64,000 nucleotides of DNA from an uncultured Pelagibacteraceae bacterium. Lineage in GTDB: Bacteria > Pseudomonadota > Alphaproteobacteria > Pelagibacterales > Pelagibacteraceae. The stretch is from assembly GCA_902571955.1 (NCBI GenBank), contig CACGDZ010000001.1, forward strand, positions 62,001 to 126,000, written 5' to 3'. The notes below the pieces were generated by a model. It saw only the letters and a program-made list of their open reading frames with translations. It was not told the origin of the DNA and did no database searches. Below, piece by piece: positions 1 to 64,000 of the stretch (the first letter of the stretch is position 1; each line of letters starts with the position of its first letter). The translations under genes and the position numbers were made by a program.

Positions 1-2
1 AT

Positions 3-152
3 GATTATTTAAGTTCTGCAGAAAGATTACTTGATTATCAATCACAGTATTTTGAGGATGAGTTAATTCAAAAAAATATAAACAACATAAAAATCTTTGT
101 TATTTCAGATGACATAAATAAAATCCAAAATTTTAAAATTATTAAAGAGTAA
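3..152 (+). CDS. ftsL: C-terminal end of an FtsL-like cell division protein (5' partial)
   Basis: An open frame entering from the left edge ends with TAA at 150-152, sharing two bases with the next start codon. The visible 49 residues begin DYLSSAERLLDYQSQYF. This resembles the periplasmic tail of alphaproteobacterial FtsL-like proteins, in which a short motif of the type YL-x-x-x-ER-x-x-x-L follows the coiled coil. The gene directly before ftsI in this cluster is normally ftsL, a small bitopic divisome protein. The start, membrane helix and most of the coiled coil lie outside the window, so the assignment rests on position and this short similarity. Confidence 0.55.
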   Translation, partial: DYLSSAERLLDYQSQYFEDELIQKNINNIKIFVISDDINKIQNFKIIKE

Positions 153-1843
153 TGGCTAATAATAAATCGAAATTAATAATAGAAGACTATAAAAGTGAAT
201 TTACATTTAAGAAAAAAGAGAATGGGCTAAATATTCATTTTAATCGTGTAGCTTTTATTTTCTTTGTTTTTTTTATTATCTATTTGATTTACACAATACA
301 CCTCGTTCACCTAGGTTTACGAAAGAGTAAGTTAGAAAAAATAAATAATCTTCCTACATTTAAAAATCAGCTATATCGAGCAGACATCATAGATATTAAT
401 GGAAATTATTTAGCTAAGACAGTTAAATCGATTGATATTGGTTTAAAAACTTCAGATATAATCAATGAAAAAAAATTACTTTTAAGTTTAAACATTATTT
501 TTCCTAATAAAAATTTTGATGAAATTAAAAAAAAAATAAAAACTAAAAAATTTTTTTATTTAGAGAAGAAAATTTCAGAGGAAAATTATGAAAAAATAAT
601 GAAATTAGGTGACAAATCTTTAGTTCCAGAGGAAAGAGTTTTAAGGATGTATCCACAAAAAAATCTTTTTAGTCATGTTTTGGGTCAGATAGATGATGAT
701 AATAATGGTATCTCTGGATTAGAAAAATCGTTAAATGATGAACTCAGAAAATCTAAAGAGTCAATTAAACTTACATTAGATAAAGATATTCAATTTTTAA
801 TTAGAAAAGAATTAATTAAATATCAGGAAATTTTTAAAAGCAAAGGTAGTGCAGCTATTTTAATGGATGTAAATAATGGCAATATTTTATCATTAGTTTC
901 TTTGCCAGATTTCAATCCAAATGAAAGACAAAATATTACAGATGTAAATTACATTAACAGGGTAACTAAAGGAACATATGAACTTGGGTCTGTATTTAAA
1001 GCATTTACTTTTGCTAGCGCCTTAAATGAAAAAGTAATTAAACCAGAGACTGAATTTTTAGATTTACCCAAATCAATTAAATGTGACAAATACAGAATAG
1101 GTGAGTACGACAATGAAATACCATCAGATTTAACTGCAGAGCAAATTTTAGTTAGATCTGGTAATATAGGATCAGTAAAAATTGCACAAAAAATTGGCTC
1201 AGAAAAATTTAAATTATTTTTAGAAAAAATTGGCGTTTTAAGTGATATTGATTTTGATATTGAAGAAGTTGCTCCTCAAAAAAATTATGATTTTGGAAAA
1301 TGCAGATTGGCTACAGCTTCTTTTGGACATGGAATAGCAACTACAATTCTTCAATTAGCAAAAGGATATTCTGTTTTATCAAATGGCGGTTATGAAATTA
1401 AGCCAACATTAATTTATAAAGAAAAAAATTTTAATAAAAAAAATGTAAGAATATTGAACAGAGGTATTTCAGAACAAGTTGTTAGTGCGTTAAGAAAAAT
1501 TGTAAATACTGAAGAAGGGACAGCTAAATTTGCAGATATTCAAAATTATGAAATTGGTGGAAAAACAGGAACCGCTGATCAACCTGAAGGAGGAGCATAT
1601 TCTGAGGCAAAAATAAATACTTTTGCTTCCATTTTTCCCACATCAAATCCACAATTTGTTTTTGTTGTAATGTTAGATACTCCAAAAAAATCTAAAGATT
1701 ATTATTATAAGTATAGACATCGAGAAGGAGGGTGGAAGGGTACACTTTATAATACTGCCGGCTGGACCTCAGTAGAGGTAGCTGGGCAAGTCATAGATAA
1801 AATTGGGCCTATTTTAGCCACAAAATATATAGAGGTTAATTAA
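152..1843 (+). CDS. ftsI: Peptidoglycan D,D-transpeptidase FtsI (PBP3)
   Basis: Class B penicillin-binding protein that cross-links septal peptidoglycan in the periplasm. The 563 residues start with a lysine-rich cytoplasmic tail and one membrane helix at about 33-52, followed by the non-catalytic pedestal domain. The transpeptidase domain carries all three active-site motifs: S280-V-F-K283 (acyl-enzyme serine), S336-G-N338 and K471-T-G473. Length is typical of FtsI. The start codon overlaps the upstream stop and only two bases separate it from the murE-murF gene, so it is almost certainly cotranscribed with the cell-wall cluster. FtsI and the elongation enzyme PBP2 share these motifs; the dcw position decides for FtsI. 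Confidence 0.95.
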   Translation: MANNKSKLIIEDYKSEFTFKKKENGLNIHFNRVAFIFFVFFIIYLIYTIHLVHLGLRKSKLEKINNLPTFKNQLYRADIIDINGNYLAKTVKSIDIGLKTSDIINEKKLLLSLNIIFPNKNFDEIKKKIKTKKFFYLEKKISEENYEKIMKLGDKSLVPEERVLRMYPQKNLFSHVLGQIDDDNNGISGLEKSLNDELRKSKESIKLTLDKDIQFLIRKELIKYQEIFKSKGSAAILMDVNNGNILSLVSLPDFNPNERQNITDVNYINRVTKGTYELGSVFKAFTFASALNEKVIKPETEFLDLPKSIKCDKYRIGEYDNEIPSDLTAEQILVRSGNIGSVKIAQKIGSEKFKLFLEKIGVLSDIDFDIEEVAPQKNYDFGKCRLATASFGHGIATTILQLAKGYSVLSNGGYEIKPTLIYKEKNFNKKNVRILNRGISEQVVSALRKIVNTEEGTAKFADIQNYEIGGKTGTADQPEGGAYSEAKINTFASIFPTSNPQFVFVVMLDTPKKSKDYYYKYRHREGGWKGTLYNTAGWTSVEVAGQVIDKIGPILATKYIEVN

Positions 1844-1845
1844 TT

Positions 1846-4689
1846 ATGCTTCTAGGAAATTACTTCCATAACATAAATAAAAATTACAAAAATTTTTCTT
1901 TTTCAGGAATTTCTTTTGATACAAAAAGTATTAAAAAAAATAATATTTTTTTTGCAATCAAAGGAAATACTATTGATGGTAATAAATTTATTCCTAAAGC
2001 AATTAAAAAAGGATCTAAAATTATTATAACTGAAAAAAAAGGAAATTTATTTCAAAATGGAATTTTATACATTCACACAAAGAATATAAGAAAATTATTA
2101 GCAAAAATTGCTTTTAAAATTTATAATAAAAAACCAAAAAACTTAATCGCAGTCACAGGTACAAATGGAAAATCGTCAGTCGCTGATTTTTATTATCAAA
2201 TATTAAAATTAAATAATAAAAAGGCTGCTTCAATTGGTACATTAGGTGTTAAATCAAAAAAAATTAATTTAAATTTATCTAATACCACAATAGATCCAAT
2301 TAAATTGGCTAAAATTTTAACTAAGTTAAAAACTCAAAAAATAGAAAATGTAATTATGGAAGCCTCAAGTCATGGTTTAAAACAAAATAGATTAGATGGT
2401 TTGAAGTTTAATTCAGGTATATTTACTAATTTATCCCAGGATCATCTTGACTATCATAAAAATTTAAAAAATTATTTAAAAGCAAAACTTTATTTATTTG
2501 AAAACTTAATCCAAAAAAGAGGTAATGTAATTACAGATCAATTAATACCAGAGTTTAAAAACATAAAAAAAATTACAATTAATAAGAAATTAAAATTATA
2601 TACATTAAATGATAAGAAAAATAATCTTGAGCTACTATCTCACAATTTTAAAGGGGAGGGTCAATTTCTTAGAATTAAATTAAATAGTTCAACAAGATAT
2701 ATAAAATTAAATTTAATTGGAAAAATACAAATAAAAAATGTTTTCATGGCAATAATTGCAGCAAAATATAGCGGTATTAGTTTAGATAAAATTTTAAACA
2801 CAATTCCAAAATTAAAACCAGTCGAGGGAAGGTTTGAAAAAATTGGTAAAATTAAAAATCAATCAAAAGTAATTCTTGATTATGCTCATACGCCTGATGC
2901 TTTAAAAACATGTCTTTTAAATCTTAGAGAACAATTTCCTAATGCAGGAGTCACAGTGCTGTTCGGTTGTGGGGGAAATAGAGATAAAAATAAAAGATCC
3001 AAAATGGGGAAAATAGCTAGTGATTACGCAGATAATATAATTCTAACAAATGATAATCCTAGATTTGAAAATCCTAAAAAAATAAGAGGAGAAATAAAAA
3101 AAGGCATAAAAAAAAATAGAATTACGGAAATTTCTAATAGAGCCTTAGCAATAAAACAAGCTATTCATAATTTGAACTCAGGTGATATTTTGTTAGTCGC
3201 TGGAAAAGGTCATGAGAAAACGCAAGAAATTGGAAATAAGAAAGTTTTCTTTTCAGATAAAAAAGTAATTTTAAATGCAATTAAGATTAAAAATAATAAT
3301 TTATCAAATAATTTAAAATTAAATGTGGTTCAAGAGAAAGTTAAAATTAAAAAATTATCTCCCTCTATATCTCTAAAAATGGCAAGAATTAACTCACAAG
3401 AAGTTACTAAAAATGATATTTTTTTTGCTATTAAAGGAAAAAAAAATGATGGTAATAAATATGTTGCACAATCATTCAAGAAGAAAGCATCGTTAGCTGT
3501 AGTAAACAAAATTCAAAATAATTTAAATAAAAGTCGTCAGATTAAAGTAAAAAATACTTTAAAATTCCTAACAAATACTTCGAAAACTTTTAGAAAAAGT
3601 ATTGATACAAATATTATAGCTATTACAGGTAGTTGTGGCAAAACTACACTTAAAGAATTACTGGGTAATGTATTAAGTAAATTTTCAAAAGTAAGTATTT
3701 CTCCAAAATCTTATAATAATAAATTTGGAGTTCCTTTGAGTCTTTTTAATTTGAAACAAAATGATGAATTTGGAATTTTAGAAGTTGGAATGGATAAAAA
3801 AGGTGAAATTGATAATTTGTCAAAAATAATAGAACCAGATGTTGGGGTAATAACAAATATAAATTATGCACATATTAAAAATTTTAAAAATATAAAACAG
3901 ATTGCTTTGGCAAAATCTGAAATTATTAAAAACATAAAACCTTATGGTTATGTTGTATTAAATGCGGATGATAACTTTTTCCAATTGCATAAAAAAATTG
4001 CCAAAGAAAATAAAATTAAAGTAGTTTCTTTTGGTATTAAAAGTCAGAAATCTGATATTAAATTAATTAATATAAAGCACTTTGGTAAAAAATTTAGAAT
4101 TAATGTTAGGTTAAATAATAAAAAAAAGTATTTCACATTATCAAACGATTTTCAAAACAACATATATAATACACTTTCTGCTTTAGCAGTCATTAGTATT
4201 TATAAAAATATATTTAAACTTAAAGAAAATATTTTCCTTAATTTTAAAATTCCAGGAGGAAGGGGAGACCATTCTGTAGTAAAAATTAATAATAAAAAAA
4301 TTAATTTAATTGATCAAAGTTATAATTCAAATCCTCTATCATTAAAATCATCAATAAAAAATTTTGATAAAATAAACTCAAAAAAATCAAATAAATATTT
4401 ACTAATTGGTGACATGTTAGAGTTGGGTCGTCATTCTAAAAAACTTCATAAATCTATTGTTCCAATAATTAATCAAACCAAGATAGATAAGGTATTTGTT
4501 AAAGGTAAAATGGCATCTATAATATTTGCAGGTATCTCAAAAGCCAAAAAAGGTAGGATTTTAATAAACAAATCTCAAATTATTGAATTGATTAGAAAAG
4601 ATTTAAATAATAATGATTATTTAATGATTAAAGCCTCACTTGCGACAGGATTCAACGACATAGTAAAAGATCTGAAAGGATTGCATTAA
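1846..4689 (+). CDS. murE-murF: Fused MurE-MurF: UDP-MurNAc-tripeptide synthetase and tripeptide:D-Ala-D-Ala ligase
   Basis: A single 947-residue frame joins two Mur ligases that act in succession in the cytoplasm. The first half is MurE, with an ATP-binding loop GTNGKSS at 105-111 and the D403-N-P-R406 motif typical of enzymes that add meso-diaminopimelate. After a junction near residues 480-500, the second half is MurF, with its own loop GSCGKTT at 595-601 and the N-terminal Mur-ligase pattern repeated (NDIFFAIKGKKNDGNK). Each half is close to a full-length enzyme. No stop codon or frameshift appears at the junction, so this is a true fusion. It lies two bases after ftsI and abuts mraY, whose ATG follows the stop directly. 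Confidence 0.95.
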   Translation: MLLGNYFHNINKNYKNFSFSGISFDTKSIKKNNIFFAIKGNTIDGNKFIPKAIKKGSKIIITEKKGNLFQNGILYIHTKNIRKLLAKIAFKIYNKKPKNLIAVTGTNGKSSVADFYYQILKLNNKKAASIGTLGVKSKKINLNLSNTTIDPIKLAKILTKLKTQKIENVIMEASSHGLKQNRLDGLKFNSGIFTNLSQDHLDYHKNLKNYLKAKLYLFENLIQKRGNVITDQLIPEFKNIKKITINKKLKLYTLNDKKNNLELLSHNFKGEGQFLRIKLNSSTRYIKLNLIGKIQIKNVFMAIIAAKYSGISLDKILNTIPKLKPVEGRFEKIGKIKNQSKVILDYAHTPDALKTCLLNLREQFPNAGVTVLFGCGGNRDKNKRSKMGKIASDYADNIILTNDNPRFENPKKIRGEIKKGIKKNRITEISNRALAIKQAIHNLNSGDILLVAGKGHEKTQEIGNKKVFFSDKKVILNAIKIKNNNLSNNLKLNVVQEKVKIKKLSPSISLKMARINSQEVTKNDIFFAIKGKKNDGNKYVAQSFKKKASLAVVNKIQNNLNKSRQIKVKNTLKFLTNTSKTFRKSIDTNIIAITGSCGKTTLKELLGNVLSKFSKVSISPKSYNNKFGVPLSLFNLKQNDEFGILEVGMDKKGEIDNLSKIIEPDVGVITNINYAHIKNFKNIKQIALAKSEIIKNIKPYGYVVLNADDNFFQLHKKIAKENKIKVVSFGIKSQKSDIKLINIKHFGKKFRINVRLNNKKKYFTLSNDFQNNIYNTLSALAVISIYKNIFKLKENIFLNFKIPGGRGDHSVVKINNKKINLIDQSYNSNPLSLKSSIKNFDKINSKKSNKYLLIGDMLELGRHSKKLHKSIVPIINQTKIDKVFVKGKMASIIFAGISKAKKGRILINKSQIIELIRKDLNNNDYLMIKASLATGFNDIVKDLKGLH

Positions 4690-5775
4690 ATGCTTTATCA
4701 ATTTTTATTAAATTTTGTTGATACTTTTAGTTTTTTAAATGTATTTAAATATTTAACTTTTAGAACAGGTTTATCTTTTTTTACCTCGTTGGTTATTGTG
4801 CTGATTATTGGGGGTCCTTTTATTAAATTTTTTTCAAAACAAAAAATTTTAAATCCAATCCGGGACGATGGACCCGAAGATCATATAGTTAAAAAAATTG
4901 GAACACCAACAATGGGAGGTTTAATAATTTTATTTGGCTTGTTAATATCTGTAATATTTTGGGCAGATTTATCAAATATTAATATTTTATTTTGTATCTA
5001 TATAGCAATTACATTTGGTTTACTGGGAGCATATGATGACTTTAAGAAGATTAAATATAGCAACTCATCAGGAATTTCTTCAAAGTTTAAAATAACTTCA
5101 CAAATAATATTAGCAATTATTGGTGTAAGTTTTTTTGTTTATTTAAACGATTATCAAGATTTAAATAATTTATATTTTCCATTCTTTAAAAATTTGATCT
5201 TAAACCTTGGATGGTTTTTTATACCATTTGCAATATTCGTAATCATAGGCTCATCTAATGCTGTTAACCTTACGGATGGATTAGATGGTTTAGCAACAGT
5301 GCCTGTAATATTAGTTGCAGCATGTTTCGCTTTTATAAGTTATGTTACCGGAAACATTGTATTTTCAAATTATTTACAAATTCCCTATATAGAAGGAACT
5401 GGTGAAGTATCAATTTTTTGTGGAGCAATTATTGGTTCTTGTTTAGGTTTTTTATGGTTTAATGCTCCACCTGCTAAAATTTTTATGGGTGACACAGGCT
5501 CATTATCCCTTGGAGGATCTTTAGGTGCAGTTGGAATTATCACAAAGCATGAAATTGTTTTAGCAATTACCGGCGGGCTTTTTGTACTAGAAGCAGTTTC
5601 AGTAATGGTTCAGGTAATTTCGTTTAAACTCACTGGAAAAAGAATTTTTAGAATGGCACCTATCCATCATCATTTTGAGAAAAAGGGATGGCCAGAGTCT
5701 ACAGTTGTTATTAGGTTTTGGATTATCTCTATCATCCTAGCAATGATTGGTTTAGCTACTTTAAAATTAAGATAA
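4690..5775 (+). CDS. mraY: Phospho-N-acetylmuramoyl-pentapeptide transferase MraY
   Basis: Integral membrane enzyme that transfers phospho-MurNAc-pentapeptide from UDP to undecaprenyl phosphate, forming lipid I. The 361 residues contain about ten hydrophobic segments. Family signatures are visible: the magnesium-site aspartates in GAYDDFKKIKYSN, the NLTDGLDGLA motif, FMGDTGSLSLGG, and the histidine-rich loop MAPIHHHFEKKGW close to the C-terminus. The ATG immediately follows the murE-murF stop and its own TAA overlaps the murD ATG by one base, giving tight translational coupling. It takes the MurF product as substrate and supplies MurG. Confidence 0.97.
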   Translation: MLYQFLLNFVDTFSFLNVFKYLTFRTGLSFFTSLVIVLIIGGPFIKFFSKQKILNPIRDDGPEDHIVKKIGTPTMGGLIILFGLLISVIFWADLSNINILFCIYIAITFGLLGAYDDFKKIKYSNSSGISSKFKITSQIILAIIGVSFFVYLNDYQDLNNLYFPFFKNLILNLGWFFIPFAIFVIIGSSNAVNLTDGLDGLATVPVILVAACFAFISYVTGNIVFSNYLQIPYIEGTGEVSIFCGAIIGSCLGFLWFNAPPAKIFMGDTGSLSLGGSLGAVGIITKHEIVLAITGGLFVLEAVSVMVQVISFKLTGKRIFRMAPIHHHFEKKGWPESTVVIRFWIISIILAMIGLATLKLR

Positions 5776-7073
5776 TGAAAATATTTAATAATATTTTTTT
5801 AAGAAAAAAAATATTAATTTACGGTTTAGGAAAGAGTGGCATTTCATCTTATAAGTTTTTAAAAAACAAGTCCGATGTATATTTGTTTGATGATAATCAA
5901 AAAATTAAATTAAAACTTAAAAAAAAATTAATTAAACTAGAGCAAATTCAAAAAATAAGTTTTGATAGAATTATAATTAGTCCTGGAATTGACATCTCAA
6001 ATTGTAAATTATCAAAATTTTTAAACAAAAATTTTAAAAAAATTCATACTGACCTTGATGTTTTGTTTTCATTTTATAACAATGAAAGTATTACTATTAC
6101 TGGAACTAACGGTAAATCTACAACTGCTAAAATTTTACATAAAGCTTTAATTGATCAAAAAAGAGACTCAAGACTCATTGGCAATATTGGTAATCCAGCA
6201 TTATCAGAAAAAAATATAACAAAAAAAACAATCTTTGTAATAGAGGCTTCTTCTTATCAGCTAGATTACAGCAGTATATTTAGATCAAAATATGCAGTCA
6301 TTTTAAACATTACTCCAGATCATATTGAAAGACATAAAAGTCTAAATAATTACGTAAATACAAAATTTAAATTGTTAAAATCTCAAATAAGAGGATCTTT
6401 TGCATACGTAAAACAAGAAGATGAACTGATCACTAAAAAATTAAAAAAAAATATATACAGTTCAAAAATTTATAGAGTTAAGACTTTAAATTTGAATAAT
6501 AAGTTAAATAAAATTACCAATAAATATTTTTTATCTGATGCCAATAAAGAAAATTTATCATTTATATTAAAAATTGCTCCAAGATTAAAACTTAATTATA
6601 AAAAATTAATTAAGACTATTAATAAATTTGAAGGCCTAAATTTCAGACAACAAATTATATTTGATAAAAAAAATCTCACAATAATTAATGATTCTAAATC
6701 CACAAGCTTTGCTTCCTCGGAAAATATATTAAAAAATTTAAATGATGCATATTGGATATTAGGTGGAATTCCCAAAAAGGGAGATAAATTTAAACTATCA
6801 AAAATAAAGTGTAAAAATATCAAAGCTTATATTTTTGGATCACATCATAGAAAATTTATAAAAATTTTAAATAACAGATTAAATATTAAAAATTTTAAAA
6901 ATTTACAAGAAACCCTTAAAGTTATTTTTTCAGAAATTAATATTCGACAATCTAAAAAAAATATTATTTTTTTCAGTCCAGCTGGAGCTTCATTCGATAG
7001 TTTCAAAAATTTTGAAGATAGAGGGTATTATTTTAATCAAATAATAAAAAAGTATATAAATGCAAAACGATAG
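5775..7073 (+). CDS. murD: UDP-N-acetylmuramoylalanine--D-glutamate ligase MurD
   Basis: Cytoplasmic Mur ligase that adds D-glutamate to UDP-MurNAc-L-Ala. An N-terminal nucleotide-binding segment (LIYGLGKSGISSYKFL) is followed by the ATP loop TGTNGKSTTAKIL, the EASSYQLDY motif and NITPDHIERH. I start it at the ATG at 5775, which overlaps the mraY stop (TAATG), giving 432 residues. A longer in-frame start at 5718 lies inside mraY and would add 19 residues with no counterpart in the family. The product ends within the first codons of ftsW, overlapping it by 14 bases. Sequence is divergent and lysine/isoleucine-rich, as elsewhere in this cluster. Confidence 0.93.
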   Translation: MKIFNNIFLRKKILIYGLGKSGISSYKFLKNKSDVYLFDDNQKIKLKLKKKLIKLEQIQKISFDRIIISPGIDISNCKLSKFLNKNFKKIHTDLDVLFSFYNNESITITGTNGKSTTAKILHKALIDQKRDSRLIGNIGNPALSEKNITKKTIFVIEASSYQLDYSSIFRSKYAVILNITPDHIERHKSLNNYVNTKFKLLKSQIRGSFAYVKQEDELITKKLKKNIYSSKIYRVKTLNLNNKLNKITNKYFLSDANKENLSFILKIAPRLKLNYKKLIKTINKFEGLNFRQQIIFDKKNLTIINDSKSTSFASSENILKNLNDAYWILGGIPKKGDKFKLSKIKCKNIKAYIFGSHHRKFIKILNNRLNIKNFKNLQETLKVIFSEINIRQSKKNIIFFSPAGASFDSFKNFEDRGYYFNQIIKKYINAKR

Positions 7074-8181
7074 TATTGTTTACAAATTTTATTATCAATG
7101 GTGGAAAAACATAGATAAATCTATTTTTTTACTAATAAGTTTATTATTCATTATTGGATTATTTTTTTCTTTAGTTTCAACTTCTCTAATAGCCTCTGAT
7201 AAATTAGATACCAACAGTTATTTCTTCTTTTTTAAACATTTGATTTATGTGTTAATTGGAATATCTCTTATTTTTATATTTTCCTCTTTAAATTCAGATC
7301 AATTATATAAATATTCTATTTTTCTTTTTTTTATTTCACTTATTTCTTTATTTTTGGTACCATTCATTGGTGTTGAAGTTAAAGGTTCTAAAAGATGGAT
7401 AGACTTATTTTTCTTACCAAGATTTCAACCTATTGAAATTTTAAAACCATTTTTGATAATAATTTTAGCAACTATTTTTTGCGATATCAGATCAAATATT
7501 TTATTTAAGTATTCGATATCTATTATTTTGATATCAGTTATTTCTTTATTTTTAATAGCTCAACCAGATATTGGTCAAACTTTATTAGTAGTATTTTGTT
7601 GGGCAGCTCTAATCTTCACATCAGGAATTAATATATATATTCTTTTAGCAATATTTGTTGCTGGAGCATCTTTGCTTGCTTATCTTATTATTTATGTTCC
7701 TAGGTTTGATTATATCCAAGGACGTATTTTTTCATTTTTTAATAGAGAAACTGGTACTCATAATTTTCAATCTGATAAAGCAATAGAGTCAATCACAAGT
7801 GGAGGTTTCTTTGGAAAAGGTATAGGTGAAGGAGTTCTTAAAAACAGAGTTCCTGAAGCTCATACTGACTATATTATTTCAGTAATTTCTGAAGAGTTTG
7901 GTGTTGTTGCCATAATGTTGATATTGTTATTGTTTCTGATCTTAATTTATATGGTTTTTAAAAAAATAAGTTTTGAAACAAATGATAAAGCTAAACTTAT
8001 TTTAATTGGATCCATTAGTTTAATATTAATGCAGGCTACTATTCATATTGGGGTTAATATAAGATTATTTCCAACCACCGGAATGACATTGCCTTTTTTA
8101 AGTTATGGTGGTTCATCAATAATAAGCACATCAATATTAGCTGGTATAATTTTAAATTTAACAAAAAGAAAATTAACTTAA
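7060..8181 (+). CDS. ftsW: Septal peptidoglycan polymerase FtsW (SEDS family)
   Basis: Multi-pass SEDS-family glycosyltransferase that polymerises lipid II at the septum with FtsI. The 373 residues have about ten membrane helices and typical SEDS patterns: KGSKRWIDL near the start of the catalytic loop, the QPDIGQTLL motif, a long periplasmic loop containing SGGFFGKGIGEGVLKN and HTDYIISVISEEFG, and the C-terminal TTGMTLPFLSYGGSS. The start codon lies 14 bases inside murD. RodA shares these motifs, but its place between murD and murG is that of ftsW throughout Proteobacteria. Confidence 0.95.
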   Translation: MQNDSIVYKFYYQWWKNIDKSIFLLISLLFIIGLFFSLVSTSLIASDKLDTNSYFFFFKHLIYVLIGISLIFIFSSLNSDQLYKYSIFLFFISLISLFLVPFIGVEVKGSKRWIDLFFLPRFQPIEILKPFLIIILATIFCDIRSNILFKYSISIILISVISLFLIAQPDIGQTLLVVFCWAALIFTSGINIYILLAIFVAGASLLAYLIIYVPRFDYIQGRIFSFFNRETGTHNFQSDKAIESITSGGFFGKGIGEGVLKNRVPEAHTDYIISVISEEFGVVAIMLILLLFLILIYMVFKKISFETNDKAKLILIGSISLILMQATIHIGVNIRLFPTTGMTLPFLSYGGSSIISTSILAGIILNLTKRKLT

Positions 8182-8184
8182 TAA

Positions 8185-9249
8185 ATGACAAAAAAAGTTT
8201 TAATTTCTACAGGTGGATCTGGGGGTCATGTGATACCAGCAATTACAATTTATAATCACTTAAAAAATACTCATGAAATCTTGATCTCTACTGATATTAG
8301 AGGCATTGAGTATTTAGATAAGAATTACAAAGTATTTCAAATAAACACTCCAAAATTAAATAATTATTTTTTACTTCCTTTTTCATTTTTAAAAATATTT
8401 TATTTAACTGTAAAATCTTTTTTTCTTTTAAAAAAAAATAATATTTCAATTTTAATTTCTACAGGTGGCTACATGTCTTTGCCAATATGTTTAGCAGCAA
8501 AAATATTGGGAATTAATATTTTTTTAATTGAACCAAATATGGTTCTTGGAAGAGCAAATAAATTTTTTTTAAATTTTTCAAGAAAATTAATATGTTATTC
8601 AAAGAATTTAATTAATTTACCACCTGGAATTAATCACAAATTAACTACTATTAAACCCTTGATAAGAAAAGAATATTATGAAACCAGCAAGTATCAAAAA
8701 CATGATAACTTGTTTACTATTATAATCATAGGAGGTAGTCAGGGTGCAAAAATCTTTGATGAGCTTTTGAATAAATCTTTGGTTAGTGTAGCAAAACAAG
8801 CATCTATAAAAATTATTCATCAAACAAGTGAGAAAAATATAAATTCTTTAAAAAATTTTTATACTCAAAATAATATTGAAAGTAGAGTTTTCAGTTTTGA
8901 TCATAATCTTAGTGAGGTTTTAAAACAAGGAGACTTATGCATAACAAGAGCTGGAGCATCTAGTTTGGCTGAATTATCCTTTTTAAATATTCCATTTATA
9001 GCAATACCACTTCCATCATCAAAAGATAATCATCAGTATGAAAATGCAAAATATTATGAGGAACAGGATTGTTGTTGGATAATTGATCAAAAAAATTTCG
9101 ATGATCTAAAATTTGAGAAATTTTTGCTAAAATTGACAAATAAAAGTCAGGATTACATGACAAAAAAAAATAATTTACAGAAATTAAATTATCAAAATAC
9201 ATGGAATAATGTTAATCAAAAAATACTAAAAATTATTAATGAATATTAA
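8185..9249 (+). CDS. murG: Undecaprenyl-PP-MurNAc-pentapeptide GlcNAc transferase MurG
   Basis: Peripheral membrane GT28-family glycosyltransferase that adds GlcNAc to lipid I to make lipid II on the cytoplasmic face. The 354 residues carry the N-terminal glycine-rich loop STGGSGGHVIPA, a second glycine-rich stretch IIGGSQGAKIFDELL in the nucleotide-sugar domain, and the donor-binding region ITRAGASSLAELSFLNIPFIAIPLP. It starts three bases after the ftsW stop and overlaps murC by 11 bases. Length and motif order are normal for the family. Confidence 0.96.
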   Translation: MTKKVLISTGGSGGHVIPAITIYNHLKNTHEILISTDIRGIEYLDKNYKVFQINTPKLNNYFLLPFSFLKIFYLTVKSFFLLKKNNISILISTGGYMSLPICLAAKILGINIFLIEPNMVLGRANKFFLNFSRKLICYSKNLINLPPGINHKLTTIKPLIRKEYYETSKYQKHDNLFTIIIIGGSQGAKIFDELLNKSLVSVAKQASIKIIHQTSEKNINSLKNFYTQNNIESRVFSFDHNLSEVLKQGDLCITRAGASSLAELSFLNIPFIAIPLPSSKDNHQYENAKYYEEQDCCWIIDQKNFDDLKFEKFLLKLTNKSQDYMTKKNNLQKLNYQNTWNNVNQKILKIINEY

Positions 9250-10636
9250 ATTAGCAAAATCAGAACTTATACATTTCGTTGGAATAGGTGGAATAGGTAT
9301 GAGTGGCCTAGCATTAATAATGAAGGGGAAAGGTTTTAAAGTTCAAGGGAGTGATATTTCAAATAATAAAAATATTGAAAGATTGAGAAAAGAAAAAATA
9401 AAAGTTTTTATTGGACATAAGAAGCAAAATATAAGTAATGGAACTATCCTAGTTATATCTTCAGCTATAAGAAAAAATAATCCTGAGCTTGTCGCGGCTA
9501 AAAAAAAACAATTACCCATTTATAAAAGAGGAGAGATGCTTGCTAATATTGTTTCTTTAACAAAAAATATTGTAGTAGTTGGGTCGCACGGTAAAACCAC
9601 AACAACATCATTGATAGCATCTATATTTCAAGAAACAAAAATTGATCCTACAATAATCAACGGTGGAGTAATAAATTCAATTAATAATTCCGCAAAGCTT
9701 GGAAAAAGTGATTGGTCTATATTAGAGGCAGACGAGTCAGATGGAAGTTTTATTTTTATACCCCCAACATATTCAATCATCACCAATATAGATCGAGAGC
9801 ACATGGATTATTATGGTAGTATGGATAAATTAAATAAATATTTCAAAAATTTTGTAAATAAGGTTCCATCATTTGGAAAATCATTTATTTGTTTAGATGA
9901 CAAAAATAACAAAAATTTAATTAAAAATATCAAAAATAAAAATTTCTATACATATGGTTTGGATACCAAATCAAATTTTTGTATTAAAAATATAAAACTT
10001 TTAAAAGAGCACTCTGAGTTTGATTTAACCATAAAATTACCTAATAAAAAAAAACAATTAATTAAAAAATTCAAAATTCCTTTATTAGGAACTCATAATA
10101 TTAAAAATTCTGTAGCTGCAGCTGCATTAGCTTTAACTGTTGGTCTACCAATTAATAATATAAAAAAAGGACTTAAAAATTTTAAAGGAGTGCAAAGAAG
10201 ATTTAATAAAATTTTCAATTTTAATAATGTAGATTTTTATGATGATTATGCCCATCATCCTACAGAAATACAAGAGGTGCTAGATGGTGTAAAAAAAGTT
10301 TATAAAGATTATGAAAAAATATGTATTTTTCAACCACACAGGATATCAAGGTTAAAAGATTTAAAAAAAGAATTTACCTACGCTTTTAAATATGCAGATA
10401 AAGTAATTTTATTTCCAATTTATACTGCAGGAGAAAAATTAAAACTTGGATTTAGTTATGTAAATTTTGCAAAAGAAATAATTAAAAACTCTAAGGTCCA
10501 GCTATTTTTAGTAGATGATAGATTTCAATTAGCAAAATTTATTAAAGCAAACATATTTGGAAAAAAAATTGTCATAGGAATGGGTGCGGGGACAATTTCT
10601 AGCTGGATGAGAGAATTACCTAAATTGTTATCATGA
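9239..10636 (+). CDS. murC: UDP-N-acetylmuramate--L-alanine ligase MurC
   Basis: First of the cytoplasmic Mur ligases, joining L-alanine to UDP-MurNAc. The 465 residues begin with the UDP-binding fold (HFVGIGGIGMSGLALIM), then the ATP loop VGSHGKTTTTSLIAS, the EADESDGSF motif, NIDREHMDYYG, and the C-terminal DDYAHHPTEI segment that marks MurC. Its ATG sits within the last codons of murG, and the stop overlaps the murB ATG as ATGA. All catalytic landmarks are present and the length is ordinary. Confidence 0.97.
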   Translation: MNIKLAKSELIHFVGIGGIGMSGLALIMKGKGFKVQGSDISNNKNIERLRKEKIKVFIGHKKQNISNGTILVISSAIRKNNPELVAAKKKQLPIYKRGEMLANIVSLTKNIVVVGSHGKTTTTSLIASIFQETKIDPTIINGGVINSINNSAKLGKSDWSILEADESDGSFIFIPPTYSIITNIDREHMDYYGSMDKLNKYFKNFVNKVPSFGKSFICLDDKNNKNLIKNIKNKNFYTYGLDTKSNFCIKNIKLLKEHSEFDLTIKLPNKKKQLIKKFKIPLLGTHNIKNSVAAAALALTVGLPINNIKKGLKNFKGVQRRFNKIFNFNNVDFYDDYAHHPTEIQEVLDGVKKVYKDYEKICIFQPHRISRLKDLKKEFTYAFKYADKVILFPIYTAGEKLKLGFSYVNFAKEIIKNSKVQLFLVDDRFQLAKFIKANIFGKKIVIGMGAGTISSWMRELPKLLS

Positions 10637-11538
10637 AAATTGATTTAAAAGAGCTGATTTTAGAATTTAATAACAATTTAAAGCTAGATTATGATCTAAA
10701 AAAAAAAAATTGGTTTAATATAGGAGGTAAAACTAAAGCTTTCTATAAGGCAAATGATTTAAAAGAATTAATTAAGTTTCTTAAAAAAATTCAAGATAAA
10801 GAAAAAATATTTATTTTAGGAGCCGGTTCCAATATACTTATATCTGATAATAAATTTGATGGTGTTGTAATAAAACTTGCTCAAAATTTTAATAATATTT
10901 CTTTACATTCTAAAGAAATCATAGTTGCCGGTAGTGCTGTTACAGATAAATCTTTATCTGAATTTGCAATGGAAAATAGCTTAGGTGGTTTTGAGTTTCT
11001 TTCTTGTATACCTGGAACAATAGGCGGTGGTATTAAAATGAATGCAGGTTGTTTTCAAAGAGAGTTCAAAGATATTCTTATTTCTATTCAAGCTGTAAAT
11101 AAATCAGGTCAAGTAATTACTATACCTGCAAAAGATATTAATTTTAAATATAGAGACAGCGGATTGTCTGAAGATCTTATTTTTTTAAGTGCATCATTTA
11201 AAGGTTTTAAAAAAGATAAGAGTTTAATAGAGAATGAAATAAGGCTGCTTAAAGAAAAAAAAGAACAAGCACAACCAACAAAAATTAGAACTAGTGGTAG
11301 CACATTTAAAAATCCTATAGATCAATCTGATAAAAAGGTTTGGCAATTAATAAAAGAGTCTGTGCCGTTAGAAAAATCGTTTGGAGACGCATCAATTTCT
11401 CAAAAACACTGTAATTTTTTTGTAAATAAAGGTAATGCTAAATTTGAGGATATGAAAAAATTGATAAATTTTGTGACGGAAAGTGTATTTAAGAAAACAG
11501 GAGTTAAACTAGAAACTGAAATAAAAATATTAGAGTAA
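10633..11538 (+). CDS. murB: UDP-N-acetylenolpyruvoylglucosamine reductase MurB
   Basis: FAD-dependent, NADPH-using reductase that makes UDP-MurNAc. The 301 residues show the FAD-binding segment FILGAGSNILISDNKFDG, the loop SCIPGTIGGGIKMNAGCF, the substrate-binding YRDSGL, the catalytic serine region TSGSTFKNP, and the C-terminal glutamate in LETEIKILE. Overlap with murC is four bases (ATGA). The next gene, ddl, starts one base after its stop. The placement murC-murB-ddl-ftsQ is the standard alphaproteobacterial order. Confidence 0.96.
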   Translation: MKIDLKELILEFNNNLKLDYDLKKKNWFNIGGKTKAFYKANDLKELIKFLKKIQDKEKIFILGAGSNILISDNKFDGVVIKLAQNFNNISLHSKEIIVAGSAVTDKSLSEFAMENSLGGFEFLSCIPGTIGGGIKMNAGCFQREFKDILISIQAVNKSGQVITIPAKDINFKYRDSGLSEDLIFLSASFKGFKKDKSLIENEIRLLKEKKEQAQPTKIRTSGSTFKNPIDQSDKKVWQLIKESVPLEKSFGDASISQKHCNFFVNKGNAKFEDMKKLINFVTESVFKKTGVKLETEIKILE

Positions 11539-11539
11539 A

Positions 11540-12454
11540 TTGATAAAAAAAATATTAGTTTTGTCGGGTGGAATTTCAAAAGAGAGATCTATTAGTCTTG
11601 ATACAGGGGCGCAGGTTGCTAAAGAACTAAAAAAAAATGGTTATCAAGTTAAAATATCTGAACCAGATTATAATTTATCAAAAAATATTAAAAATTTTAG
11701 ACCCAACGTAATTTTTAATGCATTACATGGCCAATTTGGTGAGGATGGATATATTCAAAGTATATTAGAGAGTTTCAAAATCCCATATACCCACTCAGGG
11801 GTAATAGCATCATCTATAGCGATGGATAAGGAAATTTCAAAAAAAATATTTATTAAAAATAAAATTAAAACACCAAAATTTTTTACTTACTCATATGACA
11901 TGATTTCATCTGATTTAATCAAAAAAATTAAAAAAAAATTAAAATTTCCAGTAGTTGTGAAACCTTTGAATGAAGGTTCAAGTGTAAATGTATTTATATG
12001 TGGAAAAAAAAATATACTCAAGATTTTAAGTTCGATTAAAACTTACAAAAAGGTTATGATTGAAGAGTTTATTGGTGGAAGAGAAATTCAAGTTGCAGTT
12101 ATGGGTAATAAAAAACTAGGAGCAATTGAGTTGAAACCAAAAAGAAAATTTTATGATTATCAGGCGAAATATAATATTAGTGCAAAAACTGAACATATAA
12201 TCCCAGTTAAATTAAGTACAAAAAAAATGAAAAAGTTATTAAATATTGCTCTCAAAGCTCACAACAAAATTGGTTGTAAGGGTGTTACAAGATCAGATTT
12301 TAAATTTTACAATGGAAAATTTTATTTATTGGAAATTAATACTCAGCCAGGAATGACAAAATTATCACTCGTACCAGAGATTGCAGCATACAAAGGTATA
12401 AGCTTCTTAAAATTAATCCAATGGATGTTAAGAGATGCATCAACAAAAAAGTAA
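11540..12454 (+). CDS. ddl: D-alanine--D-alanine ligase Ddl
   Basis: ATP-grasp enzyme that makes the D-Ala-D-Ala dipeptide consumed by the MurF half of the fused ligase. The 304 residues contain the N-terminal LSGGISKERSISLDTG, ALHGQFGEDGYIQ, the ATP-grasp lysine and loop region VVKPLNEGSSVNVFI, and the C-terminal metal-binding LLEINTQPGMTKLSLVPE. I accept TTG at 11540 as start, one base after the murB stop, because the conserved first beta strand (KKILVLSGG) begins immediately after it. It overlaps ftsQ by 20 bases. Confidence 0.95.
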   Translation: MIKKILVLSGGISKERSISLDTGAQVAKELKKNGYQVKISEPDYNLSKNIKNFRPNVIFNALHGQFGEDGYIQSILESFKIPYTHSGVIASSIAMDKEISKKIFIKNKIKTPKFFTYSYDMISSDLIKKIKKKLKFPVVVKPLNEGSSVNVFICGKKNILKILSSIKTYKKVMIEEFIGGREIQVAVMGNKKLGAIELKPKRKFYDYQAKYNISAKTEHIIPVKLSTKKMKKLLNIALKAHNKIGCKGVTRSDFKFYNGKFYLLEINTQPGMTKLSLVPEIAAYKGISFLKLIQWMLRDASTKK

Positions 12455-13106
12455 AAAAATTCTACTTTACATTTTTTTATTTATGTTGGTTGGCTCAATA
12501 ACCAATATTAGCCTAAATAATATTAAATTTAATAAAATAAAAAATATAAAGATTTTAGGTTTAAAAAATAATGAAACACAAATTCTTCTCCAAGATTTAA
12601 AAAGTTTAAATTTAAAAAATATATATTTTATAAACGCAAATGAAATCAGAAAAATTATTAATAGTAATAATTTAGTAGAAAAATTTGAAATTTTTAAAAT
12701 CTATCCCTCAACTCTATTTATTGAAATCGAACAAACTAATTTTTTAGCTAGAATTAATAAAAATGGGAAACTTTTTGTAGTCGGATCAAATGGAAAACTA
12801 TTAGGGGAGAAATATTCAAATAATAATTTACCTTATATTTTTGGAAAACCTGAAATTGAAGACTTTTTATATTTCAAAAATATTTTAGACATGTCTAAAT
12901 TATCATACCAGGAAATTAAAAATTTTTATTTTTTTCCATCAAAGCGATGGGATATTGAATTAAAGAATAATATTATTTTAAAATTATCAAAAGAAGATTT
13001 AAAGGAAAAATTAGATGAAGCTTTTGAAATTTTGAATAGCAAGAATATTAGCAACATTAAAATAGTAGATCTTAGAGTAAAAAATCAGATAATTTTAAAT
13101 GATTGA
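12435..13106 (+). CDS. ftsQ: Cell division protein FtsQ
   Basis: Bitopic divisome scaffold protein that links the early cytoplasmic ring to the septal synthases. The 223 residues have a short lysine-rich cytoplasmic tail, one membrane helix at about 9-26, then a POTRA-like domain (INFNKIKNIKILGLKNN region followed by FEIFKIYPSTLFIEIEQ) and an FtsQ-type domain containing the AR-x-N-x-NGKLFVVGSNGKLL pattern common in FtsQ. Sequence is weakly conserved, but position between ddl and the FtsA-like gene fits. It overlaps ddl by 20 bases and the next gene by 8. Confidence 0.9.
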   Translation: MHQQKSKKILLYIFLFMLVGSITNISLNNIKFNKIKNIKILGLKNNETQILLQDLKSLNLKNIYFINANEIRKIINSNNLVEKFEIFKIYPSTLFIEIEQTNFLARINKNGKLFVVGSNGKLLGEKYSNNNLPYIFGKPEIEDFLYFKNILDMSKLSYQEIKNFYFFPSKRWDIELKNNIILKLSKEDLKEKLDEAFEILNSKNISNIKIVDLRVKNQIILND

Positions 13107-13803
13107 AGAATTAGATTTTGAAACTTACCTATTTATTTCACCAGGTGAGTTAAAAATATATTTATTCGACAAAAAAAATCTTAAAAATTTATATGAAAAT
13201 AAACTTATATTAAAAAACCATCTTCAATATATTGATTATAATACCTTAAATAATTTTTTGGAGGAAAATATTTTTAAAATTGAAAAACATATTGGAGGTT
13301 TTTTAAAAAAAATCTCCTTAGTAATTAAAAATATCGAAATTATTAATATTTATATTGGTGTCAAAAAAAAAAATTATAAGGAGACATTTAACCAAAAATA
13401 TTTAAAAAATATGCTAACTGAAGTAAGGGATATTTTTAAAGAAAACTATCAGAATAAAAAAATATTACATATTTTAGTAAACAAATATTTTATTAACGAC
13501 AAATATCAACCAATGTTTGATAAAAAAATAAATAGCGATAGCATATTTTTGGAAGTTCAATTTATTGCTATCTCAAAAAGTTTTGTCTTTGAAATAAATA
13601 AAATTTTAGAAAAATTTCATGTTAAGTCTGACAAATGGTTTGATGAAAAATATGTTCAAAGTTTTTTTAAAAAAGAGGATCTAATTATAACTGAAAAAGT
13701 TTTTAAAATTCATCAAGGTATTAATGATCAAGAGGTACAGATTGTTCCAAAAATTCAAAAAAAAGTGGGTTTTTTTGAGAGATTTTTTCAACTTTTCAGT
13801 TAA
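13099..13803 (+). CDS. Reduced FtsA-like protein: SHS2 domain plus C-terminal amphipathic helix
   Basis: This 234-residue protein occupies the ftsA position after ftsQ. Residues 10-40 look like the first two strands of an FtsA actin fold (LFISPGELKIYLFDKKNL). Residues 50-175 match the FtsA SHS2 (1C) pattern: a helix with IEKHIGGFLKKISLVIKNIEI, then KILHILVNKYFINDKYQ, FLEVQFIAISKS and a following helix. The last residues (VGFFERFFQLFS) form an amphipathic helix like the FtsA membrane anchor. What is missing is the rest of the actin fold: there is no DIGGGTTD-type phosphate loop and no second ATP lobe. FtsA normally has about 400 residues. Fold similarity is my inference from the pattern and position, and needs a profile or structure check. 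Confidence 0.6.
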   Translation: MIEELDFETYLFISPGELKIYLFDKKNLKNLYENKLILKNHLQYIDYNTLNNFLEENIFKIEKHIGGFLKKISLVIKNIEIINIYIGVKKKNYKETFNQKYLKNMLTEVRDIFKENYQNKKILHILVNKYFINDKYQPMFDKKINSDSIFLEVQFIAISKSFVFEINKILEKFHVKSDKWFDEKYVQSFFKKEDLIITEKVFKIHQGINDQEVQIVPKIQKKVGFFERFFQLFS

Positions 13804-13867
13804 TCCTGTTATTTACAGTAACATTTGTTGTTTTTAAATTATTATATAAAGTAATTAAAAGTAATGT

Positions 13868-14788
13868 GTGTCTTATTTAACTCAAAAAACTATAAAAAAA
13901 AATATTTCATTTTCTGGTATAGGTTTACATAACGGACAGAATGCAAATGTTTGCATAAAACCGGCTGAACCAAATTTTGGTATAGTTTTTAAAAGAACCG
14001 ACTTAAAGCAAAACAATTTAATTGTGCCAAATTTTATGAATGTATCTAGCACATCCTTAAATACTACTGTTGAAAATGAGTTTGGTGCAAAGGTTTCAAC
14101 TATAGAACATTTAATGGGTGCATTATTTGGATTAGGTATTGATAACGCGATAATTGAGATAGATAACGAGGAAGTTCCAATTTTAGATGGGTCGGCAAAA
14201 AATTTTATTGAAAAAATTTTATTTGCAGGTTTTTTGACAAGCGACTCTCCAATTAAAATTATTAAAATAAATAAAGAAATCACTTTTTCTCAAGGAGAAA
14301 GATATATTTCTATTAAGCCATCAACTTTATCACTAGAAATAGATTTTGAACTCAAGTATGATAACCAGATCATTGGAAATCAAAGGAACAAAGTTAAAGT
14401 TTATGAAGATGATCTAAAAGATGTATATAACTCAAGAACATATTGCTTATTTGAGGACATTGAATTAATTAAAAAAAATGGATTAGCTAAAGGTGGAAGC
14501 TTAGATAACGCTATCGTTGTTAAGGGTAATGAGTTATTAAATTCTAACGGATTAAGAAATAATAAAGAATTTGTTAATCACAAAATACTTGATTGTATAG
14601 GTGATCTTTACACATCAGGATATAGAATTGTTGCAAGCGTTACCTGCTCTCAAGGTGGCCATTATTTAACAAATCAATTACTAAGAAAAGTATTTGAAAA
14701 TAAAGAAAATTTTTCTATTTTGGAAATTAAAGAAAAAAACCTACCTCATACTTTAATAAATAAAAATTTCTTAAGATCAATAGCTTAA
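13868..14788 (+). CDS. lpxC: UDP-3-O-acyl-N-acetylglucosamine deacetylase LpxC
   Basis: Zinc-dependent cytoplasmic deacetylase, the committed step of lipid A synthesis, showing that the cell makes lipopolysaccharide. The 306 residues have the family landmarks with standard numbering: H81 in STIEHLMGAL, then DNEEVPILDGSA, H238 and D242 in NHKILDCIGDL, and H265 in QGGHYLTNQ. Start is the GTG at 13868; an in-frame TAA at 13862 rules out anything longer. The 64-base gap upstream is one of the few breaks in this cluster and contains TATAAA at 13845-13850, so a separate promoter is possible. In most alphaproteobacteria ftsZ precedes this gene; here it does not. Confidence 0.95.
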   Translation: MSYLTQKTIKKNISFSGIGLHNGQNANVCIKPAEPNFGIVFKRTDLKQNNLIVPNFMNVSSTSLNTTVENEFGAKVSTIEHLMGALFGLGIDNAIIEIDNEEVPILDGSAKNFIEKILFAGFLTSDSPIKIIKINKEITFSQGERYISIKPSTLSLEIDFELKYDNQIIGNQRNKVKVYEDDLKDVYNSRTYCLFEDIELIKKNGLAKGGSLDNAIVVKGNELLNSNGLRNNKEFVNHKILDCIGDLYTSGYRIVASVTCSQGGHYLTNQLLRKVFENKENFSILEIKEKNLPHTLINKNFLRSIA

Positions 14789-14837
14789 TAGCAAAGATAG
14801 CTTTAAAATTAAGCTTTTAAAAAGTATAAATCATATA

Positions 14838-15671
14838 ATGAAGAAAATTAATTTTTTATATTTTATATTTTTATTTACCTTAATTATTTCTTGTTCTAAG
14901 GAAAATAAAATTGATTCATCTATAGATCAAAAAAGTTTGGATTTACAAGTTTTAGAGGCTTATCAAGAAGGAAAGAATTTTTTAGAGGCTGGTGATGTTT
15001 TGTTTGCTGCTAAAAAATTTAATGAGGCTGAAACTTTATTTCCTCAATCGAACTGGGCACCCAGATCAGCTTTAATGGCAGCTTATTCATATTACTCAAA
15101 AGATTATTATGGTGATGCGATTGCTGAACTTGAAAGGTTTTTAAAAGTATACCCAAAGCATGAAAGTCTTGATTATGTCCACTATTTATTAGGAATATCT
15201 TACTATGAACAAATTGTTGATGAAAAAAAAGACTTACAATCAATAATAAAATCTAAAGAGTATTTCGAAATAGTGTTAATGAATTATCCAAATACAGAGT
15301 ATGCGATTGACTCAGAATTCAAGATAGGACTTATAAATGATATATTAGCTTCAAAAGAAATGTATGTTGGGAGGTATTATTTTAGTAAAAAAAAATGGAT
15401 ACCAGCAATTAATCGATTTAAAGTAGTTACTGAGAATTATCAAACTACTATTTATGTTGAGGAAGCATTGCATAGGCTTGTAGAAATACATTATTTAATT
15501 GGATTAACAGAAGAGGCAAAGAAATATGCAACACTTTTAGGATATAATTACCAATCATCTGAGTGGTATGAAAGATCTTATAGTGTATTTAATAAAATGT
15601 ATGAAAAAAATAAAGTAACAACCAAAAATAAAAAATCAATTTTAAAAAAAGCCAAGTCACTTTTTGAGTGA
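14838..15671 (+). CDS. bamD: Outer membrane assembly lipoprotein BamD
   Basis: TPR lipoprotein of the BAM complex, which inserts beta-barrel proteins into the outer membrane. The 277 residues start with a lipoprotein signal ending LIISC, giving the lipidated cysteine at position 19. TPR-like helices follow (YQEGKNFLEAGDVLFAAKKF, YYGDAIAELERFLKVYPKH, the VHYLLGISYYEQ repeat and WIPAINRFKVVTENY), a standard BamD pattern. It ends two bases before the ligA ATG. In many alphaproteobacteria recN sits between bamD and ligA; it is absent here. Confidence 0.93.
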   Translation: MKKINFLYFIFLFTLIISCSKENKIDSSIDQKSLDLQVLEAYQEGKNFLEAGDVLFAAKKFNEAETLFPQSNWAPRSALMAAYSYYSKDYYGDAIAELERFLKVYPKHESLDYVHYLLGISYYEQIVDEKKDLQSIIKSKEYFEIVLMNYPNTEYAIDSEFKIGLINDILASKEMYVGRYYFSKKKWIPAINRFKVVTENYQTTIYVEEALHRLVEIHYLIGLTEEAKKYATLLGYNYQSSEWYERSYSVFNKMYEKNKVTTKNKKSILKKAKSLFE

Positions 15672-15672
15672 G

Positions 15673-17703
15673 ATGAACAAAAAACAAATTCAAGAAAAAT
15701 ATCAAACAAAAATAAAACTATATTTAAAATATAACTCAAATTATTATGATAAAAGTAAACCAACTGTGTCTGATAGAGAATATGATAATTTAAAAAATGA
15801 AATATTATCTTTAGAAAATAAATACAAATTCTTGCAATCTAAAAATTCCCCTTCCAAAATTATAGGACATAAACCATCTAAAAACTTTAAAAAGGAATTT
15901 CATAGAGTACCAATGCTCTCATTATCTAATGCATTTTCTGAGGAAGATTTGATAAATTTTGAAAAGAAAATTATCAATTTTTTGTCAGAAAAAAAAAATT
16001 TTAAAATATCTTATAGCGCTGAACCAAAAATAGATGGTATTTCAGCTTCTTTAACTTATAAAAATGGTAATTTTGAGAGAGGATTATCTAGAGGAGACGG
16101 AAGAGAAGGTGAAGATATAACTATAAATTTATTAACAATAAAGGATATACCAAAAAAAATTTCAGACAAAGATTTTCCTAAAGATATTGATATAAGAGGT
16201 GAGGTATTTATTCAAAATAGTGATTTTGAAAATTTAAAAGAAAAATTTGCAAATCCTAGAAACGCAGCCTCAGGCTCTTTAAGACAAAAAAATCCTGAAG
16301 ATACAAAAAAAATACCATTAAAATTTATAGCTTATACTTTTGGTTTTGATCAGGGTTTAAAACAAAAAAGACAATCAGACTATTTAAAAAAATTAAAGGA
16401 ATGGGGTTTTAAAGTTAATCCACTTAACAAAGCAATTTCAGGTATAAAAAATTTAATTCAAAATTATAATGAAATTGAAAAACAAAGAGCTAATCTAGAT
16501 TTTGATATAGATGGTATTGTTTATAAAATTGACGATTTTGAATTACAAAAAAGATTAGGAAATGTTGCCAACGCTCCCAGATGGGCAATAGCTCATAAGT
16601 TTTCCTCCAGTAAAGCTATTTCTAAAATTCAGTCAATTGAAATTCAAATAGGTAGAACAGGAGCTTTAACGCCTGTGGCAAAAATTAAACCTATTAATAT
16701 AGGTGGTGTTGTAGTGTCAAATGCAACTTTGCATAATGAAGACGAAATAAATAGAAAAGATATTAGAGTCGGAGACACAGTAACTGTTGAGAGAGCAGGA
16801 GATGTAATACCCCATATCCTTTCAGTTGATAAAAAGAAAAGATCAAAAGAAAGTGTAAAATTTGTATTTCCAGAAAAGTGTCCATCATGTGGATCAGAAG
16901 CAATAAAAGAATATAATTCAGTAACAAAAAAAAATGATGCAGTAAGAAGATGTTCTAGTGAAGGGTATTATTGTGATAAAATTTCAATTGAAAAATTAAA
17001 ACATTTTGTGTCAAAAGAGGCTTTTAATATAGATGGATTTGGTAAAAAAATTGTTGAAAATTTTTGGAAATTAAAATTTATAAAATATCCCCAAGATATA
17101 TTTAAATTAGATTATTCAAATATTGAGAAATTAGATGGCTGGGGTCAATTATCTGTAAAAAATTTAATTTATTCGATTAATCAAAAAAAAAATATTTCAT
17201 TAGAAAGATTAATTTACTCGTTAGGAATTAGACATATAGGATTAGAGAATGCAAAACTGTTATCAAAACATTTCATATCATTTTCAAAATTTAAAAATTT
17301 ATCTATTCAAAGTGATTATGAAGATTTGTTAAACATCGATGGTATTGGTGAAACACAAGTCAATTCTATCAAAAGTTTTTTTTCAAATAAATCAAATATA
17401 AGAGTTTTGAATGAATTAGAAAAAATTTTAATAATTAAAAATGCTGTACAAAATTCTGATAATGGTTTGTTAAAAAATAAAACTTTTTTAGTTACTGGAA
17501 AATTAAATGGAATTAGTAGAGCAGAAGTTAAATCTCTCATTGAGGAAAATTCTGGAAAAACAATCAGTAGCGTATCAAAAAAACTAAATTTTCTAATTAT
17601 TGGTGAAAATCCAACCAAAAAAAAAGTAGATTATGCTAAACAGTTAAAAATAAAAGTAATTGACCAAGCTGAATTTTTGAAAATGCTAAATAAAAGTAGC
17701 TAA
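15673..17703 (+). CDS. ligA: NAD-dependent DNA ligase LigA
   Basis: Seals nicks in replication and repair using NAD. Domains in order: the N-terminal Ia domain (YYDKSKPTVSDREYD), the adenylation domain with catalytic K119 in KIDG, an OB fold (IGRTGALTPVAKIKP and VERAGDVIPHI), a zinc finger with CPSCGSEA and two later cysteines, helix-hairpin-helix repeats (LLNIDGIGETQVNSI), and a C-terminal BRCT domain (FLVTGKLNGISRAEVKSLI). I use the ATG at 15673, one base after the bamD stop, giving 676 residues; an in-frame TTG at 15664 would add only three. The end overlaps the convergent peptidase gene by 18 bases. Confidence 0.96.
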   Translation: MNKKQIQEKYQTKIKLYLKYNSNYYDKSKPTVSDREYDNLKNEILSLENKYKFLQSKNSPSKIIGHKPSKNFKKEFHRVPMLSLSNAFSEEDLINFEKKIINFLSEKKNFKISYSAEPKIDGISASLTYKNGNFERGLSRGDGREGEDITINLLTIKDIPKKISDKDFPKDIDIRGEVFIQNSDFENLKEKFANPRNAASGSLRQKNPEDTKKIPLKFIAYTFGFDQGLKQKRQSDYLKKLKEWGFKVNPLNKAISGIKNLIQNYNEIEKQRANLDFDIDGIVYKIDDFELQKRLGNVANAPRWAIAHKFSSSKAISKIQSIEIQIGRTGALTPVAKIKPINIGGVVVSNATLHNEDEINRKDIRVGDTVTVERAGDVIPHILSVDKKKRSKESVKFVFPEKCPSCGSEAIKEYNSVTKKNDAVRRCSSEGYYCDKISIEKLKHFVSKEAFNIDGFGKKIVENFWKLKFIKYPQDIFKLDYSNIEKLDGWGQLSVKNLIYSINQKKNISLERLIYSLGIRHIGLENAKLLSKHFISFSKFKNLSIQSDYEDLLNIDGIGETQVNSIKSFFSNKSNIRVLNELEKILIIKNAVQNSDNGLLKNKTFLVTGKLNGISRAEVKSLIEENSGKTISSVSKKLNFLIIGENPTKKKVDYAKQLKIKVIDQAEFLKMLNKSS

Positions 17704-19380
17704 CCAGCTTCTCTCATTTGGATTTAAATATTTTGCTAGACTTGAATAAACTTCTAAATGATATTTAGACAGATAATTTTTCTCATAAATTGTTAATAAA
17801 TCAAAATTTATTAAATCTTTCTCAATAGGTGCCATTGTTAAATTTTGAAATGACATTCTTTTTTTTATTTTTTTAACATAAACTAAATTTTCAATCCTAA
17901 TTCCATATTCATTGGTTTTATAATATCCAGGTTCATTACTTAAAATCATACCTTCTCTTATTTTTACTGTATTTACTTTTGTAATAGATTGAGGTCCTTC
18001 ATGAACATTGAGAAAAAAACCAACTCCGTGTCCTGTACCATGTGCATAATCCAGGTTACTCATATTTAAAAATTTTCTCGCTTTTTTGTCAATTTTTTTA
18101 CCTGTGTCATCTTTGTTAATATCAGTCGTAGCAACAGCAATATGACCTTTTAATACTTTGGTAAAAATATTTTTTATTTTTGTATTTTGATTAGAAAAAC
18201 AAATTGTTCTTGTGACATCAGTTGTCCCATATTTATATTGTCCTCCTGAGTCACATAGTAAAATATCATTTCTATTAATAGTTCTGCATTTTTCTTTTTT
18301 TGCACGGTAATGTACAATAGCACCATTTTTACCTGAGCCTGCAATTGTATCAAAACTAGGATAGAGAAAGTTTTTATTTAATTTTCTAAAATTTTCTAAT
18401 TTCTTGGCTGCTTCTACTTCTGTAATTTTTTTTTTATTAATTTTTTTTATCCAAAATAAAAATTTAGTTAATGCTATTCCATCTAAGACATGAGCATTAA
18501 TCATATTCTTAATCTCAGTTTTATTTTTGATTGCTTTTAATAAATAAATAGGATCTTCTTTTTTCATGATTTTAAATTTAGACTTAATTAAATTTTCATA
18601 AAATATTGAACAAGATTTATCATCTATAATAAAGTTTTTTCCTTTAAGATGTAGTATTTTTCTTGGTAAAGTACGCACATCTAAAAATTCGTCTTTTTTA
18701 ATAATTTTATTTTTTAATAATTGCCTACATTTTTTGATACTACTTATAAGTATTAGTTTTTTTGATTTACTTACTATCAATCTTGAATTGGGAATTGGAC
18801 TATTGGGACCGTCTCCACCTCTTATATTTAAAGTCCACGCAACATTTTCTGGTGCAGTAATAAAAATATAATCACATTTATTTTTTTTTAAGTATTTAGT
18901 TATTTTATTTAATTTAGAATTAATGCTTTCACCAACAATACTTTCATCTAAAGAAAAAAATGGAATTGAATTATATTCTTTCTGTTTTTTAATTTCATCA
19001 ATTAGATTTTTTTCAACATATTTGATTTTATTATATTTTAAAAAATAATTTTTAACTTGAGTACTGGTAAATAATTTTGGATCTATGCCAAGTGTAAGAT
19101 TTTTAAACAAACTACAATTTATTAACTTTTCAAATCCATAAATTTTAAAATTTTTTCCACTCTCGATTTTACTTTGAATTGTATATCTTCCATCAGTAAA
19201 CAAATAATTTTTATTTTTAAGAATTATTGCTAAACCAGCAGATCCACTAAAGTTTGAGATCACCTCTAATCTATTTAATTTTGAGTATTCAGTAAAATAA
19301 TCGTCATTTTTTGGAATTACATATCCATCAATTTCATATTTCTTAAATTTACTTCTTAATTCTTTTACGTAATTTTTCAT
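17686..19380 (-). CDS. Xaa-Pro aminopeptidase (M24B family, three-domain type)
   Basis: Metallopeptidase that releases the N-terminal residue before a proline. The 564 residues match the long, three-domain form: two creatinase-like N-terminal domains and a C-terminal pita-bread fold. Metal ligands are visible in LLCDSGGQYKYGTTDVTRT, the HGTGHGVGFFLNVHEGP block, MILSNEPGYY and the glutamate of YGIRIENLVYV. It is cotranscribed with the helicase upstream, overlapping its stop by four bases, and converges on ligA. The substrate in this organism cannot be read from sequence; peptide turnover is the family role. Confidence 0.9.
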   Translation of the reverse strand: MKNYVKELRSKFKKYEIDGYVIPKNDDYFTEYSKLNRLEVISNFSGSAGLAIILKNKNYLFTDGRYTIQSKIESGKNFKIYGFEKLINCSLFKNLTLGIDPKLFTSTQVKNYFLKYNKIKYVEKNLIDEIKKQKEYNSIPFFSLDESIVGESINSKLNKITKYLKKNKCDYIFITAPENVAWTLNIRGGDGPNSPIPNSRLIVSKSKKLILISSIKKCRQLLKNKIIKKDEFLDVRTLPRKILHLKGKNFIIDDKSCSIFYENLIKSKFKIMKKEDPIYLLKAIKNKTEIKNMINAHVLDGIALTKFLFWIKKINKKKITEVEAAKKLENFRKLNKNFLYPSFDTIAGSGKNGAIVHYRAKKEKCRTINRNDILLCDSGGQYKYGTTDVTRTICFSNQNTKIKNIFTKVLKGHIAVATTDINKDDTGKKIDKKARKFLNMSNLDYAHGTGHGVGFFLNVHEGPQSITKVNTVKIREGMILSNEPGYYKTNEYGIRIENLVYVKKIKKRMSFQNLTMAPIEKDLINFDLLTIYEKNYLSKYHLEVYSSLAKYLNPNERSWLATFI

Positions 19381-21413
19381 TTAATTCTCTTTTGATATCT
19401 AATCCAACCAGGACTTCTTGTACCTTCCTCAATTTCAAAATCTTGATTAAAATCAAAATTATCATCATTATTAATTTCCTCGTCGAAGAATGAGTTTTTT
19501 TCTAAATGTTTTTCTGGAAGTTCATCAACAAATCTTGAAGCCATGCTATCAATCCAATCTCCTTGATAAAATCTATTCATTGAGAATGAAATTATAGCTT
19601 TTTTCTTTGCTCTAGTAATTCCCACATATGCTAAACGTCTTTCTTCCTCTAGGCCATTTTGACCCTTTTCTTCGATAGATTTTTGGTGTGGGAACAACCC
19701 TTCCTCCCATCCAGGTAAAAATACAACATCAAACTCTAAACCTTTTGCGGCATGCATAGTCATCATGTTAATTTTTTCGCCATCCCATTCTTGATCTACA
19801 GACGTTGCCAAAGAAACGTGTTCTAAAAAACTTTCTAGATTGTCAAATTCTTTCATTGCGCTCAATAACTCTTTAATATTTTCTAATCTATTTTCATTAT
19901 CCAAGTCTTTTTTATTTTTAAGCATTGCTGAATATCCTGATTCATCCAAAACAACTTGTAATAATTTTATATGACTTGATTTTTTTACAATTAAATCATT
20001 TCTCCACTTCATCAAAGAATTAATAAATAAACTAAGACCAATTTTAGCTTTCGGTTTAATCAAATTTTGATCAAGCATTTTTATTGACGCTCTTTCTAAA
20101 TTTAAATTATTTTCCTTAGCAAACTCATGAATATTTTTTAAAGTACTATCGCCTATGGATCTCTTAGGGTTATTTACTATTCTCTCAAAAGCCAAGTCAT
20201 CTCTTTCCTGATGAATTAATCTTAAATAGGCAACACAATCTTTAATTTCAGCTCTTTCGTAAAATTTCGTACCACCTAATATTCTATAAGGCATACCAAT
20301 TTTAAGAAATCTTTCTTCAAATTCACGTGTTTGAAAAATTGCTCTTACTAAAATTGCAATATTATTATAAGAAAACTTTTTTTTTATTTTTTTTTCAATT
20401 TCATCAGAAATACCAATTGCTTCATCTTTACCATTTTTAAAACAGTTTAATTGTACTGGATCACCCTTTTCCATAGTAGTGATTAATGTTTTTCCAACTC
20501 TATTTTGATTATTAGAAATCAGGTCTGAAGCCACAGATAAAATATTTTGGGAAGATCTATAATTTTGCTCTAATCTTATTACTTTTGTATTTTTATAAAT
20601 CTGATCAAACTCTAAAAAATTTTTTATTTCTGCACCCCTCCAACTATAAATAGATTGATCATCATCCCCTACACAGCAAATATTTTTATTTTTTTCTGAA
20701 AGGAGATTAAGCCACTTACTTTGAATAAAATTTGTATCTTGATATTCATCAACAAGAATATATTTAAAATTTTTTGAATATATCTCTCTAATATCTAAAT
20801 TGAATTCTAAAATTTTTACAGCATGTAATATAAGATCACCAAAGTCACAAGAGTTAAGGTCTGTTAATTTTTGTTGATAAATTTTATAGAGTGGAAGAAT
20901 TGTTTTTTCATAAAGATCTTTTTTATTTATTATTACTTCATTTGGATAATATCCTTTATTTTTCCAACGATCAATTATTGCCAATATAAACCTCGGAGAC
21001 AATTGTTTGATGTCAATATTTTCAGCTTTACAAATATTTTTAATAAGTCTGATCTGATCATCTGTATCAATAATTGTAAAATTAGAATTAAGATTTGCAG
21101 CAGATGCATGTTTTCGCAATAATTTTGCACAAATAGAATGAAATGTACCTAGCCATGAAAGTCCGACTGCAGTAGAGCCAAGTATTTTGCTGACTCTATT
21201 TTGCATCTCTTTAGCAGCCTTATTTGTGAATGTTACTGCCAAGATTTGATTTGGAAATGCCTTTTTTTCTTTAATAATATTAGCAATTCTAGAAGTTAAA
21301 ACTTTTGTTTTTCCAGATCCGGCCCCAGCCACAATCAAAAGTGGGCCATCTAAATAGAGAACGGCTTCTTTTTGTGCATCATTTAAATTTTTTAAATAAT
21401 CTTTATTTATCAT
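19377..21413 (-). CDS. uvrD: UvrD/PcrA-type superfamily 1 DNA helicase
   Basis: ATP-dependent 3'-5' DNA helicase for nucleotide excision and mismatch repair. In the 678 residues the Q motif (LNDAQKEAV) is followed by the Walker A loop GAGSGKT at 30-36, motif Ia (AVTFTNKAAKEM), Walker B (YILVDEYQDTN), motif III (CCVGDDDQSIYSWRGA), motif IV (VIRLEQNYRSS), motif V (MTMHAAKGLEFDVVFLPG) and motif VI (EERRLAYVGITRAKK). It is slightly shorter than the usual 700-plus residues, mainly at the C-terminus. UvrD and PcrA cannot be separated by motif; UvrD is the usual name in Proteobacteria. It shares a four-base overlap with the downstream aminopeptidase. Confidence 0.93.
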   Translation of the reverse strand: MINKDYLKNLNDAQKEAVLYLDGPLLIVAGAGSGKTKVLTSRIANIIKEKKAFPNQILAVTFTNKAAKEMQNRVSKILGSTAVGLSWLGTFHSICAKLLRKHASAANLNSNFTIIDTDDQIRLIKNICKAENIDIKQLSPRFILAIIDRWKNKGYYPNEVIINKKDLYEKTILPLYKIYQQKLTDLNSCDFGDLILHAVKILEFNLDIREIYSKNFKYILVDEYQDTNFIQSKWLNLLSEKNKNICCVGDDDQSIYSWRGAEIKNFLEFDQIYKNTKVIRLEQNYRSSQNILSVASDLISNNQNRVGKTLITTMEKGDPVQLNCFKNGKDEAIGISDEIEKKIKKKFSYNNIAILVRAIFQTREFEERFLKIGMPYRILGGTKFYERAEIKDCVAYLRLIHQERDDLAFERIVNNPKRSIGDSTLKNIHEFAKENNLNLERASIKMLDQNLIKPKAKIGLSLFINSLMKWRNDLIVKKSSHIKLLQVVLDESGYSAMLKNKKDLDNENRLENIKELLSAMKEFDNLESFLEHVSLATSVDQEWDGEKINMMTMHAAKGLEFDVVFLPGWEEGLFPHQKSIEEKGQNGLEEERRLAYVGITRAKKKAIISFSMNRFYQGDWIDSMASRFVDELPEKHLEKNSFFDEEINNDDNFDFNQDFEIEEGTRSPGWIRYQKRIK

Positions 21414-21446
21414 TTAAAATAATACTTTATAAACTCTCTTAATTTT

Positions 21447-22937
21447 ATGAGTAAAAAAAATTTTTTCTTAAAATATTTAAGTAACATTAGTAATTTTATT
21501 AATAGTCTTTTAGAAAAAAATTTAAACAAGTTAAATTTAAAAAATCATCGCTATTTAATAAAAAATAACAAAATAATTTTAACTATTGTCGCACTTTTTC
21601 TAGTATTTATATCTTATTTATTATTGCCATCATTTTATAAGCAATCAGAAGTTTCTAATAAATTAAGAAATGAGATTAAGAGTAAATTTGATATAGATTT
21701 AAAATTTTCAAAAAGTATAAAATATAATATTTTTCCCAGACCTCACTTCATTACAAGTCAGCTAAACATTTTTGATGATAAAAACAACATTTCAAAAATT
21801 GAAAAATTAAAAGTTTTTATATCAATCAATAATCTTTTTTCATTAAATAATATTCAACTTAAAGATGTAATTTTTGAAAAAGCAAATTTTAATCTTAATA
21901 AAGAAAATTATAATTTTTTCACTCAACTTTTAAACAAAAATTTTAAAAATGGAAATTTAGTGATAAAAAATAGTAAAATTTTCTTTAGGAATTCAGTTGA
22001 AGAAGTATTGTTTATAAACAAAATTTTGAAAATCAAATATTACTTTGAACCAAAAGAAACAAAAAATATCTTTTATTCTGAAAATGAAATTTTTAACGTT
22101 CCTTTTTCAATGGACTCATTTTTCAATAAAGATAAAAGTAAAATTTTTTCTAATTTAAATCTTAGTTTAATAAAATTTAAGATTGAAAATGAGCTAATAT
22201 ATGGCAAAGAAAATAAAATAGGTAAATCAGAAATTATTTTTAATAAATTGAAAAGAACTGCAGAATATAAAATAGAGGAAAGTTACTTTAATTTTAAAAT
22301 TTTTGATAAAAAAGATAAACCAAACATATTTTATGAAGGAAAGTTTAATTTTAAACCCTTTTATGCAAATATTAATGGTGACTTGAATGAAATTAATTTA
22401 AATTATATTTTTGGAGCCAATGCTATAGTGGCTCAACTTTTAAAAACTGAAATATTTAACAATAAAAATATCGATTTTGAATTAAATATAAATGCAGATA
22501 GTATTTATAAAAATATTAATTTTAAAAATATTAATTTTAATTCAAAAATCAAAAATGGATTAATTGATATAGACGAGACAAAATTTGAATGGAAAAATTT
22601 TGCAAATTTTGAATTGTTAGACAGTCTAATTTTTATTAGAGATGGTGAATTAGTTTTGGATGGAAAATTAAATATTACCATTAACAATTATAACGAAATT
22701 TATAAGTTTCTTCTTACTCCAAAAAATTATAGGAATAAAATTAAACATATAGATTTAAACTTTAGTTATAATTTTGACCAAAACTTAGCAGAATTAAAAG
22801 ATATAAAAATTGATAATAAAATTAATCAAAATGTAAATAAAATTTTAAATAATGTGATTTTAAAAAGTGACAATTTTCAAAATAAAATTTATTTTAAAAA
22901 TTTATTAAATGCAGCAATTAAAAGTTATGCTGGATAG
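21447..22937 (+). CDS. AsmA-like membrane-anchored protein
   Basis: A 496-residue protein with a basic N-terminal tail and one hydrophobic helix at about 43-61, followed by a large region predicted to face the periplasm. The stretch after the helix follows the AsmA N-terminal pattern: a helix, then a strand with KSIKYNIFPRPHF, then LKVFISINNLFSLNNIQLKDVIFEKANF. AsmA-family proteins form long grooved beta structures and are implicated in lipid movement to the outer membrane. The sequence is extremely rich in asparagine, lysine and phenylalanine and poorly conserved. It reads divergently from uvrD across a 33-base gap and converges on fumC, overlapping its 3' end by 13 bases. Confidence 0.65.
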   Translation: MSKKNFFLKYLSNISNFINSLLEKNLNKLNLKNHRYLIKNNKIILTIVALFLVFISYLLLPSFYKQSEVSNKLRNEIKSKFDIDLKFSKSIKYNIFPRPHFITSQLNIFDDKNNISKIEKLKVFISINNLFSLNNIQLKDVIFEKANFNLNKENYNFFTQLLNKNFKNGNLVIKNSKIFFRNSVEEVLFINKILKIKYYFEPKETKNIFYSENEIFNVPFSMDSFFNKDKSKIFSNLNLSLIKFKIENELIYGKENKIGKSEIIFNKLKRTAEYKIEESYFNFKIFDKKDKPNIFYEGKFNFKPFYANINGDLNEINLNYIFGANAIVAQLLKTEIFNNKNIDFELNINADSIYKNINFKNINFNSKIKNGLIDIDETKFEWKNFANFELLDSLIFIRDGELVLDGKLNITINNYNEIYKFLLTPKNYRNKIKHIDLNFSYNFDQNLAELKDIKIDNKINQNVNKILNNVILKSDNFQNKIYFKNLLNAAIKSYAG

Positions 22938-24313
22938 ATCATTTTTTTAGGATCAACTATTTTATTATAATCTTTTTCGCTTATTAATCCTGTCTTTAAA
23001 GCCTCATGTTTTAAAGTACTATTATTCTTAAGTGCAAATTTTGCAATTTTCGCAGCATTATCGTAACCGATATGTGGAGCTAGTGCTGTAACAAGCATTA
23101 ATGAATTATCAAGATGTTCCTGTATTTTTTTCTTATTGGCTTTAATTCCTTTAACACAATAGTTAGCGAAATTTTTTGTACTATCAGCGATCAAGTCAAT
23201 TGATTGTAAAATATTATGAGCAATTAACGGCTTAAAAACATTAAGTTCAAAATGTCCATGAGATCCCGCTATTGTTATACCGTTATGATTTCCAATAACT
23301 TTAACACAAACCATTGTGACAGCCTCGCACTGTGTTGGATTTACTTTTCCTGGCATTATAGACGAGCCTGGTTCATTTTCAGGAAGAATTAATTCTCCAT
23401 AACCAGCTCTGGGTCCTGAGGCTAGGAAACGAATATCATTAGATATTTTCATTAAAGCTACTGCACAAGTATTTAAAGACCCGGAAAAATTCACAATTGC
23501 ATCATGTGCTGCAAGTTCAGCAAATTTATTTGGGGCTGGGTTAAATTTTATTTTTGTGAATTTTGCTATCTCTTTAACAATTTTTCTATCGAAATTTTTT
23601 TTTGAATTTATTCCAGTGCCAACAGCTGTTCCACCTTGAGCAAGAAATAAAATTTCTTTCAATGCATATTCTATTCTTTGTATACTTTTTTTTACTTGAA
23701 AATGATATCCTGAAAACTCCTGCCCGAGAGATAATGGCGTAGCATCTTGTAAATGGGTTCTTCCAATTTTTACTATATTTTTAAATTGACTCGATTTTTT
23801 TTTTAACTCTTTCTCTAAAATTTTTAAGCTTGGTAGCATTTTAGATATTGTTTCTTTAGCTATAGAGATATGCATTGCGGTTGGAAAAACGTCATTGGTA
23901 GATTGAGATTTGTTCACATCGTCATTTGGATGAACTGGTTTTTTACTACCTTTTTTTCCACCCAAAATTTCTATAGCTCTATTAGCTATTACCTCATTTA
24001 CATTCATATTTGTTTGAGTACCTGAACCTGTCTGCCAAACTTTTAAAGGAAAATTTTCATCTAATTTACCTTTAATAACTTCATCTGATGCTTTGATTAT
24101 TGCTTTAGAAATTTTACCATCGATTAATTTATCTTTAGCATGTACAATTGCAGCTGATCTTTTAATAATTGCAATTGATTTAATGATTGAAATATTAACT
24201 AAAATTTTTCCAATATTAAAAAATTTATTGGATCTTTGAGTAGATGCGCCCCAATACTTATCATTTGGGACATTTATGCTTCCAATACTGTCAAATTCTT
24301 TTCTTAATTTCAT
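22925..24313 (-). CDS. fumC: Class II fumarate hydratase FumC
   Basis: Converts fumarate to L-malate in the TCA cycle, with no iron-sulfur cluster needed. The 462 residues show RKEFDSIGSINVPNDKYWGA at the start, the substrate-binding TGSGTQTNMNVNEVIANRA, HPNDDVNKSQSTND, the IGRTHLQDATPL region, and the superfamily signature GSSIMPGKVNPTQ around residues 314-326 containing the catalytic loop serine. Aspartase shares this fold, but the overall pattern and the SQSTND / HPNDDVN motifs fit fumarase. It is divergent from the small MazG-like gene across a 67-base gap. Confidence 0.95.
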   Translation of the reverse strand: MKLRKEFDSIGSINVPNDKYWGASTQRSNKFFNIGKILVNISIIKSIAIIKRSAAIVHAKDKLIDGKISKAIIKASDEVIKGKLDENFPLKVWQTGSGTQTNMNVNEVIANRAIEILGGKKGSKKPVHPNDDVNKSQSTNDVFPTAMHISIAKETISKMLPSLKILEKELKKKSSQFKNIVKIGRTHLQDATPLSLGQEFSGYHFQVKKSIQRIEYALKEILFLAQGGTAVGTGINSKKNFDRKIVKEIAKFTKIKFNPAPNKFAELAAHDAIVNFSGSLNTCAVALMKISNDIRFLASGPRAGYGELILPENEPGSSIMPGKVNPTQCEAVTMVCVKVIGNHNGITIAGSHGHFELNVFKPLIAHNILQSIDLIADSTKNFANYCVKGIKANKKKIQEHLDNSLMLVTALAPHIGYDNAAKIAKFALKNNSTLKHEALKTGLISEKDYNKIVDPKKMIYPA

Positions 24314-24380
24314 TGATTAATTTTTAAGCAACAAATAATTATTAACATACAATAATTTTTTAAAAACATACAGGAGCATT

Positions 24381-24752
24381 ATGTCGAATTTTAGTAAAGT
24401 AGGTACATTCATGAAAACTTTTGGTCAGGAAGTTAAAACAAAACCATCATTTAGTACTGAAAAAATAAATAAATTGAGAATAAATCTTATTAAAGAAGAA
24501 TTAGAGGAACTTACAGAAGCTATGAATAATAAGGATTTATTGGAAGTAGCTGATGCGCTAACGGACATATTATATGTTACTTATGGAGCAGGACATGCAT
24601 TTGGAATTGATTTGGATAAATGTTTTGAAGAGGTTCAAAACTCCAATATGAGTAAGTTAGATGAAAATGGCAAACCAATTTATAATGAATCTGGAAAAGT
24701 TATGAAAGGGCCTAACTATTTTAAACCAGACTTATCTAAGTTTGTGAATTAG
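24381..24752 (+). CDS. MazG/HisE-like nucleoside triphosphate pyrophosphohydrolase
   Basis: A 123-residue protein of the all-alpha PRA-PH/MazG superfamily. The metal-binding pattern is readable: LIKEELEELTEAM supplies the EE-x-x-E helix and EVADALTDILYVTYG supplies the later acidic residues. The family includes dCTP/dUTP pyrophosphatases and phosphoribosyl-ATP pyrophosphohydrolase. The downstream sequence (FEEVQNSNMSKLDENGKPI) matches a subfamily often annotated as nucleotide-sanitising. It stands alone rather than in a his operon, so a histidine role is unlikely. An SD-like AGGAG precedes the ATG. Its end overlaps the convergent nadC gene by four bases. Confidence 0.8.
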   Translation: MSNFSKVGTFMKTFGQEVKTKPSFSTEKINKLRINLIKEELEELTEAMNNKDLLEVADALTDILYVTYGAGHAFGIDLDKCFEEVQNSNMSKLDENGKPIYNESGKVMKGPNYFKPDLSKFVN

Positions 24753-25582
24753 ATTTCTAGCTTATAGTCAATCGCAGGAGCACTGTGTGTAATACTGCCA
24801 ACAGATATTCTATCAACTCCAGTTGACGCAACAGCTTTGATAGTTTTTAAAGTAATATTTCCAGAAGCTTCAGTTTCATAAAATTTTTTAGCAATTTTAA
24901 CACCATGTTTAAGATTTTTAACACTCATATTATCGAGTAGGACAGTATTAAATTTTAGACCTAATATTGATTTAAGCTGTTTAATTGTATCAACTTCGAC
25001 AGTAATTTTTTTTCCTTTTTTGTTATTAATAGCTTTTAAAACTAAACTATTTAAATCTGAAGTAGCAATATGGTTATCTTTAATTAAATATTCATCGCTT
25101 AAATTAAATCTATGATTTGTGCCACCACCTAATTTAACAGCATATTTTTGGATAACTCTTAAGTTTGGAATTGTTTTTCTTGTACAACAAATCTTAGTTT
25201 TTTTTCCAGCTAGTTTAACAAATTCATTAGTCTTAGTTGCTATTCCAGAAATATGAGACAAAAAATTTAAAGCTACTCTTTCTGCGATTAGAATATTTTT
25301 TACATTACCTTTAATTAAAGCTACTAAATTTCCTTTTTTAACTCTAGAACCATCTTTTTTCTTAGCAACGAATTTTATTTTATCGTCAATTAATGCAAAA
25401 GATTGTTTGGCAAATAATAACCCTCCAACAATTGCACTTTGATTTGAAATTAATTTAACTGTTAACACTTTATTATTATTAATTAAACTTGAAGTGATAT
25501 CTCCTGAGGGATAAAGATCTTCATTCAACGCTAGCTTAGCTGTACTTTTGATAAATTCTTTGCTTAGTTTAATTTTTGACAC
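24749..25582 (-). CDS. nadC: Nicotinate-nucleotide pyrophosphorylase NadC
   Basis: Decarboxylating enzyme that converts quinolinate and PRPP to nicotinate mononucleotide in de novo NAD synthesis. The 277 residues include DITSSLI, ERVALNFLSHISGIAT, the arginine-containing CTRKTIPNLRVIQKYAV substrate loop, GGGTNHRFNLSDEYLIKDNHI and the C-terminal LKTIKAVASTGVDRISVGSITHS. It follows nadA by four bases and is presumably in the same transcript, so the two steps after iminoaspartate are encoded together. The aspartate oxidase or dehydrogenase that makes iminoaspartate is not in the window. Confidence 0.95.
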   Translation of the reverse strand: MSKIKLSKEFIKSTAKLALNEDLYPSGDITSSLINNNKVLTVKLISNQSAIVGGLLFAKQSFALIDDKIKFVAKKKDGSRVKKGNLVALIKGNVKNILIAERVALNFLSHISGIATKTNEFVKLAGKKTKICCTRKTIPNLRVIQKYAVKLGGGTNHRFNLSDEYLIKDNHIATSDLNSLVLKAINNKKGKKITVEVDTIKQLKSILGLKFNTVLLDNMSVKNLKHGVKIAKKFYETEASGNITLKTIKAVASTGVDRISVGSITHSAPAIDYKLEI

Positions 25583-25586
25583 TTAA

Positions 25587-26576
25587 TTATCTGCCAATGG
25601 CTGCCATTCTTTCTACAGATATTCTGGCTTTATCAATCGTTTCTTTGTCCATGATAATTTCTCCAGTCTCGTTTTCTAAACAATCTAATATCTTTGGAAG
25701 TGTAATTTTTTTCATATGTGGACACATATTACATGGCTTAACAAAGTCCACATTTGGATTTTCTATTTGAATATTGTCACTCATTGAGCACTCAGTAACC
25801 ATCATTACTTTTTTTGGTTGATTATTTTTTACATATTTTATCATTCCAGATGTTGATCCGGCAAAATCACTTGCTTCAATTACATCAGGAGGACATTCTG
25901 GATGCGCAATAATTTTAATTCCTGGATTATTTTTTCTTATGTCTTCTATTTCTTTTTTATTAAATTGATCATGGACGATGCAAATTCCTTTCCAAGAAAT
26001 TATTTCAACATCAGTTTGTGAAGCAACATATTTAGCCAAGTAATCATCAGGTAAAAATATTACTCTTTTTACTCCGAGTGATTTAACTATTTTAACTGCA
26101 TTAGCAGAAGTACAACAAATATCTGTTTCTGCCTTAACTTCTGCTGATGTATTGACATAAGATACAACAGGAACGCCTGGGTATTTTTCTTTTAACAACC
26201 TAACATCTTTACCTGTGATAGATGATGATAAAGAGCATCCAGCATCCATATCAGGAAGAATAACTTTTTTATCAGGGCTCATTAATTTTGCAGTTTCTGC
26301 CATGAAATGTACTCCAGCCATTAAAATAATATCAGCTGAAGTTTTTGAGGCTTCTATCGCTAATGCAAGAGAGTCTGCAGAAAAATCCGCAACACCATGA
26401 TAAATTTCTGGAGTTTGATAATTGTGGGCTAGAATTACAGCATTTTTTTCTTTTTTTAATTTATTAATTTTATGAATATACGGAGCATGAATTGACCATT
26501 CAATTTCAGGAATAACCTTAGAAATTTTTTGATAAATAGGATCTGTTGCTTTCCGTACTTCTTGTGTAAATTCCAT
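25587..26576 (-). CDS. nadA: Quinolinate synthase NadA
   Basis: Iron-sulfur enzyme that condenses iminoaspartate with dihydroxyacetone phosphate to give quinolinate. Motifs: [30 protein letters not shown], the [12 protein letters not shown] loop, [29 protein letters not shown] and the C-terminal [14 protein letters not shown]; the three cluster cysteines typical of the family lie in the DAGC, DICC and MCPHM contexts. I prefer the ATG at 26576 (329 residues) over an in-frame TTG at 26591, since alphaproteobacterial NadA begins near this point. nadC follows by four bases. Confidence 0.94.
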
Positions 26577-26631
26577 GAAGATTTTTACCAATTTGAATCA
26601 TGATTGTCATTCATTTATTATGGGACATATC

Positions 26632-26717
26632 GCGGTCGTGCTGAAATTGGTAGACAGGCACGGTTGAGGGCCGTGTGGACCTAGTCCATGAGAGTTCGAG
26701 TCTCTCCGACCGCACCA
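26632..26717 (+). tRNA. tRNA-Leu (anticodon GAG)
   Basis: The acceptor stem pairs GCGGTCG at the 5' end with CGACCGC near the 3' end, followed by an encoded ACCA. The D arm holds TGGTAGACAGGCA, the anticodon arm pairs CACGG with CCGTG around the seven-base loop TTGAGGG, placing anticodon GAG at 26666-26668, and the T arm contains GAGTTCGAGTCTC. The long variable arm (TGGACCTAGTCCA, which folds on itself) identifies a class II tRNA; with GAG it is leucine, reading CUC and CUU. It lies between nadA, which is divergent, and a small membrane protein gene on the same strand. Confidence 0.97.
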
Positions 26718-26743
26718 AAATGAATTTTATATAGGAGTTTTTG

Positions 26744-26905
26744 ATGGATAAATTACTTTCAGTAATATTTATGGTCGGGGTTTTGCTTTTAGTTCTTCCA
26801 AGTTTTTTACAATCAAATTCTCAATTAAAACAATTTTTTAAAAATCTCAGTATTTGGATTTTTATAGTTTTTATAATTTTAATGATTGTTTATTTATTTA
26901 AATAA
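26744..26905 (+). CDS. Small two-helix membrane protein (53 residues), unknown function
   Basis: An unlisted short frame begins with ATG after an SD-like AGGAG (26734-26738) and encodes MDKLLSVIFMVGVLLLVLPS..., ending TAA at 26903-26905. Two hydrophobic segments (about residues 4-22 and 36-52) flank a short polar loop containing QSNSQLKQFFKN, so it is probably an inner-membrane hairpin. The coding case rests on the good ribosome site, uninterrupted frame, and the fact that it fills the only gap between the tRNA and the next gene. I do not recognise a family. Confidence 0.6.
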   Translation: MDKLLSVIFMVGVLLLVLPSFLQSNSQLKQFFKNLSIWIFIVFIILMIVYLFK

Positions 26906-26910
26906 GAAAA

Positions 26911-27801
26911 TTAGTTTTTTATCCAATCCGGTTTATGAATATTTATTGAAGCTTCTTTTGTTTTAAAATTTGCTTTTTCATCAAAGTTTTCGTTTAGGTA
27001 TTTAATTAAAGCAAAAGGGTAGTCGCTATCAATTAAAACTTTACCTATTTCAATTTCATTATTATAAATACTTTCACCCTCATATAGTTTTCCATTAATT
27101 ACATTTATTGGAAACAGTCTTTTTGAAAGTTTGTTCTTTAATTTAATTCGCGCTGTATTTTCTTGACCAACATAACAACCTTTTTTGAAATCAATTCCAT
27201 TTAATTCTTCAAAATTGCATTCAATACCAAATAATTTGTCTTTCAATTTATTTAAATCTTTTGGAACTATTCCAAGCCCATGACTTAATGAATAATATTC
27301 ATTAAGATCAGCATCATGAAGATCTAGTTTTTTTAAAGATAAATAAAGTTTTTCTAGATTAACAATTAATCTAGCACCCAAATTCTTATTTCTTGGATCT
27401 AAGAATATTGGATCTTGTCTATATTTAAGTGTGTATCCAGCTTGATCTTCTGCTCCATCAAAAGTTAAGAATTTTTTATGAGAAAATGCTGCTACAACAA
27501 ATTCATTACTTAAATTTAGAATTTCAACTTTTGATCTTAATTTATATAGGGATAATTGTTTGAATAACTCCTCTGCCTGAGGTTTTTCACAATCCAAAAG
27601 ATATCCAGACTTATGTTTTACAATTATAAATTCATATAAAAATTTACCTTGAGGTGTAAGCAAGGAACTAAAAGAACTATTTACATCGCTTACTTTGTTT
27701 ATGTCGTTACTGATAAGATTTTGAAGAAACTCCTTTGAATCTTCTCCGTTAATATAAAGAATTGCTCTGTCATCTAAAATGTAAACGTTTTTGATATTCA
27801 T
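26911..27801 (-). CDS. ygfZ: YgfZ/GcvT-like folate-binding protein
   Basis: Folate-binding protein related to the glycine-cleavage T protein, involved in assembly or repair of certain iron-sulfur enzymes such as MiaB. The 296 residues contain the family signature KGCYVGQENTAR with the key cysteine at position 209, plus an N-terminal pattern DRAILYINGEDSKEFLQNLISND and SLLTPQGKFLYEFII. These are hallmarks of YgfZ (IbaG-independent, COG0354-type) proteins rather than of GcvT itself. It converges on the small membrane gene with a five-base gap and is divergent from the dihydroorotase-like gene. Confidence 0.88.
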   Translation of the reverse strand: MNIKNVYILDDRAILYINGEDSKEFLQNLISNDINKVSDVNSSFSSLLTPQGKFLYEFIIVKHKSGYLLDCEKPQAEELFKQLSLYKLRSKVEILNLSNEFVVAAFSHKKFLTFDGAEDQAGYTLKYRQDPIFLDPRNKNLGARLIVNLEKLYLSLKKLDLHDADLNEYYSLSHGLGIVPKDLNKLKDKLFGIECNFEELNGIDFKKGCYVGQENTARIKLKNKLSKRLFPINVINGKLYEGESIYNNEIEIGKVLIDSDYPFALIKYLNENFDEKANFKTKEASINIHKPDWIKN

Positions 27802-27844
27802 AATTGATTAATTATAAAATGTAATATAATAACAATTTTTCAAA

Positions 27845-29152
27845 ATGTTAGATCTTATAATTAAAAACGGACAATGTTACATTGATGATGAGTTAAAAGA
27901 TGTTGATGTTGCTATAAAAGATGGAAAAATTCAACAGATTGGACAAATTTCAGAGGAAGCAAAAAAAACAATTAATGCAGAGGGCCATACAGTATTACCT
28001 GGTTGTATAGATACTCAAACTCACTTTAGAGAGCCAGGATCAACGGACACTGAAGATCTTCATTCAGGTAGTAGAGCGGCAATAGCGGGAGGTATAACCA
28101 GTGTATTTGAAATGCCTAACACTAATCCGCCAACTTCAAATATGAAAGAATTTCAAAGAAAACTAGATCTTGCTAAAAATAGAATGTATTCCAATTATGC
28201 TTTTTATTTTGGAGCAACAGCAGACAACGCGAATGATTTAGCAAGTCTAGAAGGTTTAGAAGGTTGTTGTGGTATTAAACTTTTTGCAGGATCTTCCACT
28301 GGTAATTTATTAGTTGCTGAAGAAGACGATATAGATAAGGTTTTTCAAAATGCCTCAAAAGTAGTAGCGGTTCATTCTGAAGATGAGGCAATTTTAAATG
28401 TAAACAAGAAATTAATAAAAGAGGGCGATGTACATACCCATTCAGTTTGGAGGAGTGCAGAATGTGCAATAGCATCTACTAGAAGAATTGTACGAATTGC
28501 AGAAAAGTATAATAAAAAAGCTCATGTACTTCATATTACAACAAAAGAAGAAATAGATTTTCTATCTCAACATAAGGGAAACATTACATTTGAGATTACT
28601 CCTCAGCATTTAACTCTTTATGCACCAGATTGTTATGACAAGCTAGGAACATATGCTCAGATGAACCCACCGTTAAGAGATAAATCTCATTATGACAGGT
28701 TATGGTATGGAGTGAGAAATAATTTCAATGATACTATTGGATCTGATCACGCTCCTCATTTAAAAGAAAATAAAGATAAAGTATATCCAAATACTCCATC
28801 AGGAATGCCAGGAGTTCAAACTTTAATGCCTGTAATGTTAAATCATATAAATGATGGAAAATTATCACTTAACCAATTGATGAACTTTGTTTGTGAAAAT
28901 CCAGTTAAAATTTTTGGAATAAAAAACAAAGGGTTTATTAAAGAAGGTTATGATGCAGACTTTACAATCGTTGATATGAACAAAACTATTGAGATTAAAA
29001 ATGAAAATATTGAAAGTAAATGTAAATGGTCACCATTTAATGGTTTTAAATTCAAAGGAACACCTACTCATACAATTATTGCAGGCAAAATTAAAATGCA
29101 AAATGGTAAAATTTTAGGTGATCCTGATGGAAAACCTTTACAGTTTAGCTAA
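27845..29152 (+). CDS. pyrC: Dihydroorotase-like amidohydrolase
   Basis: A 435-residue cyclic amidohydrolase most like dihydroorotase, which interconverts carbamoyl aspartate and dihydroorotate in pyrimidine synthesis. The pattern includes GHTVLPGCIDTQTHFREPGS, EMPNTNPPTS, the carbamylated-lysine motif GIKLFAGSSTGNLL, AVHSEDE, AHVLHITTKEE, TPQHLTL and GSDHAPH. One point is odd: the usual metal motif D-x-H-x-H is D56-T-Q58-T-H60 here, so the first histidine is glutamine. I believe alphaproteobacterial relatives share this, but it makes assignment as the main PyrC less certain. The end overlaps the convergent SMR gene by eight bases. Confidence 0.78.
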   Translation: MLDLIIKNGQCYIDDELKDVDVAIKDGKIQQIGQISEEAKKTINAEGHTVLPGCIDTQTHFREPGSTDTEDLHSGSRAAIAGGITSVFEMPNTNPPTSNMKEFQRKLDLAKNRMYSNYAFYFGATADNANDLASLEGLEGCCGIKLFAGSSTGNLLVAEEDDIDKVFQNASKVVAVHSEDEAILNVNKKLIKEGDVHTHSVWRSAECAIASTRRIVRIAEKYNKKAHVLHITTKEEIDFLSQHKGNITFEITPQHLTLYAPDCYDKLGTYAQMNPPLRDKSHYDRLWYGVRNNFNDTIGSDHAPHLKENKDKVYPNTPSGMPGVQTLMPVMLNHINDGKLSLNQLMNFVCENPVKIFGIKNKGFIKEGYDADFTIVDMNKTIEIKNENIESKCKWSPFNGFKFKGTPTHTIIAGKIKMQNGKILGDPDGKPLQFS

Positions 29153-29477
29153 GCTTTCCAGTAAAACTATTTACTAAAATTACACCTATCACTATTAAGA
29201 ATAGTCCCAATATTGCTTGCCAAGCTAAAGTTTGTTTAAAAAATATATAGCCTAGAATTGCGATTGTAAAAATTCCTAATCCACTCCATGTTGCATAAAC
29301 AATTGCTATTGGAAGTTTATCAACTACAAAAGTTAACAGATAAAAAGCTGTCAGATAAAATATAGATAAGGCAACTGTTGGTATAAGTTTTGTGAAGTTT
29401 TGAGACACAGGAAGTAGCATTGTTCCAGCAACTTCGCAAAATATTGCAGCGATTAAAAAAATATAAGTTTTAACCAT
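29145..29477 (-). CDS. Small multidrug resistance (SMR/EmrE-type) transporter
   Basis: A 110-residue protein with four membrane helices, typical of the SMR family, which works as a dimer and exchanges protons for cationic compounds. The essential membrane-embedded glutamate is present at E15 (IFCEVAGT), and the ATWSGLGIFTIAILGYIFFKQTLAWQ pattern spans helices three and four. Only one subunit is encoded, suggesting an EmrE/Gdx-like homodimer; some family members export guanidinium rather than drugs and the sequence alone does not decide. It overlaps prpE by eight bases and is likely in the same transcript. Confidence 0.87.
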   Translation of the reverse strand: MVKTYIFLIAAIFCEVAGTMLLPVSQNFTKLIPTVALSIFYLTAFYLLTFVVDKLPIAIVYATWSGLGIFTIAILGYIFFKQTLAWQAILGLFLIVIGVILVNSFTGKLS

Positions 29478-31371
29478 TGTTTAAGATTTTGTGATTAATT
29501 AAATCTTCTTTTATTTCTGTTAAAATTGCAGGATCATCAATTGTCGGTGGGATTTTATACTCAACACCATCTGCAATTTTCCTAATGGTTCCTCTTAAAA
29601 TTTTTCCTGATCTTGTTTTTGGTAATCTTTTAATAACAATTACTACTTTAAATGCTGCAACTGGACCTATTTTGTCTCTTACCATTTGCACACATTCTTT
29701 AGATATAGTGTCATTGTCTTTATCTACGCCTGATTTTAAAACTACTAAACCAATAGGTAATTGACCTTTTAAATTATCTGCTATTCCAAGAACCGCACAT
29801 TCAGCAACTGATTGATGCTCGGACAATACTTCTTCAATTGCACCTGTAGACAACCTATGACCAGCTACGTTAATTATGTCATCAGTTCTCGACATGATCC
29901 AAATATAACCATCGTCGTCAATATGACCCGCATCATATGTTTGATAGTAACCATCATAATTAGACATATAGTTTTCCTTATATCGTTGGTCTGCGTTCCA
30001 TAAAGTAGGGAATGTGCCTGGAGGCAAAGGTAGCTTTACTACTATATCTCCCATTTCATTGGGTTTCGCTAAAGATTGATCTGGCTTGATAATTTTTACG
30101 TCGTAACCAGGTACGGCCTTACATGCCGAACCATATTTCGTTTCCATCATTTCAATTCCTGTGCAATTTGAGCTAATTGCCCAGCTAGTCTCTGTTTGCC
30201 ACCAATGATCAATAACTGGAACCTTAAGTAAATTCTCAGCCCACTTTATAGTATCTGGATCAGCTCTCTCTCCAGCAAGAAATAAGCTTTCAAAGCTGCT
30301 TAGATCATATTTTGAGAAAAATTTACCCTCAGGATCTTCTTTCTTAATTGCTCTAAAAGCTGTTGGAGCTGTAAAAAGAGATTTAACTTTATATTCTGAA
30401 ATGATTTTCCAGAAAGCCCCAGCATCTGGTGTCCCTACTGGCTTACCCTCAAACAAAACTGTAGTGCATCCTTTAAATAAAGGAGCGTAGACAATATAAG
30501 AGTGTCCAACAATCCAGCCAATATCACTTGCAGACCACCAAATATCATCTGTATTTATGTTGTAGATATTTTTCATAGTCCATTTGAGAGCTACAATATG
30601 ACCACCAATATCTCTCACTATACCTTTTGGAGTTCCTGTTGTACCTGAAGTATATAAAATGTATGCAAACTCATTAGAGTTCATCTCAACACAGTCAACA
30701 TCTTTAGCACTAGATACAACTTCCTCCCAACTAATCTCATTTGGAGCATTTAATTTTACTTCATGACCATGTCTTTGAAACAAAATCATCTTTTCAATTT
30801 TGTGACTGGCTATTTTAATAGCTTCATCAACAAGAGGTTTGTACTCAACAGTTCTTCCCGGCTCAAAACCGCATGAAGCAGTTACTAATAACTTTGCTTT
30901 ACTGTCATCTATTCTGCTTGCTAGTTCATTAGATGCAAACCCACCAAAAACTACCGAGTGAATTGCCCCAATTCTTGCACAAGCTAGCATTGCAACTACT
31001 GCTTCAGGTATCATTGGCATGTAAATAATTACTCGGTCACCTTTATTAGCCCCTTGTGCCTTTAGTGCTCCTGCAAACTTAGAGACCTTTGACCTTAATT
31101 CCTCATAAGTGAACTTACTTTTTTTACCTGTAATGGGACTATCGTAGATTAAGGCTGTTGTTTGACCTCTTCCCTGATCAATATGAACATCTAAAGCGTT
31201 ATAACAGGTGTTTGTAACCCCATCTTCGAACCATTTATAGAAAGGTGGATTAGATTTATTTAAAATTTTTGCTGGTTTTTTAAACCAAAAGATATCTTCA
31301 GAGGCTTGCTGCCAAAATTTTTCAGGATTTTTAATTGAATTTTCATAAATTTCATTAAACTTAGAAGGCAT
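29470..31371 (-). CDS. prpE: Propionyl-CoA synthetase-type acyl-CoA ligase
   Basis: AMP-forming ligase that activates propionate (or acetate) with CoA. The 633 residues contain the adenylate core YTSGTTGTPKGIVRDIGGH, a sequence typical of PrpE rather than of AcsA (which usually has SGSTGKPKG), plus WWQTETSW, YQTYDAGHIDDDGYIWIMSRTDDIINVAGHRLST, and the C-terminal acetylation-type lysine motif KTRSGKILRGTIRKIADG. It reads divergently from proteorhodopsin across a 210-base gap. No methylcitrate or methylmalonyl pathway genes are in the window. Confidence 0.88.
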   Translation of the reverse strand: MPSKFNEIYENSIKNPEKFWQQASEDIFWFKKPAKILNKSNPPFYKWFEDGVTNTCYNALDVHIDQGRGQTTALIYDSPITGKKSKFTYEELRSKVSKFAGALKAQGANKGDRVIIYMPMIPEAVVAMLACARIGAIHSVVFGGFASNELASRIDDSKAKLLVTASCGFEPGRTVEYKPLVDEAIKIASHKIEKMILFQRHGHEVKLNAPNEISWEEVVSSAKDVDCVEMNSNEFAYILYTSGTTGTPKGIVRDIGGHIVALKWTMKNIYNINTDDIWWSASDIGWIVGHSYIVYAPLFKGCTTVLFEGKPVGTPDAGAFWKIISEYKVKSLFTAPTAFRAIKKEDPEGKFFSKYDLSSFESLFLAGERADPDTIKWAENLLKVPVIDHWWQTETSWAISSNCTGIEMMETKYGSACKAVPGYDVKIIKPDQSLAKPNEMGDIVVKLPLPPGTFPTLWNADQRYKENYMSNYDGYYQTYDAGHIDDDGYIWIMSRTDDIINVAGHRLSTGAIEEVLSEHQSVAECAVLGIADNLKGQLPIGLVVLKSGVDKDNDTISKECVQMVRDKIGPVAAFKVVIVIKRLPKTRSGKILRGTIRKIADGVEYKIPPTIDDPAILTEIKEDLINHKILNNG

Positions 31372-31517
31372 ATAAATTTGATTCGAATTCCTTAATTTTT
31401 TTGGTTTTTAACTTATAAATTGTATTTAATTTTAAAAATTAAGTAAAATCAATGCTTATTAGTGACAATTAAGTCTTCATAAAACTATTTTAATTTGCTA
31501 TTTAACCACCAAATTGG

Positions 31518-31551
31518 CTTAAGGTAACTTAAGTCTAGTTTATATAAACTA
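31518..31551 (+). promoter_or_regulatory. Candidate proteorhodopsin promoter/operator: phased CTTAAG pair and a 16-bp palindrome
   Basis: Thirty bases before the rhodopsin ATG sits a perfect 16-base palindrome, TAGTTTATATAAACTA (31536-31551), with a -10-like TATAAA (31543-31548) inside it. Just upstream are two copies of CTTAAG (31518-31523 and 31528-31533) spaced exactly ten bases, one DNA turn. Symmetry plus phasing suggests a dimeric regulator or a symmetric core promoter; no good -35 box is visible. In such A+T-rich DNA short palindromes can arise by chance, so function is inferred. Confidence 0.35.
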
Positions 31552-31581
31552 AAATAAAAACTAACGAAGAGGGAGTTTTTT

Positions 31582-32355
31582 ATGAAAAAACTTAAACTGT
31601 TTGCTTTAGCAGCTATGGCCTTGATAGGATTTTCAGGTATAGCTATTGCAGCAGACGCAACGATGTTGATGCAAGATGACTTCGTAGGAATTTCATTCTG
31701 GGTTATCTCTATGGGAATGTTAGCAGCTACTGCTTTCTTTTTCATGGAAGCAGGCAATGTCGCATCAGGCTGGAGAACATCAGTTATTGTTGCTGGTCTA
31801 GTAACTGGTATTGCATTCATACACTACATGTACATGAGAGAAGTATGGGTTGCTACTGGAGACTCGCCAACTGTTTACAGATACATTGACTGGTTAATCA
31901 CTGTGCCACTACAGATGGTAGAATTTTATTTAATTCTAGCGGCTATTGGTAAAGCAAACTCTGGAATGTTCTGGAGATTGTTAATCGGTTCATTAGTAAT
32001 GCTAATCGGTGGATACTTAGGTGAAGCAGGATATATCAATGCTACACTTGGTTTCATCATCGGAATGGCAGGTTGGGTATACATTCTTTATGAAGTATTC
32101 TCAGGTGAAGCTGGTAAAGCTGCAGCGAAAAGTGGAAACAAGGCTCTTGTAACTGCTTTTGGTGCAATGAGAATGATTGTTACAGTAGGTTGGGCAATTT
32201 ACCCATTAGGTTACATTTTTGGTTATCTAACAGGTGGTGTAGACGCTGACTCACTTAACGTCGTTTACAACTTAGCTGACTTCATTAACAAAATTGCATT
32301 TGGTCTAGTAATCTGGGCTGCTGCAACTAGTTCAAGCGGAAGAAGAGCTAAGTAA
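31582..32355 (+). CDS. Proteorhodopsin, blue-absorbing type
   Basis: Light-driven proton pump of the inner membrane, 257 residues with a cleavable signal peptide (cut near AIAADA) and seven helices. Key residues align six positions beyond the reference numbering: H81 (75), proton acceptor D103 (97) in RYIDWLITVP, tuning site Q111 (105), proton donor E114 (108) and retinal lysine K237 (231) in DFINKIAF. Glutamine at the tuning site marks the blue-absorbing form found in clear open-ocean water. A strong ribosome site (GAAGAGGGAG) precedes the ATG and a terminator follows, so the gene is probably a single-gene transcript. No retinal synthesis genes are in the window. Confidence 0.97.
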   Translation: MKKLKLFALAAMALIGFSGIAIAADATMLMQDDFVGISFWVISMGMLAATAFFFMEAGNVASGWRTSVIVAGLVTGIAFIHYMYMREVWVATGDSPTVYRYIDWLITVPLQMVEFYLILAAIGKANSGMFWRLLIGSLVMLIGGYLGEAGYINATLGFIIGMAGWVYILYEVFSGEAGKAAAKSGNKALVTAFGAMRMIVTVGWAIYPLGYIFGYLTGGVDADSLNVVYNLADFINKIAFGLVIWAAATSSSGRRAK

Positions 32356-32374
32356 TTTAGCTAAAATTTAAATT

Positions 32375-32411
32375 AAGGGCAGGTACAATTTTGTACTTGC
32401 CCTTTTTTTTT
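32375..32411 (+). terminator. Rho-independent terminator after proteorhodopsin
   Basis: GGGCAGGTACA and TGTACTTGCCC pair (one G-T) around a short ATTT-type loop and run into nine T residues. It lies 20 bases after the rhodopsin stop and before the desaturase ATG, separating the two transcripts. Confidence 0.9.
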
Positions 32412-32456
32412 GTCTTTATTAAAAATATATACAACAAATATACATATTTTTATTTT

Positions 32457-33458
32457 ATGGATGTTAAATTAGAAAAATGGCATAAATGCCGAGTTGATAT
32501 AGAAGTTCTCAAGGAACTCTCAAAAAAATCTGATATCAAAGGGCTTCAACATGTTTCGGTTTTTTTTGGATTGTTATTAGCAACAGGAATTTTGGCTTAT
32601 ATAACTTGGGGCACATGGTGGTCTGCTTTTTGGTTTTTGGTTTACGGAAACATATATGGTTTTTCAAATCCATTATGGCATGAGACAGGTCACAAAACAG
32701 CTTTTCAATCAAAATTTTTAAACGAATTTTTTTACTATATTTCTTCATACCTCTCAAATTTTGAACCAGTAAGATGGAGATATACACATTTTGTTCATCA
32801 TGGAAATACATATTCAACAGAAAATCCATATGATCATGAAATTGAATATGGAAATAATTTAAAAGAAACCCCAAAAAATTTATTAATAAATTTAATTCCT
32901 TTTATGGAACTTGTTTTTTTTAAAAAAAGTATAGCTTACGAAATTATTCTTCATGCATTGGGTGTAAAAACGAAAGTGATGCAAGATTGCATTCCTGAAA
33001 ATGCACAATCAAAAGTTATTTTTAATTCTAGAATTTTTGTTGCAATTTGGATTGCAATTATTTTGTGGTCTTTAATTACATTATCTTGGTTGCCAGTTTT
33101 GTTTTTTTTATTACCAAAATTTTATGGAAGAACTTTACATAAACTGGTTTCTTTCACTCAACATGCTGGTTTAGCAAGAGATATTAAAGATCATAGATAC
33201 ACAACAAGAGAAATGTATTTAAATCCTATTTTAAGTTTTTTATACTGGAAAATGGAATACCATGTAACTCATCACATGTTTCCAACAGTCCCATCTTATA
33301 ACTTAGATAAACTTCACCATCATATTAAAGATCAATTACCAAGAACAAATGATGGTTTGATTGATGCTTACAAAGAAATTTTACCAGCTTTGATGAAACA
33401 AAAAGAGGATTCTGACTACTTTTTTAAAAAAGAAGTCCCTGACCCACAAAATGCATAA
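32457..33458 (+). CDS. Membrane fatty acid desaturase-like di-iron enzyme
   Basis: A 333-residue membrane protein with the three histidine boxes of the desaturase/hydroxylase superfamily: HETGH at 75-79, HFVHH at 111-115 and HVTHH at 269-273, separated by hydrophobic helices at about 33-68 and 193-220. An extra histidine-rich stretch (LDKLHHHIKDQLP) follows. I place the start at the ATG at 32457; the longer frame from 32391 would begin inside the terminator hairpin of the preceding gene. Boxes alone do not tell whether it desaturates fatty acids or hydroxylates another lipid. A ferredoxin and reductase directly downstream would be plausible electron donors. Confidence 0.82.
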   Translation: MDVKLEKWHKCRVDIEVLKELSKKSDIKGLQHVSVFFGLLLATGILAYITWGTWWSAFWFLVYGNIYGFSNPLWHETGHKTAFQSKFLNEFFYYISSYLSNFEPVRWRYTHFVHHGNTYSTENPYDHEIEYGNNLKETPKNLLINLIPFMELVFFKKSIAYEIILHALGVKTKVMQDCIPENAQSKVIFNSRIFVAIWIAIILWSLITLSWLPVLFFLLPKFYGRTLHKLVSFTQHAGLARDIKDHRYTTREMYLNPILSFLYWKMEYHVTHHMFPTVPSYNLDKLHHHIKDQLPRTNDGLIDAYKEILPALMKQKEDSDYFFKKEVPDPQNA

Positions 33459-33518
33459 ATTTGACCAAGTATTTTTTTAATTACTTGTTCAATTTAGATA
33501 AGAACTTATATATATCGC

Positions 33519-33839
33519 ATGGCAAAAATTATATACCACACTCATGATAATAAAACTCATACAGTTGATGTTCAAAAAGGATTAACTGTTATGGAGGGTG
33601 CTATTCAAAATGATATTCCAGGTATCGATGCAGATTGTGGAGGCGGAATGGCATGCGCAACATGCCATGTTTATGTCAAAGAAGAATGGTTAGATAAACT
33701 TCCAATAAAAGAGGATGGTGAGGAAGATATGCTGGATATGGCTTTTGAACCAAAAAAAAATAGTCGATTAAGTTGTCAATTAATTGTTTCAGATGAATTA
33801 GATGGATTAGAAGTTAATATTCCATCAAAGCAAAGCTAG
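33519..33839 (+). CDS. 2Fe-2S ferredoxin (adrenodoxin-like)
   Basis: A 106-residue soluble electron carrier. Cluster ligands fit the vertebrate/bacterial-type pattern: C40, C46 and C49 in [17 protein letters not shown], and C86 in RLSCQLIV. The acidic stretch between ([14 protein letters not shown]) is the usual partner-docking surface. Its stop is directly followed by the ATG of the flavoprotein reductase, implying co-translation of a reductase-ferredoxin pair. This type often serves P450s, oxygenases or Fe-S assembly; the desaturase 60 bases upstream is a good candidate client. Confidence 0.94.
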
Positions 33840-34856
33840 ATGAATAAAACAGACGTATTAATTATTGGAGCAGGACCTACAGGGTTATTTTGTGCTCATC
33901 AACTTGGAATCATAGGTTTAAGTTGCGAGATAGTGGACAATCTTGATAAAGCAGGAGGCCAATGTATTGAGCTTTACCCAGATAAACCTATTTACGACAT
34001 CCCAGCATTACCTAAGTGTACTGGTGAGGAACTTACGGATAATCTTTTACAACAAATTAAACCTTTTAAAGTTAAATTTCATTTAAACGAAAGAGTAGAG
34101 CAGCTCAAAAAAATTGAAAACAGATGGAATATTAAAACCTCTGGTGGAATAGAATTTGACGTTGCAGCGATTGTTATAGCAGGAGGTGTTGGCTCTTTTG
34201 AGCCCAGAAAATTCTCAATAAAAGAAATTGAGAAGTTTGAAGGGACTTCTTTATTTTATTCAATTAAAGATAAGTCAATATTTAAAGACAAAACTATTTC
34301 AATATTTGGAGGAGGAGATTCAGCTTTAGATTGGGCTGTTGAGTTATCAAATACTTCAAAAGTAAATTTAATACATAGAAGAGATGGTTTCAGCGGAGCG
34401 GAGTCCAGCGTTCAAAAAGTCAAAGAATTAGATGAAAAAGGAAAAATAAAATTATTTACAAAGTTTCAAATTGAATCTGTTATTGGAGAAAAAAATATTG
34501 AATCAGTTAAAATAAAGCATGATGAAGGGGAGACTAAAGAAATAAAATCTGATTATGTTCTTGGTTTTTTTGGTTTAATTATGCAACTTGGTCCTATTTT
34601 AGAATGGGGACTAAATATCAATAAAAAAACTATTGAGGTCAATACTGAAAATTTTGAAACAAATATAAATGGAATATTCGCAATCGGAGATATATGTTCT
34701 TATCCAGGAAAATTAAAATTAATTCTTTCAGGCTTCCATGAAGGAGCATTAGCAGCAAGAGGTTGTTTTAAATATGCTAAACCAGATGAAAAATTAAGAT
34801 TTGAATTCACAACAACATCAAAAGCCGCACAAGAAAGACTTGGAATTAAAAAATGA
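33840..34856 (+). CDS. Ferredoxin--NADP(+) reductase, thioredoxin-reductase-like type
   Basis: A 338-residue two-dinucleotide-domain flavoprotein. The FAD fold begins at residue 5 (LIIGAGPTGLFCAHQLG), followed by GGQCIELYPDKPIYDIPA, and a second Rossmann loop for NADP in SIFGGGDSALDWAVEL; the C-terminal FAD contact is GIFAIGDICSYPGKLKLI. The CxxC pair of true thioredoxin reductase is missing, and the GGQC-x-x-LYP-x-K-x-IYD-x-PA pattern is that of the Bacillus YumC-type ferredoxin-NADP reductase. Position directly after ferredoxin supports that role. It overlaps the GST gene by four bases. Confidence 0.9.
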   Translation: MNKTDVLIIGAGPTGLFCAHQLGIIGLSCEIVDNLDKAGGQCIELYPDKPIYDIPALPKCTGEELTDNLLQQIKPFKVKFHLNERVEQLKKIENRWNIKTSGGIEFDVAAIVIAGGVGSFEPRKFSIKEIEKFEGTSLFYSIKDKSIFKDKTISIFGGGDSALDWAVELSNTSKVNLIHRRDGFSGAESSVQKVKELDEKGKIKLFTKFQIESVIGEKNIESVKIKHDEGETKEIKSDYVLGFFGLIMQLGPILEWGLNINKKTIEVNTENFETNINGIFAIGDICSYPGKLKLILSGFHEGALAARGCFKYAKPDEKLRFEFTTTSKAAQERLGIKK

Positions 34857-35479
34857 TAGAACTTTTTTCTGCTAATACTCCTAATGGATGGAAAATTAGC
34901 ATCATGCTTGAAGAAATTGGTTATGAGTATAAGGTTACTAAAGTTGATATAGGTAAAGAAGAGCAATTTAAACCAGAGTTTATAAAAATAAGCCCTTTTG
35001 GAAAAATTCCTGTGATTATTGATCATCAGACAAACAAAAGTATTTTTGAGTCTGGTGCAATTCTTATGTACTTAGCAGACAAAAGTGGAAAGTTTTATGA
35101 TCAAAAAGACAGACTGGTTATTAATCAATGGTTGATGGCTCAAATGGGAACTGTTGGGCCAATGATAGGGCAACATCATCAATTTCATCATTATAATCCT
35201 GGAAAAAGTGAATTTGGTGAAGAAAGATATTTTAAAATTACTAAAAGAATTTATGGAGAATTAGATGCGAGGTTAAACGAAACTAAATTTCTTGCTGGTT
35301 CTGATTATACGATTGCTGATATTGCAACATGGCCCTGGATGGCGAGACATGAATGGCACGACATTGGTTTGAAAAGTTACAAAAACTTATCAAGATGGTA
35401 CTTAGACATTGCTGAACGTGAAGCAGTAATAAAAGGTTATGCTTTTATGGACAATGAAGCTAAAATACCAAAATATTAA
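34853..35479 (+). CDS. Glutathione S-transferase family protein (YghU/YfcG-like)
   Basis: A 208-residue GST with an N-terminal thioredoxin-like domain (MIELFSANTPNGWKISIMLEEIG, FGKIPVIID, SIFESGAILMYLADK) and an all-alpha C-terminal domain (FLAGSDYTIADIATWPWMARHEW). The TPNGWK start and QWLMAQMGTVGPMIGQHHQF segment are those of the nu-class, disulfide-reductase-like bacterial GSTs. It overlaps the reductase stop by four bases (ATGA), so the ferredoxin, reductase and GST genes form one operon. Substrate unknown; redox or lipid-peroxide handling would fit the neighbours. Confidence 0.9.
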   Translation: MIELFSANTPNGWKISIMLEEIGYEYKVTKVDIGKEEQFKPEFIKISPFGKIPVIIDHQTNKSIFESGAILMYLADKSGKFYDQKDRLVINQWLMAQMGTVGPMIGQHHQFHHYNPGKSEFGEERYFKITKRIYGELDARLNETKFLAGSDYTIADIATWPWMARHEWHDIGLKSYKNLSRWYLDIAEREAVIKGYAFMDNEAKIPKY

Positions 35480-35484
35480 AAAAC

Positions 35485-35580
35485 CTATCCAAATAATCTG
35501 TAAAGAGTGCTAAGAATTCCATAACCCGAAAACTCAATAGCAATGATAATTATTATAATTAGTATTAATTTTTTATTCAT
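35485..35580 (-). CDS. Possible 31-residue single-helix membrane peptide
   Basis: A short frame reads MNKKLILIIIIIIAIEFSGYGILSTLYRLFG as 31 residues: two lysines, an isoleucine-rich membrane helix, then a short polar tail. Its ATG overlaps the TGA of another small frame upstream (ATGA), which itself begins one base after the dksA-like stop. The arrangement resembles a coupled operon, but no strong ribosome site is visible and in A+T-rich DNA such frames occur by chance. Function unknown. Confidence 0.35.
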   Translation of the reverse strand: MNKKLILIIIIIIAIEFSGYGILSTLYRLFG

Positions 35581-35693
35581 TTTAGGAATAAATAAAGCAA
35601 TAACAGAATCCAAAAAAAGGGATAGTAAAAATAAATATATTTCTTTGCAAAAAGAAATGATATCGAGTTTTTTTTAAATATTTTTTTTCTCAT
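35577..35693 (-). CDS. Possible 38-residue basic membrane peptide downstream of the DksA-like gene
   Basis: An ATG one base past the dksA-like stop opens a 38-codon frame beginning MRKKIFKKNSISFLFAKK and ending in a hydrophobic run (FFWILLLLYLFLK). The very tight spacing to the upstream stop, and the four-base overlap with the next small frame, are the only evidence for translation. Composition is driven by poly-A and poly-T tracts, so this may be fortuitous. Confidence 0.25.
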   Translation of the reverse strand: MRKKIFKKNSISFLFAKKYIYFYYPFFWILLLLYLFLK

Positions 35694-35694
35694 T

Positions 35695-36210
35695 TTAGTC
35701 ATCTGCATGAACTTTTTCGTCTTTTTCATGCTTTTCTTGTGCAGCTATTGTGTACTTAGCAACAGGTCTTGCCATTAATCTTTTCAAACCAATTGGTTCT
35801 GCTGTATCTAAGCAGTATCCATAAGTATCTTCCCTAATTCTTCTCAAAGCTTTATCAATTTCAGAAATTAATTTAATTTGTCGATTGATTGCTTTCATTT
35901 CTACATTACTATCAATATATGAGTTTGCTTGATCAACAATATCAGCAGAAATATTATTATCATCCATGCTACCATTATAAAGAGCTTCATTATTAGCTTT
36001 AATCAATTCTTTTTTCCATTCAGTTAGTCTCATTCTGAAATATATTTTATGTTTTTCACACATATATTTTTCTGTATCTTTTGGAATGTAAGTTTTTGAA
36101 ATTTTTATAGGTCCCTTGGAGACAACCTTAGCTGTAGTTTGTTTTGACTTACTTACAACTTTTGTTTTTGTTTTTGATACTTTTTTCTTTGCTTTAGCAG
36201 TCTTTGGCAT
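35695..36210 (-). CDS. dksA: DksA/TraR-type RNA polymerase-binding regulator, one-cysteine form
   Basis: DksA binds in the RNA polymerase secondary channel and adjusts transcription with ppGpp. The 171 residues comprise an unusual 45-residue lysine/serine/threonine-rich N-terminal extension, a coiled-coil region (MRLTEWKKELIKANNEALYNG to INRQIKLISEIDKALRRI), and a degenerate zinc-finger region YGYCLDTAEPIGLKRLMARP with a single cysteine. Alphaproteobacterial DksA homologues commonly keep only one of the four zinc cysteines, so this is not decay. It is the only likely transcription factor in the window other than UmuD-type self-cleaving protein relatives. Confidence 0.85.
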   Translation of the reverse strand: MPKTAKAKKKVSKTKTKVVSKSKQTTAKVVSKGPIKISKTYIPKDTEKYMCEKHKIYFRMRLTEWKKELIKANNEALYNGSMDDNNISADIVDQANSYIDSNVEMKAINRQIKLISEIDKALRRIREDTYGYCLDTAEPIGLKRLMARPVAKYTIAAQEKHEKDEKVHADD

Positions 36211-36288
36211 AGCTTAAATTTAATCGATCGCAGTATATTCAGCAAATTAGGGGTGTCAAGCAAGCTTAATTAATATAAATATTTATAA

Positions 36289-37611
36289 ATGACCATTAAT
36301 AACAAAAATATTCATAATGTTTTTTATATTTTTGTAATAGCTCATCTAATTTTTTGGACTTTGACTCCATCAATTACAAATCATAACTTACCACTTGATA
36401 CAATCGAAGCTTTAGCTTGGGGAAGTAACTTAGATTGGGGTTTTAACAAACATCCTCCTATGAGTGCCTTTTTTTTAGAAGTTTTTTATAAAATTTTTGG
36501 ATCACAAGATTGGGTATATTATTTATTAAGTCAAATTTTTGTAATTATTTCTTTTTATTATGTTTTTAAATTTTCAAATGAAATATTTAATAAAAAGGTA
36601 TTAGCTTTAATTTCTGTATTACTAATTGAAGCAATTTATTTTTATAACTTCACTACACCAGAATTTAATGTAAATGTATGTCAATTACCTTTCTGGTCTT
36701 TAACAGTTTACTATTCTTGGAAAATTTTTAACACTAAAGAAATAAAGTTTTTAGATTGTGTTCTAGTAGGTCTTTTTGCTGCTTTTGGTTTTTTATCAAA
36801 ATATCTCTTTATTTATCTTTTGGTTTCAATTGACCTTTTATTTATTTATTTAATATTCTTCAAAAAACAGAGAAAATTTGATTTTAAATATCTTATTACA
36901 CTTGAAGTTTTCTTGGTGGTTTTAGTTCCACATTTAATTTGGTTAAATAACAATGAGTTTATTACTATTACATATGGATTAGCTAGAACTGGCTTAGAAC
37001 AATCTAGTTTTTTAGATCATTTTAAATATCCAATATTATTTTTGTTAAAACAAGTAGGGATATTAGTTCCTTTTTTAATACTAACCTGGTTATTAGTTAA
37101 AAAAATTAAATTAAATTTAAAATTTAAAGATAAAAAATTACTATTTTTATTAGCAATTAATATTTTGCCAATTGTTTTAATGTTTTTAACATCATTAATT
37201 TCGGGATCAAAAATAAGAACTATGTGGATGACACCATTCTATTTATTTTTTGGTGTATTAACTGTTTATTTGTTACAAGCTCAAATTAATCTTAAAAAAT
37301 TAAAACCATTCATGGTTGGATTTGTTTTCTTCTTTTTTTTATCGCCTTTTCTTTATGCTTATGTTTCGATTTCAAAAAACGATAAGAGAACCGATTATCC
37401 AGGTAAGGAAATTGCAATTAAAACACAATATGCTTGGAACCAACAATTCAGTTCTACTATAAATGTAGTTTTAGGTGACGAATGGAGAGCTGGAAATCTT
37501 TCGTATCATTTAAATTCACGACCAATTTGGGAAGGTGTTGTTGAAAGAGAAAAGCTTGATCAATTGAAAGATTATATGTGTCTTGATAATATTTGTGTAG
37601 GAGCAAGGTAG
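36289..37611 (+). CDS. GT39-like membrane glycosyltransferase (ArnT/PMT family)
   Basis: A 440-residue protein with about ten membrane helices. The first loop contains LPLDTIEALAWGSNLDWGFNKHPPMSAFF, which matches the acidic-residue loop and HPP motif of the PMT/ArnT group that uses polyprenyl-phosphate sugars to glycosylate lipids or proteins on the periplasmic side. A C-terminal soluble tail follows. The next gene, one base after its stop, is a polyprenyl-phosphate-mannose-synthase-like GT2 enzyme, which would make the lipid-linked sugar donor. Acceptor unknown. Confidence 0.82.
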   Translation: MTINNKNIHNVFYIFVIAHLIFWTLTPSITNHNLPLDTIEALAWGSNLDWGFNKHPPMSAFFLEVFYKIFGSQDWVYYLLSQIFVIISFYYVFKFSNEIFNKKVLALISVLLIEAIYFYNFTTPEFNVNVCQLPFWSLTVYYSWKIFNTKEIKFLDCVLVGLFAAFGFLSKYLFIYLLVSIDLLFIYLIFFKKQRKFDFKYLITLEVFLVVLVPHLIWLNNNEFITITYGLARTGLEQSSFLDHFKYPILFLLKQVGILVPFLILTWLLVKKIKLNLKFKDKKLLFLLAINILPIVLMFLTSLISGSKIRTMWMTPFYLFFGVLTVYLLQAQINLKKLKPFMVGFVFFFFLSPFLYAYVSISKNDKRTDYPGKEIAIKTQYAWNQQFSSTINVVLGDEWRAGNLSYHLNSRPIWEGVVEREKLDQLKDYMCLDNICVGAR

Positions 37612-38481
37612 ATGAAGTACGTGATATTAATTCCAATTTATAACGACAGAGAGTCTTTAAAACTACTAATTGAGAATATCAATAAAGAAATTAAAGATTT
37701 AAATCACAATATATCACTAGTCGTTATCAATGATGCTTCATCTCAACAGATAGTTGATACCTACCCAAATATTGACAACATTAATTCTATTGAGATTGTA
37801 AATATGAAAGAGAACAGAGGCCATGCAAGGTGTATTGCTACTGGTTTGAAATATATCTTTGAAAAAAGAGAGTTTGATTTTGTAATTCCAATGGATGGTG
37901 ACGGCGAAGATAGACCTGAAGAAATTAAAAGTTTCATTCAACTTTCAGAGCAATCAGCTGAAAAGTCAATTGTAGGCGAAAGAGTTAAGAGATCTGAAAG
38001 TATAATTTTTAAATTATGTTATCAGTTTCATAAATTTTTGACTTTTGTATTTACAGGACGATCAATTAAATTTGGGAATTTTACTTGTTTATCAAAAACA
38101 ACTGTAAAGAAACTGCTTGATGAAAAAGCTGCCTGGAACAGTTTTTCTGGTTCATTAAAAAAAATAGAAAAAGATTTAATTTCTATTCCATCCATTAGAG
38201 GTAAAAGATATTTTGGACCATCTCAAATGAGTTTTTTTAATTTATTAAAACACTCTCTTTCAATAATAAGCGTTTTTAGAAAAACAGTTTTAATTCGATC
38301 AGCTTTATTTATAATTTTTTATATTTTACTAATAAAAAGCTACGCTTCAGTAGTTACCTCATTACCATTAGTTTTGTTATTGATAATGATTTATTCAATT
38401 TCTAGTTTAGCCTTAAGAGAAAATTTTGATGAATTTAATAATTCCTTAACAAATATTCACGATATTGATAAAGTAAAATAA
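37612..38481 (+). CDS. GT2 family glycosyltransferase (polyprenyl-phosphate sugar synthase-like)
   Basis: A 289-residue GT-A fold enzyme with LIPIYNDRESLKLLIENI at the N-terminus, NENRGHA-type motif (MKENRGHARCIATGL) and a metal-binding PMDGDGEDRPEE, followed by two C-terminal membrane helices at about 225-265. The layout is that of enzymes transferring a sugar from a nucleotide to polyprenyl phosphate, as DPM1 or ArnC do. Abutting the GT39-like gene it would supply that enzyme's donor. The sugar cannot be inferred. Confidence 0.85.
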   Translation: MKYVILIPIYNDRESLKLLIENINKEIKDLNHNISLVVINDASSQQIVDTYPNIDNINSIEIVNMKENRGHARCIATGLKYIFEKREFDFVIPMDGDGEDRPEEIKSFIQLSEQSAEKSIVGERVKRSESIIFKLCYQFHKFLTFVFTGRSIKFGNFTCLSKTTVKKLLDEKAAWNSFSGSLKKIEKDLISIPSIRGKRYFGPSQMSFFNLLKHSLSIISVFRKTVLIRSALFIIFYILLIKSYASVVTSLPLVLLLIMIYSISSLALRENFDEFNNSLTNIHDIDKVK

Positions 38482-38483
38482 TT

Positions 38484-39923
38484 ATGAGGAACTTTTTTAG
38501 GAAAGTTGGTTACGGAATTGGACCTAATGAACAAGTTCCTACTGATCCTTTGAAGTGGGCTCTTGATCAAGTAAATGATGTGCCAGATCTATCTTGGAAA
38601 GGTAAAATATATTCCGAAAAAGAATTAAGAAATCATTATAAAGATTGGGTCTATGGCGATAGAAAAGTTTTAAGAAAAAAATATAAAGACAACAAAACAC
38701 TTTATAAAACACATAAAGATATACTTAGACATAAAACTGGACAAAAGTTCTGGGAATCTTTAGAGATTTCAATAAGACATAATGAAGGAATTAATAGCAG
38801 TCATCCTGTCCTTGCAAAACTATGGATGTTTTGGGGAAATTTTTTTGCAATTAGCGAAAAAGATTTCTTAGCGAATTATTCAACTGGTCCATATCACAGA
38901 GAAATTATTAGACCTAATCTAAATCAAACTTTTGAAAAAATGGTTTATGACGTAACTACATCATGGGCCATGATACATCATTTAGATAATAGCGAGAGTG
39001 CAGGCCCTAAAAGTATTACTGCTAGTGAAGATTGGAGAAGAAAAAAGAAAAGGCCAGCAACAATTAATGAAAATCATGCAAGAGAACTTTTAGAGCTTCA
39101 TACAGTCTCTCCAAAAGCAGGCTATTCCCAGGAGGATGTAATTCAACTTGCTTATATAATGACAGGTTGGCAACAACGATGGAGCAAAAAAAAATTAGAG
39201 ACAGGTAATGTTTGGTTTAATTCAGAATATCATCAGCCCGGTAAGAAAAATGTTTTAGGAAAGGAATATAAAAAAGGAAAAAAATCTTTAGCTGTAGTTA
39301 TAAAAGATTTAGTAAATCATCCTAACTGTAGAGATTTTGTTGCTGAAAGACTTTGTAAATATCTAATAACTGATGAACCAACACAAGAAATGAAGCAACC
39401 TATTATTGATGCTTTTAAACAGACAGATGGATTTTTGCCTGAAATCCATAAAGCTGTGATTAAAGTTGCATATAAATATAATGATAAATACAGAAAGTTT
39501 CAGACACCTGAAAATTGGTTTATACAAGTTGCAAAAACAGCTGATTTAAGTTGGCCACCCGCAACACATCTTATGGATAGTTACGAATTAGGTGTAAAAC
39601 CTCTTAGATCTCAAAGATTACCAGAAAGAATTTTAAGAAATATTGGGCACCATCCTTATAGAGCCAAACAACCAAATGGGTGGCCTGATGACTCTGCTGA
39701 TTGGTTATCTCCAGAATTATTAATCAGAAGATTGGTCTATGCTGATAGAAGTTATTCGTTTCTTAAAGCTGGAAATGATAATAAAGAATTTTACGAAAAA
39801 ATAATTTACAATAATTTTGATAATCCAGGAAAAATATCAGATTATGTATTTAAGAATATGTTGCGTAAATCAAGCGAAAAAAATGTATTAATATTTAATC
39901 ATCCGGAGTTTTTAAAGGCATGA
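38484..39923 (+). CDS. DUF1800 family protein
   Basis: A 479-residue protein that matches the DUF1800 pattern: NFFRKVGYGIGPNEQ at the start (rRagfG-type), LWMFWGNFFAIS, HLDNSESAGP, NENHARELLELHTV, GYSQEDVIQLAYIMTGWQ, FVAERLCKYLIT and the C-terminal WPDDSADWLSPELLIRR. Biochemical function of the family is unknown. In many bacteria it is paired with DUF1501, as here, where the next gene overlaps it by four bases. I see no signal peptide, in contrast to its partner's Tat signal; it might hitchhike or stay inside. Confidence 0.9.
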   Translation: MRNFFRKVGYGIGPNEQVPTDPLKWALDQVNDVPDLSWKGKIYSEKELRNHYKDWVYGDRKVLRKKYKDNKTLYKTHKDILRHKTGQKFWESLEISIRHNEGINSSHPVLAKLWMFWGNFFAISEKDFLANYSTGPYHREIIRPNLNQTFEKMVYDVTTSWAMIHHLDNSESAGPKSITASEDWRRKKKRPATINENHARELLELHTVSPKAGYSQEDVIQLAYIMTGWQQRWSKKKLETGNVWFNSEYHQPGKKNVLGKEYKKGKKSLAVVIKDLVNHPNCRDFVAERLCKYLITDEPTQEMKQPIIDAFKQTDGFLPEIHKAVIKVAYKYNDKYRKFQTPENWFIQVAKTADLSWPPATHLMDSYELGVKPLRSQRLPERILRNIGHHPYRAKQPNGWPDDSADWLSPELLIRRLVYADRSYSFLKAGNDNKEFYEKIIYNNFDNPGKISDYVFKNMLRKSSEKNVLIFNHPEFLKA

Positions 39924-41071
39924 AGATAAATAGAAGAGATTTTTTAAAAACCACAGCATTGACATCAATGTATTTTGCAGGATTTGGAGTACCAACTTTT
40001 GCAAACTCTGGACCCAAGAAAAATTTAGTCGTTGTTATGCTCCGAGGTGGCATGGATGGACTATGTGCAGTCCCAATTAAAGATGATAAAAATTTTGAAA
40101 AACTCAGAAGTAAAATTAATCTTGATAAAACTCTTCGACTAACCGGAGACTTTGATTTGCATCCAGTCCTTAAAAAATTTAAAAGTTTATGGGATCAAAA
40201 TCAAGGAGCAATTGTCCATGCAACAAATATTCCATATACTGGACGATCCCATTTTGATGGACAAAATTTGATGGAATCTGGTGGTAAGATTCCATACCAG
40301 GTAAAAACTGGTTGGTTGGGAAGAGGCATGAAAACAGCTGGCCTAAATGGTAAAGGATTAGCTTTAGCTTTACCAATGCCTTTATTGATTAGAGGTGTGC
40401 CTATGAATAATAATTATTTTCCAGTAGGCGATAGATTACCAAGCAATGATACGCTTAATCTTATAGATGAAGTTTACAAAGAGCATGATGAAAAATTATT
40501 AGGAGAAAATCTTAAGATTATCATGACTAGAGAACTAAGAAATACAGCGAGTGATGATAGTTGGGTGCTTGCAAGCAATGCAGGGCAAGAACTTTCAAAA
40601 ATAAATGGGCCAAGAGTAGCTGTTTTTGAAGTAGATGGTTTTGATACCCATGCAGCACAGGGAGCAACTAATGGAGCTCATGCAGATTGTCTTAATGATT
40701 ATGATAAAATTTTAAAAGGTCTAAATCAATCTATGTCTAAAGAATCATTTGATAATACTTTAATTGTAACACTTACTGAGTTTGGTAGAACAATTAAACA
40801 AAATAGTAGTAATGGAACTGAACATGGCTATGGGTCTGCTATTTTCTTAGCAGGAGGTTTAGTTAAAAAAGCTCAAGTGCATACAGATTGGCCTGGATTA
40901 AAGAAAAAAGAATTATTTGAAGGAAGAGACTTAAATTCTACAATAGATTCAAGAGCAATTTATGCTTCTGCAATGTCTACAGTCTTTGATGTAGATTTCA
41001 AAAAAATCACCAAAGAAGTTTTTTGGGGAGAAAATCTACCAAATTTATCAGATAAGCTTTTTAAAACTTGA
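39920..41071 (+). CDS. DUF1501 family protein with Tat export signal
   Basis: A 383-residue protein beginning MKINRRDFLKTTAL, a clear twin-arginine signal (RRDFLK) with a hydrophobic stretch and likely cleavage near TFANS. The mature part follows the DUF1501 pattern, related to the alkaline-phosphatase/sulfatase fold: LVVVMLRGGMDGLCAVPI, IPYTGRSHFDGQNLMESGG, the EVDGFDTHAAQG motif and TLTEFGRTIKQNSSNGTEHGYG. Tat export implies folding, perhaps with a metal, before transport to the periplasm. It overlaps DUF1800 by four bases and the GH-like gene by one. Confidence 0.9.
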   Translation: MKINRRDFLKTTALTSMYFAGFGVPTFANSGPKKNLVVVMLRGGMDGLCAVPIKDDKNFEKLRSKINLDKTLRLTGDFDLHPVLKKFKSLWDQNQGAIVHATNIPYTGRSHFDGQNLMESGGKIPYQVKTGWLGRGMKTAGLNGKGLALALPMPLLIRGVPMNNNYFPVGDRLPSNDTLNLIDEVYKEHDEKLLGENLKIIMTRELRNTASDDSWVLASNAGQELSKINGPRVAVFEVDGFDTHAAQGATNGAHADCLNDYDKILKGLNQSMSKESFDNTLIVTLTEFGRTIKQNSSNGTEHGYGSAIFLAGGLVKKAQVHTDWPGLKKKELFEGRDLNSTIDSRAIYASAMSTVFDVDFKKITKEVFWGENLPNLSDKLFKT

Positions 41072-42078
41072 TGAAAAAATTATTAATTATTTTACTATCT
41101 TTTTTATTTTTTACTAATTATGCAAATTCTCAATCGAGATTTGGCGAACTGACTGAAATGCGTGATGAAAAAATGCGAGGTAAAGATAACCAATGGGTTA
41201 GACCTCATCCAGGACCTTTTATATGGAATCACATTGAACAAGAAAAAGGGAAGTTTATTTGGGAAGAGGTAGATAAATATGTTGTTTATGCTCAAGAACA
41301 TAATCAAACAATTTTAGCAACTATCTGGCCCCATGCAAATTGGGAGCAAAAATCTTGCAAAAGAAAAAAAGCAAAAAGTCCTTTTGGAAAAAAGTTTACT
41401 AAGTATTTAAGCAAGCCTTGCTCAATGGATGACTATAAAAATTTTCTTGTAAAATTAGTAGATCGTTATGATGGTGATGGTTCAAATGATATGCCTGGTT
41501 TAACTAAACCTATAAAATATTGGGATGTAATGAATGAACCAGAATTTAAAATGTTTTTTAAAGGAAGTGAGGAAGACTTTGTTGAAATTTTTAATTTTTC
41601 CTCAAAAGTGATTAAGGAAAAACAGCCAGATGCAGTAATTGTTATGGCTGGAGCTGCAGGCATGTTTCCAGAAAGTAAAAAATATTGGAAATCAGCTTTG
41701 CCAAAAATTAAAGATCATTTCGATATTGCAAATATTCATCATATAAGCGGTCCTGACGGACAATGTGATAAAGAGCTTTGGGTGGATGAATTTGCAGCTT
41801 TATTAAAAAGTGTAGATGTAAATAAACCTATTTGGCTAACAGAGGCCATGACCTGTGGTCCTCCAGTGAAAGCTTGGGTAAATGCATTTTTAAATGGAGC
41901 TGAGTTGATCATTGATGTTGGTGTAAATGCCCCAGGAAAAAAAATGAGCAAAAAAGGTAGAAAAAAATTAAATGAATTTATAGCTGAATACGATGGTTTT
42001 ACATCAATTAAAAGTATTTCAAAAAAAAAGGTAGAGTTTTCTTATAAAGATGGAACTAAAAAAATTTTAGAATTTTAG
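41071..42078 (+). CDS. Secreted clan GH-A-like glycoside hydrolase
   Basis: A 335-residue protein with a Sec signal peptide (KKLLIILLSFLFFTNYANS) and a TIM-barrel hydrolase pattern. The probable acid/base is E156 in YWDVMNEPEF and the nucleophile is E258 in PIWLTEAMTCG; the IANIHHISGPDG segment between them fits the strand six region. Early on, VRPHPGPFIWNHIEQEKGKFIWEEVDKYV is typical of GH39/GH10-like or cellulase-type clan A enzymes; I cannot assign one family. I start at the ATG at 41071, overlapping the DUF1501 stop; a TTG three bases earlier is also possible. The exported pair GH then PL suggests processing of a polysaccharide. Confidence 0.78.
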   Translation: MKKLLIILLSFLFFTNYANSQSRFGELTEMRDEKMRGKDNQWVRPHPGPFIWNHIEQEKGKFIWEEVDKYVVYAQEHNQTILATIWPHANWEQKSCKRKKAKSPFGKKFTKYLSKPCSMDDYKNFLVKLVDRYDGDGSNDMPGLTKPIKYWDVMNEPEFKMFFKGSEEDFVEIFNFSSKVIKEKQPDAVIVMAGAAGMFPESKKYWKSALPKIKDHFDIANIHHISGPDGQCDKELWVDEFAALLKSVDVNKPIWLTEAMTCGPPVKAWVNAFLNGAELIIDVGVNAPGKKMSKKGRKKLNEFIAEYDGFTSIKSISKKKVEFSYKDGTKKILEF

Positions 42079-43101
42079 ATGAAAAATAAAATTATGAAAA
42101 AATTTTTGTCAATATTATTAATATTTTTATTAGTTCCTTCAATTTCGTATGCAAATAAATGGCATATAAAAATGAAAAAGCAAGAGAAGAAAGATTTTGC
42201 TCATTATGTGCTTAAAGCACAGTCAGATAATAAGATGGTATTCAACCTTAGAAATATCAAAAATTCTAACATCTATAAATTTTTTGATAAGTTTGAGGAT
42301 CGTATGGGGGTTGCTGAAAAAGGAGTTGAGTTCAATTTAAAATATTCATTTGAAGGTCATAAACAAGATTGGTCAAGGTGGGGAAAACCTGGCCATGCAC
42401 AAAGATTCCAGATAATGGAACCTTATAAAGAAACTACTAAAAAAAATAAAACAAAATGGTACAGAGTAGGTTATTTTTTCCCTGAAGATGTAAAGATTGA
42501 AAAGCATACAATATCTTTATTTGATTTTAAAAAATTATACGGGAAAGGTGAGAAAACTCACGATGCAGCACTCAATATAATAAATAATAGATTTAATTGG
42601 GTATTTAATTCACCAAATTACACCTCACATAAAAATGAGACAGGTGAAGAATATTTATACTTCGATACCTATTTTGTTAATCTTGATGATTATTTTTCAC
42701 CATTAAAAGGTAAATGGGTAAATGTTTTGGTAAACGCAAAATGGGCAGAAGATGGATTTTTACATTTGTGGATTGATGGAAAGCTTAGATCAAGCTACTA
42801 TGGTGATACTTTGGGTGGTGCTTCAAGTGTTAGATTTAAATTTGGACCTTATAGACACCATATGAATCAAGCAACTAATGCAGGTGTTCAAATACCTGAT
42901 TTAAAAATTAAATATTCTAATGTTGGTAAAGCCGATAATTGTGACGATTTATGGAGTGGCTGTTCAGAAATTGTAAGTCAATTAAATGGAGAAACCCAGC
43001 TTAATGGAGTAAGGATGGTTGCATTTTGTAAAACAGCTCCTCAATCAGATGGATCATCTTGTAAGAATTTAGGTTATCCTAACAATCCTAAGCCTTTCTA
43101 A
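42079..43101 (+). CDS. Secreted polysaccharide lyase-like (concanavalin-type beta jelly roll) protein
   Basis: A 340-residue protein with a Sec signal (KKFLSILLIFLLVPSISYA). The mature region reads like the Pfam polysaccharide-lyase/heparin-lyase I-like jelly roll: FNLKYSFEGHKQDWSRWGKPGHAQRFQIME, KWYRVGYFFPEDVKI, GKWVNVLVNAKW, FLHLWIDGKLRSSY and VRFKFGPYRHHM. Catalytic residues cannot be named confidently. It follows the GH-like gene directly and ends two bases before a convergent small gene. Two methionines begin the ORF; M1 (42079) and M6 (42094) both give a usable signal. Confidence 0.72.
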   Translation: MKNKIMKKFLSILLIFLLVPSISYANKWHIKMKKQEKKDFAHYVLKAQSDNKMVFNLRNIKNSNIYKFFDKFEDRMGVAEKGVEFNLKYSFEGHKQDWSRWGKPGHAQRFQIMEPYKETTKKNKTKWYRVGYFFPEDVKIEKHTISLFDFKKLYGKGEKTHDAALNIINNRFNWVFNSPNYTSHKNETGEEYLYFDTYFVNLDDYFSPLKGKWVNVLVNAKWAEDGFLHLWIDGKLRSSYYGDTLGGASSVRFKFGPYRHHMNQATNAGVQIPDLKIKYSNVGKADNCDDLWSGCSEIVSQLNGETQLNGVRMVAFCKTAPQSDGSSCKNLGYPNNPKPF

Positions 43102-43102
43102 C

Positions 43103-43324
43103 TTAACAACAGCTACAGCTTTTTTTGCTAGTTTTTGGCTTTTTATCAGTTTTTGCAACTTCTGATTCTTTTTGTTCATCTTCAACAGCTTTTTGTTTCT
43201 TTGAAATCTTATCTTCAAAGTAATCATAAAGAGAAGCAAATCCCAATTTAGAGGCTCTTTTTTCCTCATAATTTCTTCGCCCTTTAAGATTTTCAATTAT
43301 TTTGACTATTTCTTGGTTTTGCAT
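43103..43324 (-). CDS. Small protein (73 residues) ending in a cysteine cluster
   Basis: A 73-residue protein, MQNQEIVKIIENLKGRRNYEE..., with a helical N-terminal half (including KLGFASLYDYFEDKIS) and a lysine-rich linker that ends in KKSCSCC. Four C-terminal residues CSCC suggest metal binding or a redox/lipidation site. It converges on the lyase-like gene with one base between stops and reads away from ureD across an 86-base gap. I do not recognise the family; its place beside the nickel enzyme urease makes a metal role conceivable but unproven. Another overlapping frame (43069-43296) looks like its shadow. Confidence 0.55.
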   Translation of the reverse strand: MQNQEIVKIIENLKGRRNYEEKRASKLGFASLYDYFEDKISKKQKAVEDEQKESEVAKTDKKPKTSKKSCSCC

Positions 43325-43410
43325 CCTCTCTTTTTATTTAAAAAGGCAAATAATTCAAGCTGTAAAAATTGGCAAATTATAAAAAGTTTATTTTGTGTTA
43401 GGATAAAGTC

Positions 43411-44220
43411 ATGAATATAAGTCAAAAAAAACTTGAAAAATCTAGGGGCAGATTAGAAATAAAAATTAAAGATCAAAATTTACAAAAACTTTACCAACAA
43501 GGATCTTTAAAAGCTTTGATGCCAGATTTTCATGAAAATTTAAAACAATTAATGCTTATCAACACTGCCGGTGGAATTACTAGTGGAGATGAATATGATT
43601 ACGAATTTGAAATTGATAGTTCGAAACTTTGTATATCAACTCAGGCAGCAGAAAAAATTTATAGTGGTTTTGGTAATCCAGCCAACTTAAATATAAACTT
43701 AAATTTAACAAACCATTCTAGTTTATTTTGGTTACCTAAAGAACTAATTTTATTTAATAATTGTAATTTAAAAAGAAAAATTAATTTCAATTTATCAAAA
43801 GACTCGAATTTACTTCTTTGTGAAAATGTTATTTTTGGACGAACTTCTATGAAGGAGGAGTTTGAAAAGGGATATTTTTCAGATTTTTGGAATATTAATG
43901 TTGATAACAAATTAATTCATACCGAAGCAATAAATACAGGTTTATTAGAAAAAAAATATTTGAATAGTTTTTCGACATTAAATAATAATTCTGCAGTTGC
44001 GACAATTATTATTGTAGGAAATAAGTTTTTGAATAACTTTAATAATCTATCTGAAACTTTAACTAATAATGAAAATACAACTTCAAATTATTCTCAATGG
44101 GATAATAAATTGATCATAAGACTTTTATCTAAAGATAGTTATAATCTTAAATTTGCAATTGATAAAATTTTGTCTTATTTTTTTGAAGGTTCAAAGATAC
44201 CAAAAGTATGGAATATATAA
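43411..44220 (+). CDS. ureD: Urease accessory protein UreD (UreH)
   Basis: Urease maturation scaffold that binds the apoenzyme with UreF and UreG for nickel insertion. The 269 residues include LQKLYQQGSLKALMPDF, LMLINTAGGITSGDEYDYEFEI, STQAAEKIYSGFGNP, LFWLPKELILFNNCNLKRKINF and the C-terminal LRLLSKDSYNLK-type ending, all fitting UreD. It starts the ureDABCEFG run; ureA follows with no gap. The promoter is presumably in the 86-base gap before it, where I see no clear regulator site. Confidence 0.93.
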   Translation: MNISQKKLEKSRGRLEIKIKDQNLQKLYQQGSLKALMPDFHENLKQLMLINTAGGITSGDEYDYEFEIDSSKLCISTQAAEKIYSGFGNPANLNINLNLTNHSSLFWLPKELILFNNCNLKRKINFNLSKDSNLLLCENVIFGRTSMKEEFEKGYFSDFWNINVDNKLIHTEAINTGLLEKKYLNSFSTLNNNSAVATIIIVGNKFLNNFNNLSETLTNNENTTSNYSQWDNKLIIRLLSKDSYNLKFAIDKILSYFFEGSKIPKVWNI

Positions 44221-44523
44221 ATGAAACTTACTCCTAGAGAAAAAGATAAACTTTTAATAAGCCTTGCAGCGATTGTCGCTAAAAATAGATTATCAAAAGG
44301 TATAAAATTGAATTATCCAGAAGCAATAGCCTTAATAACAGATTTTGTAGTAGAGGGAGCTAGAGAAGGTAAAAGTGTTGCAGAACTAATGGAGGCAGGA
44401 GCTCATGTTATTAAAAAAAAGGATTGTATGGAGGGCATTCCAGATATGGTGAAGGAAGTTCAAGTTGAAGCTACTTTTCCTGATGGAACCAAATTAGTAA
44501 CAGTGCACAAACCTATTAGATGA
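44221..44523 (+). CDS. ureA: Urease subunit gamma UreA
   Basis: Small urease subunit of 100 residues, with the conserved start [48 protein letters not shown] and the C-terminal [14 protein letters not shown]. It packs around the active-site subunit UreC. It abuts ureD and is separated from ureB by seven bases, so gamma and beta are separate proteins, as in most Proteobacteria, rather than the fused form of Helicobacter. Confidence 0.97.
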
Positions 44524-44530
44524 AAATATT

Positions 44531-44836
44531 ATGAAGCCAGGTGAAATAATAACAAAAAATGAGCAAATAGAATTAAATAAGGATACCAAAGTTACTAAGA
44601 TAAAAATTTCTAATTCTGGAGATAGACCTGTACAAGTTGGAAGCCATTATCACTTTTTTGAAACAAATGAGTATTTAGTTTTTGATCGAGAATTAGCATA
44701 TGGAAAAAGATTAAATATCCCCTCAGGAACCGCCGTAAGATTTGAACCAGGTCAATCTAAAGATGTTGAGCTTATAGAAATTAATGGATCAAAAAAAATA
44801 TACGGGTTCAATAAGAAAGTTATGGGTAATTTATAA
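44531..44836 (+). CDS. ureB: Urease subunit beta UreB
   Basis: Urease structural subunit of 101 residues, with [35 protein letters not shown], and [24 protein letters not shown], the standard UreB signatures. The stop overlaps the ureC ATG by one base (TAATG). Length is normal. Confidence 0.97.
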
Positions 44837-46542
44837 TGGCTAAAATTTCTAGAGCAGCTTATGCAGATATGTATGGGCCTACAACAGGAGACAAAGTAAG
44901 GCTCGCAGATACCGACTTGTTCATTGAGGTTGAAAACGATCTAACCACTTATGGTGAAGAAGTAAAGTTTGGTGGAGGAAAAGTAATAAGAGATGGGATG
45001 GGCCAATCACAAATTAGTAGAAAAAGAGGAGCTGCAGATACAGTTATAACTAATGCTTTAATAGTTGATGTAAATGGAATTTATAAAGCTGATGTAGGTT
45101 TAAAGGATGGAAAAATATTTGAAATTGGTAAAGCTGGTAATCCAGATACTCAATCTAAAGTAAATATTATTATTGGTCCAGGAACAGAAATAATTGCTGG
45201 TGAAGGAAAAATTTTAACAGCAGGGGGTTTTGATAGTCACATTCATTATATATGTCCCCAACAAATTGATGATGCATTGCACTCAGGCATTACAACTATG
45301 CTTGGAGGAGGAACTGGACCGGCTCATGGAACACTTGCAACAACTTGTACACCCGGACCATGGCACATACAGAGAATGATTCAATCCGCTGATGGTTTTT
45401 CTATGAATTTAGCTTTTGCAGGAAAAGGAAACTCTTCATTACCAGAGGGACTTGAGGAACAAATTCTAGCAGGAGCTTCAGCTTTAAAATTACATGAGGA
45501 TTGGGGAACCACTCTTGGAGCAATTGATAATTGTTTAAATATTGCTGACAAAAATGATGTACAAGTAATGATTCATACAGATACTTTAAATGAAAGTGGG
45601 TTTGTAGAAAATACTATCAAAGCAATTAACAAAAGAACTATTCATGCTTTTCATACAGAGGGTGCTGGCGGTGGACACGCACCAGATATAATTAAAGTTT
45701 GTGGAGAAGAGTATGTTATTCCTTCTTCAACAAACCCTACTAGACCATATACAGTCAATACAATAGAAGAACATTTGGATATGCTGATGGTTTGTCATCA
45801 TCTTGATAAATCTATTCCAGAGGATGTAGCATTTGCCGAAAGTAGAATAAGAAGAGAAACAATTGCAGCAGAAGATATTCTTCATGATATGGGTGCTTTT
45901 TCAATTATTGCTTCAGATAGTCAGGCTATGGGTAGAGTTGGAGAAGTTATCATTAGAACTTGGCAAACTGCACATAAAATGAAAGTTCAAAGAGGAAGTT
46001 TACCAGAGGAAAAAGGGGATAATGATAATTTTAGAGTTAAAAGGTATTTAGCAAAATATACAATTAATCCAGCAATTGCTCATGGAATTTCAAAACACAT
46101 TGGTAGCATTGAAAAAAATAAACGTGCAGATTTAGTTTTGTGGGATCCAGCATTTTTTGGTGCAAAACCAGAAATGATACTAATAGGGGGAAGTATAGCT
46201 TGTGCGCAAATGGGAGACCCAAATGCATCAATTCCAACTCCTCAGCCAGTATACACTAGACCAATGTTTTCATCATTTGGAACTTCATTAGAGAAATCTT
46301 CAGTAATTTTCACAAGCAAACTAGCTCTTGAAAAGAATTCTTTAAAAGATGCAAGTATTAGAAAAGACTTATTACCTGTAGAAAACACAAGAGCCATTTC
46401 TAAAAAAGATATGATTTTAAACAATAAGTGTCCAAAAATTGAAGTTAATCCTGAAACATACGAGGTAAAAGCTGATGGTGAAATAATTACCTGTGAACCA
46501 GCTAAAGAACTTCCTTTGGCACAAAGATATTTTATGTTTTAG
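44836..46542 (+). CDS. ureC: Urease subunit alpha UreC (catalytic)
   Basis: Nickel-containing catalytic subunit that hydrolyses urea to ammonia and carbamate. The 568 residues have the nickel-ligand histidines in [14 protein letters not shown], the carbamylated lysine K218 in [27 protein letters not shown] and the active-site flap cysteine/histidine in [22 protein letters not shown]. All look intact, so the enzyme should be active if matured. The presence of a complete urease set points to urea as a nitrogen source; no urea transporter gene lies in the window. Confidence 0.98.
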
Positions 46543-46545
46543 CTT

Positions 46546-46989
46546 ATGGATAATTGTTTTTTAATAGTTAATAAAATAGCCAAAAATAAAGCAAAAGATC
46601 ATATTTCTTTATCATATGATGAGCGATTTTTGAGAAGAAAAAAGCTTGTTTCAGATAATGGTTTTGAGTTTTTAGTAAATTTACCAGAGACAAAATCACT
46701 TTCAGAAAATCAAGCGTTTAGGCTTCAAAGTGGAAATTTGATTTTAATCAAAAACAAAAAAGAAAGTTTACTTGAAATAAAAGGGAATAATTTAATGCAA
46801 TTAATTTGGCATATTGGAAATAGGCATATGCCATGCCAAATTGAAAAAGATAGAATTTTTATTCAGTATGACGAAGTTATAAAAAAAATGATATTAAAAT
46901 TAGGAGGAAAGGTTAAGAAAGTTTTAAGACCTTTTAAACCAGAGGGAGGAGCATATGGAATTGGTAGAACCCATAGCCATAGACACTAA
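46546..46989 (+). CDS. ureE: Urease nickel metallochaperone UreE
   Basis: Delivers nickel to the urease maturation complex. The 147 residues contain KDHISLSYDERFLRRKKLVSDNG, LIWHIGNRHMPCQIEKDRIFIQYD, with the key metal-binding histidine in RHMPCQI, and a histidine tail [10 protein letters not shown] at the C-terminus, which is short compared with Klebsiella. It overlaps ureF by 35 bases. Confidence 0.95.
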   Translation: MDNCFLIVNKIAKNKAKDHISLSYDERFLRRKKLVSDNGFEFLVNLPETKSLSENQAFRLQSGNLILIKNKKESLLEIKGNNLMQLIWHIGNRHMPCQIEKDRIFIQYDEVIKKMILKLGGKVKKVLRPFKPEGGAYGIGRTHSHRH

Positions 46990-47635
46990 AATAAAAGGTA
47001 AAAAAGATTTAAAAGAATCGTTACAAATTCTTCAAACTTGGTTTTCACCATCATTTCCTGTAGGAAGCTTTTCATATTCTCATGGTTTAGAGGCAATGAT
47101 TAATGATAATTTTATTAAGTCAAAAGAAGATATTATAGATTATTTAAAATGTATCTTAAAATATGGAACAGGTAAAAATGATATAATTTTAATGAAACAT
47201 ACTTATCAAGGAGAAGAGTTAAATGAACTGGCCTTATCTCTTTGTCCATCCAAAGAAAGAAAAATTGAGTCTATTGAAATGGGTAATGCTTTTAGAAAAG
47301 TGTTAGCTGATAGTTGGGATTTTAAAATTCTTGAAAATACTGCATATCCAATTGCAGTTGCTAAAGCGGCTAAACATTTTGATATACCCTTGAACTTAAC
47401 TATTGTATCTTATCTACAATCCTTTGTATCAAATCTAATAAATGTTTGCATTAAACATATACCAATTGGGCAAAAAATTGGACAGGACTGTATAATTAAA
47501 ACTTACGAATTAATAAGAGAAATAGAAAAAGAAAATCAAAATTTAAATTTAGAAGACTTAGGTGGAATTTGTTTTAATAGTGATATCTACAGTATTAAGC
47601 ATGAAAGTTTGAAAACGCGAATTTATAAGACATGA
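46955..47635 (+). CDS. ureF: Urease accessory protein UreF
   Basis: Partner of UreD and UreG in nickel delivery. The 226 residues include [50 protein letters not shown] and [23 protein letters not shown]-type helices, matching the all-helical UreF. The ATG at 46955 is the first usable start and gives a 35-base overlap with ureE; the conserved domain begins around residue 20, so a later non-ATG start is possible. It overlaps ureG by four bases. Confidence 0.92.
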
Positions 47636-48243
47636 AAAAAAAAAATGGACCATTAAAAGTTGGAATAGGTGGACCTGTTGGTGCAGGTAAGACAAGTTTA
47701 ACAGCTGAATTGTGTAAATTTTTGTCAAAGAAGATTTCTATGGCTGTAATATCAAATGATATTTATACAAAAGAAGATGCAGAATTTTTAATGAAAGTTC
47801 AAGCTCTACCTTTAGAGAGAATTAAAGGAGTTGAAACAGGAGGATGTCCACATACAGCAATTCGTGAAGATGCTTCAATTAATATGCTTGCTGTTGAAAA
47901 TATGAAAAAAAAATTTCCTGATCTTGATTTGATTTTAATCGAGTCCGGTGGAGATAATTTAGCAGCAACTTTTAGTCCTGAATTAGTTGATCTATCTATT
48001 TATGTTATTGACGTTGGTATGGGTGGAGATATCCCTAGAAAAGGTGGCCCTGCCATTCAAAAATCAGACTTGTTAATTATTAACAAGACAGATTTAGCTC
48101 CTCATGTAGAAGTTAATCTCGAAACCATGAAAGAAGACGTAAAAAAAGTCCGAAATGGCTTACCTTATGTTTTTTGTCAGATGAAAAAACAAATCGGTGT
48201 TGAAGATGTTGCTAAATTCTTATTTTCATCAGGTGGACTATAG
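47632..48243 (+). CDS. ureG: Urease accessory GTPase UreG
   Basis: SIMIBI-class GTPase that powers nickel insertion. The 203 residues have the P-loop [17 protein letters not shown], the metal-binding CPH motif in [34 protein letters not shown] (Walker B) and the guanine motif NKTDLAP. It ends the urease operon; the umuC gene converges with a ten-base gap and no clear terminator. Confidence 0.97.
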
Positions 48244-48253
48244 AGTTTTTTTA

Positions 48254-49531
48254 TTATGCTCTAATCGTTGGTAAACAATAGAAATCAGCTGTATCAATTT
48301 TAGAAGAATACTGCCTTCGCATATTCCACTTCTTATGAACACCAGCACTTGCAACGCTCAAAGTCGATCTTCCGTATCGATGATTAGTATTATCAATTGA
48401 TCGCATTAAGCTATTTATTTTTTCATCCTTTTCAGATGTAAATAAATTTGTTTTATCACTAGCATTCGATAATCCTGTTAGCATCACACCTGCTTTTTGA
48501 TAACGGTAACCATTTTTAAAAATACTCTCAAGTATTGAAACTGCTGTCTTAACTGTTTCAATACTGTTGTTTGTTGCAATTGGAAAATCAACTGTCTTTG
48601 CGTTTGAATAATATCCAAAGTTTCTTTGGAAAGGACTAGTTCTAACAAACACTGTAATTGCTTTTGCAACTAAAGACTCTGATCTAATTTTTTCAGATGC
48701 ATTTAAACAATAATTTGCAACTGCTTCTTTTAATTCTTGAAACGTTTCAATTCTTTTTCCAAATGATCTTGAAACTACACAACTCTTTCGTTTAGTTGTA
48801 GTTGTCTCTAAACCTATACAAGAAACTCCTCTCAGCTCCATTGCAGTTCTTGAACTTAAAACATTTGAAGATTTTTTGATCCAGGTATTAGACTTATTTT
48901 TTAATTGTTTAGCATTATATATACCATGCTTTTGATAAAACTTAGTTAATTGCCTTCCAACACCCCAGACATCATTAATTTCAACTTTTTCTAAAATAGG
49001 ATCTAAGTTTTCAATTCCAATTAAACTAGTAACTCCTGATTGTTTTTTCTTTGCAATATGATTTGCAACTTTACTTAAAGTTTTTGTATTAGCTATTCCA
49101 ATACTTGTTGGAATACCTGTCCATTGTAAAACTGTTTCTCTAATTTCTTTTCCAACTTTCTCTACTTCAGTGTCAGGAAAGTTTGATAAATCTAAAAAAG
49201 CTTCGTCAATGGAGTAAACTTCTATTTCTGAATTAAATCTTTTAAGCGTTCGCATTACTCTTCTAGATAAATCTCCATATAAAGAATAATTAGATGAAAA
49301 TACTTCAACTTTATTTTTAAGAATAATATCTTTTGCTTTAAAGTAGGGTTCACCCATTTTAATACCTAAAGCTTTTGCTTCATTTGATCTTGAAATAATA
49401 CAACCATCATTGTTAGATAAAACAACAACAGGTTTTCTTCTTATTTTTGGATTAAATAATCTTTCACATGAGACATAAAAAGAATTACAATCAATTAATG
49501 CTATTTTTTTAGTACGTTGAATGGATGACAT
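48254..49531 (-). CDS. umuC: Error-prone DNA polymerase V catalytic subunit UmuC
   Basis: Y-family translesion polymerase. The 425 residues (ATG at 49531) begin [19 protein letters not shown], with metal-binding D and the steric-gate FY, followed by [18 protein letters not shown], and the second acidic motif [13 protein letters not shown]. The thumb and little-finger regions ([33 protein letters not shown]) and a C-terminal UmuC-type domain follow. An in-frame TTG at 49540 could add three residues, but the ATG suits the family start. It overlaps umuD by 23 bases and is expected to be SOS-induced. Confidence 0.95.
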
Positions 49532-49904
49532 AAGTAACAACTCCCCAAATAAAAATATCTTGTTCTTCGTTAATTAAAATTCTGTCAGAAAATTCTTTAG
49601 ATCCAGAAGTTAAAAATTTTTTATCTCTTTCTTGAACTAAGGTTTTAACTACAAGCTCGTCATGAACATTAGCAATTACTGTTGAAAAGTTTTTTGGTTT
49701 TAAACTTTTATCGACAACTAATAAATCACCATCATTAATACCAACATCGACCATGGATTTGCCTTGAACTCTAATGATGAAAGTTGCTGGAACATTTCTT
49801 ATTAAATGCATGTTCAGATCAATATCTTCTTCGATATAATCGGTTGCAGGGGAAGGAAAACCAGCGCCTGCTTTATGTAGATAATAAGGGATTGTCAGCT
49901 TCAT
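49509..49904 (-). CDS. umuD: Self-cleaving polymerase V accessory protein UmuD
   Basis: LexA-like S24 peptidase that is cut to active UmuD' during SOS. The 131 residues keep the dyad: S50 in [15 protein letters not shown] and K87 in DELVVKTL. The likely cleavage site is A14-G15 in [10 protein letters not shown]; the spacing to the dyad (14/15, 50, 87) equals that of E. coli UmuD (24/25, 60, 97) shifted by ten. A LexA-type box abuts its start codon. It is immediately followed by umuC. Confidence 0.95.
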
Positions 49905-49919
49905 GTTCTTGTTTTGTTC
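49905..49919 (-). promoter_or_regulatory. LexA (SOS) box of umuDC, GAAC-N7-GAAC
   Basis: Read on the coding strand it is GAACAAAACAAGAAC, a perfect match to the alphaproteobacterial LexA pattern GAAC-N7-GAAC (GTTC-N7-GTTC on the other strand). It touches the umuD ATG and lies between -10 and the start, so bound LexA would cover the predicted transcription start. This makes SOS control of umuDC very likely. Confidence 0.85.
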
Positions 49920-49922
49920 TAA

Positions 49923-49951
49923 TTTATAGCCTATTTATTTAATACACTCAA
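49923..49951 (-). promoter_or_regulatory. Predicted sigma-70-type promoter of umuDC
   Basis: On the minus strand TTGAGT (49951-49946) and TATAAA (49928-49923) are separated by exactly 17 bases, close to the TTGACA/TATAAT consensus. The start point would fall near 49915, inside the LexA box and about ten bases from the ATG, leaving a very short leader. Confidence 0.65.
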
Positions 49952-49975
49952 GAGGTTGTATTTTGAGTCTGTAAC

Positions 49976-49997
49976 TGAATCAAAAGTGAATCAAAAG
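49976..49997. repeat. Tandem 11-bp direct repeat between umuD and the cupin gene
   Basis: TGAATCAAAAG occurs twice with no spacer (49976-49986 and 49987-49997). Eleven bases is close to one helical turn, so it could be a binding site for the cupin-gene promoter on the other strand, or a replication-slippage remnant. No other copy was noticed nearby. Confidence 0.5.
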
Positions 49998-50088
49998 GTG
50001 AACATCCAAACTACATTTTGTGTGCTTGTGGATAACTCCAACCAAGGATAGTTTAAAATTCTAATTTAATTATAAAAGGAAAAAAATA

Positions 50089-50439
50089 ATGAGTTCAATT
50101 GAAGTCAAAACTTTTGACAATCCAGACGAAAGTAACACGAATTTTAAAAATGCCAAAATAGATATTGTGAAAGTAGGAGATCAAAGAGTTATGAGATTAG
50201 TTTTACAACCAGGTTGGAAATGGTCACAAGACATTAAGCCAACAGTTGGCACAGATAGCTGCAAAGCAAAACATCTTGGCGTAATTGTTTCAGGGGCAGT
50301 TTGCGCAAAACATGATGATGGAACTGAATTAACTTATAAAGCTGGTGATGCATATTCAATTGAACCTGGTCATGATGGTTGGGTAGTAGGCGATAAACCT
50401 GCGGTAGTTTATGAGTTTCATGGAAAATGGGGAGAATAA
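50089..50439 (+). CDS. Cupin-domain protein
   Basis: A 116-residue single-domain cupin. The first barrel motif is around RLVLQPGWKWSQDIKPTVGTDSCKAKHLGVIVSG and the second around YKAGDAYSIEPGHDGWVVGDKPAVVYEFHG, giving histidines in KHLG and PGHDGW that could hold a metal. The purpose is unknown; such small cupins often bind sugars or act as isomerases or ligand sensors. It is followed by a VOC protein and a GFA protein at gaps of 16 and 12 bases, probably a small operon. An SD-like AAAAGGA precedes the ATG. Confidence 0.8.
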   Translation: MSSIEVKTFDNPDESNTNFKNAKIDIVKVGDQRVMRLVLQPGWKWSQDIKPTVGTDSCKAKHLGVIVSGAVCAKHDDGTELTYKAGDAYSIEPGHDGWVVGDKPAVVYEFHGKWGE

Positions 50440-50455
50440 TAAATAAATATAAATC

Positions 50456-50839
50456 ATGAATATTTTAGATTTTGTAATGGTGGGGTCTAATGACTATGAA
50501 AAGTCTAGTGAGTTTTATGATGTTATACTTGAACCATTAAAATTAAAAAAAACTTTAAAGACTGAAAAATATATTGGTTATTCTCATTTAGGTGAACCAG
50601 AAAAAGTGATTTTTTATATTACAAACCCAGTAAATGGTAAACCAGCAACTTTTGGCAATGGAACGCAAATTACTTTATTAGCAGACTCTAAAGAAGCGGT
50701 TGAAAAATTTTATGAAATTGCAATTTCTAAGGGTGCAGTTGATGAAGGACGCCCAGGGGTCAGAAAAGATGGAAATTATTATGCTTATATTCGTGACTTA
50801 GATGGAAATAAGATTGCAGCTAAAAGTGTTTTAAAATAA
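50456..50839 (+). CDS. VOC (glyoxalase/bleomycin-resistance fold) protein
   Basis: A 127-residue protein with the paired beta-alpha-beta-beta-beta modules of the VOC superfamily: ILDFVMVGSNDYEKSSEFYDVILEPLKL, then FYEIAISKGAVDEGRPGVRKDGNYYAYIRDLDGNKIAA. The C-terminal DLDGNKI metal-ligand-type motif is typical; the usual N-terminal metal histidine is replaced (FVMVGS). Function not assignable beyond fold; glyoxalase-like or lyase/dioxygenase relatives are possible. Neighbours are the cupin and GFA genes. Confidence 0.82.
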   Translation: MNILDFVMVGSNDYEKSSEFYDVILEPLKLKKTLKTEKYIGYSHLGEPEKVIFYITNPVNGKPATFGNGTQITLLADSKEAVEKFYEIAISKGAVDEGRPGVRKDGNYYAYIRDLDGNKIAAKSVLK

Positions 50840-50851
50840 AAAAGGAGATAT

Positions 50852-51217
50852 ATGAAATTAAATTGTCATTGTGGAGCTGTAGAAGCAGAAATTAATGCTA
50901 CAGTTAACGAATTAGCAAAAATTGTAAGATGTAATTGCTCTATTTGTAAAAGAAAAAATGCAACAATGGGGATGGTTAAAAACGAAGACTTTAAAGTTAC
51001 TAAAGGACAAGATAAATTAAAACTTTATCAGTATCATACTAAAGTTGCTAACCATTACTTTTGTACTGAATGTGGAATTTACACTCATCACAATCCAAGA
51101 AGTGCACCTGCTATGACTGGTTTTAACTTAGGTTGTGCAGATGAAGTTAAAGTAGAAGATTTAAAAGAAGTAGCAAACTTCGATGGTTTAAACCATCCGA
51201 TGGATCAAGAAAAATAA
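50852..51217 (+). CDS. GFA / CENP-V family zinc protein
   Basis: A 121-residue zinc protein of the glutathione-dependent formaldehyde-activating enzyme fold. Cysteine motifs: KLNCHCGAVEAEI at the start, VRCNCSICKRKNATMG in the middle and HYFCTECGIYTHHNPRS later, supplying two zinc sites. Although related to Gfa of Paracoccus, most homologues have unknown roles. A good ribosome site (AAAGGAGAT) lies before the ATG. Together with the VOC and cupin genes it forms a possible aldehyde-handling group, but that is inference. Confidence 0.85.
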   Translation: MKLNCHCGAVEAEINATVNELAKIVRCNCSICKRKNATMGMVKNEDFKVTKGQDKLKLYQYHTKVANHYFCTECGIYTHHNPRSAPAMTGFNLGCADEVKVEDLKEVANFDGLNHPMDQEK

Positions 51218-51224
51218 AAGTCTA

Positions 51225-52154
51225 ATGAAATTATCTGAAGAGTGTTTTAAGAAAGTTAAAAAAGACTGTTTTAAATTTATTAAATCACAAGAAACTTCAA
51301 CTGAAAAGTTTGGCAACAAACAGGGGATGATCAAAAACTATTTAATCCCAATATGTTTTTGGATCGCAAATAAAGCAGATAACAAAAAACCATATTTTGT
51401 TGGATTAGCTGGAGGTCAAGGAACAGGCAAAACAACTATTAGTTCAATAATAAAGATAATATTAGAAAAGTATTTTAAACTAAAAGTATTTAAGATTTCT
51501 ATTGATGATTTTTATAAAACTAGAAAAGAAAGAATAGCTTTATCAAAGAAAGTACATCCAATGTTACTTACTAGGGGAGTTCCTGGAACTCATGATATCA
51601 GCATGATGCTGGATTTCTTTAAAAAATCGAAAGCAAAAAAATTTAAAAATATAAAGTTACCAAACTTTAATAAGGCAATTGATGACAGATTTCCTAAAAA
51701 TAAATGGAACAAAATTAACAAAAGACCAGATGTTATTATTTTTGAAGGATGGTGTGTTGGAGCAAGAGCTGAAACTTACAAGACATTAAAAAAATCTATT
51801 AATTCTATGGAAAAAGCTAATGATAATAAACTAGTTTGGAGAAAATATGTTAATCAACAATTAAAAACTAAATATAAAAAGCTATATTCTCAGTTAAATT
51901 GTATGATTTACTTAAAAGCAAAAAACTTTAGTTTACTACAAAAGTGGAGATTAAAGCAGGAACACAAACTATGGTTAAAAACGAGGAAAAAAGGTGGTCA
52001 TAAAATAATGAGTAAAGGGGACGTAATAAATTTTATGCAAACCTACCAAAGAATTACTCAAAATATGTTTAAAAAAATGCCCAAATACGCATCTATAATT
52101 TTAAATTTAAACAGTAACCATCAAATTAAAACTGCTATATATAAAGCGAAATGA
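51225..52154 (+). CDS. D-glycerate 3-kinase-like P-loop kinase
   Basis: A 309-residue P-loop enzyme of the phosphoribulokinase/uridine-kinase fold with the P-loop GLAGGQGTGKTTISS, ISIDDFYKTRKERIALSKKVHPMLLTRGVPGTHDI, and IIFEGWCVGARAE. The RGVPGTHD and FEGWC motifs match plant-type glycerate kinase (GLYK) and yeast relatives. If so, it makes 3-phosphoglycerate from glycerate (photorespiration-like or glycolate metabolism). It overlaps the tolC-like gene by four bases, an unrelated function. Confidence 0.78.
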   Translation: MKLSEECFKKVKKDCFKFIKSQETSTEKFGNKQGMIKNYLIPICFWIANKADNKKPYFVGLAGGQGTGKTTISSIIKIILEKYFKLKVFKISIDDFYKTRKERIALSKKVHPMLLTRGVPGTHDISMMLDFFKKSKAKKFKNIKLPNFNKAIDDRFPKNKWNKINKRPDVIIFEGWCVGARAETYKTLKKSINSMEKANDNKLVWRKYVNQQLKTKYKKLYSQLNCMIYLKAKNFSLLQKWRLKQEHKLWLKTRKKGGHKIMSKGDVINFMQTYQRITQNMFKKMPKYASIILNLNSNHQIKTAIYKAK

Positions 52155-53443
52155 AAAAAATATTAATAATAGTAATCGCATCAATATTTTATTTTAGTAA
52201 CGCATTTGCAGTTACTCTTCTTGATGCATTAAATCAAACATATCAAAATAATATTCAATTAAATGCTGAAAGAGAAAATATTAAGGTTTCAGAGGAAGAT
52301 GTAAATATTGCAAAAGCTGATTACAAACCTTCTTTAACTGTAAAAGGATCAAAAAGTTTTGAGAATACAAACAAATTAACTAATCAAAGTGGTGGCGATG
52401 CAAGTGTTAACGACGTAGATCCATTTACAACTTCAATTAAATTAGAACAAACATTACTTGATTATAGAAGAGATCTTACACTTGAAAAAAATATTACCGC
52501 TTTAGATTTAGCTAAAGCTCAGTTAATTAAAAAAGAACAGGATATTTTACATAAAGCAATTGATGCATTCACAAATTTAATTTTAGCTAGAGAGACACTA
52601 GATATTAATGCTAAAAATTTAAATCTTTTAATTAGACAAGTAGAAAATGATAAAATTAGAAGAGACAGAGGTCAAATTACAAATACTGACTTAGCACAAT
52701 CAGAGTCATCACTTGCAGGTGCTCAAGCACAATTTGCTAAAGCAAAAAGTGACTTATTAATCAGTAAACTTAATTATGAGAATATAATTGGTAAAATTAG
52801 TGATCCAAATCAATTACAAAAAAATTCAAATGCGATAGTTGGTATTCCAAGTACTTTAAACGAGGCAATTAATCTTTCAAAACAAAATAACCCTGATATT
52901 CAAATAGCAAAATTTGATTTAGCAAAAGCTGAAAAGGAATTAGCAATTTCAGAGTCAGATTTAAAACCAACTGCTTCTTTGTCTTTAGAAAGATCTTATA
53001 CAGAAGACCTTAGTTCAACTTATGATGAGAGAGAAAAAGATATATTAAAAGCCGAGATTAGTTGGCCTTTTTATTCAGGTGGAAAAAAGAGATCAACTAT
53101 TTCTAAAAATTCAAATTTAACTACTAGAAAAAGATTATTGTTAGATGATGCTGTAAGAACAAATGAAACAAATGTAGCAAGCGCTTGGTCTAGTCTAGAG
53201 TCATCAGAAAGTTTTTTAAATTCAGTTAGAGTTCAAGTAAATGCTGCTGAAATAGCTAATGAAGGAATAGCTGCAGAATACGAAAGAGGATCTAGAACTA
53301 CTTTAGATGTTATCCAATCAAATGCTTTATTACTTTCCGCTCAAATTTCTTTAGCAAATTCCGAGAAAAATTATCTTATGGCCCAATATAATCTGCTTAA
53401 AACAGTAGGTTTGTTAAACAGCCAATATCTAAAACTTAAGTAA
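52151..53443 (+). CDS. tolC: TolC-family outer membrane efflux channel
   Basis: Outer-membrane/periplasmic channel for type I secretion or drug efflux. The 430 residues have a Sec signal (KKILIIVIASIFYFSNAFA) and two outer-membrane efflux repeats with long coiled coils. Recognisable features are LLDALNQTYQNN, DINAKNLNLLIRQVENDKIRRDRGQITNTDLAQSES, and the equivalent in the second half FEYERGSRTTLDVIQSNALLLSAQISLANSEKNYLMAQYNLLKTVGLL. No inner-membrane partner genes lie next to it. Confidence 0.93.
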   Translation: MKKILIIVIASIFYFSNAFAVTLLDALNQTYQNNIQLNAERENIKVSEEDVNIAKADYKPSLTVKGSKSFENTNKLTNQSGGDASVNDVDPFTTSIKLEQTLLDYRRDLTLEKNITALDLAKAQLIKKEQDILHKAIDAFTNLILARETLDINAKNLNLLIRQVENDKIRRDRGQITNTDLAQSESSLAGAQAQFAKAKSDLLISKLNYENIIGKISDPNQLQKNSNAIVGIPSTLNEAINLSKQNNPDIQIAKFDLAKAEKELAISESDLKPTASLSLERSYTEDLSSTYDEREKDILKAEISWPFYSGGKKRSTISKNSNLTTRKRLLLDDAVRTNETNVASAWSSLESSESFLNSVRVQVNAAEIANEGIAAEYERGSRTTLDVIQSNALLLSAQISLANSEKNYLMAQYNLLKTVGLLNSQYLKLK

Positions 53444-53486
53444 TTGTTTGATTTTTAAGGCCAAAAAATAAACATATTGCTAATGA

Positions 53487-53501
53487 GAACAAAATGTGTA
53501 C
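53487..53501 (+). promoter_or_regulatory. Near-match LexA box upstream of recA
   Basis: GAAC-AAAATGT-GTAC differs in one base from GAAC-N7-GAAC and shares GAACAAAA with the perfect box of umuDC 3.5 kb away. It lies about 50 bases before the recA ATG, a reasonable operator position. Confidence 0.5.
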
Positions 53502-53550
53502 ATTTATTTCATGATTCGAGTGTTAAAAAATTTAAAAAAAGAGGCAAAAA

Positions 53551-54705
53551 ATGACGAAAAATAACCTAAAAGTAGTTAAATCTACTAAAGATCAAGAAAT
53601 GGATGTTAAAGAAAAGAATAAAGCGTTAGACGCTGCGATAGCTCAAATTACAGATAATTTTGGAAAAGGCTCTGTAATGAAGCTTGGAGAAAAAAGAGCT
53701 ATGGATATTGAATCTGTTTCAACAGGTTCTTTAAGTCTTGATTTAGCTTTAGGCATAGGTGGATTACCAAAAGGAAGAATTATCGAAGTTTATGGACCAG
53801 AGTCATCTGGAAAAACAACATTAGCATTACAAGTTGTTGCTGAAGCTCAAAAAGCTGGAGGTATTTGCGCGTTTGTTGATGCAGAGCATGCATTAGATCC
53901 AGTTTATGCAAAAAAATTAGGAGTAAATACAGAAGAACTTTTAATTTCACAACCAGACACTGGTGAACAAGCTTTAGAAATCGCTGATACACTAGTAAAA
54001 TCAGGCTCTATTTCAGTGATCGTAATTGACTCTGTTGCAGCTTTAACTCCAAAAGCTGAAATCGAAGGAGAGATGGGAGATCATCACGTTGGTCTTCAAT
54101 CAAGATTAATGAGTCAGGCGTTAAGAAAATTAACTGGTTCAATCTCAAACACAAACACAATGATGATTTTCATCAACCAAATCAGAATGAAAATTGGAGT
54201 TATGTTTGGAAGTCCAGAGACAACATCAGGTGGTAATGCACTTAAGTTTTACTCATCTGTAAGAATGGATATTAGAAGAATTGGTGCCATCAAAGATAAA
54301 GATGAAATTATTGGTAACTCTACAAGAGTGAAGGTAGTTAAGAATAAAGTAGCACCGCCATTTAAAGTTGTTGAGTTTGACTTGATGTATGGAAGAGGAA
54401 TTAGCAAGATGGGTGAACTAGTCGATCTTGGTTCCAAAGCAGATATAATTGAAAAATCAGGCGCATGGTATGCTTATAAAGGTGAGAAGATTGGTCAAGG
54501 TAGAGAAAATGCTAAGACTTATCTAGCTCAAAATCCTAAAGTTGCTGCAGAAATTGAAATGGCAATTAGAGAAAAAGCAGGTGTGATTTCTAAGAAAATA
54601 GAAGGAAATCCAATCGATCCTGAAAAATTGGAAAAAGAAAAGAAAGTAGCTGAAAAAGAAGAAGCTGATAAAGCAGAAGCTACTCCTCCATCTAAAAAGA
54701 ATTAA
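53551..54705 (+). CDS. recA: Recombinase RecA
   Basis: DNA strand-exchange protein and SOS co-protease. The 384 residues contain the P-loop [31 protein letters not shown] (Walker B and L1 region), [37 protein letters not shown] (L2), and the C-terminal acidic tail. The N-terminus (residues 1-25) is a variable extension. Ribosome site AAAGAGGC precedes the ATG. A near-match SOS box lies upstream and a terminator downstream. recX is not adjacent. Confidence 0.98.
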
Positions 54706-54723
54706 TAGGTCATCTTTATTAAT

Positions 54724-54751
54724 AAAAGGCGCTTAATTTGAGCGCCTTTTT
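54724..54751 (+). terminator. Rho-independent terminator after recA
   Basis: AAAAGGCGCT pairs with AGCGCCTTTT around a seven-base TAATTTG loop and the helix runs into T residues, 19 bases after the recA stop. The pairing is perfect. It may also serve the convergent gene, whose stop lies at 54806. Confidence 0.92.
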
Positions 54752-54805
54752 CCCTTGATACATTTTAATGATTTTGAATATGAGGTTGGCAATGAATAAT
54801 TATTC

Positions 54806-56902
54806 TTATAGTTTTTGACACCAAAAAACGTACATTCCTCCAAAAGATCGAGGGTTATTTTTCTCGAATTGATGCCATAGCTCTAAATCATAAATATCCA
54901 TTTCTTTACTATGAAAGTTTCTAAAATTTGAGATAACATCTTTATTTTCAAATCCACAGAATTTTAGCCCCAACTTGTTAAGACATTTTATAATTTGAGG
55001 GAGGGTAAAACGATGCTCTTGCACGTGAAATAGTAAGTCTCTAAAAGTACTTAGACTAAAAAAATCACTCGACTTAGTTAATAGCTGACGATTCTCGTCT
55101 TTAGAGTCTATTAGTGATTGTCTGAACTTTTTGATCTCAGACTCAGACGTACCCAATTTCTGCAATACGATTTCCTTTCGGGCTTCTGCAATTTGTAGTC
55201 GAGCCAATTCACTATATAAACCTATCCTCATCAAACCGCTTGGCTTTAGGAGATCTGTGAGAACTCTCCACCCAGACATGGGTTCATCCATATGATGAAG
55301 AACACCCACGCTTTCAATGATGTCAAATTTTTGATTCAGCTGATTTAGACTCAAAATGTCTGCTTGTAAATATTTTAGATTAGTAATTCCAAGCTCAATC
55401 GTCTTCCTCTTAGCATATGCAAGACTTGCAAGACTTAGATCTACCGCAGTGACCTGGCAGTCAGAAAAAGTAGAGGCTGTTTCAATAGAGTGCTGCCCTG
55501 TACCACAACCAGCAACAAGTATATCTGGAGCAATCACGTTTTGAATATTTTTAGAATTAAGATTAAGATTTTTTGCAACACAAATATCAGATATTAATCT
55601 CGCTTTTAAAGGCAATCCTATTTTAACCCATCTTGGATATGGGTTTTCTTCATATTGTTCCCTTACTTTGTTAGACACATTGTCTGATATTTCCTCTAAA
55701 ATAGGAATTTCTGTCTTTAACACTTTTTCAGTATAAGGCTCCTCAATTAGTCGAGACCTTACCTCTTGTAAATTATCAAGAGCTTTTAACTTTTGGCACC
55801 AATTATATTGATGTAATGGACGATAAGATGCTAAACACAAAATCTTTTTGACTTCTGGTTGCTCTGATCTCGAAAGAGTTTCTATTATCTCAGTCTCAAA
55901 ACTTTTAACTAATTTAGTCTCTTCGTCTTTTTCAAAGTAAATATATTCATTAGTGAAACAGTGAAGAGAAAGGCTAGATAAAAAATGTATAAATTCAGGA
56001 GTAGAATCGAAGTTATCTAGATTCATAATAATTAAATTACGCATGTTTACAAAGAATTTTTCAAACTGAAGATCAGGAAGTCGGGAAACACGCATAATTT
56101 GATGAAGAAGCGTAAGTTTATTTAGGCTACTAATTATGGAATTTACCTCTTTAAAGTTTTTAGCAAAATTTTTCTCAAGCAATAAATCTTTTATTAGAGG
56201 ATCATGCTTTAAAAGACTTAAAATACTGGGAGCCAAATCTGAAGGGCGTATATAATTCCCGTTATTTATCAGATAGATTAAAAGTGGGTAAAACTTAACA
56301 TTTGATAAAGTGAACCTTATATTTTTTATAACAAAGGCGAAATTTGCATAGGCATCAGTAAAATCTGGTTTTAAATTTATTGCTTGAGTAAAAGCAGAGC
56401 ATGCTTCTTCTAATCTTCCTAGTTCTTGCATTATGAAACCTAAGTTACTATGTGCTTCTGCTAAGTCAGGTTTTAAATTTATTGCTTTATCAAAAGCAGA
56501 TCTTGCTTCTTCTAATCTTCTTTGTTCTTTCATTATGATACCCAAGTTGTTATGTGCTTCTGCTAAGTTAGGTTTTAATTTAATTGCTTGTCTATAACTA
56601 GCTTCAGCTTCTTCTAATCTTCCTAATTCTTTCATTATGATACCCAAGTTATTATGTGCTTTGGCATCGTGTGGATCTAATTGTACAGATTTTTGACTAA
56701 CAATTAACGACTCATTTATTCTGCCTGTTTGCTTGAGCACAGCAGCAAGTACTTTCCATGCAAATATATGTTTAGGAAACTCTTTAGTGATAGATAAAGA
56801 TAGTTTTTCAGCATCATCATATAGCCCAGTTTGATAGTATTTTAATAGATTATTTAATTGTTGCTGAGATGGTTCTAAAAGATTATCAGAGATTTTTTTC
56901 AC
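54806..56902 (-). CDS. TPR-repeat protein fused to a SAM-dependent methyltransferase
   Basis: A 698-residue protein. Residues 12-180 hold five TPR units of 34 residues; the last three (79-180) are near-copies reading like KAHNNLGIIMKELGRLEEAE. A middle helical region follows, then a Rossmann methyltransferase: motif I around residues 463-470 (VAGCGTGQ), acidic VTAVDLSLASL, LQADIL and IESVGVLHHMDEP. A C-terminal region includes GLYSELARLQI and a VQEHRFTLPQI segment. Such TPR-methyltransferases are common in marine bacteria, where the target is unknown (protein or lipid). It looks more mixed in composition than neighbours and interrupts recA-alaS, so acquisition is possible. Confidence 0.85.
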   Translation of the reverse strand: MKKISDNLLEPSQQQLNNLLKYYQTGLYDDAEKLSLSITKEFPKHIFAWKVLAAVLKQTGRINESLIVSQKSVQLDPHDAKAHNNLGIIMKELGRLEEAEASYRQAIKLKPNLAEAHNNLGIIMKEQRRLEEARSAFDKAINLKPDLAEAHSNLGFIMQELGRLEEACSAFTQAINLKPDFTDAYANFAFVIKNIRFTLSNVKFYPLLIYLINNGNYIRPSDLAPSILSLLKHDPLIKDLLLEKNFAKNFKEVNSIISSLNKLTLLHQIMRVSRLPDLQFEKFFVNMRNLIIMNLDNFDSTPEFIHFLSSLSLHCFTNEYIYFEKDEETKLVKSFETEIIETLSRSEQPEVKKILCLASYRPLHQYNWCQKLKALDNLQEVRSRLIEEPYTEKVLKTEIPILEEISDNVSNKVREQYEENPYPRWVKIGLPLKARLISDICVAKNLNLNSKNIQNVIAPDILVAGCGTGQHSIETASTFSDCQVTAVDLSLASLAYAKRKTIELGITNLKYLQADILSLNQLNQKFDIIESVGVLHHMDEPMSGWRVLTDLLKPSGLMRIGLYSELARLQIAEARKEIVLQKLGTSESEIKKFRQSLIDSKDENRQLLTKSSDFFSLSTFRDLLFHVQEHRFTLPQIIKCLNKLGLKFCGFENKDVISNFRNFHSKEMDIYDLELWHQFEKNNPRSFGGMYVFWCQKL
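56363..56668 (-). repeat. Three tandem 102-bp repeats encoding TPR units
   Basis: The segment coding for residues 79-180 is three 102-base units with long identical stretches (for example CTTCTTCTAATCTTC and TTATGTGCTTCTGC recur). High DNA-level identity, not just protein-level, indicates recent duplication or gene conversion. Confidence 0.85.
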
Positions 56903-57020
56903 AAAATAGAAGTTACCAAATCTCTAATAGGGTGTCTAGGACATGAAATTATTAACTTGATTTATATTTTTTCCCTTACTGTTATCTAGACATAGAAAAA
57001 AAAAGTTGTATTTTAAAAAT

Positions 57021-59687
57021 ATGGCTGACAAATCTTTAAACGAAATAAGAAACACATTCTTAAAATATTTTGAAAAGAATGATCACAAGATTGTAGAGTC
57101 TAGTAATTTAGTTCCAAATAACGACCCAACTTTAATGTTTGCAAATTCTGGTATGGTTCAGTTTAAGAACGTTTTCACAGGGTTAGAAAAAAGAGATTAT
57201 GTTAGAGCCACAACTTCACAAAAATGTGTAAGAGCAGGTGGCAAACATAATGATTTAGAAAATGTTGGTTACACACCAAGGCACCATACTTTCTTTGAAA
57301 TGTTAGGAAATTTTTCTTTTGGTGATTATTTTAAAGAGCAAGCAATTCATTATGCCTGGGATTTAATAACCAAAGATTTTGGAATAGATAAAAACAGGCT
57401 TTATGTAACTGTATTTCATGAGGATGATGAGGCGTTTGATTTTTGGAAGAAAATAGCGGGTTTTAGTGATGATAGGATTATAAGGATAGCAACTTCTGAT
57501 AATTTTTGGTCAATGGGAGAGACAGGCCCATGTGGACCTTGCTCAGAAATCTTTTTTGACCATGGAGATCATTTACCAGGAGGTTTGCCTGGTTCTAAAG
57601 ATGAGGATGGAGATAGATTTATAGAAATTTGGAACTTGGTCTTTATGCAGTTTGAACAAGTTAATAAAGATAAAAGAATTAATCTTCCAAAACCATCAGT
57701 TGATACTGGAATGGGATTAGAGAGAATTGCAGCTTTATTGCAAGGTTCGCATGATAACTATGAAACAGATCATTTCAAAAAAATAATTGGTTCTGCGTCT
57801 GAAATTACAAAAGTTAAATCAGATAAATCTAATCTTGCAAGTTTTAGGGTAATAGCTGATCACTTAAGAGCAAGTTCGTTTTTAATAGCTGAGGGAGTTT
57901 TGCCTTCAAATGAAGGAAGAGGATATGTTCTCAGAAGAATTATGAGAAGAGGAATGAGACATTCTCATTTATTAGGATCTAAGGAACCAGTTTTTTATAA
58001 TTTGTTTGATACTCTTAAAAATGAAATGTCTGGTAATTATCCAGAATTAATTAGAGCAGAGTCATTAATTAAAGAAACTTTAAAAATGGAAGAAGAAAAA
58101 TTCCTAGTTCTACTGGATAGAGGAATAAATATTTTAAATGATGAAATAACTAAAATAGATAAAGTATTACCAGGCGAAGTAGCTTTTAAATTGTATGATA
58201 CTTATGGTTTCCCATTAGATCTTACAGAAGATATTTTAAGAAACAAATCAATGTCAATTGATACCAAAAAGTTTCAATCTTTAATGAAAGAAAGTAGAGA
58301 GCTTGCTAAGAAAAATTGGAAAGGTTCTGGTGATGCAGCCGTTGAAGATATTTGGTTCGGAATAAAAGATAAAATTGAGCCAACTGAATTCTTAGGATAT
58401 GAGACTAACCAAGCTGAAGGTGTCATATTGTCTATTTTAAAAGAAAAAAAAGAAGTTGATCAATTAAAACAAAATGATGAAGGAATGATTATAGTAAATC
58501 AAACTCCTTTCTATGCCGAGTCAGGTGGACAAGTTGGTGATACTGGTGAAATAGTCTCGAATGATTTTAAATTTGAAGTAACTGATGTCCAAAAAAAATT
58601 AGGTGATTTATTTGTTCATTATGGAAAGGTAAAGAGTGGATCTATAAAACTACAGGAAAGTGTGGAATTAAAAATTGATGTTGAAAGAAGGGATAATACA
58701 CGTGCTTATCACTCAGCAACCCATTTATTGCACGAGTCTTTACGAAGAGTTCTTGGTACTCATGTAACCCAAAAAGGATCTTTAGTAGAGCCAAGCAGAT
58801 TAAGATTTGATTTCAGCCATATGAAGCCAATTTTGAATGAAGAAATTGATAAAATAGAAAACTTTGTAAACACAATGGTCTCTAAAAAATCTGATGTAAA
58901 AACTAGATTAATGACACCCGATGAGGCTGTTGAAAACGGTGCTTTAGCATTATTTGGTGAAAAATATGGCGATGAGGTAAGGGTTCTTTCGATGGGAGAT
59001 GAAGATGACAAGTATTTTTCTACTGAATTATGCGGTGGAACGCACGTCAAAAACACCGGGGATATTGGTAAATTTAAGATTGTGAGCCAATCATCTATTG
59101 CTGCAGGTGTTAGAAGAATAGAGGCATTAAGAGATAAACAATTAGAGGAATATTTAAAAAATAAAGAGAAATTATCAAATCTATCTGCAGAAAAAGATGA
59201 GGAAGCAATTAAAGATTTAAGCCAGCAAATTATTAAATTAGGTGGAAAACCAAGTTTAGAAGAAACTGACCAGAAAACTTTAATTAAAAACTTAACTAAA
59301 CAATTAGAGACTATTTCAGTTAATACAATTTTAGAGGATAAATCAAAAAATATTATTAAAGACGAAGAAATTAATGGAGTTAAATTAAGACTTCAAAGAA
59401 TAGATGGATTACCTCCAAAAGAATTAAGAAAACTTGTAGATAAAGGTAAAAAAGAATTAAACGAAGGCATTGTTGTTGTATTTGCTAATAAAGATGACAA
59501 GGTTGGGTTAGCAGTTGGAGTGACAGATAATTTAACTAACAAGTTTGATGCAGTTAAATTTGTTAAAGTTGGATCTGAAATAATTGGTGGTAAAGGTGGA
59601 GGTGGAAGAAAAGACTTTGCTCAAGCTGGTGGACAGGATCAATCAAAAATTGAAGAAGCTTTCGAAAAGTTTAAGACTTTAATTTAA
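57021..59687 (+). CDS. alaS: Alanyl-tRNA synthetase
   Basis: Charges tRNA-Ala and edits mischarged serine/glycine. The 888 residues include the class II core ([71 protein letters not shown]), the tRNA recognition helices, the editing domain with [23 protein letters not shown] and the CGGTHV zinc motif, and the C-terminal [17 protein letters not shown] use ATG 57021; the open frame continues back to a TTG at 57006 which would add five residues. It overlaps the convergent icd gene by nine bases. Confidence 0.97.
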
Positions 59688-60893
59688 TTTCTTTTTTAAA
59701 TTACCGTCAATTTCGTCTAAAAACTGATTGGTAGTTAAATACTTGCTATCAGGACCAATAAGAATTGCCAAATCTTTTGTCATTGATCCACTTTCAACGC
59801 ATGCAATACAAACTTTTTCTAAAGTTTGTGCAAATTTAATTAGTGCATCATTATTATCTAACTTACCTCTATGAGCTAATCCTCTAGTCCAAGCAAAAAT
59901 AGATGCTATTGGATTTGTTGAGGTTTGTTTCCCTTGTTGATGCATCCTATAGTGTCTTGTTACCGTACCATGTGCAGCTTCTGCTTCCATTATTTTTCCG
60001 TCTGGAGTTAACAATGTACTTGTCATTAATCCTAAAGACCCATAACCTTGAGCCATAGTATCTGACTGAACATCACCATCGTAATTTTTACAAGCCCAAA
60101 TATATTTTCCACTCCACTTCATTGCACATGCAACCATATCATCAATTAATCTATGTTCGTAAGTCAAATTATTTTTTTCAAATTCACTTTTGTATTCTTT
60201 GTCAAAAATTTCCTGGAAAATATCTTTAAATCTTCCATCGTATTGTTTAAGAATTGTATTTTTTGTAGACATATAAACAGGCCATTTTTTAATTAAACCA
60301 TAACTAAAACAAGATCTTGCAAAGTCTTCAATAGACTTATCTAAATTGTACATTGATAAAGCAACACCAGGACCAGTGAAATTAAAAACTTCATATTTAA
60401 TTTCATCTTTTCCATCTTCTGATGTCCACTTGACTTCCATTTTTCCCTTACCAGGGACTTTAAAATCTGTTGCTCTATATTGGTCACCAAATGCATGTCT
60501 TCCAATAATTACGGGATCTCTCCAAGAGGGCACAAGTTTAGGAATATTTTTACAGATTATTGGCTCTCTAAATACCGTACCTCCAATTATATTTCTTATT
60601 GTTCCGTTGGGAGATCTCCACATTTTTTTTAAATCAAATTCCTCTACTCTTGCTTCATCAGGGGTAATTGTTGCACACTTTATTCCAACCCCAATTTTTT
60701 TGATAGCATTTGCAGAGTCTATTGTGATCTGATCGTCTGTATTATCTCTACTTTTCATTCCTAAATCATAGTATTCAATACCAAGATCTAAATATGGAAG
60801 GATTAGTTTGTTTTTGATGAACTCCCATATAATTCGTGTCATTTCATCACCATCTAGCTCCACTACCGGGTTATTTACCTTGATTTTGCTCAT
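59679..60893 (-). CDS. icd: NADP-dependent isocitrate dehydrogenase (dimeric, eukaryote-like subtype)
   Basis: TCA cycle enzyme yielding 2-oxoglutarate and NADPH. The 404 residues begin [22 protein letters not shown] and contain the substrate site ([22 protein letters not shown]), [27 protein letters not shown]-like [29 protein letters not shown] and [22 protein letters not shown]. This is the class II dimeric type seen in eukaryotes and many alphaproteobacteria. It is divergent from psd across 76 bases. Confidence 0.97.
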
Positions 60894-60969
60894 TAAATAA
60901 AAATTATCTTAATAATTGAATTTGACCATTTTATATACATATTAATCGAAATTTAGCAAATAGAAGAAT

Positions 60970-61617
60970 ATGTTTAGTAAGATATTTCCAAAGATTCATA
61001 CTGAAGGCTATAAGTTTATAGTAATAGCTGTATTCATTACTATTATTTTTTTAATTATAAATAATTTTTTAGGATTAATCGGAATATTACTAACTATCTG
61101 GGTTTATTATTTTTTTAGAGATCCAGAGAGAGTTATCATTGGAGATGATAGTTATTTAGTTAGCCCTGCGGATGGCGAAATAATTAAAGTTGAGGAAGTG
61201 GATGGTCCAAAAGAACTTGGATTAGAAAACAAAAAATTTAATAAAATAAGTATTTTTATGAATGTCTTCGATTGTCATGTAAATAGAACACCCTGCTCAG
61301 GTATTGTTGAAGATATTTTATATAAACCAGGTAAATTCTTGAATGCATCTTTAGACAAAGCAAGTGAAGACAATGAGAGAAATTATTACAAAATAAAAGA
61401 TAAACGTGGGAATGATATTGTAGTTGTTCAAATTGCAGGTTTAGTTGCAAGAAGAATTGTTTGTGAAACAAATAAAAATCAGGAAGTAAATCAGGGTGAT
61501 AGAATTGGGATGATTAGATTTGGAAGTAGAGCAGATGTCTATTATGAAAATTATGAACCATTAGTTAAAGTTGGTCAAACAGCAATTTCAGGAGAAACTT
61601 TGCTGGCTAAAAATTAA
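60970..61617 (+). CDS. psd: Phosphatidylserine decarboxylase (short bacterial type)
   Basis: Pyruvoyl-dependent enzyme that makes phosphatidylethanolamine. The 215 residues have an N-terminal hydrophobic pair (about 19-53), YFFRDPERVI, VSPADGEIIKVEEV, SIFMNVFDCHVNRTPCSGIV, and the self-cleavage motif in MIRFGSRADVYY, where the serine becomes the pyruvoyl group. This short type is found in alphaproteobacteria. Its stop is two bases before pssA, which makes its substrate. Confidence 0.95.
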   Translation: MFSKIFPKIHTEGYKFIVIAVFITIIFLIINNFLGLIGILLTIWVYYFFRDPERVIIGDDSYLVSPADGEIIKVEEVDGPKELGLENKKFNKISIFMNVFDCHVNRTPCSGIVEDILYKPGKFLNASLDKASEDNERNYYKIKDKRGNDIVVVQIAGLVARRIVCETNKNQEVNQGDRIGMIRFGSRADVYYENYEPLVKVGQTAISGETLLAKN

Positions 61618-61619
61618 TT

Positions 61620-62429
61620 ATGGAACAGCCAAAACACAATTTAAAAATTGTTACAGATAAAAAAACTAACGCAAGAGTGATTTTACCTAATATGCTAACT
61701 CTTATTGGAGTTTGTATAGGTTTATCTTCGATCAGATTTGCATTGGATGGAAAATTTGAATTTGCAATTATAGCAATCATATTTGCTGCTCTTATAGATG
61801 GATTAGATGGAAGAATAGCAAGATTAATTAAAGGTACATCAAAAGTTGGTAAAGAGTTAGACTCTTTAACAGATATGATAAGTTTTGGAGTAGCGCCAGC
61901 ATTCATTATGTATTTTTGGAAATTAAATACATTAGGTAGATTTGGATGGTTGTTATGTTTAATATATGTAATTTGTGTTGCATTACGTTTAGCTCGTTTT
62001 AACGTAAATACAGGTCAAGCACCTTCTTGGAGAGATAATTTTTTTGAAGGGGTTCCATCTCCAGCAGGAGGAATCTTAGTTCTAACTCCATTAATTTTTA
62101 GTCTTACAAGCTTTGATTTTATAAATATTAATAATGATATAGTTGTCCCGGTTTTTTTTATTATAACATCTTTGTTATTGATTAGTAAATTCCCAAGTTA
62201 TTCATTTAAAAAAATTGTAATTCAAAGAAAAGCAACCATTTTTCTTTTATTTGGAATAGTTTTATTTTTTGGATTACTTCTAATATATACATTTAACGTT
62301 ATATCTATTAGTGCAATCATTTACTTAGGTATGCTTCCAATTAGTTTTTTTCATTATCAAAAATTAAAAAAACAAAACGAGGATCAGAATTATAAAGATG
62401 AAGATGATGATCTCGAAGATATTTTATAA
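61620..62429 (+). CDS. pssA: CDP-diacylglycerol--serine O-phosphatidyltransferase PssA
   Basis: Membrane CDP-alcohol transferase producing phosphatidylserine. In the 269 residues the signature D-G-x-x-D-G-x-x-A-R...G-x-x-x-D-x-x-x-D is visible in LIDGLDGRIARLI followed by KVGKELDSLTDMISFG. Several membrane helices follow and the C-terminus is acidic (NYKDEDDDLEDIL). It lies in one unit with psd upstream, so phosphatidylethanolamine synthesis is encoded in two adjacent genes. It overlaps the next gene by one base. Confidence 0.95.
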   Translation: MEQPKHNLKIVTDKKTNARVILPNMLTLIGVCIGLSSIRFALDGKFEFAIIAIIFAALIDGLDGRIARLIKGTSKVGKELDSLTDMISFGVAPAFIMYFWKLNTLGRFGWLLCLIYVICVALRLARFNVNTGQAPSWRDNFFEGVPSPAGGILVLTPLIFSLTSFDFININNDIVVPVFFIITSLLLISKFPSYSFKKIVIQRKATIFLLFGIVLFFGLLLIYTFNVISISAIIYLGMLPISFFHYQKLKKQNEDQNYKDEDDDLEDIL

Positions 62430-63340
62430 TGAAAAAAAATGTCATTGTATCATTAGCTGATTCAAATTATTTCCCTTTATTAAATGAGTTAATAGACTCT
62501 ATAAAACAATTTAAAGAGAGTTCTGAAGTTGCAATCTGTATTTTGGATGCTGGTTTATCAGAGGATCAAAAAACAAAATTATCAACAAAAGTAGACGAGG
62601 TAAAACAAGCAGAGTGGGATATAAAAGTTCCAGATAGTAAAATTAAAGGGCGTGAATGGTTAAAGAGTCAAGTATCTAGGGCTTTTTTACCCAAATATTT
62701 CCCAAGATATGAAAAATATTTATGGATTGATTGTGATGCTTGGGTCAATGATTGGCAATCTATTGAGCTTTATTTTAAAGCGTGTGAAAATGGTAAATTA
62801 GGAATTACACAAACTATCGGACCAGGTTACAAGATTACTTCCAGAGTAAATTGGGTTTTTGGAAAACTAGCAATTATTAAATCTCAAAATTTTAAACACG
62901 CAATAAAATCTAATATTAGTCTAGAAAAAGCAAGAAAGTTAGCCTTTGCACCTCACATCAATATTGGTGTTTTTTCTTTAGAAAAAAATTCAGTGTGCTG
63001 GGATTCATGGCAGGAAAATTTGAAACAAACACTAGTTGGTGGAGAAATATTTGGCTCTGAACAATTAGCAATGAATATGTCTGTATATGTTGACAACTTA
63101 GAAACTGAATTTCTTCCTTTAAACTGCAATTGGATCACTAGTAATCTTTTGCCAAAATTTGATGAGGATAATGATACGTGGGTAGAGCCTTATTTACCTA
63201 ACTATAAAATTGGAATTATGCATTTAGCTGCTGGTATCTGGAAAGATAATGAAGATATGAGATTAAACAAGAATATTAAAATAAATATTCAAACTCTTAC
63301 AGGAAAAATTTTAAATAAAAGTTTAAGATTTAATAATTAA
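62429..63340 (+). CDS. GT8-like glycosyltransferase
   Basis: A 303-residue soluble protein with a GT-A fold signature: IVSLADSNYFPLLNELIDSIKQF at the N-terminus and the metal-binding D-x-D motif in YLWIDCDAWV. Later, NIGVFSLEKNSVCWDSW and GSEQLAMNMSVYV with LPLNCNWITSNLLP are typical of GT8-type enzymes. Acceptor and sugar unknown. It starts at the pssA stop (one-base overlap) and is followed directly by rlmE. Confidence 0.72.
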   Translation: MKKNVIVSLADSNYFPLLNELIDSIKQFKESSEVAICILDAGLSEDQKTKLSTKVDEVKQAEWDIKVPDSKIKGREWLKSQVSRAFLPKYFPRYEKYLWIDCDAWVNDWQSIELYFKACENGKLGITQTIGPGYKITSRVNWVFGKLAIIKSQNFKHAIKSNISLEKARKLAFAPHINIGVFSLEKNSVCWDSWQENLKQTLVGGEIFGSEQLAMNMSVYVDNLETEFLPLNCNWITSNLLPKFDEDNDTWVEPYLPNYKIGIMHLAAGIWKDNEDMRLNKNIKINIQTLTGKILNKSLRFNN

Positions 63341-63952
63341 TTGAAAAAAAATAAAATCTCTAAGAACTGGGTTAATAAACATCGTAGAGATATTTATGTT
63401 AGACAATCTAAAGTTGATGGGTATCGTGCTAGATCAGCTTACAAATTAATTGAAATTGACGAAAAATTTAAAATTTTTAAAGGTGGATTATCAGTAATTG
63501 ATATCGGTGCAGCTCCAGGAAGTTGGTCACAATATGCTCTTAAAGGAGCTAAAAGTGGAAAATTGATATCTATAGATTTAAAAAAAATGGAACCAATTGG
63601 TAATAGTGTTCAAATAAAAGGAGATTTTACTGAAGAAAAAACTAAAGATGAAATCAAAAAAAATATAAAAGGTAAAGTTGACATTGTAATGTCAGATATG
63701 GCTGTAGATACGACGGGTATTAAAAATATAGACTCAATACAAACAGGTGAACTATGTAAAGAAGCTATGTTTTTTGCAAAAGATTTAATGAAAGAAAATG
63801 GATATTTTATTTCAAAAATTTTTATGGGAGGAACGTTTAACGAAATCGTCGCAGAGGGAAAAAAATATTTTAAAGAAGTTAAGGTTTTTAAACCAAAATC
63901 AAGTAGAAAAGATTCAAAAGAAAGTTTTATAATTTGTAGAAAAATTCGATAG
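63341..63952 (+). CDS. rlmE: 23S rRNA 2'-O-methyltransferase RlmE (FtsJ/RrmJ)
   Basis: Methylates U2552 of 23S rRNA in the large-subunit A-loop. The 203 residues have the SAM motif IDIGAAPGSWSQ, and the catalytic K-D-K-E tetrad is readable in SAYKLIEID, IVMSDMAVDTTG, FISKIFMGG and SKESFIICR. Start is a TTG directly after the GT8-like stop; basic residues after it (KNKISKNWVNKHRRDIYVRQ) are family-typical, so a later start is unlikely. Confidence 0.94.
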   Translation: MKKNKISKNWVNKHRRDIYVRQSKVDGYRARSAYKLIEIDEKFKIFKGGLSVIDIGAAPGSWSQYALKGAKSGKLISIDLKKMEPIGNSVQIKGDFTEEKTKDEIKKNIKGKVDIVMSDMAVDTTGIKNIDSIQTGELCKEAMFFAKDLMKENGYFISKIFMGGTFNEIVAEGKKYFKEVKVFKPKSSRKDSKESFIICRKIR

Positions 63953-63989
63953 AGACTTTTAATTTTAAAGGAATCGTATATAAAAGATT

Positions 63990-64000
63990 ATGGTTCCCAT
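63990..64000 (+). CDS. First codons of a gene cut by the window edge, possibly guaB
   Basis: An SD-like AAAGGAA lies some 17 bases before ATGGTTCCCAT, which reads M-V-P-(I/M). IMP dehydrogenase in related bacteria often begins MVPI, so guaB is a guess; three codons cannot prove it. Confidence 0.25.

Follow-up and report, generated by a model that had tools for sequence, protein, structure and literature searches.

A shortened FtsA lacking subdomains 2A and 2B in the dcw cluster of a Pelagibacteraceae genome and its relatives

The gene that stands between ftsQ and lpxC in the dcw cluster studied here encodes 234 amino acids and is a genuine FtsA, internally shortened, that shares its descent with the full-length FtsA proteins of the same genus. 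In the alignment of the genus, subdomains 2A and 2B are missing as one in-frame block, and what remains is 1C, the amphipathic tail and the pieces of 1A on either side of the gap, with subdomain limits that we take to hold from the FtsA literature. By analogy with other FtsA proteins, we think it likely that the product acts as an ATP-free, membrane-bound, non-filamentous adaptor that keeps the late-divisome module and is without the known FtsZ dock.

The window, that is the whole stretch of 64,000 nucleotides that was analysed (G000:C1:62001-126000), comes from a draft genome of 1.15 Mb in 31 contigs that is 88% complete. Five relatives are found among the named genomes, four titled Pelagibacteraceae and one Pelagibacterales (a SAR11 single-cell genome by name). 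The dcw cluster occupies the first 15 kb of the window, in the order ftsI, fused murE-murF, mraY, murD, ftsW, murG, murC, murB, ddl, ftsQ, short ftsA and lpxC. Pfam was run on ftsI, murE-murF, murB, ddl, ftsQ, lpxC and the short ftsA, and the names mraY, murD, ftsW, murG and murC, like ftsL, mraZ and rsmH, are those that we presume from gene order. The short gene and its two neighbours are:

12435 to 13106, forward strand: ftsQ, 223 amino acids, with Pfam FtsQ_DivIB_C and POTRA_1 above their cut-offs.
13099 to 13803, forward strand: short ftsA, 234 amino acids, an intact open reading frame for 1A (N-terminal, middle and C-terminal pieces), 1C and the predicted membrane tail, 2A and 2B being absent.
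13868 to 14788, forward strand: lpxC, 306 amino acids, Pfam LpxC at E 1.9e-91.

An earlier note, made from the letters of the window, had described a gene of 234 residues after ftsQ, with lpxC beginning 64 bases downstream, and both observations were borne out; the frame also overlaps ftsQ by 8 bases. The span then given, 13099-13867, is correct for the gene up to its stop at 13803, and its remainder, 13804-13867, is the intergenic gap of 64 bases between this stop and lpxC. The stretches of sequence quoted at that time are all present in the translation. In the same cluster, MurE and MurF form a single fused protein of 947 amino acids (window 1846-4689); this fusion also occurs in related loci of the same genus and of some other genera, and murE and murF are separate in L059, L060, L075, L077 and L065 and in the sister family (L173-L176).

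Searches of Pfam and of PDB sequences with the window protein gave nothing useful, as no Pfam match was obtained at E<=0.1, PF14450 included, and phmmer against the PDB had a best E of 0.73, so that relatives, profiles and structure were needed for its identification. The top match of the protein is the NCBIfam ftsA model TIGR01174, which is collinear with it at E 0.014 and 14.5 bits for a cut-off of 175.85. The same model is the sole match of another short protein, L035 (E 4.6e-5, collinear, far under the cut-off), and the cut-off is missed also by three of four full-length relatives (72.5, 122.4 and 169.6 bits), the fourth passing with 185.2. A Pfam scan of six full-length and two short proteins placed PF14450 above its cut-off in four of the full-length relatives and PF02491 in the other two. 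Using hhalign against a profile built from 16 of the 49 full-length proteins of the family, we obtained a match of 99.7% (E 3.5e-26) over residues 5-188, and the profile of full-length relatives itself matches FtsA structures at E 6e-28.

The structural comparisons point the same way. An AlphaFold2 model of the short FtsA, for which six sequences out of the 55 short proteins served as input, has a pLDDT of 78.7 and a pTM of 0.75. When it was compared with the PDB by Foldseek, FtsA chains filled ranks 1-19, at E from 8.3e-12 to 2.3e-8; PilM, BT_3980 and GspL/EpsL came next, and the first rows beyond this actin-like group had E of about 2e-3. With VIA-align, eleven FtsA entries reached Z of 13.4-10.9 (rmsd 3.5-5.3 A), the model being aligned from residue 3-6 to residue 204-212 with the start as well as the end of FtsA (in 4a2a, for instance, with 7..390). 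GspL/EpsL scored Z 10.3-9.6, PilM 9.4 and NTPDases, which have an actin-like core, about 9. As modelled, the short FtsA has the 1A plus 1C fold.

Set against FtsA in general (TIGR01174, PF14450/PF02491; 4a2a, 1e4f, 7q6d, 7q6i), the short protein shares the place between ftsQ and lpxC, the 1A/1C fold and the C-terminal amphipathic helix, but is without 2A, 2B and the D-x-G-S/T phosphate loop, so that an ATP site is not recognisable and both the longitudinal 2A-2B contact and the known dock for the FtsZ tail are missing. The cytoplasmic domain of GspL/EpsL, a relative of PilM, likewise has an actin-like fold of about 225-240 residues within a membrane-bound protein, and is a lower structure match (Foldseek E 1.9e-5 to 4.3e-5 for the best four rows). 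This domain is part of a membrane-bound adaptor of type II secretion; it differs from the short FtsA in belonging to another machine, in being fused to a membrane-spanning and periplasmic part and in having been reduced differently, whereas the short ftsA is flanked by ftsQ and lpxC of the dcw cluster.

Along the short protein, the following parts can be told apart:

13111 to 13329, forward strand: N-terminal part of 1A, residues 5-77, from the alignment; the phosphate-1 motif (D-x-G-S/T in full-length relatives) is replaced.
13330 to 13575, forward strand: 1C or SHS2, residues about 78-159, with limits set by eye, from the secondary structure of the model; FtsA structure matches cover the region.
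13576 to 13665, forward strand: middle part of 1A, residues 160-189, from alignments; the profile match stops at residue 188.
13663 to 13686, forward strand: deletion junction, where full-length relatives carry 2A and 2B, from alignments.
13687 to 13716, forward strand: C-terminal helix of 1A kept past the junction, residues 197-206, from model and alignment.
13717 to 13737, forward strand: linker with the motif G-x-N-x-x-E-V, residues 207-213, a conserved feature of short FtsAs.
13768 to 13800, forward strand: C-terminal amphipathic helix, GFFERFFQLFS at residues 224-234, conserved within the genus whether FtsA is short or full-length.

The earlier reading of the protein as the start of an actin fold, an SHS2 (1C) domain and a C-terminal amphipathic helix is thus supported by structure, profile and comparative alignment, and the absence of the phosphate- and ATP-binding parts by the missing 2A and 2B block and by the motif counts, which were made without the split frames L045 and L122. 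The strict pattern D.G[STF] occurs within the first 30 residues of none of 50 short and of 31 of 47 full-length proteins, and the looser [DE].G in 2/50 and 37/47, respectively. The junction begins at about residue 194 of E. coli FtsA, according to a count by eye through the profile match, and the missing block ends just before the C-terminal helix. Model confidence over 1C is moderate (pLDDT mostly 66-85 per block of ten residues), and Pfam SHS2_FTSA gave matches that were sub-threshold only, in three of the six proteins scanned (best E 0.023), the window protein not being among the three. Past the junction, 50 of 55 short proteins carry the motif G.N..E[VI], as do two of the four full-length proteins of the clade L101/L044/L040/L078; it is absent from the other full-length proteins of the genus (0/25) and from those of other genera (0/20). 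The tail, with the pattern G-F-F-E-K/R-F-F, is as conserved in the short as in the full-length proteins of the genus (mean frequency of the commonest residue 0.82 and 0.81); in the window protein its hydrophobic moment is 0.60 (shuffle p 0.046), and the model places a helix at 225-232, with pLDDT mostly <50 there. On its sequence, this C-terminal amphipathic helix is the predicted membrane anchor.

A match to the short protein was found in 66 of 147 genomes of the family, mostly in frames of about 220-245 or about 370-430 amino acids, with some lying in frames that are broken or at the end of a contig. We then considered 105 loci (100 fetched pieces, each holding the cluster with its surroundings and at most 20 kb long, and five further loci), in which the longest open reading frame between ftsQ and lpxC is short (220-244 amino acids) in 54, full (368-411 amino acids) in 49 and split in two, L045 (G078, short class) and L122 (G156, full class); as the selection was not random but favoured loci with matches and an unbroken cluster, these counts are no estimate of prevalence. 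L033-L037 may be near some of the G genomes. The full-length FtsA proteins of the genus, family and order have the same place in the operon, are collinear with the short form outside the deletion and carry domain 2. Lengths in this slot are bimodal, and the slot shared by the 105 loci supports, together with the profile match, common descent with FtsA. In L045 mraY is split as well, which suggests a sequencing error rather than loss of the gene.

The short ftsA is maintained by purifying selection among relatives. dN/dS (NG86) is 0.17-0.28 in ten pairs of short ftsA and 0.14-0.21 in six pairs of full-length ftsA; among the neighbours in the short pairs, it is 0.13-0.29 for ftsQ and 0.03-0.09 for ftsZ (pairs were picked as close relatives, and L108, L085 and L105 each enter two pairs). 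A pseudogene was rejected on the values for the short gene. One might still regard the gene as a decaying remnant of ftsA, given that the phosphate-1 motif is lost, that five aligned short proteins have only 37-49% identity to the window protein and that dN/dS is slightly higher than in full-length ftsA, but the frame is intact in 54 of 55 short-class loci (L033-L137), the exception being the already mentioned L045, and both the low dN/dS and the conserved membrane tail make such decay very improbable.

No full-length FtsA was detected elsewhere, a point on which the earlier note had made its reading depend. In the source genome, at 88% completeness, no PF14450 or PF02491 match was present at E<=0.001, and at E<=0.1 there was only a frame of 648 amino acids. 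Six near-complete genomes of the short class (G003, G017, G035, G051, G063 and G078, the last with its ftsA split) have no second FtsA, since PF14450 recovers only places that the MreB model also matches, namely a frame of 345-359 amino acids in each and one of 642-652 amino acids in two, of the size of DnaK and presumably DnaK. A second or split FtsA was rejected by these searches. A protein in two pieces, with domain 2 encoded elsewhere and joining in trans, would account for the unchanged FtsZ tail described below; PF14450, however, matches domain 2 in full-length relatives and finds nothing in the six genomes except the places shared with MreB, and we give this arrangement hardly any credence. 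An MreB-sized match is missing from the source genome itself and present in 13 of 13 searched relatives, probably owing to the incompleteness of the draft.

The earlier note had also described the dcw cluster as being without ftsZ, and this proved wrong. A Tubulin-family search of the source genome found the gene (E 5e-50) in the same cluster:

L002:7338-8822 (G000:C1:59337-60821): ftsZ, 494 amino acids, between genes that we take to be mraZ and rsmH.

Its end lies outside the window, about 1.2 kb upstream, and it was therefore not visible to a reader of the window alone; absence of ftsZ from the genome is rejected. The order mraZ-ftsZ-rsmH, judged by blastp against the proteins of the source cluster, occurs in all 94 loci (of the 105) that reach the head of the cluster, with short and full-length FtsA alike, the head being not reached or not recognised in the 11 further loci. 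In the sister family of the order, a match to the FtsA model lies in a frame of 397-403 amino acids in 34 of 40 genomes, and lpxC directly follows ftsA in the four loci fetched. Since both FtsA classes and the sister family are without ftsZ after ftsA, its absence from that place is older than the shortening and independent of it. The suggestion that filament components were lost or moved is therefore right as to a moved ftsZ and wrong as to a loss, and a relocation tied to the shortening of ftsA is rejected by the arrangement common to these 94 loci. The tail peptide of FtsZ, IPAFLRRQ or IPAFLRKQ, is intact in all 96 proteins with a readable end (51/51 short-class and 45/45 full-class; 99 were considered).

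The history of the shortening differs according to the proteins used. A tree of 12 dcw proteins from 99 genomes (those of 106 rows with at least half of the columns filled) requires at least three changes between the short and full states, and these proteins reject a single short clade (delta lnL 1010, AU p 0.0003); read by eye, the tree shows four losses, if domain 2 was never regained. In this tree, L101, L044, L040 and L078 form a full-length clade nested among short lineages, and two of the four carry the linker motif. By contrast, a tree of FtsA on 225 shared columns places all 55 short proteins on one side (SH-aLRT 93), this tree being a quick search with one support value, made without L045 and L122 (split frames) and without 20 loci of other genera. 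The FtsA columns do not reject a tree that unites the first short clade and its full-length neighbours (AU p 0.144), marginally reject the nesting of the L101 clade among the inner short proteins (p 0.041) and reject the species topology as a whole, which may reflect exchange among close relatives. The conflict between species and gene trees is due either to repeated loss of domain 2 with like boundaries, or to exchange of a short (or full) allele, or to faster change after the loss, making the short proteins alike.

In excerpts of the literature on other FtsAs, filaments are built from a longitudinal IIA-IIB contact and a lateral IC-IC contact, and the tail of FtsN lies in the cleft between IA and IC (PMC7613929); deletion of 2B abolishes the interaction of FtsA with FtsZ, and 1C serves self-interaction and the recruitment of FtsQ and FtsN (PMC4281207); and in T. 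maritima the FtsZ tail forms a salt bridge with 2B (PMC5256927). By homology, the C-terminal tail of the short FtsA would bind the membrane, and its 1A-1C cleft would hold a late divisome protein by its cytoplasmic tail, in the way that FtsN is bound in other FtsAs. As 2A and 2B are missing, no ATP binding, no usual head-to-tail filament through 2A-2B and no known dock for the FtsZ tail are expected; antiparallel dimers could still form through pairing of 1C with 1C, and the protein would be a recruiter without an ATP switch. The ATP-free adaptor that the earlier note had put forward as a possibility is thus supported, at the level of a model and of sequence comparison, by structure, profile and alignment.

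The fully conserved tail of FtsZ probably still has a binder, either the short FtsA at a new site or an unrecognised protein; were it the short FtsA, the statement that this protein has no FtsZ dock would be wrong. FtsZ may thus be held by a new site on the short FtsA, perhaps the conserved GxNxxEV linker, or by another protein. That FtsZ is still held at the membrane mainly by the short FtsA, which would bind the C-terminal peptide of FtsZ without ATP, at a new site on domain 1 or in the linker, has somewhat less than an even chance in our view. The intact FtsZ tail in both classes, the lack of any match to the SepF and ZipA models in 14 genomes and the near restriction of the linker motif to the short class speak for it, but the structurally known site for the FtsZ tail is on 2B and is now gone (PMC5256927; PDB 4a2a), and the loss of FtsA-FtsZ interaction upon 2B deletion (PMC4281207) tells against it too.

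We hold it to be comparably plausible, again short of probable, that an unrecognised protein tethers FtsZ and that the role of the short FtsA is limited to coupling late division proteins at the membrane, in the manner of GspL. The loss of 2B and of the 2A-2B filament contact together with the retention of the part that binds late proteins would fit this, as would the EpsL/GspL cytoplasmic domains among the next structure matches, but no such tether was found with the SepF and ZipA models, which matched none of the 14 genomes of either class. As they are missing from full-length genomes too, this absence says nothing special on the short class. SPOR matches occur in five of the 14 genomes, and no FtsN was recognised. 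The only SPOR match of the source genome is a lipoprotein-like open reading frame (L138:964-1725), flanked by lytic-transglycosylase-like and D-Ala-carboxypeptidase-like frames, which we take by eye to be RlpA-like.

In the usual account, FtsA is a polymer-forming homologue of actin that binds ATP and tethers FtsZ (PMC5832921), and for 10 of 12 groups of obligate intracellular bacteria, very reduced ones included, the table of a review lists ftsA as present in 100% of the genomes (PMC10591338). Among the matches listed from the open-access literature, no title or abstract opening dealt with a shortened SAR11 FtsA, which may be known in subscription papers or preprints. In the excerpts of these matches, Pelagibacter is mentioned for ctrA (PMC2877005), cell size and DNA (PMC10906006) and RNase E (PMC5436854), and ftsA for SAR202 (PMC11994032); FtsA was not found in the examined part of PMC7203096.

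In free-living SAR11 bacteria a half-size FtsA thus occurs naturally and is kept by purifying selection, and close relatives have the complete protein. This offers a natural experiment in which the work of 1C as an adaptor and the anchoring to the membrane would be separated from the binding of ATP, the formation of polymers and the docking of FtsZ, and it raises the question of what holds the Z-ring once the dock is gone. We suggest only tentatively that much of one SAR11 genus divides with an FtsA that is without ATP binding, actin-like filaments and the canonical FtsZ dock, and that domain 2 was excised several times in parallel. If this is true, the parallel excision of domain 2 would reveal the indispensable half of FtsA.
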